IMG/VR virus record: IMGVR_UViG_3300036851_000503
Span: 1-36,549 of that record
Direction: 5' to 3' (one strand)
Source: a virus
DNA length: 36,549 bases
A program made the position numbers and the translations under genes. Positions 1-36,549 of this stretch are shown here, piece after piece (positions within the stretch are counted from its first letter, which is position 1; every line of letters begins with the position of its first letter). Below the pieces are notes generated by a model. That model was not told the origin of the DNA, did no database searches, and worked only from the letters and a program-made list of their open reading frames with translations.

Positions 1-2
1 AT

Positions 3-593
3 GTAACAGACAGTGTTTACTCTAATGATGAATTTGAAGTTGATTTATGCAATGGAACCGTTAAACATAAATATAAATTGCAAAATAGAGGGAATCTTAT
101 AGGTGCTTATTGTCTTGTGTTTATGAAAGATGAAAAACCCTTCTATGGATTTGCGAGCTTAAAAGAATATTCAACTGGTAAATCGCTATGGAATCCAGAA
201 ACAGGAAAGCCTGAAACCATGATAAAGAAGGTTGCAGAAAGCCAAACTATTAGACAGGCTGCTCCTTCATATTTTAATGGTACCTATGATGAATCAGAAG
301 ATTGGTCAAAAGAAGACAAAAAAGTAATAAATAAACCTGTAAAAGAAAAAGAAAATTCAGAAACAGTAATTATTGATCAAGATGGAAATGAAATTGGAAT
401 AGATAATGATGTAATGGATGTTTTTGTAAATATAATAAAAACTTGTGAAACTATAGAAGAATTAAAGCAAACTGCACAGTCTATTAAAAAAGCAAGCGTT
501 AATAAAAAACAAAGAGAAGAGTTAAGAATGCTTTACGATGATAAAATGAATTATCTAAAAGAAGAATTCCTTAAGCAAGATATTTTAATGTAG
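3..593 (+). CDS. bet: Phage recombination protein Bet (RecT family), C-terminal part
   Basis: Single-strand DNA annealing protein of phage recombination. The frame is open from base 3, so the 5' end lies outside the window. Visible family features are the GAYC block followed by a KPFYGF strand, the TGKSLWNPETGKPETMIKKV core, the helix AESQTIRQAAP, and the GTYDESE motif that closes the conserved domain in Bet/RecT proteins. A charged, less conserved tail follows. A TTG at 78 could be mistaken for a start but lies inside the conserved domain. A matching Bet N-terminus begins at 36448 on the same strand, so the gene very probably wraps around the window ends. Identification is by recalled family motifs. 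Confidence 0.88.
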   Translation, partial: VTDSVYSNDEFEVDLCNGTVKHKYKLQNRGNLIGAYCLVFMKDEKPFYGFASLKEYSTGKSLWNPETGKPETMIKKVAESQTIRQAAPSYFNGTYDESEDWSKEDKKVINKPVKEKENSETVIIDQDGNEIGIDNDVMDVFVNIIKTCETIEELKQTAQSIKKASVNKKQREELRMLYDDKMNYLKEEFLKQDILM

Positions 594-602
594 GATAATA
601 AA

Positions 603-758
603 ATGAAATGGTTATTTTATATTCAAGAAAAATATAATAATTATATAATTTATTTAGCAGTCACTAATTACCAGAAAAGTTCCTTGAAATTATATCTTAA
701 TTTATATAATTTTATGGATAGTAAAAATTTAAAATTTAGAGAAAATAAAAATGAATAA
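603..758 (+). CDS. Small hypothetical protein, 51 aa
   Basis: Begins 9 bases after the bet stop and overlaps the next start by 8 bases, as expected in a tightly coupled early operon. The product is rich in Tyr, Asn, Leu and Lys (starts MKWLFYIQEKYNN) and has no recognisable domain. It has no strong Shine-Dalgarno of its own, so translation may be coupled to bet. Function unknown. Confidence 0.5.
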   Translation: MKWLFYIQEKYNNYIIYLAVTNYQKSSLKLYLNLYNFMDSKNLKFRENKNE

Positions 759-921
759 AGAAATTAAATGTGATGAGTATTTGAATGAAACACCTGAAAA
801 TTATATTGATTATATGCGTTATTCTCTTGCATTAAAATTAAAAGATGATCCAGAATATTTTCACATATTAAATGAAATATTTGGATTAAAAGAAAATTAT
901 CACTTTTCGGATAATAAATAA
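751..921 (+). CDS. Small acidic hypothetical protein, 56 aa
   Basis: ATG start; its stop overlaps the next ATG at 921 (TAATG-type junction). The product is acidic and probably helical. Its first eight residues (MNKEIKCD) nearly repeat those of the next gene (MNREIKCD), and the DNA around both starts is alike, suggesting a local duplication of the start region. No known domain. Confidence 0.5.
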   Translation: MNKEIKCDEYLNETPENYIDYMRYSLALKLKDDPEYFHILNEIFGLKENYHFSDNK

Positions 922-1155
922 TGAACCGAGAAATTAAATGTGATTTTTGTGAAAAAAGTTCATATAATTATGGAACACACGAACATGAAAAAACAAAATA
1001 CATATCGACGTCATAGATGCGGCTTTTGTAATGGTGATACTAAAATCCTGGAAAGACCTATATGGAATAACACATATCATGAATGGCTATGTGACATAGA
1101 ATGCAAAAATCTATATGAACGTGATTTGATTTTTAAACAAAATAAGGATAAATAA
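921..1155 (+). pseudogene. Zinc-finger protein split between two frames at an A6 run
   Basis: An ATG at 921 opens a 31-aa frame with a CDFC pair and an H-E-H stretch that stops at 1014-1016. A second, shifted frame ends at 1155 and carries CGFC plus a CDIEC pair; its possible starts (GTG 940, ATG 970) lack a convincing ribosome-binding site. Reading one base fewer in the A run at 988-993 joins the two halves into one protein of about 77 aa with three Cys pairs. This may be a real frameshift, a programmed slippage site or a sequencing indel. If not joined, the shifted frame could be a separate gene. The end overlaps the next ATG at 1155. Confidence 0.5.
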
Positions 1156-1517
1156 TGAACAAATATACTAATGAACAATTAATAAAATATTTATCTCCAA
1201 TTTCAAATAAAATACAAGTCGGATTTAATGAAATATTTCATCAATATTATATAAATGAAATATACACAGGAATTGTAAATATTGTTTTATCTACTATTTT
1301 TATATTAATTTCTTTATTTCTTTTAAAGCTATGCATCAAAAGTTTTAAAAAAGAAAATTCAAACTATTGTAATTTTAAAGCAGAATACGGACTTGGAATT
1401 GTTTTAACTACTATTTTAATTTTCATAGGATTCTGGTGGTTTTTCGCAGGATTAGAATATTTAATACTGCCAAAATTTTTAGCTATAAATGATATATTAT
1501 CTACAATAGGACATTAA
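1155..1517 (+). CDS. Small membrane protein, 120 aa
   Basis: ATG overlaps the stop of the preceding frame. A polar N-terminal segment of about 35 residues is followed by two or three hydrophobic segments (about residues 38-60, 76-98 and 99-115), so it is predicted to be an inner-membrane protein. No family recognised. Small membrane proteins in phage early operons are often exclusion or host-takeover factors, but nothing here shows that. Confidence 0.6.
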   Translation: MNKYTNEQLIKYLSPISNKIQVGFNEIFHQYYINEIYTGIVNIVLSTIFILISLFLLKLCIKSFKKENSNYCNFKAEYGLGIVLTTILIFIGFWWFFAGLEYLILPKFLAINDILSTIGH

Positions 1518-1523
1518 CAAAAA

Positions 1524-1688
1524 ATGTTCCTAATATTTATAATTCTATGTTTGTTATTTGGAATTCCAATATTTGGAATAATTTGGTATTTGATATCATC
1601 AGTATTTAGATTGTTCTTTGTTTATATATTACCAGTTACTGTTGTTGTGTTGTTGTTGGGTTGGTTAATAATGGTTATTTGTCATTAA
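1524..1688 (+). CDS. Very hydrophobic two-segment membrane peptide, 54 aa
   Basis: ATG 7 bases after the previous stop. Almost the whole product is hydrophobic: one helix at about residues 2-25, a short FRLFF turn, and a second helix rich in Val and Leu at about 31-52. It resembles small phage membrane peptides in general, without a nameable family. It overlaps only non-coding leader of the next gene. Confidence 0.5.
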   Translation: MFLIFIILCLLFGIPIFGIIWYLISSVFRLFFVYILPVTVVVLLLGWLIMVICH

Positions 1689-1705
1689 TTTTAAGGGAAA
1701 TTTTT

Positions 1706-2071
1706 ATGAAAGAAAAAAATTTTGAACCAAAAAAAATAAAAATAAATGCTCCTGTAGAATTTGTATTTACAGAAAAACAGATTAATTTTATTTTTCAAAA
1801 AATATCAGAAGAAGTGCAAGGATTAATTTCAAAAGAACTTACTGATAAATATAAAGAAGAAATAGAAATTCTTCAGAATTCATTACGAAAAACAGAATAA
1901 TTAAGATCTAAATTAAATATTGCACTTTCTGATATAAAAAAAGATCATGCTGATCTTTCTTATAAGTTTAGTAATTATTCGATGGGAGTTGAAAATGTAT
2001 ATGCTGAATTTAAGAAATTATCTAAATATCTAGACTCATCTAAAGATTCCCTCGGAAAAAGCATCTTATAG
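1706..2071 (+). pseudogene. Coiled-coil protein interrupted by an in-frame stop
   Basis: The ATG at 1706 follows a purine-rich AAGGGAAA ribosome-binding site. The 64-aa product ends at a TAA (1898-1900), but the same frame stays open for 56 more codons to TAG 2069-2071. The downstream part reads as a natural helical continuation (KLNIALSDIKKDHADLSYKF) with the same Lys/Glu/Ser-rich composition. It looks like a tail-less remnant of a coiled-coil protein of about 121 residues with a nonsense mutation. Stop-codon readthrough is the alternative. Function unknown; it is the last gene of the early operon. Confidence 0.5.
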
Positions 2072-2106
2072 TTACCCACACATTCTGTGTATAACTCTGT
2101 GGATAA
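2072..2106. other. Cluster of three DnaA-box-like sites
   Basis: TTACCCACA at 2072-2080 (one mismatch to TTATNCACA), TTATACACA on the minus strand at 2086-2094 and the perfect consensus TTATCCACA on the minus strand at 2098-2106. The latter two start 12 bp apart. The sites are followed by AT-rich DNA. This arrangement suggests host DnaA binding and perhaps an origin of replication; function is inferred. Confidence 0.55.
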
Positions 2107-2146
2107 TGTTATAAATTATATTGTTTTTGGCTTATACGTGACTAAA

Positions 2147-2276
2147 ACTTTATATTGTATAAAGTGTAACCTAAGGAAAAGGACTTGCGCATAGGGACGA
2201 CTCTATAACGTAAACCTTAGGTTACATGAATAGTATATGAACAACTATTCCAATACGCAATCATATTATATATGAT
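2147..2276. repeat. Series of four inverted repeats in non-coding DNA
   Basis: Perfect inverted repeats: 2147-2154/2158-2165 (8 bp, spacer TTG); 2166-2176/2215-2225 (GTAACCTAAGG and CCTTAGGTTAC, 38-nt loop); 2228-2234/2244-2250 (GAATAGT and ACTATTC); 2260-2266/2270-2276 (ATCATAT and ATATGAT, spacer TAT). None is followed by a T run, so ordinary terminators are unlikely. They may be protein-binding sites of an origin or a structured RNA leader for the gene at 2305. No ORF occupies the stretch 2072-2304. Confidence 0.6.
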
Positions 2277-2304
2277 AAAATTTTAACCAAAAAAGGAGAT
2301 TAAA

Positions 2305-2703
2305 ATGAGAAAATTATTAATTACTTTAATTGGATTATGTTTAGTAAATTCTGCATTTGGAGTTGGTTTTTATAAAACTATAACTTGTCCGGCAACTTTA
2401 ACATGTAATTATTCTACAGGAGTGTGTAATTTACCTTCTCCAAATTGGACATTAGTTACTAGCGGAAATGAACCGTTTTCTGGAAATAAAACAATTCCAT
2501 TAAGTAATATTCAAGCATCTAAAGATGTAAATTTATATTATTTTAATTGTCAATATAATTATGAGAATGATGAAGCTGAAATTTATCAAATGGTAAATAA
2601 ATTATATGGTAATTGGAGTTATTCTGGATTTGGTAAAACACAAGCAGTTTGTACGACACCCACAAATCCTTCAAGTTGTCAGGGAACAATTATTTCATCT
2701 TAA
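2305..2703 (+). CDS. Secreted cysteine-rich protein, 132 aa
   Basis: ATG preceded by a strong AAAGGAG. Residues 1-19 form a typical Sec signal peptide (MRKLLITLIGLCLVNSAFG) with probable cleavage after Ala-Phe-Gly. The mature part has six cysteines, consistent with three disulfides in the periplasm or outside the cell, and is rich in Thr, Asn, Ser and Tyr. It stands alone on the plus strand between the candidate origin and the minus-strand tail genes, the usual position of a moron or lysogenic-conversion gene. The composition recalls short secreted proteins of intracellular gammaproteobacteria, but I cannot assign a family. Confidence 0.7.
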   Translation: MRKLLITLIGLCLVNSAFGVGFYKTITCPATLTCNYSTGVCNLPSPNWTLVTSGNEPFSGNKTIPLSNIQASKDVNLYYFNCQYNYENDEAEIYQMVNKLYGNWSYSGFGKTQAVCTTPTNPSSCQGTIISS

Positions 2704-2738
2704 AAATAAAATATAAGTCCATTACACAATGTAACCGA

Positions 2739-3647
2739 CTATCTTCTGCGTCTTGCCCAAATAGCTCCATATGCTGCAGCTGTATTGACTGCAAATGTTA
2801 ATTGTGCAACCAAATAAACCGTTGTTGTTGAATTAACATTAATATTACAAGCTCCAGGATTAGTGATTAGTCCTTGACCAGTCGTAAACGTCGTAGAGAT
2901 TTGTGAAATACATGCGTTAATAGTACTTCCTATTGGAAGTGTAGCAGATGTTGTATTAATAGCTGCAGAATAACTAGCAATGGTAGTTGCACCATTTACA
3001 ATAAAAACTATCTGTCCATATACGTCCCAGTCTCCTGCTGTTAAAGAAATGCTTGTCACATTCAAAGGAGTATCAGTAGTAAGTGAAAGAGCAGATCCTA
3101 TTGCAACAGTAGAACTTATAATCTGACCTACATTTCCAGCAGCAGCTAAAGAGGCATCTATAATACCAACTATTAAAGGTGTTGCAATTACTGGAGAAGT
3201 TCCAAATACCAAAGCACCAGTTCCGGTTTCATCGGTAACTGCTGCAATAAGATTTGCACTACTTGGAGTTGCAAGAAATGTTGCGATACCAGTTCCTAAA
3301 CCGCTTACTCCAGTAGAAATTGGTAGATCAGTGCAATTTGTTAATGTGCCAGAAACTGGAGTTCCTAATGCTCCAGAATTATACAAAACAGTTCCTCCAG
3401 TCCCAAATGCAACTGAACTTCCATCTGTTGCTGTCAAGGTTAATGTGTTAGAACAAGTTAAAGTTTTTCCATCAATAATAGTTAAAGTTGCAGATGTAAC
3501 CGGAGTAGTTATAATAACTTTGTTAATAGTAGTTGCTACTGCTATTCCTAAAATAGGAGTTGTTAATGTTGGCGATGTAGAACCGACCAACATATCTGTG
3601 CCAGTTGTTCCTGTTAATTGAGTATTTAAAGCATTAGCAATAGCCAT
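2739..3647 (-). CDS. Modular tail fibre protein, 302 aa
   Basis: ATG at 3647 behind TAAGGAATCAC. The product is a low-complexity Gly/Thr/Ser/Ala beta-rich fibre containing the modules TSPVIATP and SGTLTNCTDLPIS, which also occur in the fibre at 4888-7038. The C-terminal 110 residues (from about TDTPLNVTSISLTAGDWDVY) form a compact domain ending in a basic ARRRR, likely the distal receptor-contacting or trimerising part. It is the last gene of the late operon. Tail fibre role is inferred from repeats and position. Confidence 0.7.
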   Translation of the reverse strand: MAIANALNTQLTGTTGTDMLVGSTSPTLTTPILGIAVATTINKVIITTPVTSATLTIIDGKTLTCSNTLTLTATDGSSVAFGTGGTVLYNSGALGTPVSGTLTNCTDLPISTGVSGLGTGIATFLATPSSANLIAAVTDETGTGALVFGTSPVIATPLIVGIIDASLAAAGNVGQIISSTVAIGSALSLTTDTPLNVTSISLTAGDWDVYGQIVFIVNGATTIASYSAAINTTSATLPIGSTINACISQISTTFTTGQGLITNPGACNINVNSTTTVYLVAQLTFAVNTAAAYGAIWARRRR

Positions 3648-3656
3648 TGTGATTCC

Positions 3657-4505
3657 TTAGACACAAGTAATTGATCCTTCTGGAGCCCCGACGGACGTCC
3701 AAATTGTATCAGCAGTCGTACATACTAAAATTATTGAATCATATCTATTAGAGGAAGATGCGGTGCCAGCTGCTCCTACAGTAGTTGCATTTGATCCGAT
3801 TTGTATTTGTTGAGATGCACCTTGAGTTATACGCCAACCACCAGCACCTTTACCTACTATTTCTATTCTAGATCCCACTACAGAAGTTATGGGAAGTGAT
3901 AATGAAACAAGAGCTACATTAGAGGATATATATCCATTATTTATGGATATAGCTTGAGTTGTTCCTGTGACTTCTGTCCATCCAAAAGAAGCCGCGCCAC
4001 TTGCGGCGATCGCGATAGTTCCAGCGCCATTTGTAACTGAAATATTAGTTCCTGCTGTGATTGTTGCAGGGACTGGATTAGCGCCGGTTGAGCCCACAAG
4101 TAATTGGCCATTAGTAAGCGGTCCTAAAAATGTAAATGCAGTTGATCCTTGTGCAACAGGAATAGTGCGTGCTGTTGGACTGGAAACACCTGTTCCCCCT
4201 TGAATAGGTGCAACTATTGCTGCTCCCATTATAGTCCATACAGCAGTAGCAGTAGTTCCAGCTGTAGTACAAATATAAAGTTTATTATTAGTAGTATCCA
4301 AACAGAATTGATATAAAATACCTGCAACACTTCCATTTGGATTACCAGCATAATGAAGAACTGTGTAAGAATGTCCTAACTCAACCACTTGTTGTAAGGA
4401 TTCTCTTATAGAAACACCATCTTGAATGGCATATATCACATCCGAAAGATCGGATGCCAATACAGGATCTAATTCCGATACACGCTCATATAAAATATCA
4501 GGCAT
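3657..4505 (-). CDS. Tail fibre protein, 282 aa
   Basis: The ATG at 4505 is preferred because AAAAGGA lies 9 bases upstream; an upstream TTG at 4526 has no support. The N-terminal 60 residues form a helical adaptor-like segment, then come fibre repeats (GGTGVSSPTART, TNGQLLVGSTGANP, TNGAGTIAIAASG). The C-terminal domain (about 175-282) contains the motif GKGAGGWRITQGASQQIQ and is a paralogue of residues 93-200 of the neighbouring large fibre. Ends 9 bases before the next fibre gene. Confidence 0.7.
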   Translation of the reverse strand: MPDILYERVSELDPVLASDLSDVIYAIQDGVSIRESLQQVVELGHSYTVLHYAGNPNGSVAGILYQFCLDTTNNKLYICTTAGTTATAVWTIMGAAIVAPIQGGTGVSSPTARTIPVAQGSTAFTFLGPLTNGQLLVGSTGANPVPATITAGTNISVTNGAGTIAIAASGAASFGWTEVTGTTQAISINNGYISSNVALVSLSLPITSVVGSRIEIVGKGAGGWRITQGASQQIQIGSNATTVGAAGTASSSNRYDSIILVCTTADTIWTSVGAPEGSITCV

Positions 4506-4543
4506 TGTCAAAATCCTTTTCGACAAGTTTTATAATTTATAAA

Positions 4544-4861
4544 TTATGCGTTTTTTATTAAAGTGCACAATTCCAAATTATCAAAATTAACTGTTTTTGA
4601 ATTATCAAGATCTGTAACAAAGTTTTTTAGAAAACTTAATTCATCTGCTATAAATTCAAATTCTACGTCTTCAATTTTTGGAAAATTTTCATAAAGCAAT
4701 CTTTCTGCTCCTCTTTCATCTTTTTCTATGATGATATTGGTCTCTTCAGCTGAAAATTTTACTTTATTAAAAATATCCATAGAAATAAAAATGTCTTTCA
4801 TATTTCCTGACTTAGGAATCGAATTTAATAACATAATACGATTTTTAACATTTAATAACAT
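4544..4861 (-). CDS. Hypothetical protein, 105 aa, within the tail-fibre cluster
   Basis: ATG 4861, between two fibre genes of the same operon. Unlike its neighbours it is acidic and not repeat-like, with alternating charged and hydrophobic stretches (FSAEETNIIIEKDERG, FPKIEDVEFEF). It could be a fibre chaperone or assembly factor by position. No family recognised. Confidence 0.55.
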   Translation of the reverse strand: MLLNVKNRIMLLNSIPKSGNMKDIFISMDIFNKVKFSAEETNIIIEKDERGAERLLYENFPKIEDVEFEFIADELSFLKNFVTDLDNSKTVNFDNLELCTLIKNA

Positions 4862-4887
4862 TATTTTATCCTTTATTTATTTTTTTG

Positions 4888-7038
4888 TTAAATAATACCC
4901 CATTCTGCTGGATGTAAATATTTTCCCTGCATATTAGGTTCTTTTTCGACCTCAGGAACTACTCTGTTTTCATTTGCAAATTTATCTTGACGGATACCAG
5001 TTACTTGCCAAGATATTTCAGCACCTTCTGTACCACCTGAAATTTCAAAAGAATTATTGCTTATTTTTGACTTGATGTATACCGATTGAAAACTTCCAAC
5101 AGAAGTTAATTGAAATCTATGATCCTTATTAAGAACTTCAAAATAAGATGGAAGTTCAACAATAGCTTCTCCGTTAACATCTAATATTACATTTCCATTA
5201 TAAATATTCATCATATCTGGTGATTCAACAAAAGAATGATAAAGATATTTATTTTCTGGATCTAATGGATGGTCAATTTTAAAAGTACCAGAACCTTTAC
5301 TTAAAGCACCGACAACTGCCAGTGCCGTTCCAGTGAGTGTCATTCCAACAACGGGAGCATCCGCAACTCTAGTATAAAATACAGTTTTAGAATCGACATA
5401 ATCTGCATCTAAAGGAGCATATTGAATAGCACCCGATAATTTTACCGTTCCTACTGTGTCTGTACCTCCAAAATTAATACCGGCAATTTTAGTGGTATTG
5501 TTGGCATTACTAGTATTTTGAATAGTTTGAGAAAATCCGGTTGCATTACTTTGTTCTAATGTCAAATTTGCAAATGTTGGCGTAGAGGTAGTGGCAATAC
5601 TTTGAGGCAAAGATAAAGTAATAGATCCGCTTCCATTTGCTACACTAACTTGATTAGAAGTTCCAGTCAATGTTGCTTTTGTTAAGGTATTTCCTGAAGA
5701 ATTACCAATCAATAATTGTCCATCTGTATAAGTAGTTTGGCCTGTTCCACCATTTGCAACTGGTAAAGTTCCAGTGGCTTGAGCAACTGGAATACTTGTA
5801 CAATTTGATAAATTACCAGAAGCGGGAGTTCCTAATACGGGTGCTGTAAATGTTGGAGTAGCAGATCCTGATATCGTAATACTTCCGGCGCCATTAGTAA
5901 TTACCATATTGGCACCTTGTGTTAAATTTGCAGCCGCAGGTGTCCCACTTGTTGTTCCTATAACAATTTGTCCATCAGTTAATGCAGATGTCCATGAAGG
6001 AACTTGAGAAGCATTTGTAATCAAAATACCACTAGTGCCATTAGCAATTTGTCCCATTCCATTAGCAGTTGCGCCATAAAAAATTCTATTAGCAGCACAA
6101 ACTGTTTGATAAACCATATCCGTCCAAATTGGAGCAGATCCTCCTTGAGACTGAATTATTTGTCCTGATGTTCCAGCTGATAAAACTGCCATAGCAGTTG
6201 CAGTCGAATAAATTATTCCCCCATTGCTCGGGGTTAAGTTTGCATTAGTTCCTCCATTTGCAAGAGGCAATATCCCGGTAATTCCGGAAGTGGGAATATT
6301 AGTGCAATTACTTAAATTTCCGGATGAAGGAGTTCCAAGAGCCGGTGTAATGAAGGAGGGTGATGTGTCCCCTACAAATTTTCCGGTACCTGTTTGATCA
6401 GAAAGATTTACATTAACAGCATTATTAGTTCCAGATACCAATGTATTTAAATAAATATTTCCTTGAGGAGCGCAATAAGTAGTCCACGTAGTATTTGTAG
6501 TAGTACATATTAAAGTTATAGAATCAGTTGCATCTGTACTTTCAACATAATCTCCAATCCCTGTAACAAAAGATTCTCCCACTTGAATAGTTTGACCAAT
6601 ACCAGTATTTATTCTCCAACCGCCGACGCCTTTTCCAGTAATATTTACTAAACTACCTATAACAGCTGTAGCTGGTAAAGAAAATTCAATTCGTGCACCA
6701 TTATTTGAAATATAAGCTGTATTTACAGAAATCGCCTGCGTCGCACCTGTTACTTCGAGAGTAGTTAAAGCACCAAATGTAGGTGTAATCCATTGCAATC
6801 CTGTGGTTTGAGCAGAATTTGCAGATAATACTTGACCATTAGTTCCAACAGCTAATTTTGCAGCTGCAGTGCTCCAAGTAAATAAATCACCTTTTGTATT
6901 TACAGGAATAAATGAACTGTATGTAAATCCAAAGTCATCTGTTGCTCCATAGGGAGATCTGGCTAAATAAAAAATATCATTAGAATTAAATGTAGTGGTA
7001 GGATTTGCTAAAAATACTTGACGCCAATTTGCACTCAT
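4888..7038 (-). CDS. Large modular tail fibre, 716 aa
   Basis: ATG 7038. The first 70 residues may be a virion-attachment segment (MSANWRQVFLANPTTTFNSN). A beta domain at about 93-200 carries TGKGVGGWRINTGIGQTIQ, shared with the fibre at 3657-4505. A long shaft has tandem modules such as LGTPSSGNLSNCT, GTLPVANGGTGQTTY, TDGQLLIG and ITNGAGSITISGS. The last 180 residues are non-repetitive and acidic or aromatic, resembling a receptor-binding tip (EKEPNMQGKYLHPAEWGII at the end). These repeats are common in fibres of environmental phages. Confidence 0.75.
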   Translation of the reverse strand: MSANWRQVFLANPTTTFNSNDIFYLARSPYGATDDFGFTYSSFIPVNTKGDLFTWSTAAAKLAVGTNGQVLSANSAQTTGLQWITPTFGALTTLEVTGATQAISVNTAYISNNGARIEFSLPATAVIGSLVNITGKGVGGWRINTGIGQTIQVGESFVTGIGDYVESTDATDSITLICTTTNTTWTTYCAPQGNIYLNTLVSGTNNAVNVNLSDQTGTGKFVGDTSPSFITPALGTPSSGNLSNCTNIPTSGITGILPLANGGTNANLTPSNGGIIYSTATAMAVLSAGTSGQIIQSQGGSAPIWTDMVYQTVCAANRIFYGATANGMGQIANGTSGILITNASQVPSWTSALTDGQIVIGTTSGTPAAANLTQGANMVITNGAGSITISGSATPTFTAPVLGTPASGNLSNCTSIPVAQATGTLPVANGGTGQTTYTDGQLLIGNSSGNTLTKATLTGTSNQVSVANGSGSITLSLPQSIATTSTPTFANLTLEQSNATGFSQTIQNTSNANNTTKIAGINFGGTDTVGTVKLSGAIQYAPLDADYVDSKTVFYTRVADAPVVGMTLTGTALAVVGALSKGSGTFKIDHPLDPENKYLYHSFVESPDMMNIYNGNVILDVNGEAIVELPSYFEVLNKDHRFQLTSVGSFQSVYIKSKISNNSFEISGGTEGAEISWQVTGIRQDKFANENRVVPEVEKEPNMQGKYLHPAEWGII

Positions 7039-7050
7039 CTCTAATTATCC

Positions 7051-7230
7051 TTATAAATAAAGCATACTTGTTCCATCAAGTAGCAGCATATCAGTCCCAT
7101 CTAGCAAATCCATGTCTCCTGAAACTGGAGGAAATGGCACACTTTGTTCGCTATTTTTTGTGGTAAAAACACTTTCAGTCCCAAAATTAAAATTAAGACC
7201 AAAAGGAAAATCATTATCACCCTGGCGCAT
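7051..7230 (-). CDS. LLDGT-repeat microprotein, 59 aa
   Basis: ATG 7230 overlaps the end of the upstream gene by 14 bases; the stop at 7051-7053 precedes the large fibre gene by 12 bases. The C-terminus holds a direct repeat (LLDGTDML, LLDGTSML). Codon use and spacing fit the fibre operon. A fibre-associated structural or assembly peptide is likely, but this is inferred from position. Confidence 0.6.
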   Translation of the reverse strand: MRQGDNDFPFGLNFNFGTESVFTTKNSEQSVPFPPVSGDMDLLDGTDMLLLDGTSMLYL

Positions 7231-7585
7231 ATAAACTCACACTCACTTCAGCAGTTGCATTATTTGTAATAAAACTAATTGTTGCCGCGGTTACTCCATC
7301 ATCTTGGGTAGATTTAACTCTGCGTGCACTTGGATTTAATTCCGATGTTGCAGCTGAAAATGTTCCGCCGACAGGAATAGCAGCAGTAGCACCTGTAAAA
7401 TCCACAAATACGTTTGTTCCTGGTTGATAAGAAGGAGAAACAATCCAATATTTTTGTGAAAGTGGAAGTGTAATAGTAGAAGCAGCACCATTTACTAATG
7501 TTGCTGAAAATATATTAGTAGAAGGATCTGGTGCATATGCATTAAATCCTTGCGTGTCTCTACCGAAACTTAGAACTGTACTCAT
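7217..7585 (-). CDS. Small beta-rich virion protein, 122 aa
   Basis: The start is set at ATG 7585, which has AAGGATGAATTT upstream; the longer frame to 7642 has no ribosome-binding site. The protein is Ser/Thr/Ala rich with predicted beta strands and no cysteine (MSTVLSFGRDTQGFNAYAPD at the start). It lies between the collar fibre and the LLDGT microprotein. Probably a small structural or tail-tip protein; no family assigned. Confidence 0.6.
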   Translation of the reverse strand: MSTVLSFGRDTQGFNAYAPDPSTNIFSATLVNGAASTITLPLSQKYWIVSPSYQPGTNVFVDFTGATAAIPVGGTFSAATSELNPSARRVKSTQDDGVTAATISFITNNATAEVSVSLYAPG

Positions 7586-7642
7586 AAATTCATCCTTGAA
7601 ATTAAGAGCTAAAATCATTTTAGCTCGGTTATTGTAAATCAT

Positions 7643-9553
7643 TTAAAGTTTAATAAAAACATTCATAAAGGTTGTTGGTTGAAGCAAATCAATTCTATCT
7701 ACACCTTCAGAATTTATAGCTGTAGTTCCAGTAATAGTATTATTTGCCGTGCTTGGATAGGTACCACCATTTTGTAAAGAGTCTGCTCCTCCTCCTGATC
7801 TCCATATATCATTTTGATCTGAAGTAAATGTATGCAGATGATTGGGTACTTCCGAAGTAGTGCTTGTTCCTTGTGTTCCCCCCAGTGCATTCTGAATAGT
7901 ATTAGTACCCGTTGCATCCTGAGTGAAAGTTATGGGAGTTCCACCGGTTGCGTCATCTAGTGTAGCTGCTAATTGTAAATGAGTACTATCTACCACAATC
8001 GCATAATAAACTACATTATTAAATAACCCAGTAGGCAAAGTCCCAGTAGTACTTAAAACAACAGGATTTCCTGTTTCATAGGTAGCAGTAGATGAAACCA
8101 ATAAATTTGTAACAGAAGAAGTAGTAAAAGTTAGGGACACAATGCTTGCATTTAATGCAGCAATTACGCGGCCATTACTATAATTTAAATTCATTGTTTT
8201 ATTAGCTATATAATCAGCATATGCTGATGCGCCTTTTGCGGAACTGATATCCAAAAATTGCTCAGGAATGTTATTCCACAGTAAATTATAAAGTTGCCAT
8301 GTAGAACTATTATTTATTATGGCAGTAGATGTTCTTGCGCCAATGGAATTCCCGTTAGCTGCAATCCATCCAAAAGGCGTAAAAGTATTATAACTCATTC
8401 TTATATCGCCAGTCTTGGGTGAGTTAATTATTGAATCTACCTCATCGTAAGTCTGAAAAGAATTTGCAGGAATTTCTTTACTTAAATAAATAGAAGGTAA
8501 TGCAAAATTAATATTAAATGTAACACCTGTGGGAACAGATAATACTAAATAAAGTGCATCATCCCCCGTATTTGGATTGACAGTAATTCCACTGGCGCTC
8601 GGAAACGCACTCGTCCATGTGAATTTTTTCCATGTGGGTGTTAAATTAAAAATCTTTGGAAACAATACGGTGGGAGCGGCTGTTCCACTTCCAGGAAATT
8701 GATAAATACCAACTGCTATTTGATTATTAGGACTTCCACCTACCATTTGAGCTTCTATCGTAAATGTAAATAATACTTGTTCTAAATTCTTTATATTAAG
8801 AACAATTGGCCATTGATAATATTTAAATGTTTCACCTGAGGTTTGTGGAGCAGTACATTGATGATTTACATAATACTGAGGAGTAACATCTGCATTAGTA
8901 GTGCTCAAGGGATTAAAAGGCACTATTCCAGCAGTAAATTTTTTAAAAGAAACTGTTTCAACGGCTCCTGTTACAGCTTTAAAAAATTGCATATTAGGCA
9001 TACTAAAACCATCAGAAGCGCTTGGACACAAACCACCCAATGCAACAGTACTCGTTGTATTGGTTAAATCAAAAGTAATTTCAGATTGATTGGAAGCATA
9101 TACAGAGCCTGTGGGACCTGCTCTCCAAAATCCATTATTCACAATGAGATTTTTTAATACATCATTTGCAGTTCCCGCAGTTTCTGCATGAGGATCAAAT
9201 GGCCAGTTTTCACGTGTAAATTGTCTTTGTTCTTCTGAGCTATCGACAGTGATATAATAAGGTTCTCTTACTGTATTATCAGATTCGTTCCATGGAAAAT
9301 AAAATGGTAATACATCTGCTCCAAATTCATTTATTACAGTTCCTGACCCGGAAAGTGTAAGTGGATTTGGGAGTGCCAAATAAGTATAAGCCCCTGGAAC
9401 GCCAGATTGATAATACCAATTCTTAAGAACAGTTCTCGCATTATCTCTATAGCAAGTAACAATACCAGCGGCTAATGCTTCTCCTGTATCCTTATCCACG
9501 AGATATTGCTGCAGATCAACTGTAGTGACTAATAAGTTCTCTTGTATTGGCAT
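7643..9553 (-). CDS. Tail-collar-domain fibre protein, 636 aa
   Basis: ATG 9553 with a nearby purine-rich site (CCAAGGATGG). Residues 1-130 form an N-terminal domain often seen in phage tail proteins (LQQYLVDKDTGEALAAGIVT). The middle is a beta-rich domain (about 140-380). A phage tail collar domain begins near residue 387 (GDIRMSYNTFTPFGWIAANG). It is followed by an inserted beta domain (about 470-557, with GTLPTGLFNNVVYYAIVVDS) and a C-terminal His-rich tip (EVPNHLHTF ... DLLQPTTFMNVFIKL) typical of collar fibres. It probably binds the receptor at the tail tip. Confidence 0.8.
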   Translation of the reverse strand: MPIQENLLVTTVDLQQYLVDKDTGEALAAGIVTCYRDNARTVLKNWYYQSGVPGAYTYLALPNPLTLSGSGTVINEFGADVLPFYFPWNESDNTVREPYYITVDSSEEQRQFTRENWPFDPHAETAGTANDVLKNLIVNNGFWRAGPTGSVYASNQSEITFDLTNTTSTVALGGLCPSASDGFSMPNMQFFKAVTGAVETVSFKKFTAGIVPFNPLSTTNADVTPQYYVNHQCTAPQTSGETFKYYQWPIVLNIKNLEQVLFTFTIEAQMVGGSPNNQIAVGIYQFPGSGTAAPTVLFPKIFNLTPTWKKFTWTSAFPSASGITVNPNTGDDALYLVLSVPTGVTFNINFALPSIYLSKEIPANSFQTYDEVDSIINSPKTGDIRMSYNTFTPFGWIAANGNSIGARTSTAIINNSSTWQLYNLLWNNIPEQFLDISSAKGASAYADYIANKTMNLNYSNGRVIAALNASIVSLTFTTSSVTNLLVSSTATYETGNPVVLSTTGTLPTGLFNNVVYYAIVVDSTHLQLAATLDDATGGTPITFTQDATGTNTIQNALGGTQGTSTTSEVPNHLHTFTSDQNDIWRSGGGADSLQNGGTYPSTANNTITGTTAINSEGVDRIDLLQPTTFMNVFIKL

Positions 9554-9579
9554 TTTACCATCCTTGGTAAATTAAAATT

Positions 9580-11076
9580 TTATTTAAATATTTCTTTATA
9601 AGCTCTAGGAATTTCTCCTAATCCGGTCAATCCCAATCCCGTCATTCCTGCATATTTAAATCCTTTTTTAAGAACTCCAGGAGGAGCGCTTTCTTTTAAT
9701 CTCTGTATATTAAGATTTTTAATAGAATCTACAAGTGGATTATTTAAAGGAATTTTATTTTTTTCCGCAGCACCACCTATATCAGATATTAATTTATCTG
9801 GATCGACTCCTAGAACTTTTCCAGCTGTTTTTGAAAGAATATTTCTTAATAATTCAGTACTTTTTAATGGATGCAAGTATTGATTATAAATTTGATTTAC
9901 TTTTTGAAAAGCTGGAAGTGCTTGACCAGTTGGATCTTTTGAAAAATGATCTTCTAACATTTGCCCAGTAATATTTCTAGCTTGTTTACTTGCATATATT
10001 CTATCTGATCCCCCTACTGAAGCAGGATCAGTTCTAAATATATCATTTCCTAATTGGCGATGAAGTTTCCATAGATTATTACCGCTGCCAACCTTAGTTG
10101 GATCTTCCATAAGTTTAGAATGCAGAGCTTGGGAATTTTTAGATAATCCTTCCCTAATATCTTCTGGAAATATTGATTGTGGGGATGAAGAAGGGTCATT
10201 ATCAAATAATTCAGGATGAGTTAATTTTAATGAATCTTTATTAGCATCATAAAATCTTTGAACTTCTTGGGGCTTAAATATTCCTCCAAACATTCCTTTA
10301 GAAGGATCAGCATTTGCTAGAGATTCTTTAGTTAAATAAGGATAAACATCTACACTACTCTTATCTCCACTCAAATAAGGTTTCAATGGTTTTAATGCAT
10401 TATTTTTAGCATCATTAGCATTATCATAAAAATCTGGAATATCTTTTTCGACCAACGCATTTGAAATAGCTTGAGATCTTGGAATTCCTTTTAAAGTCTT
10501 TGATCCAAATGGAATAGACTGTTTAAATTTTGGAGAAGAAATCTCAGCACCAATTTCAGAACCAACTTCAGGACCAGCAGTTTCTGCAACACTTCCTGCG
10601 CCTCCTAATAAACCTAATGCGTAAGGAGAAACAGTTGCAACGGCTTTTTCTATTCCTTGATTTACAGGATCTTGTGAAACACCTAATTTCTGAGAAATGG
10701 GATAATTTTCAATAGGATTTGCAACTCTTTGTGCTAATTTATTTAATCCAGTACCCAGTCCTGCTACTTCTGGATATGCGGGAGAGTGAAACATGCTTTG
10801 CAGGCCTTTCCCAATTCCACCTGCAATATCCGTTAAAGTTTGCCCTATAGTAGGTTGTTGTGCTCCTGGATCCATACTATAGGTCAAGGCTTGCATTATT
10901 GTATTTGGATTGGCTTGTGCATCTTCTCTTTGTGCCATTTGGGTAAATGCATTTATTGAACCATTGTTAGAAGCAGGAATATTTGATTTTATCGGATTGG
11001 CAGTTGCAACAGATCCATTACCTTCTTGAGAGGCCATATGCATAAAAGCATTTAATGAATTAAAAGCGAGTGCCAT
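9580..11076 (-). CDS. DNA ejection / internal virion protein, 498 aa
   Basis: ATG 11076; the stop of the upstream gene lies 4 bases before. The N-terminus is polar with repeated AFMHMASQEG/AFTQMAQRED units, followed by a Gly/Ala-rich amphipathic segment (about 145-185) that could insert into membrane, and a long helical C-terminal part ending near a second Gly-rich stretch. Position (after gp4- and gp10-like genes) and composition match the ejection proteins (gp7, gp20, gp16) of P22-type phages, which pass DNA through the envelope. The one-to-one match is not certain. Confidence 0.6.
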   Translation of the reverse strand: MALAFNSLNAFMHMASQEGNGSVATANPIKSNIPASNNGSINAFTQMAQREDAQANPNTIMQALTYSMDPGAQQPTIGQTLTDIAGGIGKGLQSMFHSPAYPEVAGLGTGLNKLAQRVANPIENYPISQKLGVSQDPVNQGIEKAVATVSPYALGLLGGAGSVAETAGPEVGSEIGAEISSPKFKQSIPFGSKTLKGIPRSQAISNALVEKDIPDFYDNANDAKNNALKPLKPYLSGDKSSVDVYPYLTKESLANADPSKGMFGGIFKPQEVQRFYDANKDSLKLTHPELFDNDPSSSPQSIFPEDIREGLSKNSQALHSKLMEDPTKVGSGNNLWKLHRQLGNDIFRTDPASVGGSDRIYASKQARNITGQMLEDHFSKDPTGQALPAFQKVNQIYNQYLHPLKSTELLRNILSKTAGKVLGVDPDKLISDIGGAAEKNKIPLNNPLVDSIKNLNIQRLKESAPPGVLKKGFKYAGMTGLGLTGLGEIPRAYKEIFK

Positions 11077-11079
11077 TTT

Positions 11080-12186
11080 TTATGTCAATCCTTTCATGTA
11101 TAAATTATGAGCGTACTGAGCACGTTGTGACGGGGTTAATTTCAGCCAAGGTATTTTATTTCCTTTGTTACTCATATACTCTTTTCTTGCATTATCATAT
11201 GCTCCTTGTAATGCAGACGCATCCGATCCTGGTATGTAAGACGGAACACCAGAATTTTGTGGAACTGCATTATTGGTTGGAATAGGAGCACTTGGATTCT
11301 GTGCAGGATTTAAAAGCTGTCCCGTTGCTGATTTTCTTGCAATATTTTGACGACTTTCCAGCATTTTTTTAAGCTGCGGAATCATCTGATCAATTGTAGA
11401 TCCAGTATTTTTTCCGCTGATTGTGCGCGTTAAAAAATCTCCAGGAATTCCAGCTTGTCGTGCTAATTGAATAGCTGCATTTTCTTTTTCATTATAAGCG
11501 AGAGCTGCAGGATTACCTTCGACATGTGATTGTAACCATCCCATGGGACCCCCATATTGCTGAGCACTTTGTGCTAATCCTGGCAACATAGGAATTAAAT
11601 TTTGCAATGCCCCGGCTTGTGCACTTTGCTGATGCCCAACTCCAGGATGAGTTTGGCCAGCCATTTGAGCGCGCATATGTTGTACTATCTGTTGATTAGT
11701 ACCCACTTGAGTGCCGCCATTTTGCATGGTTGGTGCAGATCCTGGATAAGATACGGGTTGATTATTTTGGCCACCCATAGCCGGGATACCACCACCAGGC
11801 ACTCCTGATTTTTGAATATTGTTTAACATATTTTGTGCAAAAGCAGCAGAAAATGGATCTTTTGAGGTCATCAAACTCTGTATGTCATTAGCATATGTTG
11901 GATTATAAATTATATGCTGTGCCAATTGCGCTTCCACGGGTGCTTCTTTTGCAAAAATCTGAGATTGTTGTTGTGCAGGCATAAAATTAGTTTTAATACC
12001 GGCTTGTTTTGAAGCTTGAATGGCCTGGACTAATTTTTGATTAGCAAGTCCATGGGCTACGCGAGCTTGAGCTGCTTGCTGCATAAGCTGCATAACTCCG
12101 GCACCCAAATTTTGCATATTAACACCCGCCGCTCCTCCTGATTGCATAGGATTAAGCAGTGGAGATTGTGCCATTGTAAAACCCAT
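11080..12186 (-). CDS. Gln/Ala-rich ejection-type virion protein, 368 aa
   Basis: ATG 12186 with AGGAG nearby. The product is very rich in Gln, Ala, Asn, Met and Pro, with a helical N-terminal half (MQLMQQAAQARVAHGLANQ) and a flexible centre, as in the ejection proteins of P22-like phages. It lies between two other proteins of the same character. No cysteine-based or catalytic motif is visible. Internal virion role inferred from position and composition. Confidence 0.6.
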   Translation of the reverse strand: MGFTMAQSPLLNPMQSGGAAGVNMQNLGAGVMQLMQQAAQARVAHGLANQKLVQAIQASKQAGIKTNFMPAQQQSQIFAKEAPVEAQLAQHIIYNPTYANDIQSLMTSKDPFSAAFAQNMLNNIQKSGVPGGGIPAMGGQNNQPVSYPGSAPTMQNGGTQVGTNQQIVQHMRAQMAGQTHPGVGHQQSAQAGALQNLIPMLPGLAQSAQQYGGPMGWLQSHVEGNPAALAYNEKENAAIQLARQAGIPGDFLTRTISGKNTGSTIDQMIPQLKKMLESRQNIARKSATGQLLNPAQNPSAPIPTNNAVPQNSGVPSYIPGSDASALQGAYDNARKEYMSNKGNKIPWLKLTPSQRAQYAHNLYMKGLT

Positions 12187-12195
12187 TTTATTCTC

Positions 12196-12837
12196 CTATA
12201 AACCACTAAAGGCAGCTAAATCTCCGATCCCACCCGCAATATTGCTAAATATTGAACCTTGATTTTGGTTTTGATTAGCTTGACCGGCATATGCCATTTG
12301 AGCTTGATTAGCTAATGCTTGAGAGATGTTATTAGCAGCTCCCATGCCTGCTTGCAAACCACCCTGATACATTCCTTGCTCACCTTGTAATCCTTGTCCA
12401 TACATTCCCATTGCATGATTAAGATAATTGTAATAATCCTGATTTGCCATACCTGTGGCAACGCCCATGTTTTCTTGTTGTCCCATTGGGGACCCGGCCA
12501 TTCCACCTGCTGCTGCACCTTGATTAGCTCCCATTAGAGCTTGATGAAGCGCAAATTGGAATCCAGGAGATTGATGATAACTCGATCCAATTTGATTAAG
12601 TACACCGCCTGGATTAGATAAAAGACTGCCATATTGTCCCTGAAGATTTTGACCAGCTTGTTGTCCCATTTGATTATAAGGATTCAAATACTGCTGATTA
12701 ACTCCCGATATTTGATTTAAATAAGGCATTCCTGCAGACGCAGGATTTTGTGATGGATCAAACATTCCCATCAAACCCGCACCTAAACCGCCAACTCCTG
12801 CGGCTTCTCCCATGTGATTCCAAGGCAATCCAGCCAT
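12196..12837 (-). CDS. Gly/Gln/Met-rich ejection-type virion protein, 213 aa
   Basis: ATG 12837 preceded by AAAGGAATAGGTT. Low-complexity Gly-Ala-Gln-Met-Asn sequence (QMGQQAGQNLQGQYGSLLSN) with short hydrophobic patches and a final amphipathic helix. It resembles the small ejection protein that precedes the larger two in podovirus operons. Likely packaged in the head and delivered with DNA; inference from context. Confidence 0.6.
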   Translation of the reverse strand: MAGLPWNHMGEAAGVGGLGAGLMGMFDPSQNPASAGMPYLNQISGVNQQYLNPYNQMGQQAGQNLQGQYGSLLSNPGGVLNQIGSSYHQSPGFQFALHQALMGANQGAAAGGMAGSPMGQQENMGVATGMANQDYYNYLNHAMGMYGQGLQGEQGMYQGGLQAGMGAANNISQALANQAQMAYAGQANQNQNQGSIFSNIAGGIGDLAAFSGL

Positions 12838-12848
12838 AACCTATTCCT

Positions 12849-13229
12849 TTAGGTAAGTGTGAACGTCTTCCATGACGCACTTGTAACATTTGATGATGGA
12901 TCATCAGTATTTTGAAAAACTATTATAAACATTTTTGGTACATTATTCGTAGTATCATATACCATTTTACCTGCAATATTTGGTAATAATCCCAATGGTT
13001 TTAAATTACTTCCCAATGCAGTATAAGGCGCTTCTATAGTGTCCAAATCACTTTCTGGCAATTGAGGAATTTGTATACCCTCATTTGTAAAATTCTTTTG
13101 CAGTCCTTGAAATACTGAACTTAATCCTAATCTCCAGTTTTCAGTAAAGTTTCCATTTTTATCCACGGTTGGCGTCCCACGTGGGAAATCTGGAAATATA
13201 GATTGTCTTTGTTTTATTTGTGTAACCAT
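12849..13229 (-). CDS. Small virion-associated protein, 126 aa
   Basis: ATG 13229 with TAGGAGCC upstream, directly after the parS-like palindrome. The N-terminus has an FPDFPRGTPTVDKNGNFTENW segment interrupted by conserved-looking Pro and Gly, then a helix and a beta-rich C-terminal half ending SASWKTFTLT. Proteins like this sit between the tail hub and ejection genes of P22-like phages. Role uncertain (tail accessory or head assembly). Confidence 0.55.
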   Translation of the reverse strand: MVTQIKQRQSIFPDFPRGTPTVDKNGNFTENWRLGLSSVFQGLQKNFTNEGIQIPQLPESDLDTIEAPYTALGSNLKPLGLLPNIAGKMVYDTTNNVPKMFIIVFQNTDDPSSNVTSASWKTFTLT

Positions 13230-13241
13230 CCATGGCTCCTA

Positions 13242-13257
13242 TGTTCCACGTGGAACA
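13242..13257. other. parS: parS-like ParB-binding palindrome
   Basis: TGTTCCACGTGGAACA is a perfect 16-bp palindrome, extended to 18 bp by A13241 and T13258. It equals the chromosomal parS consensus recognised by ParB (TGTTNCACGTGNAACA type, the form known from pseudomonads). It lies in the 28-bp gap between the gp10-like gene and the next ribosome-binding site. A degenerate second CACGTG site at 13173-13188 matches 12 of 16 positions. Function in this phage is inferred. Confidence 0.7.
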
Positions 13258-15189
13258 TTAAATTCTTATATTTGCAATACCATCTGTGCAAACAAAACGT
13301 CCAATACCCCAAAATCTGAACTGACATACTGCATCATTTGCAATTCCCAATTGCCACCACATCAATCTATTTTTACGCTTCCCAATAGGATTTAATTCAT
13401 AGGAAGCATAAGAACTAAAAGATGCTCCCCCGTCATATGAGATCGATAAATCAACACGTGGCACTGATTGAATATAAGAAGGAGGGTCAGGGTTAGGCGC
13501 AAGTTGTTCTTCAATTATAACTACGGTATCTTCTTCATCTTCAGTGATCAGAACATCAAATTCTTCAGTTAGCAATCCTATTTGAAATCCAGGTAAAGGG
13601 TCTGCTTGTTGTAATTGATAATCAGTAAAGCCGGTTTCAATCGTAAAACCAACATCATTAAAGATAAAATAATCTTGAGAGGGCAAACGAATATTATCAC
13701 ACACTCTAATACGCGGTATCTCGACTGTTTCTACGGTACCATTAGGAAGAACATTATCGTAAGTAGTAAATATTGTATCGAAAACGAAAAGATTCCCATT
13801 ATCTTTTGTAATGGAGAAATATTGATTATTAAACCAAACTACTTGTCCCATAATATAATAGTTCATATTATGATCAGATGCATTGAATATTTGCTTCGTA
13901 TTAAAATCTACAACGAATGAAATATTATCTTCGTAGAAATTTAAATGATAAAAAAGATGACCGTTTTTCCGATATAAAAATCCTTGCGCCGATTGTGGAT
14001 TATCGATTTCTGATAACTGATAATCAATCCCATCTGTAGTTATTTTCTCTGGCATTCCGCCTGTAGTATACATGATCACAGGTCCTGATTTTTCATTACG
14101 TGCAAGCCAGACAACAACCTCATCCATTGAAGCAACCGTTGCTGGATTTAAACATCCATAGTCTATCGAGGACTGATTCTGTCGTTGATAGGGAAATAAT
14201 TGAGCGCCTGTATCATACCAAAACTCAGTAACGGTTTCCCCCATTACAAGAATCATATTACCTTTGCTTGGGAATCTTACAACAGCCTGTGTATTGTCGG
14301 GTTTAGTTTCCAAAAGACCTACAGTTTGTGCAATATCAAACCACAAAAATCCATTATTCTGAGATGATAATCGCCATGTGTTATTTGCAGGAGGAGAGTA
14401 GAAAGTATCATCACTTGCTGCAGCTAAAAAATAGGTATCATGAAAATTTATATAACCCGGGGTAAAAAGCGTATCTATGATAAAGAAATTGCTTTCAACG
14501 ACAACTTGCCAAATCCCTACTGTAATAGGAAAAGTAACCGCTGTATCATTATTGATATCGGGAATACTAAGTGCTAACTGAAAAGTAGTTTCATCAGTTG
14601 TACTATCGTAATTAAGATTAAAAATATAATAAGTGGTTTCATCATTAAGACCCGTTGGCAAGCTGGCACCTGATAATGTAATAGGCTCTCCTTCTGCAAA
14701 AAGATATTGTCCAGTAATGGTAATAGTATTGGCAACCGAAGCATCCCAATCAAAAGTTCCAACGGAAAGATTCGGATCATACAAATAAAGCGCACTATTA
14801 TCTGATATTAATATCTGTGGTTTATTATTCTCAGAAATATAAACAACTCCATTGGAAGTTTGAAGCTGCCCTAATTGACTAACTAGAGGTGCTAATACTT
14901 TTTGCTGTTGATGATCATACTGAAGAGTTATTTTATAAACCGTGGAATCAAAAACACCAATAATAGAATTAAGTTTTACTGATTCATAAAGGCCGCGCCC
15001 TTCCATTGCATTTTGAAATGCCGTCGATTCAACCCCTATTTTATATCCAGGATAAGGAACTAGCCATCCATCTGAAATAGTCATATTATAAGTCTTCTGA
15101 CTATCCATTTTCTCGTATAAACCAAATACACTTGAGCCTACCATTTTCAAGGGAACTTGCTTTGTATTTTGTCCGCGTTTTACTGGCAT
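13258..15189 (-). CDS. P22 gp10-like packaged-DNA stabilisation / tail hub protein, 643 aa
   Basis: ATG 15189. Residues 1-130 and 227-640 follow the pattern of the P22 gp10 tail hub: an N-terminal PVNM-like region (YNMTISDGWLVPYPGYK), beta-propeller-like repeats with ILVMGETVTEFWYDTGA, VVVWLARNEKSGPVIM and a C-terminal RLMWWQLG...FRFWGIGR block. It is about 170 residues longer than gp10. Part of the excess is an inserted beta domain at about 153-226 (GEPITLSGASLPTGLNDETT), which recurs in the collar fibre, and an acidic loop near 540-565. It probably plugs the portal after packaging and joins the tail. Confidence 0.75.
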   Translation of the reverse strand: MPVKRGQNTKQVPLKMVGSSVFGLYEKMDSQKTYNMTISDGWLVPYPGYKIGVESTAFQNAMEGRGLYESVKLNSIIGVFDSTVYKITLQYDHQQQKVLAPLVSQLGQLQTSNGVVYISENNKPQILISDNSALYLYDPNLSVGTFDWDASVANTITITGQYLFAEGEPITLSGASLPTGLNDETTYYIFNLNYDSTTDETTFQLALSIPDINNDTAVTFPITVGIWQVVVESNFFIIDTLFTPGYINFHDTYFLAAASDDTFYSPPANNTWRLSSQNNGFLWFDIAQTVGLLETKPDNTQAVVRFPSKGNMILVMGETVTEFWYDTGAQLFPYQRQNQSSIDYGCLNPATVASMDEVVVWLARNEKSGPVIMYTTGGMPEKITTDGIDYQLSEIDNPQSAQGFLYRKNGHLFYHLNFYEDNISFVVDFNTKQIFNASDHNMNYYIMGQVVWFNNQYFSITKDNGNLFVFDTIFTTYDNVLPNGTVETVEIPRIRVCDNIRLPSQDYFIFNDVGFTIETGFTDYQLQQADPLPGFQIGLLTEEFDVLITEDEEDTVVIIEEQLAPNPDPPSYIQSVPRVDLSISYDGGASFSSYASYELNPIGKRKNRLMWWQLGIANDAVCQFRFWGIGRFVCTDGIANIRI

Positions 15190-15192
15190 TTA

Positions 15193-15909
15193 TCACCCCG
15201 AAGTAGGAATATATCCGGTGAATATACCAATTGATTGTAAATTAACAGGTGAACTTCCTTTCGTGAGAACAGATACTTTCACATTAGTAAGGTCAGGGGG
15301 GGACATATACATTAATTTACGGCGATATGATTGTAATATAGCAAGCTGTCTATCCGTGAGAGATACACCATATTGAGTTGCCATATAATCAGCAAGAGAC
15401 CATCTTAAAAACTCTATATAAGAAGTGTCCACTGTTAATGAAAGATCAGTATTAAGATTTACATCAGCTAAAAAGAATTTTCCAAATATATTAAGTGGAT
15501 ATGCTTGATCTGGAATAAAATAGAGATATAGATCAATCCCACCTACTACACGCAGATAATCCCAATTAAAAGGAAGGGTAGTTATATTATTGACACGCGA
15601 TGATCCAAAGTAAGTCGTATGACTTTGTTTGCTCATTGCATATCGAACTTCCTGAAAATTGAAAGTAAGTGTATCAATTTCAGCACATCCTTCAATAAAA
15701 TACTTTTCCTGATTAGGAACGCATTCTATTTCCTGGTTGTAAGTATAATAAGGAATATATTCTGTTTGAATCTGCATAAAGTTCAGCAAATTATTCAAAA
15801 GCGTCAAACCTTTGTTAATTTGATAACCATCTGTTGACTGTAATTCAGGTGCGATTATTCCTGAAAGTTCCCAAGATTCATTGATCAGGGTGCGCGCTGT
15901 ATAGACCAT
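15193..15909 (-). CDS. P22 gp4-like head-completion / tail accessory factor, 238 aa
   Basis: ATG 15909 with GAGG 5 bases upstream is chosen over GTG 15915. A helical N-terminus (TARTLINESWELSGIIAP) followed by NKGLTLLNNLLNFMQIQTEYIPYY matches the layout of gp4-type proteins that bind the portal ring from below. A WSLADYMATQYGVSL helix and a second long helix (ILQSYRRKL) follow. Located between capsid and gp10-like genes as in P22. Somewhat longer than P22 gp4. Confidence 0.7.
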   Translation of the reverse strand: MVYTARTLINESWELSGIIAPELQSTDGYQINKGLTLLNNLLNFMQIQTEYIPYYTYNQEIECVPNQEKYFIEGCAEIDTLTFNFQEVRYAMSKQSHTTYFGSSRVNNITTLPFNWDYLRVVGGIDLYLYFIPDQAYPLNIFGKFFLADVNLNTDLSLTVDTSYIEFLRWSLADYMATQYGVSLTDRQLAILQSYRRKLMYMSPPDLTNVKVSVLTKGSSPVNLQSIGIFTGYIPTSG

Positions 15910-15957
15910 CGACACCTCATATGAAATGAGAGCCCTCTTTCGAAGGCCCTTAATTTT

Positions 15958-16782
15958 TTACAAGAAGAATGTAAAACCAGCAACGAGGACTGCAACTGCA
16001 TCGCCGGAGTTACTAACCTTGTAATCCACAGTAGGAGTAGAAACGCTACTAATAGTAGTGGGTTGTGCAAATACCATAACTTGATCACTTACAACAACTG
16101 ATGTAACTTGACCTGTGATTAATATTGCATCACCTACACCATTACCAGGTGTAAAATTCAAGGTACGACTTGCCGCTCCTGGAGTAAATGCAAAATTCAA
16201 TGCTACTGGCAAATTATTAACATTAGGAACAAATGCTCTTAAGTTAACAGCAGTGTATGTAGTTGCATTACCCGCAGTAATTGCAGTTGCAATAGGCGCA
16301 TCATATCTAAAGATACGTTCATGAGCTGTGCCTGCAACATTCATTAGCAAGAAATTTGAACTACCATTTGTAACTGCATAACCAATTAAACGTTGAGAAT
16401 CATAACCTGCCGGCATTAAAGGTGATGGCGCACTTCCAGATGCTAAATTTGCAAGCGTTGCAATCACACCAGTTGTTTGTTGAAAAGAAGAATCACCAAT
16501 CAAAAATACAGCATAGACTGAACTTGCTCCTAAGGAACCCGTATCCAATCCATTAACCCCAGTTGTAGTTGCATCTAATACTAAAGGGGACACTACATAA
16601 CCCCCTTCAAAATTTGTGTTTGTGCTACCAACTGTTAAATCCATTACATTGTTGCTATCACGTGCAATACCAGCACTAACATTAAGTTTTGTATTAGGCG
16701 TTGTTGCATCATTACTTACAGTTAAGCCGCTAATCCATAAAGTAGGAAGACTTGCCGCTTGATAACCTTGAATAATAGTCAT
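15958..16782 (-). CDS. Virion protein of unknown role, 274 aa
   Basis: ATG 16782 follows AGGGAGAATTAAA; the longer frame overlapping the capsid gene is not supported. The protein begins MTIIQGYQAASLPTLWISGL and consists of beta-rich Thr/Ser/Asn/Ala sequence throughout, with an FAFTPGAASRTLNFTPG strand pair, ending in FTFFL. It follows the major capsid gene by 17 bases. A head decoration or fibre-like surface protein fits position and composition; no family recognised. Confidence 0.6.
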   Translation of the reverse strand: MTIIQGYQAASLPTLWISGLTVSNDATTPNTKLNVSAGIARDSNNVMDLTVGSTNTNFEGGYVVSPLVLDATTTGVNGLDTGSLGASSVYAVFLIGDSSFQQTTGVIATLANLASGSAPSPLMPAGYDSQRLIGYAVTNGSSNFLLMNVAGTAHERIFRYDAPIATAITAGNATTYTAVNLRAFVPNVNNLPVALNFAFTPGAASRTLNFTPGNGVGDAILITGQVTSVVVSDQVMVFAQPTTISSVSTPTVDYKVSNSGDAVAVLVAGFTFFL

Positions 16783-16799
16783 TTTAATTCTCCCTACAA

Positions 16800-18125
16800 T
16801 TATTGAGACATTGGAACAATAACGCGCATCGAGTAATCGGGAACAATTAAGCTTCCCCATACCGACATGAATTTAAAGCCCATTTGATTTTGATCAAACA
16901 ATGCACCATAGCACAGACAGATCGACGCACCTGATTCTTCATCCATTTTTGAAGATGAATAGAAAGGTGATTGATCAGGCAATTGAGGCATTGCAACAAA
17001 GAATGCATCATCATTAATCACACCACCTGCTCTATGAGAAGGTAAGAAAGTAATTTGCATACCTGCAGCAATTGCATGGTTAATGTTTTTGTTTTGGCCA
17101 CCGGCCCAATTCAATGCTGGAGTAATGTTAAAAGTAACAGTACCACCACTTGAAGCTGCATCTGCAGTTACACGGAATTGCACAGGATTAACAGATTCTG
17201 ATGTGCCATTATTAATAAATGTCAAATAACGCATATCAGGTTGACCACTCACACCATCATTAAATTCACCCATATCGCCTGAGAAGATTGCTGTACTTGA
17301 AGTACCCGCACCTGAACATGTGATTTGAGTAACCGCTTGACCTGTTTGATCATTTGTTGAAACGACTGTTAATACAGTTCCTGCTACTCCTAAAGTACCC
17401 GAAGTATGTGTGGGTAATAAGTTTGATTGATAATAATTAACAGGAGGAGTACCGAAAGTACCAACTACCCAATTATCAGCAATTTCATTATTACGATTGT
17501 TAGCAAATTGTGTTAATCCACTACCAACGATTGATGGAATAATATAATCAGGTAAGTAAACATTAAATTTACCATTTGCAACTGCACCATAGTTTTTATA
17601 GAACATTTGCATTTCAGCTAATTGGTTAAAGCTTGAAATTGGTGTAGTACCATTACCATAAAAACGATAAGGACCGGAAAATGTATTTTTCAAACCATAA
17701 CTTGGTGAACTTGGATCTTGATTTGTAACAGAAGAATCGAAGTTTTTACCAATGTTTGTTTCAATAGAGTTACCTAATGTAACAATCGCACCTTTTGCCA
17801 ACATTGTTGTAAATTCTTCTGCAGAATTATCAAAGTTGAATATACGTTGTTGGTTAGTAGTGCTGATTGAAACGTTACCTGCTTGATCACAAGTTAATTG
17901 TGTCAAGCGTTGAGTGATTGGTTGCCATACAGGTGCCAATCCATTTGAGTAAGTAAACTTGTAAGGAAGAGTCAAGGATACAGTGGATCCTAAATTTGCT
18001 ACCTCAGTTTGAAAATCTTTAAATTTCAAATTCGCCGTGTTTAGAAAACAACATTCGTTAAGCATGTACGCAAGCGAAGAAGGTTGGTACGTTTGGACGG
18101 CCTGCAAAATATTATTCGGAAACAT
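16800..18125 (-). CDS. P22 coat-like major capsid protein, 441 aa
   Basis: ATG 18125; an in-frame stop upstream excludes longer starts. Length is close to the P22 coat (about 430 aa). Features are an N-terminal helix-strand region (SSLAYMLNECCFLNTANLKF), a TVSLTLPYKFTYSNG strand, a spine-helix-like AEEFTTMLAKGAIVTLGNSI, a variable insertion domain, and the C-terminal block ASICLCYGALFDQNQMGFKF. The scaffold gene lies directly upstream, as in P22-like phages. No clear Shine-Dalgarno is visible. Confidence 0.78.
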   Translation of the reverse strand: MFPNNILQAVQTYQPSSLAYMLNECCFLNTANLKFKDFQTEVANLGSTVSLTLPYKFTYSNGLAPVWQPITQRLTQLTCDQAGNVSISTTNQQRIFNFDNSAEEFTTMLAKGAIVTLGNSIETNIGKNFDSSVTNQDPSSPSYGLKNTFSGPYRFYGNGTTPISSFNQLAEMQMFYKNYGAVANGKFNVYLPDYIIPSIVGSGLTQFANNRNNEIADNWVVGTFGTPPVNYYQSNLLPTHTSGTLGVAGTVLTVVSTNDQTGQAVTQITCSGAGTSSTAIFSGDMGEFNDGVSGQPDMRYLTFINNGTSESVNPVQFRVTADAASSGGTVTFNITPALNWAGGQNKNINHAIAAGMQITFLPSHRAGGVINDDAFFVAMPQLPDQSPFYSSSKMDEESGASICLCYGALFDQNQMGFKFMSVWGSLIVPDYSMRVIVPMSQ

Positions 18126-18173
18126 ATGGGTACCCCAATGATTTTTAATCCATTAAAAAACATTGAGTCGTGG

Positions 18174-19010
18174 CTATTTTTTCGAGCTTTTAAACATTGC
18201 TCGATAGTCCGAAACAGACCTTGTGCCATTACTCAAACCTACATTTGTTTGACGCATTTGACTCAAAGGCTCATTTGGAACTCGAACATTTGCAGCTTCT
18301 TGGGCATTCTTAATTGATTGCGCCAATCGTTGCATTTCGATAATAGCATCGGGACCTGATCTTTCAGCTAAACTTTCCAGATTAGCCATCTTAATTCGAT
18401 TCTTGCCTAGCTCATAAAGAACATCAGCCGCATTATCAACATGTGAAGCTAAAAGCTCTACCGTGTTAGGGAATCGAGTCAAGTTCATATCACCAGTAAC
18501 TTTCTCGAAGTCAGCGTATTTATCTTTACCCTGAGAGATCTTAGTAGTGAACTGATTTACAATTTGATTGGCATATTGTTCTTGCTGCTTTTGTTTTGTA
18601 TCAGCAATCCAACTTTCCCGATCACGTTGCACAGTTTCAGAAACAATCTTTCTAATCTCATCCTGATAATTTACAGGATTGCCCTGTGAAAATTGGCCTG
18701 GATGGCTATTTGAAAGCCCATTATCAGAATATTTTCTTTGAGCATATTCGGGTTGCTCTACAATTAGCCGTCTCTCACGTTCACTAGCTTCTTGTCTTGC
18801 GCGCCTAACTAGATCAGTTACTTCTGATTTACTATAAGTTCTTTCACTAACAGAGTCAGTTGGAGTACTTGGAGTATATTGAGATACTTCAGGTACCGCT
18901 GACGGTGTTAATACAGGTGAAGACATCCCGTCTTGACCGCCGTTCATTCCAGTTGAACTATCCATCATTTGCATCCTTGCTATTAACCCCGCAACGGTAG
19001 GCAGCATCAT
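18174..19010 (-). CDS. Capsid scaffolding protein, 278 aa
   Basis: ATG 19010 (a second ATG follows at once) with AGGTGG upstream. Disordered, Ser/Pro/Gln-rich N-terminal third, then a charged helical region (VTDLVRRARQEASERERRL; IRKIVSETVQRDRESW) and a C-terminal helix-turn region ending in basic FKSSKK. The block ADFEKVTGDMNLTRFPNTVE is seen in scaffold proteins of P22-like podoviruses. Directly precedes the capsid gene. Confidence 0.75.
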   Translation of the reverse strand: MMLPTVAGLIARMQMMDSSTGMNGGQDGMSSPVLTPSAVPEVSQYTPSTPTDSVSERTYSKSEVTDLVRRARQEASERERRLIVEQPEYAQRKYSDNGLSNSHPGQFSQGNPVNYQDEIRKIVSETVQRDRESWIADTKQKQQEQYANQIVNQFTTKISQGKDKYADFEKVTGDMNLTRFPNTVELLASHVDNAADVLYELGKNRIKMANLESLAERSGPDAIIEMQRLAQSIKNAQEAANVRVPNEPLSQMRQTNVGLSNGTRSVSDYRAMFKSSKK

Positions 19011-19111
19011 GCCACCACCTTTTTACGATAAAGGTATCGGACTATTACCGCGTCACCGTACCCTGAACTCTATATAACCTATTCAAATATTGCAAAATAG
19101 GATGAAAAGAA

Positions 19112-19133
19112 ATACAGTTTTATGCTGTATAAT
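19112..19133 (+). promoter_or_regulatory. Candidate promoter -10 with overlapping operator
   Basis: A perfect TATAAT at 19128-19133 overlaps an inverted repeat ATACAG (19112-19117) and CTGTAT (19125-19130), spacer 7. No good -35 is seen. It lies 44 bases before the AlpA-like gene, which may repress itself here. Confidence 0.5.
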
Positions 19134-19176
19134 ATGCAAATTATTATATTTTAATAACTAAATAGGAGAGCACTGG

Positions 19177-19377
19177 ATGCTTGAAATCTTTGGAAAAAAA
19201 TATGTAGCGAGCAAAGAAGCAGCTGCATTATTGGGTCATTCTAAATCATGGTTAGAAAAAATGAGAGGTGTAAAAAAAAGTCCGCCTTATATGCAGATTC
19301 ATGGAAAAGGAAAAGTTTATTACGATTATGAAAAACTAAAAGAATGGATAGAGAAAAATAAAAAAGAAGTATATTAA
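19177..19377 (+). CDS. AlpA/excisionase-like helix-turn-helix protein, 66 aa
   Basis: ATG after AGGAG, the only plus-strand gene within the late operon. The fold is the MerR-type winged helix of AlpA/Xis-like DNA-binding proteins: SKEAAALLGHSKSWLEKM is the helix-turn-helix (about residues 12-29), SPPYMQIHGKGKVYYD the wing with the family's KxxY-type end, and LKEWIEKNK the last helix. It has a private promoter/operator upstream and a bidirectional terminator at its stop. It may regulate late genes; excision is less likely as no integrase is seen. Confidence 0.75.
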   Translation: MLEIFGKKYVASKEAAALLGHSKSWLEKMRGVKKSPPYMQIHGKGKVYYDYEKLKEWIEKNKKEVY

Positions 19378-19409
19378 AAAAATGGCCAATAAATTTTTGG
19401 CCATTTTTT
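19377..19409. terminator. Bidirectional rho-independent terminator
   Basis: A 13-bp perfect stem AAAAAATGGCCAA (19377-19389) and TTGGCCATTTTTT (19397-19409) with a 7-nt loop, flanked by A and T runs on both strands. It lies between the convergent AlpA-like gene and the minus-strand structural gene, and can end both transcripts. Confidence 0.85.
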
Positions 19410-19423
19410 CATTATTATTATTA

Positions 19424-20413
19424 TTATGGAGTAGTACCAGATACTGCAATCCATTGAATACGAGAGCCGGCGCCGGGATCTGCTGTACAATTTATTTGAA
19501 ATGAATCTACAGCTGCCAATATATCAATAACTGATGATGGATTAGGTGTAGGACCCCAGAAACCAGCTGTTATTATATAAGCAGCCGTTATTCCAACAGC
19601 AGGAATAGTATAAAAAGTTCCAGACCCACCAAATGTACCTGAAATCCCTGAATTCATTACTAAAGCACCACCTAAAGTGCCTGTAGTATCCTGAAACATA
19701 GCTAGAGCACCAGAGGTAACAGTTCCATCCGTCATAGCAACCGTGCTTAGAGCTGTATTTGAAGGTGTATAACCTGCTGCAATTTTTCCAGTAGTTCCTG
19801 AAAATTTAGGAATTGTATTAGTAGTAACTGCTCCTGTTATATTTACAAGTTGTCCTGTAGCGGCCCCTACATCAGGAATACTATAAACAGTTGCTTGCGC
19901 ATGAGATGCATTGCTAATAATTACATTAGTATTTCCAGAATTTGATACTGCTTCAATCTGCAAAGATCCTGTCGCAGCAGTTGCTGGAAAGGATGCTAAT
20001 ACTCCTTGCACTCCTGAAAGACCGGCTTGAAGATTGCCCGCATTAACCGCTGTGGCCACATCTTCAGTAATATCCCCATTAGTATTAGAATAAACAGCAA
20101 TATGATTTACAATTGTTGGAAGTGTAGCATTCACCCCAGTTGCAGATGTATATTCAGATAATGTAATAGTTCCATTTGAAATACTTACTATAAATATTCC
20201 AAAAGAACCAGTTGCTGGATTATTTCCAGTACATGCATAGTTTACAAAAAGCACATCTCCTTGACCTACCGGATTTGCCATCAGCCCTTTAAATTGATTC
20301 AAATAACCTGCTGCTGTTAAAGTCGCAAGATTTGCAGTAGTAGCTAAAAACTTTACATTTGTGAAGTTGCCTACTTGACCGATAATAGGCGAAGGACCGC
20401 TGAGCAAAGACAT
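19424..20413 (-). CDS. Fibre-like virion protein, 329 aa
   Basis: ATG 20413. Beta-rich Thr/Ser/Ala/Gly sequence with no cysteine cluster: starts MSLLSGPSPIIGQVGNFTNV, has a central helix-poor region (NAGNLQAGLSGVQGVLASFP) and fibre-like GTTGKIAAGYTPSNTALSTV. The composition is shared with the tail fibres, but it sits between the small late genes and the scaffold, and a terminator follows. It may be a head fibre or decoration protein. Family not recognised. Confidence 0.6.
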   Translation of the reverse strand: MSLLSGPSPIIGQVGNFTNVKFLATTANLATLTAAGYLNQFKGLMANPVGQGDVLFVNYACTGNNPATGSFGIFIVSISNGTITLSEYTSATGVNATLPTIVNHIAVYSNTNGDITEDVATAVNAGNLQAGLSGVQGVLASFPATAATGSLQIEAVSNSGNTNVIISNASHAQATVYSIPDVGAATGQLVNITGAVTTNTIPKFSGTTGKIAAGYTPSNTALSTVAMTDGTVTSGALAMFQDTTGTLGGALVMNSGISGTFGGSGTFYTIPAVGITAAYIITAGFWGPTPNPSSVIDILAAVDSFQINCTADPGAGSRIQWIAVSGTTP

Positions 20414-20441
20414 AATATTCTTCCTTGAATAAAATGATTAA

Positions 20442-20591
20442 TTATTTTTTGCGACGAGTAGTTGATACTTCAGGTGCTTTGTAACCTACTTTGTCATTAG
20501 GACCTTGTTTTGTTACATTGCCTAATTCGTTTTGAGTAGTACCTGAGATTCTATCTTGGAAAGTTGTACTTAATTTTCGCGTATCTTTCAT
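20442..20591 (-). CDS. Small basic structural-region protein, 49 aa
   Basis: ATG 20591 with AAGGATGCTGCC upstream. Short polar product (MKDTRKLSTTFQDRISGTTQ ... STTRRKK) with a basic C-terminus, 28 bases before the fibre-like gene. It is probably genuine because of the ribosome-binding site and operon spacing. Function unknown. Confidence 0.6.
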   Translation of the reverse strand: MKDTRKLSTTFQDRISGTTQNELGNVTKQGPNDKVGYKAPEVSTTRRKK

Positions 20592-20664
20592 GGCAGCATC
20601 CTTGCTTGAGTTAAACTGGGGTTATTATGAGCTACTATTGATCTTACAGTCAATCTGTGTCGGT

Positions 20665-20958
20665 CTATTCAGATAAATGCCTTATAAATTCATCCAGACT
20701 TACAATTGTGGTTGTATTTTTCCCGCTCATCCTAGAGACCATATCGGCTTTTCTGCCCGCAGTAATATTATTCTGAGCACGAATATATTTATTGTCTACA
20801 GGCCAGCATTCTTTGGATGCATCAAGAAAACAAACCCATAGCAGAGAAGATTCTATCCCATAGTCAATAATTGCATGAGCAATCCCTTTTCCACCTTTAC
20901 AGCTATCATGGGATTCAATATAGACGGGAATAGAAGGATTAAGTTGCAAGATTGTCAT
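20665..20958 (-). CDS. Conserved-type small phage protein, 97 aa
   Basis: ATG 20958 overlaps the stop of the upstream gene. The order PVYIESHDSCKGGKGIAHAI - LLWVCFLDASKECWPVDN - RAQNNITAGR is reminiscent of a short family common in podovirus and siphovirus late operons (compact beta fold; WVVxLD...CWxVPNPxVR). Function of that family is unknown to me. Recognition is from memory of the pattern. Confidence 0.65.
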   Translation of the reverse strand: MTILQLNPSIPVYIESHDSCKGGKGIAHAIIDYGIESSLLWVCFLDASKECWPVDNKYIRAQNNITAGRKADMVSRMSGKNTTTIVSLDEFIRHLSE

Positions 20959-21137
20959 TTCTTCTTCATACCTTTCAATGTTTCCGCAAGACGTGATCGC
21001 TGACCCAATTTTCCACCTTTCTTGGCCGCTTTATCTAAAATTTTTTCAGGAATTTTCTTACCTTCTTTAATGCCTAATTCTTTATGTAAAGCACCTGGTT
21101 TTTTAATTGCTTTTTTAATCCATTTTTTATCTACCAT
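20955..21137 (-). CDS. Lys-rich small phage protein (KPGALHK type), 60 aa
   Basis: ATG 21137, AAGGAG upstream. Highly basic (about one third Lys/Arg) with the motif IKKPGALHKELGIKEGKKIP and KKGGKLGQRSRLAETLKGM, a recurrent small phage protein pattern. It may bind nucleic acid or serve as a packaged basic peptide; not demonstrated. Overlaps the next gene by 4 bases. Confidence 0.7.
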   Translation of the reverse strand: MVDKKWIKKAIKKPGALHKELGIKEGKKIPEKILDKAAKKGGKLGQRSRLAETLKGMKKK

Positions 21138-21138
21138 T

Positions 21139-21318
21139 TTATTCTCCTTCTTTTAAATCTTTTAATACATAGTCACCCAGTGTTAACAAAGTACAAAGAA
21201 AATCATAGAATATATCAATATTTTTATTTTCAATATTCATGGATGTAATATCACGAAATTGATACTTTAGATCTTCTATAAACAGCTCAAATTTTAAAAT
21301 GTTAGCTCTATTAATCAT
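21139..21318 (-). CDS. Small acidic helical protein, 59 aa
   Basis: ATG 21318, overlapping the stop of the gene upstream. Acidic helical product with many Ile, Leu, Phe, Asp and Glu (MINRANILKFELFIEDLKY at the start). No family. The tight overlap suggests translational coupling with the membrane peptide before it. Confidence 0.55.
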   Translation of the reverse strand: MINRANILKFELFIEDLKYQFRDITSMNIENKNIDIFYDFLCTLLTLGDYVLKDLKEGE

Positions 21319-21446
21319 GGTTTTTTTATCTCTTTTATAAATTCGAAAATCTTATCCATAACAGAAAGTCCCATCAATATAATAAAATAAATAGAAATCA
21401 TTATTAATATCAAATACCATAGATTTTCTGCGAGTATCTTTAACAT
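21315..21446 (-). CDS. Single-pass membrane peptide, 43 aa
   Basis: ATG 21446. A hydrophobic stretch at about residues 9-29 (NLWYLILIMISIYFIILMG) is followed by a charged tail ending IKEIKKP. It overlaps the next start by 4 bases (ATGA). A small membrane protein in a late operon could assist lysis or exclusion, without direct evidence. Confidence 0.5.
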   Translation of the reverse strand: MLKILAENLWYLILIMISIYFIILMGLSVMDKIFEFIKEIKKP

Positions 21447-21461
21447 TTCAAATTTCCATTA

Positions 21462-21887
21462 TTAAAAATAGTATCTAGGATAATCATCATATCCACACAT
21501 TGAATTTACACATTTTATGCAAAATTTTTCATCTTCATTTTCTGAAAAAAATTTATTAAAATCTACCTCATAAGATCTTCTCTTACATCTAACACATTTT
21601 GGATGTTTTGAAATTTTTACTTCAATTTCATATCTATCCCCATCATTATCTTCTAATAATTTTATACACACATCTGATACATTAAAAAAATATATTAATT
21701 CACCTAATGTAGTATAAAGTGCACCTTGTAAATATGCATATCTTTCTGAATCTTTGGTAATAGAAATAATTACTTCAGCATCAATACTTCCACCTATTTC
21801 TTTTGATTTTCTTAATTCTTCCAATTTATAATTAACTTCGTTTCGTAAAGGAAGAAGTATATCTATAATTGAACAACTTTTATTCAT
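21462..21887 (-). CDS. Free-standing homologue of the isoleucyl-tRNA synthetase C-terminal zinc domain, 141 aa
   Basis: ATG 21887. The protein aligns along its whole length with the extreme C-terminus of bacterial IleRS. LLPLRNEVNYKLEELRKSKE with IGGSIDAEV matches the EVNKALEQAR...GSSLEA helix. FFNVSDV matches the strand before the linker. CVRC (98, 101) and CIKC (123, 126) match the two Cys pairs of the IleRS zinc finger; the Trp after the first pair is replaced by Lys. No catalytic HIGH/KMSKS core is present. In IleRS this zinc region contributes to tRNA recognition. A role in sequestering tRNA-Ile or tuning host IleRS is inference. Lies between small basic and membrane genes of the late operon. 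Confidence 0.8.
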   Translation of the reverse strand: MNKSCSIIDILLPLRNEVNYKLEELRKSKEIGGSIDAEVIISITKDSERYAYLQGALYTTLGELIYFFNVSDVCIKLLEDNDGDRYEIEVKISKHPKCVRCKRRSYEVDFNKFFSENEDEKFCIKCVNSMCGYDDYPRYYF

Positions 21888-22042
21888 TATTTCTTCTTCT
21901 TATCTTTCTTGTCTATTTTTTTATCTTCGCGTGCTTCTGAGTATGCAATCGCAACGGCTTGTTTTTTTGGTTTCCCGCGCTTTACTTCTGTTTTTATATT
22001 TTCTTTAAATGCTTTTAGGGATTTACTTTTTTTCAATGGCAT
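21887..22042 (-). CDS. DUF6496-like basic small protein, 51 aa
   Basis: ATG 22042 overlaps the upstream stop. Motif order MPLKKSKSLKAFKENIKTE - KRGKPKKQAVAIAYSEAR matches the short phage/bacterial pattern I know as DUF6496 (NIKTEMKAGKPKKQAVAIAL). Lys-rich tail. Function unknown; nucleic-acid binding is plausible from charge. The stop overlaps the start of the IleRS-domain gene by one base, so the two are probably co-translated. Confidence 0.72.
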   Translation of the reverse strand: MPLKKSKSLKAFKENIKTEVKRGKPKKQAVAIAYSEAREDKKIDKKDKKKK

Positions 22043-22044
22043 AA

Positions 22045-22173
22045 TTATCTCCTCTTTGATTTTATTTCTTTAGCATTTAATTTACCTTTTGATACTTTAA
22101 TCATTACTTCTTCTTTTGGTTTTTTTCCAGTTTCAGTTACTTTACCAAAGGCTGCTTTCTTTTTATCTTTCAT
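22045..22173 (-). CDS. Small basic protein, 42 aa
   Basis: ATG 22173, with GAGGAGAAATAAA-type purine sequence upstream. Lys-rich (MKDKKKAAFGKVTETGKKPK), with a C-terminal KGKLNAKEIKSKRR. No domain; part of a tandem set of basic mini-proteins after the portal gene. Confidence 0.6.
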   Translation of the reverse strand: MKDKKKAAFGKVTETGKKPKEEVMIKVSKGKLNAKEIKSKRR

Positions 22174-22209
22174 TTTTATTTCTCCTCGTTAAAATGTTCT
22201 GCAAATTCA

Positions 22210-22392
22210 CTAAAAATAGATGCAATATTTTTTTTTAGAAATGGGAATTTCGTTTTTTAAAAGCGTCATATTAAAATTTTCACCATACATATTAATATTT
22301 ATAATGAATAAATCTTCATTCCAAGTACTCCAAATATGAATACTTTCTTTATCTATTTCTCTAAATTCATCTGTGTTTTTATCTATAGACAC
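22210..22392 (-). CDS. Small hypothetical protein, 60 aa
   Basis: GTG start at 22392 with AGGAG 7 bases upstream. Mixed beta-type sequence with several Trp, Ile and Asn residues (IHIWSTWNEDLFIININMYG). No family recognised. Spacing to the upstream gene is 2 bases. Confidence 0.5.
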   Translation of the reverse strand: MSIDKNTDEFREIDKESIHIWSTWNEDLFIININMYGENFNMTLLKNEIPISKKKYCIYF

Positions 22393-22394
22393 TT

Positions 22395-22577
22395 CTATCT
22401 CCTTTTAACGCGAGAATATACTTCATTGTCATAGAATTTCTCTATTTCACTACTTTTTGCACCATGCGTATGATCCCGAACCGCCATTTCAAACTGGCGT
22501 TCATTCATCTTATACTTATTCATGAGTTCACTAGGTTTTCCTTGAGTGACTTCATAATAGCTTAATTTCTTTGTCAT
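22395..22577 (-). CDS. Small hypothetical protein, 60 aa
   Basis: ATG 22577, 9 bases after the portal stop. Helical, charged product (VTQGKPSELMNKYKMNERQF) ending in basic VKRR. Nothing characteristic is visible; position suggests a head-assembly accessory or neck-region factor. Confidence 0.55.
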   Translation of the reverse strand: MTKKLSYYEVTQGKPSELMNKYKMNERQFEMAVRDHTHGAKSSEIEKFYDNEVYSRVKRR

Positions 22578-22586
22578 ATGAAACTC

Positions 22587-24767
22587 CTATTTATCTTTTT
22601 TATATTTTTTCACAGGTTTTTCTTTTGTATCGGCTGTTTTTTTCTCTTTTTCATGCCTGTGCTGCATATCTCTTTCTGCTCTATCATCTTCGATCATATC
22701 TTTTCTATGCTGATGGCCCAAATCTAGCATTTCTAGAGATTTATCGGCAAGTACAGTTGAATGTTCAATATGTGCTTTATGAAGTTCCATAGCATCTTTC
22801 TTAGCCGACATATGAAGATCTGCATCCAGTTTAGTATGCTCTAGATCAAGTTTTAGCATATCAATCATGTGTTGTTTTTGCATCTTCTCTTGTTCTAAAT
22901 GCAGTTTCTGCATCTCAATCTGATTTCTCATCATTATAGGATTTAGCTGGCGTTGCGCTTGTTGCATTGCCATCTGTTTTTGTTGTTCTAACTGCTGGGT
23001 AAACTCTTGTACTTCTTCTTTGAGTTGCTCAATCCCTCTACCTTCCATGTTATCCAGTAAGAAATTAATACCTTTCTCACCAATAAATTGCTGGAATATT
23101 TGAGACATTCCCATAAGCTCTTTTACCATCATAATGGTACGTGATTTCTGAACTTGGAAAGAAGCGCCTGCTTTTATCTTTACATTAAGAAGCCCATCTT
23201 CATAGTCGAACTTTCCTACTTCCGGTTCATTAATACGCGTATATTCTCGCTTTCCTTCGGCGGTTCTAATAGGAATTGATCGAGGTGTAGTGTTGTATTT
23301 AGGAAACAATTCTACATAAATCTGTGCGCATCTTTCAATTCCTTCCAAGAAACCAACCATATAAGGCATTGCAGCTGCATTGGATTGGGTAGCTGATTCT
23401 ACAACTGCCACACCTGATAGCTGATTATTATTTATTCCAAGAGAGGCATCATAATTGCCCAGAATTTGCTGCATAAGAGAATCCACCACCGTAAATCCTT
23501 GGATAATCTCAGGAGGTGCAGGAATTTTAGGAACAGGTGTAATAGGATTAAGAATAGGCATATTAGGATTGTTTTCATGAACAGAGTTATAAACAATTGC
23601 ACTTGCATGTTGACCGTCAATAATAGCACGTCTGAATTCAGGTTCTTTAGGGAGTGCTTCTTTGGCGATCATCCATTTGTGCTGTACCTCGTTCTCAACT
23701 GCGTTGCTCCACGAGCTGCCACAGAAGTTCTTCATCTTCTGCGCATCTTTGGCATGGTATATGTAAGGTTTTGTGAACTGATAAGTTTCTCCATCATTGC
23801 CTTGTTTTAAATACTCAGAATTACCTGAGAAGAAAACAAGGGGAAGCATAGTATAATCAGTTTTTACATATTCCAATACTTTATTAGCAATTACTCTATA
23901 ACGCACTATTTCTTCTTTAAATGTTTTTCGAGGTTTTCCAACCATTTGCGAAGGAAGAGATATCTCATCACGTAATTCCCAGTCTTTAATCATAGCCTGG
24001 TATTCATCATAACGCATGGTTGTGATCTTGCCGGTCTCATCACGAACACTACAAATTTTGAAATGCTTTTTACGCTTTTCATAGTAATCTGCGATTATGA
24101 CAATCTCTTTCACGCCATTTTTATAAGACCAGTTAAATCCATCAAGTGTATTTGCATAAGCTAAACTTTTTACATCAACACCAGGATATTCACGTTCAAA
24201 TTCTGATTTCTCCATAGGAAAGAACTCAACACAGAATCTTCCGTCTCCCTTATGAGATCTACGAGCCATTGGATCAAATGCACATAATGTAGGATCAAAT
24301 ACACGATCAAGACATATCTCTTGCTGCATAGACATCGGAGACTTATATTCAGTCGTAATCTTGGCAACACTAAATCCTCCCACAAGCAAATCTTTCCATA
24401 GGCAGAATTTCAAAGCAGATGCAGAATCATCGTTGATAATATGATTCATATGCATTTCAAGACTTTTTATTACCTGAACTTCAACCTTATCAGTTTCATC
24501 CGATGAAATCTCAATAGAAGGCTCTTGCTTTGAGAACTCACCTAAAAGCCTATCTACATACGCATGGAGAATATTAAACTCCGTGTCAGGCTTTCCCATA
24601 CCATTTAAAGAAGCCCGTTCAGCATCGCTCCAGTTCGTTTTAAACAGGAACATCTTGAATTCATTAAAGCGCTTGTAATTATCTTTAAAATAATCCCAGG
24701 ATTGCTTTACATCTTTCTTAATACGATCAAGTTGATCTTGATGAATTTGTGCTGGTAGGTCTCTCAT
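22587..24767 (-). CDS. P22-like portal protein, 726 aa
   Basis: ATG 24767. Dodecameric portal through which DNA enters and leaves the head. Length equals that of the P22 portal (about 725). Supporting features are the N-terminal VDRLLGEFSKQEPSIEI, the DPTLCAFDPMARRSHKGDGR wing region, ESATQSNAAAMPYMVGFLEG near residue 450, and a long Gln/Met/His/Lys-rich coiled-coil tail from about 585 to the end, which in P22 forms the barrel inside the head. TerL lies directly upstream. High Lys content in the last 20 residues. Confidence 0.85.
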   Translation of the reverse strand: MRDLPAQIHQDQLDRIKKDVKQSWDYFKDNYKRFNEFKMFLFKTNWSDAERASLNGMGKPDTEFNILHAYVDRLLGEFSKQEPSIEISSDETDKVEVQVIKSLEMHMNHIINDDSASALKFCLWKDLLVGGFSVAKITTEYKSPMSMQQEICLDRVFDPTLCAFDPMARRSHKGDGRFCVEFFPMEKSEFEREYPGVDVKSLAYANTLDGFNWSYKNGVKEIVIIADYYEKRKKHFKICSVRDETGKITTMRYDEYQAMIKDWELRDEISLPSQMVGKPRKTFKEEIVRYRVIANKVLEYVKTDYTMLPLVFFSGNSEYLKQGNDGETYQFTKPYIYHAKDAQKMKNFCGSSWSNAVENEVQHKWMIAKEALPKEPEFRRAIIDGQHASAIVYNSVHENNPNMPILNPITPVPKIPAPPEIIQGFTVVDSLMQQILGNYDASLGINNNQLSGVAVVESATQSNAAAMPYMVGFLEGIERCAQIYVELFPKYNTTPRSIPIRTAEGKREYTRINEPEVGKFDYEDGLLNVKIKAGASFQVQKSRTIMMVKELMGMSQIFQQFIGEKGINFLLDNMEGRGIEQLKEEVQEFTQQLEQQKQMAMQQAQRQLNPIMMRNQIEMQKLHLEQEKMQKQHMIDMLKLDLEHTKLDADLHMSAKKDAMELHKAHIEHSTVLADKSLEMLDLGHQHRKDMIEDDRAERDMQHRHEKEKKTADTKEKPVKKYKKDK

Positions 24768-24802
24768 AACACATCCTTGTATTTTATTTTAAAAATAATA
24801 TT

Positions 24803-26377
24803 TTATTGCTTCCCGTAAAGACCTGTTCTTAGTCTTTCATAACGGTTATTAGATGCTCCAAATTCTCTTGAAAGGACATCATATTCAACGCTGTTAGTGT
24901 GCATGCTGACTACTAATTTGTCTATTAACGCTATCTTGATTGCATCAGCCATTGTATCTGCCAAATCATCATATCGATGGGTGTTATTAGCTGTTATCTT
25001 TGCCATATGGGATAAGAACATCTCCGTGTGTTTTCCATTACTAAGAATTGACACATGTCCATCTCCCACATATCTCTGGCATTCTATAAACCGATCCGTC
25101 TTTGAACCTGATATCCCTGATCTTTCAATGTTCAGAATGCGTATTCCCGGTATTTCCGATAAAGATGATATCAAACCAGTCCCTGATGATTTCTTCTCAA
25201 TAGCGGCCATATTAGGTTGTTTCTTATGTCGCAAACAGTTATTCCAAAAGTCAAAGAATTCCCTTTGTAAGTCTTTAGGCTCAATTCTCATTTGAATAGC
25301 ATCAATACAATGAATGGCGTATTTACCTTGCACTATTGTGTTATTGAACTTAACTGGATAAATACCCCAGAATGACATAGCCGTATAATCTGCATATTGC
25401 TTCTGAGATTCAGCACTATCTACAGTAACAAAGGTTGATAAGAACTCAGGTTCTTCATAGAGAATCTTGAACCAATCCTTACGGAATAACGATCCACCTG
25501 TAGGCTGAGGATTCTGTTGTTGCTGCGCCCAAAAGGTATATGGGTTGACTTCACGCTCAATCAATAATTGTTCGCGCGATATGATATGAGGAGCTAATGC
25601 ATTCTCAGCTTCATCAAGACCTGGAAGAATTACATGGCGCCAATTCTGCCCGTCTTTCCCATCAATAATAAATTGGCAAATATCTCCTTCATGCAATCTT
25701 TGTCCCAGCAACACTGATCCTACATACGTACTACGTTTTCGCATCTTAATAGTTTCATTGTAATTACGAATAACGCTTTCTCTTCGCACATCAGAATGCA
25801 CTTCATCTGGCTTATGCAAATCATCCATGATTGGTAATCCAGAGAATCTAGGATTTCCTTTGGAATCCAATGCAGTTTGTAATCCCGCATTAAGACCTGT
25901 AATAGAACCTGCACTGCCTTTTGCAACTGTTCTACCTGATCCTGGTTTTGTATCATGGATTACACGAAAATCACCTCGTGCTGAAGAAGTTGGATCAATT
26001 CTACATTTGAACAAACGATGAAACAAAGGCAACTGCATAATGGCTTTAATTTCAGCTGTGTGGGTTTCTGCAAGTTCTGACGAATAAGAGATATAAATAA
26101 ACTGACAATCATGATAATGCGCATAAGCCCAACTTACAAAATAAGTTAATAGAGTTGATTTACCGCAACCAGGAGGAATATTTACAATTAAATTAGATGT
26201 TTCAAGTCTAAATAAAGAAACAAGCTCACGACAGACAGTGAGAACATGTGATTCACGACCAATTACATTTCGAACTTCAAACTTACGACCATTGCGCAGG
26301 AAATAAAATGTCTTAATAAACTCAAGCAAACTGCCTTGCAATCTACAAGCTTCTATTTCCAATTCTGATAAAGCCAT
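24803..26377 (-). CDS. terL: Terminase large subunit, 524 aa
   Basis: ATG 26377, one base overlap with TerS. ATPase and nuclease that packages DNA. Walker A is PPGCGKST (about 68-75), Walker B LPIMDD (181-186) with the nearby catalytic acidic pair, coupling motif in the SVLLGQRLHEGD region. RNase H-type nuclease acidic residues are seen in VTVDSAESQ (Asp 320), AAIEKKSSG (Glu 394) and HRYDDLADTMADA (about 470-474). Length is normal for the family. The circularly permuted window ends hint at headful packaging. Confidence 0.92.
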   Translation of the reverse strand: MALSELEIEACRLQGSLLEFIKTFYFLRNGRKFEVRNVIGRESHVLTVCRELVSLFRLETSNLIVNIPPGCGKSTLLTYFVSWAYAHYHDCQFIYISYSSELAETHTAEIKAIMQLPLFHRLFKCRIDPTSSARGDFRVIHDTKPGSGRTVAKGSAGSITGLNAGLQTALDSKGNPRFSGLPIMDDLHKPDEVHSDVRRESVIRNYNETIKMRKRSTYVGSVLLGQRLHEGDICQFIIDGKDGQNWRHVILPGLDEAENALAPHIISREQLLIEREVNPYTFWAQQQQNPQPTGGSLFRKDWFKILYEEPEFLSTFVTVDSAESQKQYADYTAMSFWGIYPVKFNNTIVQGKYAIHCIDAIQMRIEPKDLQREFFDFWNNCLRHKKQPNMAAIEKKSSGTGLISSLSEIPGIRILNIERSGISGSKTDRFIECQRYVGDGHVSILSNGKHTEMFLSHMAKITANNTHRYDDLADTMADAIKIALIDKLVVSMHTNSVEYDVLSREFGASNNRYERLRTGLYGKQ

Positions 26378-26793
26378 TATTCAGCCTTTTCATAAGCTTT
26401 CTTGACTTCTTCTAAGTCTGCAATATTTTGTTTATCTAATACATGTGTAGTAGTTTGTTCGATCTGTTTTTTTTCATGCCATCCAAATCTATTAGCAAAA
26501 TAAAGCTTCACAAGAGGTGCATTTATCTTTGGATTATCAAGATTTGATTTAAGCCATTTTTCCCAAAAAGCCTGTGATTTGCCCTTACTGCGTGTAAATA
26601 CGGCGGAAAATTCTGGATGAACATTGCGCCATTCGCTTATGGTATCCTTACAAACATTAGTTGCTGCAGCAAATTCAATAATAGAATCTCCGCGTGCTAA
26701 TGCTTCTTCAAATAACCTTGGAATATCTGCATGGTATTTAGTTGGTCTTCCACCTTTTGAGTGGGTACAAGTATCATCATGAATATGACTCAT
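26377..26793 (-). CDS. terS: Terminase small subunit-like DNA-binding protein, 138 aa
   Basis: The start ATG 26793 has AAGGGA close upstream; the ATG at 26826 lacks a site. Helix-turn-helix at about residues 35-60 (DSIIEFAAATNVCKDTISEW) preceded by a GGRPTKYH arm, followed by the helical KSQAFWEKWLKSN and KLYFANRFGWHEK segment common to small terminase subunits. It presumably recognises pac DNA and loads TerL, encoded immediately downstream. Confidence 0.8.
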   Translation of the reverse strand: MSHIHDDTCTHSKGGRPTKYHADIPRLFEEALARGDSIIEFAAATNVCKDTISEWRNVHPEFSAVFTRSKGKSQAFWEKWLKSNLDNPKINAPLVKLYFANRFGWHEKKQIEQTTTHVLDKQNIADLEEVKKAYEKAE

Positions 26794-26810
26794 AAAATCC
26801 CTTTTATTCG

Positions 26811-26996
26811 TTATTCTTCGTTCCATTTTGAAAGTAAATAGTTACTTCTTTGCAATTTATATTCTAAATTTGAATATCTAAAAAAACAGTTTTTGCAAAT
26901 CAACCCATCCTTTTCCCATCTTATTTTAGGATTACAGTGAATAGGTCTTCCTAATTCAGATTTTACCTTCTTGCATTTAATGCATTCACTTTTCAT
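26811..26996 (-). CDS. Small zinc-ribbon protein, 61 aa
   Basis: ATG 26996 overlaps the previous stop by 4 bases. Two CxxC pairs (CIKC near residue 5-8 and CKNC near 34-37) with C21 between indicate a zinc ribbon. Followed by a basic helical tail ending SKWNEE. Possibly a transcription or packaging accessory; unknown. Confidence 0.6.
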   Translation of the reverse strand: MKSECIKCKKVKSELGRPIHCNPKIRWEKDGLICKNCFFRYSNLEYKLQRSNYLLSKWNEE

Positions 26997-27274
26997 CCTC
27001 TTGCATACTCTTTCTCAAATTCAATCTCGGCTTCTTCTTTGGTCATTCCCATTTTTACCATCTTACCAATAGCTTCTTTGTATGACTTTGAGCGCTTATC
27101 AATGGGAGGGATAGATTCTTCATTCTTATCTAACCTCTTCAAATAATTAGGATCAGTAATGCATTTGCAGTCTTTAGACATTCCACCTAACGTCTTTAAC
27201 TTCCCTTTACCATTACAAATTGGGCATTTTGGTCCAAGTTCTTTCGAAAAAGCACCAATTGACTTCATTTTCAT
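26993..27274 (-). CDS. Zinc-finger protein with DnaJ-like CxxCxGxG knuckle, 93 aa
   Basis: ATG 27274 with AGGATTAAATTT upstream; the TTG at 27298 is not supported. CPICNGKGKLK and a second pair CKC form a zinc knuckle like the CxxCxGxG element of DnaJ. The rest is a charged helical region with MGMTKEEAEIEFEKEYARG at the end. First gene of the late operon, next to the divergent pilin promoter. Confidence 0.65.
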   Translation of the reverse strand: MKMKSIGAFSKELGPKCPICNGKGKLKTLGGMSKDCKCITDPNYLKRLDKNEESIPPIDKRSKSYKEAIGKMVKMGMTKEEAEIEFEKEYARG

Positions 27275-27365
27275 AAATTTAATCCTATTTTTTACCAAAT
27301 TCTATCTTAAAAAGATTAAAAGTAAAAATATTTAACAATTTCTTATCAAAAAACACACTTTTCTA

Positions 27366-27399
27366 TTGAATTGTTGATATGTTGTTACTATACTAACAA
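27366..27399 (+). promoter_or_regulatory. Promoter with operator for the pilin gene
   Basis: TTGAAT (27366-27371), 17-bp spacer and TATACT (27389-27394) form a good sigma-70 promoter. The -10 lies inside a perfect inverted repeat TTGTTA (27382-27387) and TAACAA (27394-27399), spacer 6, a likely repressor site. The region 27299-27365 toward the divergent late operon is AT-rich without another clear promoter. Confidence 0.65.
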
Positions 27400-27432
27400 T
27401 GTAATGAGTTAAAACAAAAAAAGGAGAATCAA

Positions 27433-27861
27433 ATGCGTAATTCAAAAGGTTTCACTCTAATAGAAATTCTAATAGTTTTAGTAATAATGACTATTTTGGC
27501 TTTAACACTATTGCCTAATATTAAAAAATATAGTCAAAAAGCGCAGTTTGCAGATAATATTACTGCTGCAGCTGCTGTTAAACAGGACGTGGAAATGTGC
27601 ATTGTTCATTATGGCGCTGATTGCGTTCCAGGATCATCAAATGGATCAATCCCAATTACTATTAGTAATTATGGTGGATATGTATCAACTGTAACTGTTT
27701 CACAGGATTTGAACAAAATTACAGCGACTAGTGTCTCTAAGTTTGGTCCTAATAGTGATGCACCTTATACATTTATTTTACAACGTACTGTAAACGCTAA
27801 TGATGTAACTGTTTATTCAGTCGATCCAACAAGTACATGTATTGCAGCGGGGATATGTTAA
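27433..27861 (+). CDS. Type IV pilin-like protein, 142 aa
   Basis: ATG behind AAAGGAG. The N-terminus is a complete class III signal: MRNSK, Gly6, then FTLIE with Glu at mature position 5, followed by a 20-residue hydrophobic helix (ILIVLVIMTILALTLLPNI). Such a protein is cleaved and N-methylated by PilD prepilin peptidase and assembled into type IV pili or related pseudopili. Cysteines 56, 64, 136 and 142 could form two disulfides, the last as the C-terminal loop of pilins. It has its own promoter, is the first plus-strand gene and is not part of the virion operon. Minor pilin, pseudopilin or superinfection-exclusion role cannot be decided from sequence. Confidence 0.85.
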   Translation: MRNSKGFTLIEILIVLVIMTILALTLLPNIKKYSQKAQFADNITAAAAVKQDVEMCIVHYGADCVPGSSNGSIPITISNYGGYVSTVTVSQDLNKITATSVSKFGPNSDAPYTFILQRTVNANDVTVYSVDPTSTCIAAGIC

Positions 27862-27953
27862 TGGGTGAAAAGTTTTTTAAATTTTTGGTATACAGTTGTA
27901 TTTTTTCATTAGCAATATGGATGATACTAATAACCATTAAAGTATTTTTATAA
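27861..27953 (+). CDS. Single-pass membrane peptide, 30 aa
   Basis: ATG shares a base with the pilin stop (TAATG), implying coupled translation. Almost entirely one hydrophobic helix (FKFLVYSCIFSLAIWMILIT) with a short basic start. It could be a pilin partner or membrane anchor. Too short for family assignment. Confidence 0.5.
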   Translation: MGEKFFKFLVYSCIFSLAIWMILITIKVFL

Positions 27954-27963
27954 ATAGCTTTAC

Positions 27964-28095
27964 GACAAAAGTGGCGTTGACAGTGAAACGCATGGTGGTT
28001 CTCGAGAATACGCGATTCTCTAAATGATGATCCCGACACATAATATCATCATTCGAGTAAACAGTGTCTAGCCGGTTCAATTCCGGCCTTTTGTC
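27964..28095 (+). ncRNA. tRNA-like structured RNA, 132 nt
   Basis: 5' GACAAAAG (27964-27971) pairs with 3' CTTTTGTC (28088-28095), a perfect 8-bp acceptor-like stem. The T arm is canonical: GCCGG (28071-28075), loop TTCAATT, CCGGC (28083-28087). A D-arm-like hairpin GCGTT/AACGC (27974-27978, 27987-27991) follows the stem. The middle is non-canonical: a hairpin GAGAA-TACGCGA-TTCTC (28004-28020, 7-nt loop without U33) and a 9-bp hairpin AATGATGAT/ATCATCATT (28023-28053); an alternative stem GACAC/GTGTC (28035-28039, 28064-28068) exists. No CCA is encoded. It could be a degenerate tRNA, a tRNA with an insertion, or a tRNA mimic. Anticodon not assignable. Confidence 0.6.
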
Positions 28096-28115
28096 ACTTT
28101 AATAGGAGAAATTAA

Positions 28116-28229
28116 ATGAAAAATGAAAAAGAATGCGACAGTTGCGCATGTGGAAGACAACCTATTTGTGTTGGTGGGAATCAATGTTCTTTATATGAAG
28201 AAGAGCTAGAAGAAAAAGGAGAATTTTAA
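28116..28229 (+). CDS. Cysteine-rich mini-protein, 37 aa
   Basis: ATG after TAGGAGAAATT, directly following the tRNA-like RNA. The N-terminal half has four or five Cys (CDSCACG, C18, C24) and could bind zinc. The C-terminus is acidic (EEELEEKGEF). The stop abuts the next ATG. Unknown function. Confidence 0.55.
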   Translation: MKNEKECDSCACGRQPICVGGNQCSLYEEELEEKGEF

Positions 28230-28418
28230 ATGAATATCTCGGAAATAAAAGAATGGGAACTAACGTATGCCATTCTTAAAAGAGATCTTAAAAAACTAAA
28301 AAAAGAAGTCTCCGAACATCCTGATCATGTAAAACTTCTAAAGCACTATTTAGAAGGTATTGAAGAAATTATTAAAGAATTACGAACAGATATGGAGAAG
28401 CAAAATGAGTATTTCTGA
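28230..28418 (+). CDS. Coiled-coil small protein, 62 aa
   Basis: ATG directly after the previous stop, with AAGGAG in the preceding coding end. Charged heptad-like sequence (AILKRDLKKLKKEVSEHPDH) suggests a two-helix coiled coil. No family recognised. Overlaps the next gene by 14 bases. Confidence 0.55.
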   Translation: MNISEIKEWELTYAILKRDLKKLKKEVSEHPDHVKLLKHYLEGIEEIIKELRTDMEKQNEYF

Positions 28419-28668
28419 TTTAGTAAATCAAACTGAAGAAATTTCAATGGAAAATATTGTAAAACCTAATAATGAAAAATCAAAAGCGCTTTTTAGAATT
28501 ATTAGAAAAGGAACATTTTGGTATTTACAGAAAAAACATACTTTCTGGAAATTTACTTTTTGGAAAAATATAAGTTATCACACTTATTTTCAGTTTTGTG
28601 AAGAAGAATTACAAGCATATTCTGAAGTTGATATTTACTACGATAAAAATAAACAGGAAATAAAATAG
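28405..28668 (+). CDS. Hypothetical protein, 87 aa
   Basis: ATG 28405 with GGAG at 28394-28397 upstream; the longer frame from 28360 is an overlap artefact. Aromatic- and Lys-rich centre (FWYLQKKHTFWKFTFWKN). No known domain. Its stop overlaps the next GTG. Confidence 0.5.
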   Translation: MSISDLVNQTEEISMENIVKPNNEKSKALFRIIRKGTFWYLQKKHTFWKFTFWKNISYHTYFQFCEEELQAYSEVDIYYDKNKQEIK

Positions 28669-28973
28669 TGAATTTGTTAGAAAAAGAACAAAATTTATTC
28701 AATGAAGCAGATATAAATCTGATTGAATATATTTTACATATAGTTAGAGAAAGTAGAACAAAAAAGAGAATTGAAGTAAGACTTCAAGGATTATTAAGAT
28801 TCAGACAAGAGAGAGATTCAAACTGTATTACTTATACTAAAGAGATGATTAATGATTATATTTCCGAAAAGAAAGAAAATAAACCAACAAATCCCCCCGA
28901 CCCCCCTTACGGGAAGCACCGTTTTAGAACGGCAAAGAACGAAACAAAACATAAGAAAACAGGCATAGAATAA
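28668..28973 (+). CDS. Hypothetical protein, 101 aa
   Basis: GTG start overlaps the previous stop (TAGTG). Helical N-terminal two thirds (IEYILHIVRESRTKKRIEVR) and a Pro/Lys-rich disordered tail with PTNPPDPP. Coding around 28890-28910 has a G/C-rich stretch unlike its neighbours. Function unknown. Confidence 0.5.
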   Translation: MNLLEKEQNLFNEADINLIEYILHIVRESRTKKRIEVRLQGLLRFRQERDSNCITYTKEMINDYISEKKENKPTNPPDPPYGKHRFRTAKNETKHKKTGIE

Positions 28974-29004
28974 AACAGCTAAAAACAGAAAGCAAGAGGA
29001 AATT

Positions 29005-29202
29005 ATGGGAGCACCCCTTCAGAAATTAACCGACCCCTTCTGGTCAAATGTAAGACAATTTAGAATTACGAATGGATTATCAACATCTCGCTTTGCCGAA
29101 ATGGTAGGAGTAAGTGAAAGCTATCTTTCAAACATAGAGCGGAGTAAATATCTCGCAAATGATTCTGTGCTCCAAAAAATTAAAAAGCTTATCAACACTT
29201 AA
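29005..29202 (+). CDS. XRE/Cro-family helix-turn-helix regulator, 65 aa
   Basis: ATG behind AAGAGGAAATT. Compact Cro/C1-type domain: WSNVRQFRITNGLSTSRFAE opens the fold, SRFAEMVGVSESYLSNIER is the helix-turn-helix (about residues 27-46) with the SYLSNIE recognition helix, then a short last helix. No dimerisation or sensor domain, so it is more Cro-like than a full repressor. It might act on the pilin-gene operator or the early promoters; this is a guess from position. Confidence 0.82.
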   Translation: MGAPLQKLTDPFWSNVRQFRITNGLSTSRFAEMVGVSESYLSNIERSKYLANDSVLQKIKKLINT

Positions 29203-29225
29203 TTAAAATTAAAAAGGACGATTAC

Positions 29226-29414
29226 ATGAAAGTTTATAAAATAGTTCATAGAGAATTTGGATCACTTGCTCATTATCCAGATACCGAAAAGGAAGCCCGG
29301 GATTTAATTGAGCTCTTAACTAGAAATAATATTAATGAAAAAAAACAATATTACATCAAGGACATCAGTTATGGACATCAAAAACAGAAGAATAACACGC
29401 TCTATTGCGTTTAG
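29226..29414 (+). CDS. Small hypothetical protein, 62 aa
   Basis: ATG after AAAGGACG. The product starts MKVYKIVHREFGSLAHYPD and has a central KEARDLIELL helix, a compact alpha/beta layout. The 3' end overlaps the following RHH gene by 44 bases. No family assignment. Confidence 0.5.
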   Translation: MKVYKIVHREFGSLAHYPDTEKEARDLIELLTRNNINEKKQYYIKDISYGHQKQKNNTLYCV

Positions 29415-29535
29415 TGAATATGATCTTCAACTTCTCGAAAAACTAGAAAATAGAATGGGAGAAAGTAGATCATCTATTATAAGACGCGCGGTACTTGAGT
29501 TTTATTTAAATCATTACACCAAGGAAAAACAATGA
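29371..29535 (+). CDS. Ribbon-helix-helix (CopG/Arc-type) DNA-binding protein, 54 aa
   Basis: ATG 29371 is preferred over ATG 29335 because CAAGGACATCAGTT precedes it. A basic N-terminal strand (RRITRSIAFSEYDLQLL) is followed by two helices, EYDLQLLEKLENRMGESRSS and IIRRAVLEFYLNHY, the MetJ/Arc/CopG layout. Likely a dimeric transcription factor or antitoxin-like regulator; no toxin partner is recognisable next to it. Confidence 0.75.
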   Translation: MDIKNRRITRSIAFSEYDLQLLEKLENRMGESRSSIIRRAVLEFYLNHYTKEKQ

Positions 29536-29708
29536 TTCTCAGAGAGATTTTAATTTCAGTAAATATTACAATGGTCATTTGGATGAGCATTAATTTATCT
29601 AAATTTTATACTTTAGAATCATTTCATAGCTTTAAATATATATTAATATGTGTTGTTGCGCTTTTTGCAAATATATTTGCTCTTTTGAATAATATTTTTA
29701 GTTGGTAA
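29532..29708 (+). CDS. Small membrane protein with two hydrophobic segments, 58 aa
   Basis: ATG overlaps the stop of the RHH gene. Hydrophobic segments at about residues 4-20 and 35-56 with a polar loop between. No family. Part of the run of tiny membrane genes in this accessory operon. Confidence 0.5.
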   Translation: MILREILISVNITMVIWMSINLSKFYTLESFHSFKYILICVVALFANIFALLNNIFSW

Positions 29709-29712
29709 AAAT

Positions 29713-29991
29713 ATGGGAAAGTTAATATTAATATTAGACGATAAAAAACTTTCTTCTATTATAAGAATATTTGATTTATTTGAAGAATATAAATTTATAG
29801 GAATTCTGGTAACAAAAATTACAAAAAATAATAAGTTTTTAAAATGGAAGGAAAATGATAAGTTTAAAATATCGGAACAAATATTGAACAATGAAAAATA
29901 TAAAATACATACAGATTATAAAGATTTTCTTATTTCGGATGGTTATCATTTTATGAAATTAGAATATTTCTGTAATATGCAAATAATATGA
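29713..29991 (+). CDS. Hypothetical protein, 92 aa
   Basis: ATG 5 bases after the previous stop. Lys/Ile/Asn/Phe-rich alpha/beta product with a hydrophobic strand at the start (MGKLILILDD). Overall composition matches the AT-rich early genes. No family recognised. Confidence 0.5.
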   Translation: MGKLILILDDKKLSSIIRIFDLFEEYKFIGILVTKITKNNKFLKWKENDKFKISEQILNNEKYKIHTDYKDFLISDGYHFMKLEYFCNMQII

Positions 29992-30004
29992 GAGATATAA
30001 ACAA

Positions 30005-30157
30005 ATGAGATGGCTAGTAGGATTTATTGGATGGATAATATTAGAGATAATTGCACATTATTTAGGATTTGAACTTAATATAAAAATATTATTGTTAATT
30101 TTAGCATCTATTATATGGGGACAAATATACCAAGCATTAGATTTTTGGAGAGAATAA
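30005..30157 (+). CDS. Two-segment membrane peptide, 50 aa
   Basis: ATG 30005 in the AT-rich accessory operon. Hydrophobic helices at about residues 4-20 and 26-42 (INKILLLILASIIWG-like), short polar ends. The stop abuts the next ATG. Confidence 0.5.
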   Translation: MRWLVGFIGWIILEIIAHYLGFELNIKILLLILASIIWGQIYQALDFWRE

Positions 30158-30508
30158 ATGACGTACCTAGAAGAAATATTTTTGCGAATAATTAAAGCTA
30201 CCAAAGATAAAACTATTAAGAAAATTTTAGAAGATGAGAAAAAGTCATTAAATGAAGAGCGCTTAAAAATTGCTAAAAAAACTTTGTATATTTTTGAGTG
30301 TTTTTTTGAGAGAATTTCTTACACTCAACGATGGAATGATATTGATTGTGACTCAAAATTCTATTATGTGGAGTTAAATGATTTTAAAAATATATATCCT
30401 TATTATTGGAGAATAAAAAAAACAAACACTAAAATAATCAAAGTAGTTGAATCATTAAATGAAAGCGAAAAAATAATTAATGAAAAAATTAGACAATTGG
30501 AGAATTAA
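30158..30508 (+). CDS. Hypothetical helical protein, 116 aa
   Basis: ATG directly after the previous stop (GAGAATAA context gives a weak site). Highly charged, helical N-terminal half (LRIIKATKDKTIKKILEDEK), aromatic centre with YYWRIKKT, and a helical tail. No recognisable family. Confidence 0.5.
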   Translation: MTYLEEIFLRIIKATKDKTIKKILEDEKKSLNEERLKIAKKTLYIFECFFERISYTQRWNDIDCDSKFYYVELNDFKNIYPYYWRIKKTNTKIIKVVESLNESEKIINEKIRQLEN

Positions 30509-30685
30509 ATGAAAACAGAAATAGAGTGGTTTAAGCCTGAAGAAAAAAAGCCTATTGAACAAGGATATTATTCTGTGCTTGTAATATATAATCATGGTAC
30601 ATCGATAGCTATTTATTCTGCATCTCATGATAGGTATACATTAATAAATGAATTTTATAGCTCCATTTATGATATACAAGGATGA
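30509..30685 (+). CDS. Small protein resembling DUF551, 58 aa
   Basis: ATG abuts the previous stop, GGAG nearby. The pattern WFKPEEKKPIEQGYYSVLVI recalls the phage DUF551 family (W..pEe.lP..g..VlV), here shortened at the C-terminus. DUF551 function is unknown to me. Assignment is tentative. Confidence 0.5.
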   Translation: MKTEIEWFKPEEKKPIEQGYYSVLVIYNHGTSIAIYSASHDRYTLINEFYSSIYDIQG

Positions 30686-30705
30686 GCTTATTTACCGGAG
30701 ATTTA

Positions 30706-30855
30706 ATGAATAAAACAATTCTTATTACTCACGAAATTATTGGAAGGTTTGAAAATGAACCTGAAAAATATGGAGATTCTTTCCCAGAAATAATTGAAAA
30801 AAAACAGTTAAGTATTTATGATGAAATATCCTATATCCTAAAAAAAAGAAATTAA
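30706..30855 (+). CDS. Small acidic protein, 49 aa
   Basis: ATG with CCGGAGATTTA upstream. Acidic product (IIGRFENEPEKYGDSFPEII) without a known domain. An additional 13-codon frame starts at 30859 and is not called. Confidence 0.45.
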   Translation: MNKTILITHEIIGRFENEPEKYGDSFPEIIEKKQLSIYDEISYILKKRN

Positions 30856-30874
30856 ATAATGAGTAAATGGATAA

Positions 30875-31087
30875 ATGTTGAAAAATATCTTGTTTTATAA
30901 AATTCCTGACTTTAAATATTTTTTACAACATCTTTATTTATTGAAAGATGATGAACAAGTTGAAAAAGTATTAATTTTATATACCAAAGAAAATGAACTA
31001 AAATTCATGGAAATTTTACATTCTATGGGAATGTCCCTTGCAGCGATTGACCTGGGAAAAATAATAATATGCGGAATAAAAATATAA
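30875..31087 (+). CDS. Hypothetical protein, 70 aa
   Basis: ATG 30875 within a stretch lacking a clear ribosome-binding site. Alpha/beta-like sequence with EQVEKVLILYTKENELKFME and a Gly-rich end (GKIIICGIKI). A short frame at 30859 (MSKWINVEKYLVL) in another frame may be the true beginning if a base is missing. Low certainty. Confidence 0.4.
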   Translation: MLKNILFYKIPDFKYFLQHLYLLKDDEQVEKVLILYTKENELKFMEILHSMGMSLAAIDLGKIIICGIKI

Positions 31088-31162
31088 TTTGTGATCCCAT
31101 TTGATGATTTTTTAAAAGAATATAATGAATTATTAATGATAAAAAATAGAGGAGATTTAATA

Positions 31163-31318
31163 ATGCTAAAAAGAACAGATGCATCATTTTTTAAAAGAAC
31201 AGCTAATGGAGTTATATCTACTAAAACTATTAAAGAAGTTAAAATAACCACACCAAAAGAAGTTAGTGAATCAAAAAATTTTATTAATGATATTCCATTT
31301 TTTCTTGCATGGATATAA
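31163..31318 (+). CDS. Small basic protein, 51 aa
   Basis: ATG 31163 with AGAGGAGATTTAATA upstream decides the start; a GTG at 31091 would extend the frame by 24 codons. Basic, Thr/Lys-rich (MLKRTDASFFKRTANGVIST) ending in hydrophobic PFFLAWI. Function unknown. Confidence 0.5.
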   Translation: MLKRTDASFFKRTANGVISTKTIKEVKITTPKEVSESKNFINDIPFFLAWI

Positions 31319-31321
31319 AAA

Positions 31322-31687
31322 ATGATCATAACTAAAATAGATAATGAAAGTATCTATCAAAAAGAAAAAAATATTGAAATATCTGTATTTGATAAACAAC
31401 GCGGATTTATGATTAAAGAGAACTTTAATATACAACAAAAGTTATATATAGATTTAAATCCATTTGTAGCATATACATGTAATTTTTTAACAACTTATGC
31501 CCCCGGATTTGAAGAGTATGATAATTTCACATTTTACGGTAAAAGAATTCCTCTAAAAAAAGAATTAAGGGAATATATAAATGAACAAAATAGAATTTTA
31601 AACATTCCTCATGAAAATGAGGAAATAAAACAAAAAATTGATAAAAAAATAAAAGAGATTGAAGAATTATATAAACAATTAAAATGA
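31322..31687 (+). CDS. Hypothetical protein, 121 aa
   Basis: ATG 3 bases after the previous stop. Mixed sequence with a central NPFVAYTCNFLTTYAPGFEE and a charged coiled-coil C-terminus (NEEIKQKIDKKIKEIEELYK). No family recognised. Last well-supported gene of the plus-strand accessory operon. Confidence 0.55.
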   Translation: MIITKIDNESIYQKEKNIEISVFDKQRGFMIKENFNIQQKLYIDLNPFVAYTCNFLTTYAPGFEEYDNFTFYGKRIPLKKELREYINEQNRILNIPHENEEIKQKIDKKIKEIEELYKQLK

Positions 31688-31700
31688 AGGATAAAAAATA

Positions 31701-31937
31701 ATGGATTATGGATCACCACCTGTTTTAATAAAAAGTATTATATTAGGAATTTTATTATATTTAGGATTATCGTATTTATTCCATTTCAAAAATGTTAACT
31801 CGTCTCACGGGGTTCAGGAAGTATTATATTGTCAGAAGATCCCTTTACATAATTTTTATGAATGCCGCTCGAAATCATACCACCAAAATAATAACCTACT
31901 ACTAAAAATGCAAGTGATGAAATCTGAGTCGCCATAA
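31701..31937 (+). CDS. Possible membrane peptide overlapping the holin gene end
   Basis: ATG 31701 opens a frame with one hydrophobic helix (LIKSIILGILLYLGLSYLF). After codon 31 it runs antisense to the holin gene for 143 bases. Only the unique first part looks like a normal gene; the tail may be an extension after loss of a stop. Weak call. Confidence 0.35.
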   Translation: MDYGSPPVLIKSIILGILLYLGLSYLFHFKNVNSSHGVQEVLYCQKIPLHNFYECRSKSYHQNNNLLLKMQVMKSESP

Positions 31938-32340
31938 TATACAGCAAATCATGATCGGTGGGTTCTGTTTTAAAAAAAGCAATAATTATAAAAGATGCAA
32001 AAAAACTGAGAACAATAAAAATGCCAATGAGAGTTTGAGTCCAATCTCTACTACCGGTAGCTTTGGTTACTTCAATTTCTCTATTTCTAGCATTAGCAAT
32101 ATCCGCATAAACCATTTTCGTGAGGTCACGAATATGGTCCATCTCATACTGTTTAAGTTTTAAAGCTGCTTCAGGATCTGAATTGATCTTAGAGAGTAAA
32201 TCCTGTTGATCATTTGAAGATCCAAAGAGAGAAGCTAAACCAGAAACAATAAGTCCAGATCCTGGCAATAAGGCATTCATTGCAGCCCCAAGAACAGGCG
32301 CTGACTTACTTACTATTTGCGCTAACTTTGTCATAAGCAT
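31795..32340 (-). CDS. Three-segment holin (GTA-holin-like), 181 aa
   Basis: ATG 32340, with a second ATG two codons later (MLMTK), a possible dual-start arrangement. The N-terminal Gly/Ala/Leu-rich segment (VLGAAMNALLPGSGLIVSGL), a charged alpha-helical linker (DPEAALKLKQYEMDHIRDLT), then two hydrophobic segments around residues 107-126 and 135-155 match the GTA_holin_3TM pattern. It would permeabilise the inner membrane to let lysozyme out. Overlaps the lysozyme end by 35 bases. Confidence 0.75.
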   Translation of the reverse strand: MLMTKLAQIVSKSAPVLGAAMNALLPGSGLIVSGLASLFGSSNDQQDLLSKINSDPEAALKLKQYEMDHIRDLTKMVYADIANARNREIEVTKATGSRDWTQTLIGIFIVLSFFASFIIIAFFKTEPTDHDLLYIMATQISSLAFLVVGYYFGGMISSGIHKNYVKGSSDNIILPEPRETS

Positions 32341-32770
32341 CCATGCTATTAGTCTGTATTACTCGTGTTACTCTTAAAGCCCTATTAGGGACTTGATGAG
32401 CCCATTTAGACTGCATCATAAAGATTGCAGCATCCTCGAACTTTCCAGCTTTTAAAGCCTCTATAGAGCGTTTAAAGTCACTAAAACCTTTTTCCCCTAG
32501 ATTATAGCAGAAATCCATAATCGCAGCTTGCCGTTCATGTGATAGAAAATTAAACCACGAATGATTTTCTATAAGGAATTTATAGGTTCTTTGTGTATCG
32601 TTAGATAATAAAATATCAGCTTCCGATAAACTTATGCCAACATCATCAAGATTTCGGCCATATCCAATCGTAAGTTTCCCTACAGTATCTAAGTAGGGTT
32701 TTAAACGCAGCCCTTCGTCGGCTGCTATCATTTTCTTGAACAGCTTCCACACTTTGTCTGCTAGTATCAT
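32306..32770 (-). CDS. Endolysin, GH24 lysozyme (T4 lysozyme type), 154 aa
   Basis: ATG 32770 with AAGGAAAG upstream; the TTG at 32800 is rejected. Cleaves the glycan strand of peptidoglycan. Catalytic residues have the T4 lysozyme spacing: Glu19, Asp28 and Thr34 in EGLRLKPYLDTVGKLTIGYG. The RQAAIMDFCYNLG helix and the C-terminal NRALRVTRVIQ segment are also family-typical. No signal peptide or SAR segment is seen, so release should depend on the holin downstream. Confidence 0.92.
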   Translation of the reverse strand: MILADKVWKLFKKMIAADEGLRLKPYLDTVGKLTIGYGRNLDDVGISLSEADILLSNDTQRTYKFLIENHSWFNFLSHERQAAIMDFCYNLGEKGFSDFKRSIEALKAGKFEDAAIFMMQSKWAHQVPNRALRVTRVIQTNSMDAYDKVSANSK

Positions 32771-32897
32771 TTTCACTTTCCTTATCCGATAGATCTTCAA
32801 TCAATTTTGATTCACAAGATCTACCACAATTTGAACAAATATAAAAATGTTCAAAATCTGTTTCCACAATTGCATTATGACAACGACTTACTATCAT
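32646..32897 (-). CDS. Zinc-ribbon-like protein overlapping the lysozyme gene, 83 aa
   Basis: ATG 32897. Cys6, Cys21, Cys24 and Cys28 (RCHNAIV ... CSNCGRSC) look like a zinc ribbon in the first third. The last two thirds are Ser/Glu/Arg rich, and the final 125 bases lie within the lysozyme gene in another frame. Start region is outside the overlap, so the N-terminal finger is likely real; the full length is less sure. Confidence 0.5.
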   Translation of the reverse strand: MIVSRCHNAIVETDFEHFYICSNCGRSCESKLIEDLSDKESENDTSRQSVEAVQENDSSRRRAAFKTLLRYCRETYDWIWPKS

Positions 32898-32999
32898 TTT
32901 ACGATGCCATCCTTTATCTATTCAAAATTTAACCAATACAGAAAAGTAAACACCATGTGGGGAAGGACACGGTGTCCACAAAATCAACACAACAAGGAA
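32898..32999. other. Short non-coding gap with inverted repeats
   Basis: 102 bases between the VRR-NUC and zinc-ribbon genes. It contains a GGACACGGTGTCC palindrome and an ACACC/GGTGT pair, but no T run on the minus strand, so a terminator is not established. No ORF. Confidence 0.4.
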
Positions 33000-33389
33000 T
33001 TATATACTCAGATATTCTAAAACAGTTTGGACTGCTTCATCTAACCCATAGCATATAACTGTATGATATCCTTTGGATTTTGCATTTGCTAGAAATTTTT
33101 TCTGAAAAGGAGAGATTTTAGCTTTTCGCCTATCAGTGTTTTTCATCTCAATAAACATACCTGAATATTTTTGATTTGGGATCATTAAAAAATAATCACA
33201 GACACCCGGTTTAACACCCATCAGTTTTAACTTGTATCCAAAACGCGGAGAACATTTTCTCTCATTGCCTATATGAAATAGAAAATCCCAGATATAACCC
33301 CCTTTGTATGTCTGCGCCCATAGACAAAAATTTATACAAGATAAATCCTCATCCGAATTATACGCAGGTTTTTTAATTGCTTTGATCAT
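33000..33389 (-). CDS. VRR-NUC domain nuclease, 129 aa
   Basis: ATG 33389 is preferred to the TTG at 33431. The VRR-NUC fold (restriction-nuclease-like) is shown by GVKPGVCDYFLMIP (metal-binding Asp), MFIEMK (Glu-x-Lys of the E-x-K motif), SPFQKKFLANAKSKG and the terminal YHTVICYGLDEAVQTVLEYL. Such proteins are predicted structure-specific nucleases, often Holliday-junction or replication-fork processing. It lies directly downstream of the replication genes. Confidence 0.83.
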   Translation of the reverse strand: MIKAIKKPAYNSDEDLSCINFCLWAQTYKGGYIWDFLFHIGNERKCSPRFGYKLKLMGVKPGVCDYFLMIPNQKYSGMFIEMKNTDRRKAKISPFQKKFLANAKSKGYHTVICYGLDEAVQTVLEYLSI

Positions 33390-33470
33390 AAATTTTCCAA
33401 ATATGGAATGAGAATTAGCACAAGAAGCCAAGTGTCATGTACTTTGCTTCCCTAATCTTTAGGTAAAAAA

Positions 33471-34181
33471 TCAAACCAAAATATCATCTTCACCGTTTTT
33501 AAACATTCTGTATTTTCTAGCATCCTTTAAAACCACCAAATTTGACTTATAGGAGGTTTTTTCTGCGACAGGTATATTATCATCTCTGTAAGCATTTTCA
33601 TTATGCCACGCGCTGTATTTTGATATTACGCGCAATCTATCAAATCGCTCTTCGATTGGAAGTGTTAAAGAGTCTGAATCTGATATATTCATTAACCATT
33701 CTTCTCTCTCTTTGTATAATTTTTGATCAAATGTTTTGGAAGTAGGTTCTACAAATTCTTTATTCCAGTGCGGGATTTCTTTTTCAGGCGCAATCATTTT
33801 TAATTTTCCCGCTAGAATTGCGCGAATTTTGGAAAGCTCTCTCCGTGCCACGGGTGTTTTACCTTCCATTTTTGATAAATTTTCGACAGAATGAATAATT
33901 TCTGCTGATTCTAATTTTTTCTGTTCTACCGTCGTTAGAGCATTTTCTTTTTCGACAAGTTTGCATATCTCAAAAAATCTTTCTTTTGTTGGTGGAAAAT
34001 CTTTATTGAGCTTTGCGGACCGATCTGCCGCCAGCAGTATTATTTTTTTATCAAACTTTTGTAAATATTCACTCCATCGTTTTACAGTCATATCCCAAAG
34101 ATCCCTAGAACGACTTGTTGTCCAGAGAGATCCGTAATCACAGGAGAAAATACCAAATACTTCAATAATTATTTCATCCAT
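33471..34181 (-). CDS. Replication protein P-like helicase loader, 236 aa
   Basis: ATG 34181 overlaps the end of the O-like gene by 8 bases; the long upstream extension belongs to that gene. N-terminal FGIFSCDYGSLWTTSRSRDL with WDMTVKRWSEYLQ, then KDFPPTKERFFEICK, follow the outline of lambda P-family proteins (short acidic/aromatic block, W...L, pP...F...C). The C-terminal half is basic and variable. Inferred to recruit host DnaB helicase to the origin. Confidence 0.6.
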   Translation of the reverse strand: MDEIIIEVFGIFSCDYGSLWTTSRSRDLWDMTVKRWSEYLQKFDKKIILLAADRSAKLNKDFPPTKERFFEICKLVEKENALTTVEQKKLESAEIIHSVENLSKMEGKTPVARRELSKIRAILAGKLKMIAPEKEIPHWNKEFVEPTSKTFDQKLYKEREEWLMNISDSDSLTLPIEERFDRLRVISKYSAWHNENAYRDDNIPVAEKTSYKSNLVVLKDARKYRMFKNGEDDILV

Positions 34182-34983
34182 TATTTCTTTCCCTTTCCTG
34201 AACTGCTTTTTGCTTGATTCTACGCATTGCGTCCATAAAGCCAGAATGCTTGTCTTTGACAATAGTTTTAGAAACCGAATTAACTTGTCTCGCATCTTCC
34301 CATCTCTTCCCAGAAAGATAGGTTGAGGGGAGGGGGATATATCTTTCATCTTGCCATTGATTATCATTTGCATTCCTCCAAATTAAATCCTCAATGATTA
34401 CATCTAGATTTGTACATAAAATGATCTTATCGAAAATCTTCTTGGCATTCACCTTGTTTTGTTTGCGCGGATAGTTTTGCCAAAATGTTTCAAATTTAGA
34501 ATTGTCCATTTTTTTATCAAATGAACAAGAATATTTAATATTTTTATTATTATTTATTTTGTTATCTATTGTATTTGTATATATGCTGTTTACCGCTCCC
34601 TCGGTTTCCAGGGGAGCGGTAAATAAGGAAGCGGTATTTGGAATATTTTCCACATCTTCAGAAAGTGATATAAATTCTTCTCCACACAAAACTCTTACAA
34701 CACTTCCTGAAAACCTTCCCGAACTATCTTTTTCATTAACATATTCAATAAGATTCATCTTTCGAAGATTGGACATTATTTTTTCAAGTCTATTACGGCC
34801 TATAAGAAAATGTTTCTTTAGCTGGGCATAACTAACTTTCCAGTCAGGTGGCAAACTTGATAAATAACACCAAGTAGCCAATACATATGGATCATTAATA
34901 TTTTGAATGACTTTATTTGACAGAACTGTATAAGGCACTTTTTGACCAATTATAATTTTTTCGGATAATTTTTGAACAGACAT
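34174..34983 (-). CDS. Replication initiator O-like protein, 269 aa
   Basis: ATG 34983 with AAAGGAG upstream. A winged-helix DNA-binding domain at about 20-90 (LATWCYLSSLPPDWKVSYAQ, then LKKHFLIGRNRLEKIMSNLR) is followed by a flexible Asn-rich linker. A C-terminal domain has FETFWQNYPRKQNKVNAKKI (about 164-183) and YIPLPSTYLSGKRWED (about 215-230), the usual motif pair of phage replication organisers. It would bind an origin and hand over to the P-like loader. Confidence 0.78.
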   Translation of the reverse strand: MSVQKLSEKIIIGQKVPYTVLSNKVIQNINDPYVLATWCYLSSLPPDWKVSYAQLKKHFLIGRNRLEKIMSNLRKMNLIEYVNEKDSSGRFSGSVVRVLCGEEFISLSEDVENIPNTASLFTAPLETEGAVNSIYTNTIDNKINNNKNIKYSCSFDKKMDNSKFETFWQNYPRKQNKVNAKKIFDKIILCTNLDVIIEDLIWRNANDNQWQDERYIPLPSTYLSGKRWEDARQVNSVSKTIVKDKHSGFMDAMRRIKQKAVQERERNNG

Positions 34984-35118
34984 GCTACTTAAACTCCTTT
35001 TTAAACAACAACATAATTTAGAAGTCCAATTAAGCTACTCTTACATTTTGTAATTGTAAATAGCATACTAGCAAATAATGTGATATATTTTTTTCTTTAA
35101 AAATCGGAGGCAATTAAA
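34984..35118. promoter_or_regulatory. Divergent regulatory region between replication and early operons
   Basis: AT-rich intergenic region between the minus-strand O-like gene and the plus-strand RHH gene. It contains TAGCATACTA (35061-35070), whose inverse copy lies after the RHH gene, TTGTAA repeats near 35048-35059, and CGGAGG just before the RHH start. Individual -10 and -35 boxes could not be fixed. Confidence 0.5.
35061..35070 (+). promoter_or_regulatory. Operator-like TAGCATACTA copy 1
   Basis: Ten-base site that is the exact reverse complement of TAGTATGCTA at 35296-35305. Located 49 bases before the RHH start. Likely recognised by that RHH protein. Confidence 0.45.
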
Positions 35119-35298
35119 ATGATTCAAAATAAAAAAGTAACCGGGCTTCAGCGGATAACTCCCAATATTTCTATTGAAACATGGAAGCTTCTGAACAAAA
35201 TATGTTATATGCAAAACCGATCTCAAAGCGTTGTGGTTCAAGATTTAATTGAAGCAAAAAGAAAAAAGTTTGAAAACATTGTTGACAATATTCGATAG
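35119..35298 (+). CDS. Ribbon-helix-helix regulator, 59 aa
   Basis: ATG with a strong CGGAGG at the proper distance. ITPNISIETWKLLNKICYMQ begins the strand-helix pattern, NRSQSVVVQDLIEAKRKKFE the second helix, like small MetJ/Arc-type regulators. It is flanked on both sides by an inverted 10-base element and divides the replication and early operons, so it may control both. Not a full-length known repressor. Confidence 0.65.
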   Translation: MIQNKKVTGLQRITPNISIETWKLLNKICYMQNRSQSVVVQDLIEAKRKKFENIVDNIR

Positions 35299-35309
35299 TA
35301 TGCTAGCAT
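35282..35309 (+). promoter_or_regulatory. Promoter for the early recombination operon
   Basis: TTGACA (35282-35287, perfect -35), 16-bp spacer and TAGCAT (35304-35309). The TAGTATGCTA element (35296-35305) overlaps the spacer and -10. It starts within the RHH stop region and reads into 35341. Confidence 0.6.
35296..35305 (+). promoter_or_regulatory. Operator-like TAGTATGCTA copy 2
   Basis: Inverse copy of the site at 35061-35070, overlapping the spacer and -10 region of the early promoter, so binding here should repress transcription from 35341 onward. Confidence 0.45.
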
Positions 35310-35340
35310 GTATTTGTAAACACAAAAAAGGACGATTCAA

Positions 35341-35649
35341 ATGCGAAATACAAATGTTGTTAATATTAAACCTGTCTATGAATCAGATCTTGAATCTCAA
35401 GTAGAAATGGCTCGAGTAATAGATCGTGAAATAAAACGTCTTACAAAGATCTTGGATACACAAAAGAAAGCCATTATAGAGCTTATGGGAGATAAATCTG
35501 CGGTCCATAATGCTTTAGGAGGGGTAATTGCTACTCTCTCGGTGGTGACTACAAATAGCTTTGATAAGGATCGTTTTAATACGGACTATCCGGGAGTGTA
35601 TGATTTTTATACAAAACAAACAGCCACTAAAAGATTTAGTTTTAAATAA
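35341..35649 (+). CDS. Early recombination-associated protein, 102 aa
   Basis: ATG with AAAGGACG upstream. Helical N-terminal half (SQVEMARVIDREIKRLTKIL), then GGVIATLSVVTTNSFDKDRF and a terminal YPGVYDFYTKQTATKRFSFK. The last pattern (FD...L...Y/P..Y......R.F) is common in small phage proteins located beside recT/YqaJ genes. No nuclease motif. It may modify host nucleases or assist annealing; unproven. Confidence 0.62.
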   Translation: MRNTNVVNIKPVYESDLESQVEMARVIDREIKRLTKILDTQKKAIIELMGDKSAVHNALGGVIATLSVVTTNSFDKDRFNTDYPGVYDFYTKQTATKRFSFK

Positions 35650-35663
35650 AGGATGAGTGAATC

Positions 35664-36071
35664 ATGGAATATAAAAAGCCAGAAATACAACTTAGAAATC
35701 TATTAACTGATATCGTGGAAATGCATATCGATAGAAATGGGATTGATTCTCAAATAGAAGTTTCAGATATCGATGAAGATAAAGAATTAAATTTAGCAAT
35801 TCTTATAATGAAAAATGAAGATAAATCATCTGCTTTTTTTGCAGACAATCTTCAAAATATTGAGCATTTACTATTAAAGTTAATAATAGGAAATGGTGAA
35901 GTTATAGAAGACTGTCGATTAGCCTTATCAGATTTATTAAGACACCACTTCCATAATGATATTCAAAAATTATTGGAAGATACTTATATTCATATTTCAA
36001 CAGAAATACGAGAAGAACAAGGATTACATTTTCATACTGATCCACAAACAGGTGAAGGAGTATGGAAATGA
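35664..36071 (+). CDS. Hypothetical acidic protein, 135 aa
   Basis: ATG after AAAGGATGAGTGA. Acidic helical protein with EVSDIDEDKELNLAILIMKN and a C-terminal HFHTDPQTGEGVWK. No family recognised. Its end overlaps the next start by 10 bases. Confidence 0.6.
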   Translation: MEYKKPEIQLRNLLTDIVEMHIDRNGIDSQIEVSDIDEDKELNLAILIMKNEDKSSAFFADNLQNIEHLLLKLIIGNGEVIEDCRLALSDLLRHHFHNDIQKLLEDTYIHISTEIREEQGLHFHTDPQTGEGVWK

Positions 36072-36250
36072 GAATATTAAATCGAACATCTTCAGATAAA
36101 AGAAAACTTCAGTATGATTTAAGTGTTCTTATAATTTCACTAATAGTGATTGCATTTATTCCATTTGCATTAAAGCTTCCACAATTTAATCAGGTAAATC
36201 ACTTCTTAAACAAAGAACTATCTGGAAAAAATAACTTTACAATAAAATAG
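36062..36250 (+). CDS. Single-pass membrane protein, 62 aa
   Basis: ATG 36062, with GGAG just upstream, overlaps the preceding gene. Basic N-terminal 20 residues (MEMRILNRTSSDKRKLQYDL), hydrophobic segment at about 20-40 (SVLIISLIVIAFIPFALKL), polar tail. Unknown role in the early operon. Confidence 0.55.
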   Translation: MEMRILNRTSSDKRKLQYDLSVLIISLIVIAFIPFALKLPQFNQVNHFLNKELSGKNNFTIK

Positions 36251-36260
36251 GATAATTGAT

Positions 36261-36347
36261 ATGTGGCGGCATACACTTTGTTTAATTATAATTGGTTCAC
36301 TTACTTACAGTGTTTCTATTATTTTTTTTGGGGAATTAATTAGATGA
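36261..36347 (+). CDS. Membrane peptide, 28 aa
   Basis: ATG 10 bases after the previous stop (TAGGATAATTGAT upstream). One hydrophobic helix (LCLIIIGSLTYSVSIIFFG). Its end overlaps the next ATG by 4 bases, so it is coupled. Confidence 0.45.
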   Translation: MWRHTLCLIIIGSLTYSVSIIFFGELIR

Positions 36348-36436
36348 GATTAATATCATATTGTCCTATATGTGAAATATTTCATGAAAATAATAGTGAA
36401 TGTCAAAGAAACGAATGGTTTTATTTAACCATATAA
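36344..36436 (+). CDS. CxxC mini-protein, 30 aa
   Basis: ATG overlaps the stop of the membrane peptide. A CPIC pair, a following H and a third Cys (HENNSECQ) could bind one zinc. No assignment beyond that. It lies 11 bases before bet. Confidence 0.45.
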   Translation: MRLISYCPICEIFHENNSECQRNEWFYLTI

Positions 36437-36447
36437 ATGAGGTTATA

Positions 36448-36549
36448 ATGACAAATGAAATTTTAACAAATTCTCAGTTAACTATATGGGAAGAAAAATA
36501 TAAACTTTCAGAGATAAAGAAAATTTATGGTAAAGATCTAACAGATATA
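36448..36549 (+). CDS. bet: Phage recombination protein Bet, N-terminal part
   Basis: ATG with GAGG upstream; 34 codons before the window ends. MTNEILTNSQLTIWEEKYKL and SEIKKIYGKDLTD fit the first residues of Bet proteins (helix then KxxIA/YxKxLTDxEF). The C-terminal part of the same family lies at the window start on the same strand. The two frames do not join directly, so roughly 50-60 codons of the gene appear to be absent from the window. Confidence 0.75.
   Translation, partial: MTNEILTNSQLTIWEEKYKLSEIKKIYGKDLTDI

What the first reader, a model, noticed from the sequence alone, without database searches (positions are those of the whole stretch)
27433..27861. Type IV pilin-like gene carried by a phage, with its own regulated promoter
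Complete prepilin motif (Gly6, FTLIE, mature Glu5), hydrophobic helix and a C-terminal Cys loop. A sigma-70-like promoter with a perfect operator over its -10 region suggests expression separate from virion genes. A phage pilin could enter host pili and change twitching, DNA uptake or adsorption by pilus-specific phages.
Basis: partly seen in the sequence, partly recalled or inferred. Interest (0 to 1): 0.78.

Follow-up and report, generated by a model that had tools for sequence, protein, structure and literature searches.

The report
Host-like pilus protein carried by phage
A small tailed bacterial virus carries a full-length copy of the bacterial gene for the main building block of type IV pili (retractable surface fibres), probably taken from a bacterium and used to alter the infected cell's pili; similar genes turn up now and then in other phages, but what they do there has apparently not been tested.

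Summary
The gene is real. ORF 27433-27861 (+, 142 aa) encodes a complete type IV prepilin: 6-residue leader, Gly(-1), Glu5, Pro22 and four cysteines. It is more than a shared signal peptide. The globular domain alone scores 40.6 bits against gammaproteobacterial PilA sequences (best of 1000 shuffles: 10.6), all four host cysteines are kept, and a tree puts it inside the PilA group on a long branch. It is therefore a captured, fast-evolving major-pilin (PilA/PpdD-type) gene.

The carrier is a nearly complete, circularly permuted, P22-portal podovirus-like genome. The gene lies opposite the virion genes, at the head of a run of small genes, and is absent from related phages, so it is an accessory ("moron") gene. 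Phage pilins are already known: PHROG 3433 "pilin", the unnamed PHROG 27437, Synechococcus phage ACG-2014f and Vibrio phage 033B. I also found an independent full-length PilA in a phage contig with ribonucleotide reductase genes.

The claimed regulated promoter is not supported. Promoter-like hits are at chance frequency, and the "operator" is an imperfect palindrome expected by chance and not repeated.

Most likely function: matured by host PilD, then entering or competing with host pili, changing pilus-dependent phage adsorption or pilus dynamics. This is inferred, not shown.

The parts
27433..27861 (+). Phage-encoded type IV prepilin (PilA/PpdD-type), 142 aa
   Evidence: ORF; Pfam N_methyl E 4.1e-9; NCBIfam best hit PRK10574 PpdD E 6.8e-14, below its cut-off; full-length match to gammaproteobacterial PilA, E down to 1.2e-17
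27433..27450 (+). Class III leader peptide MRNSKG, ending in Gly(-1); predicted PilD cleavage site follows
   Evidence: sequence; alignment
27451..27621 (+). N-terminal helix of the mature pilin (F1, T2, E5, P22 conserved)
   Evidence: predicted helix residues 9-63; conserved columns
27598..27624 (+). First Cys pair, C56 and C64 (25 of 25 host pilins compared)
27838..27858 (+). C-terminal Cys pair, C136 and C142 (TCIAAGIC; host consensus TCxxxGLC)
27422..27426 (+). Ribosome-binding site AGGAG
   Evidence: sequence
27366..27394 (+). Promoter-like TTGAAT-17-TATACT; not more frequent than chance in this region
27382..27399 (.).
27861..27953 (+). 30-aa hydrophobic ORF (MGEKFFKFLVYSCIFSLAIWMILITIKVFL) whose ATG overlaps the pilin stop codon (TAATG); possibly translationally coupled
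   Evidence: sequence; no PHROG match

Best explanation
The gene is a major type IVa pilin (PilA/PpdD-type) captured from a gammaproteobacterial chromosome and kept by the phage as an accessory 'moron' gene. Shown by sequence: complete prepilin, full-length PilA homology, four conserved cysteines, accessory placement. Inferred: during infection it is made as a prepilin, inserted in the inner membrane, cleaved after Gly6 and N-methylated by the host prepilin peptidase PilD, then drawn through Glu5 into the host's PilB/PilC-driven pilus assembly, where it co-polymerises or competes with host PilA. Because its surface-exposed domain has diverged strongly, mixed or replaced pili would carry a different surface or behave differently. 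The likeliest benefit is excluding pilus-dependent competitor phages; a change in twitching, attachment or DNA uptake is second.
For: Full-length hits to one PilA-like gene per genome in 15 of 16 genomes of one gammaproteobacterial order and in 13 of 369 sampled genomes of the class at E <= 1e-12. Several of these host genes sit directly beside an ORF that reads as pilB, with a PilR-like regulator upstream (my reading of the neighbours). Globular domain alone: 40.6 bits against a host-PilA profile, best shuffle 10.6. The tree places it inside the PilA group, branch length 2.05. Best solved-structure relatives by sequence are PpdD and PilE; by fold, Neisseria pilin, Foldseek probability 1.00. 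Predicted lollipop architecture. Lies on the opposite strand from the virion genes; absent from related phages. A gammaproteobacterial bin holding two related portals (41-43%) has both such a pilin and a T2SSF/PilC-type protein. Literature: phages block type IV pili for superinfection exclusion (PMC8764522, PMC11436027), and pilin sequence variants change phage binding (PP7: PMC5820433; MDA phage: PMC12819557).
Against: No experiment. The host is not identified: MAG bins holding related phage contigs span Bacteroidetes, beta- and gammaproteobacteria, an archaeon and Saccharibacteria, so some are mis-binned. Several near-invariant PilA positions differ (mature L6I, M7L, A11V, A20L, Y24I in the core helix, and W122Y in the globular domain), so assembly could be altered or blocked. 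Only one sequence of this phage pilin is known, so selection on it cannot be measured. Structure model is of modest confidence (pLDDT 68.5, pTM 0.51).
Confidence: 0.55

Rival explanations
1. Dominant-negative poison: the phage pilin is processed and enters the pre-assembly pool but does not fit the filament core, so it jams or depletes host pili instead of decorating them. The phage benefit (superinfection exclusion) is the same but the mechanism is loss of pili.
For: Near-invariant core-helix positions are changed while the processing site, Glu5 and Pro22 are kept. Known phage anti-pilus proteins act by removing pili (PfsE binds PilC, PMC8764522; phage proteins inactivating PilB, review PMC11436027).
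Against: All four cysteines and the globular fold are kept, which a pure poison would not need.
Confidence: 0.2
2. Host-conversion or fitness gene: the pilin gives the infected cell altered adhesion, aggregation, DNA uptake or metal uptake that helps the phage spread, with no role in phage exclusion.
For: PilA pili serve DNA uptake and biofilm control, and PilA2 of Legionella supports iron acquisition independently of piliation (PMC13170364).
Against: No integrase- or CI-sized repressor ORF was recognised, so a long-lived carrier state is not evident.
Confidence: 0.15
3. Recently acquired or decaying cargo without function.
For: Long branch (2.05); absent from related phages.
Against: Intact ORF with strong ribosome-binding site, all processing and disulfide residues kept; compact phage genome; independent capture of PilA in an unrelated phage (L060).
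Confidence: 0.07
4. The protein is a virion or virus-specific protein that only borrows a pilin-like signal and helix.
For: N-terminal pilin helices are widespread and easily matched.
Against: Globular domain is homologous to PilA by itself; Foldseek finds bacterial pilins, not viral folds; gene lies opposite the virion genes.
Confidence: 0.03

Closest known systems
Type IVa major pilin PilA / PpdD (NCBIfam PRK10574; solved PpdD 6gv9)
   Same: Prepilin motif, Glu5, Pro22, length, four-Cys pattern, full-length alignment with host PilA
   Different: Encoded by a phage; 31-41% identity; scores below the PRK10574 equivalog cut-off (52.2 against 138 bits, as do the host homologues tested); altered core-helix residues
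PHROG 3433 'pilin' and PHROG 27437 (no function given): phage-encoded pilin-like families
   Same: Phage-encoded prepilins; 27437 is the best PHROG hit here (E 8.7e-11) and covers most of the PilA of phage contig L060 (E 9.5e-25)
   Different: This protein matches 27437 only over residues 1-62; its globular domain is closer to host PilA profiles
Phage anti-type-IV-pilus proteins (PfsE of Pf4; PilB-inactivating proteins)
   Same: Presumed target is the host type IV pilus; presumed benefit is superinfection exclusion
   Different: Those are inhibitors that do not resemble pilins; this is a pilin itself, so it could act by subunit replacement
Pilin genes in isolated phages: Synechococcus phage ACG-2014f and Vibrio phage 033B (pilin beside the terminase small-subunit gene)
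   Same: Single phage-borne prepilin gene
   Different: Different pilin subgroups, similar mainly in the N-terminal helix

Membership tests
Type IV prepilins (class III signal peptide) | Short basic leader ending in Gly, then F-T-L-x-E and a hydrophobic helix | tested here: met
   PF07963 36.1 bits against cut-off 21.2; TIGR02532 27.7 against 16.3
Type IV prepilins (class III signal peptide) | Cleavage and N-methylation by PilD | not testable with these tools
   needs biochemistry
Type IVa major pilin PilA/PpdD | Homologous globular beta-domain, not only the N-terminal helix | tested here: met
   40.6 bits with the first 34 mature residues removed; best of 1000 shuffles 10.6
Type IVa major pilin PilA/PpdD | Conserved Cys pairs including the C-terminal disulfide loop | tested here: met
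   C56, C64, C136, C142 align with host Cys present in 25, 25, 21 and 22 of 25 sequences
Type IVa major pilin PilA/PpdD | Curated equivalog score (NCBIfam PRK10574) | tested here: not met
   52.2 against 138 bits; host homologues L034 (99.5) and L048 (80.4) also miss it, so the cut-off is specific to close PpdD relatives; the protein is therefore filed as a PilA-type homologue, not as PpdD
Type IVa major pilin PilA/PpdD | Main subunit of an assembled pilus | not testable with these tools
   needs pilus purification
Phage moron / accessory gene | Present in one phage, absent from related phages, own orientation | tested here: met
   0 of 8 related viral records carry N_methyl; none in the MAG with the 50% relative; opposite strand to virion genes. 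Some of these records may be incomplete
Phage moron / accessory gene | Own promoter and terminator | tested here: inconclusive
   promoter-like hits at chance level; RNA-seq needed

The most novel reading that the evidence does not exclude
Phages repeatedly capture host major-pilin genes and use the variant subunit to rebuild or jam the host's pili: receptor replacement as a form of superinfection exclusion, distinct from the known inhibitors of PilB or PilC.
Probability: 0.25. Interest if true: 0.75.

Novelty: new member of a known kind. Interest (0 to 1): 0.42.

Why it matters
Type IV pili are a common phage receptor and the machine for DNA uptake and twitching. A phage that supplies its own major pilin would be a direct way to change the receptor without destroying it. 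The literature searches made here returned no paper testing a phage-encoded pilin, although such genes recur in public phage genomes, so a simple expression assay could open a neglected set of genes.

Tried and rejected
Regulated promoter/operator: tested against shuffles, chance-level. Virion-protein reading: rejected by family searches, fold search and gene placement. Close relatives of the pilin in viral contigs by single sequence: only N-terminal matches in marine T4-like contigs with tandem prepilins. Terminase as a bait for relatives: no confirmed hit; the portal worked. tRNA and Rfam scans of the window: nothing above threshold. Host by related portals in genomes: bins of several phyla, so only the gammaproteobacterial bin (two related portals) is taken as a weak hint. 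Literature searches for phage-encoded pilins returned no functional study.

Full report
What is there. The ORF at 27433-27861 (+) is intact, starts with ATG behind a good AGGAG site and encodes 142 aa. It has a complete class III leader (MRNSKG), the FTLIE motif with Glu5, Pro22, a long N-terminal helix and four cysteines. Pfam N_methyl scores 36.1 bits against a cut-off of 21.2.

The carrier. The window is an uncultivated virus record of 36,549 bases with a P22-type portal, terminase subunits, head closure, lysozyme, replication initiator and RecT. The last 34 codons of the window read as the start of a RecT protein and the first 196 codons are the RecT C-terminus (Pfam RecT, profile positions 83-192). 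The contig is therefore, by my reading, a circularly permuted, nearly complete genome cut inside recT. No integrase-sized ORF is left unexplained on inspection of the ORF list, and no CI-type repressor was found, so lifestyle is unknown. The pilin lies opposite the virion genes and heads a rightward run of small genes that includes HTH and ribbon-helix-helix regulators.

What the protein is. By sequence its best solved relatives are PpdD (6gv9, E 1.1e-7) and Neisseria PilE. The best NCBIfam hit is PRK10574, the PpdD pilin (E 6.8e-14, below cut-off). Protein searches of genomes gave full-length hits (residues 4-142) to one pilin per genome in 15 of 16 genomes of a small-genome gammaproteobacterial order and stronger ones elsewhere in the class (E 1.2e-17). 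Several of these genes sit next to an ORF that reads as pilB with a PilR-like regulator upstream, i.e. they are the PilA gene; in the small-genome order the pilin lies beside an ORF that reads as ileS. To exclude a match due only to the common N-terminal helix, I removed the first 34 mature residues: the remaining domain still scores 40.6 bits against a host-PilA profile, against 10.6 for the best of 1000 shuffles. All four cysteines coincide with host cysteines. The tree puts the phage protein inside the gammaproteobacterial PilA group with a long branch, so its exact donor cannot be named. AlphaFold gives the usual lollipop shape with modest confidence (pLDDT 68.5), and Foldseek's top two hits are Neisseria pilins with probability 1.00.

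How common it is. Related phages with 32-51% portal identity lack it, so it is an accessory gene. Phage pilins as such are not new: PHROG 3433 is named pilin, PHROG 27437 is an unnamed family matching over most of a PilA, and isolated phages (Synechococcus ACG-2014f, Vibrio 033B) carry prepilin genes. A search of viral contigs gave 30 loci with pilin-type matches. One of them, L060, is clearly phage-like (ribonucleotide reductase large and small subunits, T4-type lysozyme) and carries an independently captured full-length PilA that pairs with a different bacterial pilin in the tree. Marine contigs L002 and L003 carry three or more tandem prepilin genes.

How it probably works. Shown: a complete, conserved prepilin of PilA type in a phage accessory position. 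Inferred: maturation by host PilD, entry into the pilin pool, and co-assembly or competition with host PilA. Two effects are most likely: altered pilus surface (receptor replacement) or jammed assembly. Both fit superinfection exclusion, for which phage anti-pilus inhibitors are the precedent (PMC8764522; PMC11436027), and pilin sequence is known to decide phage binding (PMC5820433, abstract; PMC12819557). Effects on adhesion, DNA uptake or metal uptake are possible (PMC13170364). The 30-aa hydrophobic ORF overlapping the pilin stop codon (27861-27953) could be a coupled membrane partner, but no homologue was found.

Verdict. Real feature; a new member of a known but functionally untested kind. 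The regulated-promoter part of the finding should be dropped.

Noticed in passing
window 13241-13258: Perfect 18-nt palindrome ATGTTCCACGTGGAACAT in a short intergenic gap; it contains TGTTCCACGTGGAACA, which from memory is the consensus chromosomal parS (ParB-binding) site, although no parAB was seen in the phage. A related phage (L019:6827, inside a gene, 1 mismatch) has a parS-like site close to the same place. Could mean the phage uses host ParB.
   Followed up: partly
window 27964-28095: tRNA-like element just downstream of the pilin: 8-bp acceptor-type stem, D-like stem, perfect T arm (GCCGG-TTCAATT-CCGGC), but about 132 nt long and without a canonical anticodon arm. Acceptor plus T-arm structures of this kind: 1 here, about 0.05 expected by chance.
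   Followed up: partly
L005:3934-4014 and L022:5950-6035: Related phages carry tRNA-like elements about 2.4 kb upstream of terL too: one with a GAAA tetraloop where the anticodon loop should be, one called tRNA-??? with a 4-base anticodon (taga) by ARAGORN. Odd anticodon-less or shifted tRNAs in one phage group deserve a look.
   Followed up: partly
L002:5364-7271 and L003:5334-7306: Marine T4-like contigs carry clusters of three or more tandem prepilin-like genes (plus a further ORF with a prepilin-like SLAEF motif), enough for a small pseudopilus-like set.
   Followed up: partly
L089:2501-2974 (Vibrio phage 033B): An isolated Vibrio parahaemolyticus phage has an unannotated complete prepilin (157 aa) directly beside its terminase small-subunit gene; a culturable system to test phage pilin function.
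   Followed up: partly
window 1-593 and 36450-36549: The contig ends split one recT gene, so the record is a circularly permuted near-complete genome.
   Followed up: yes
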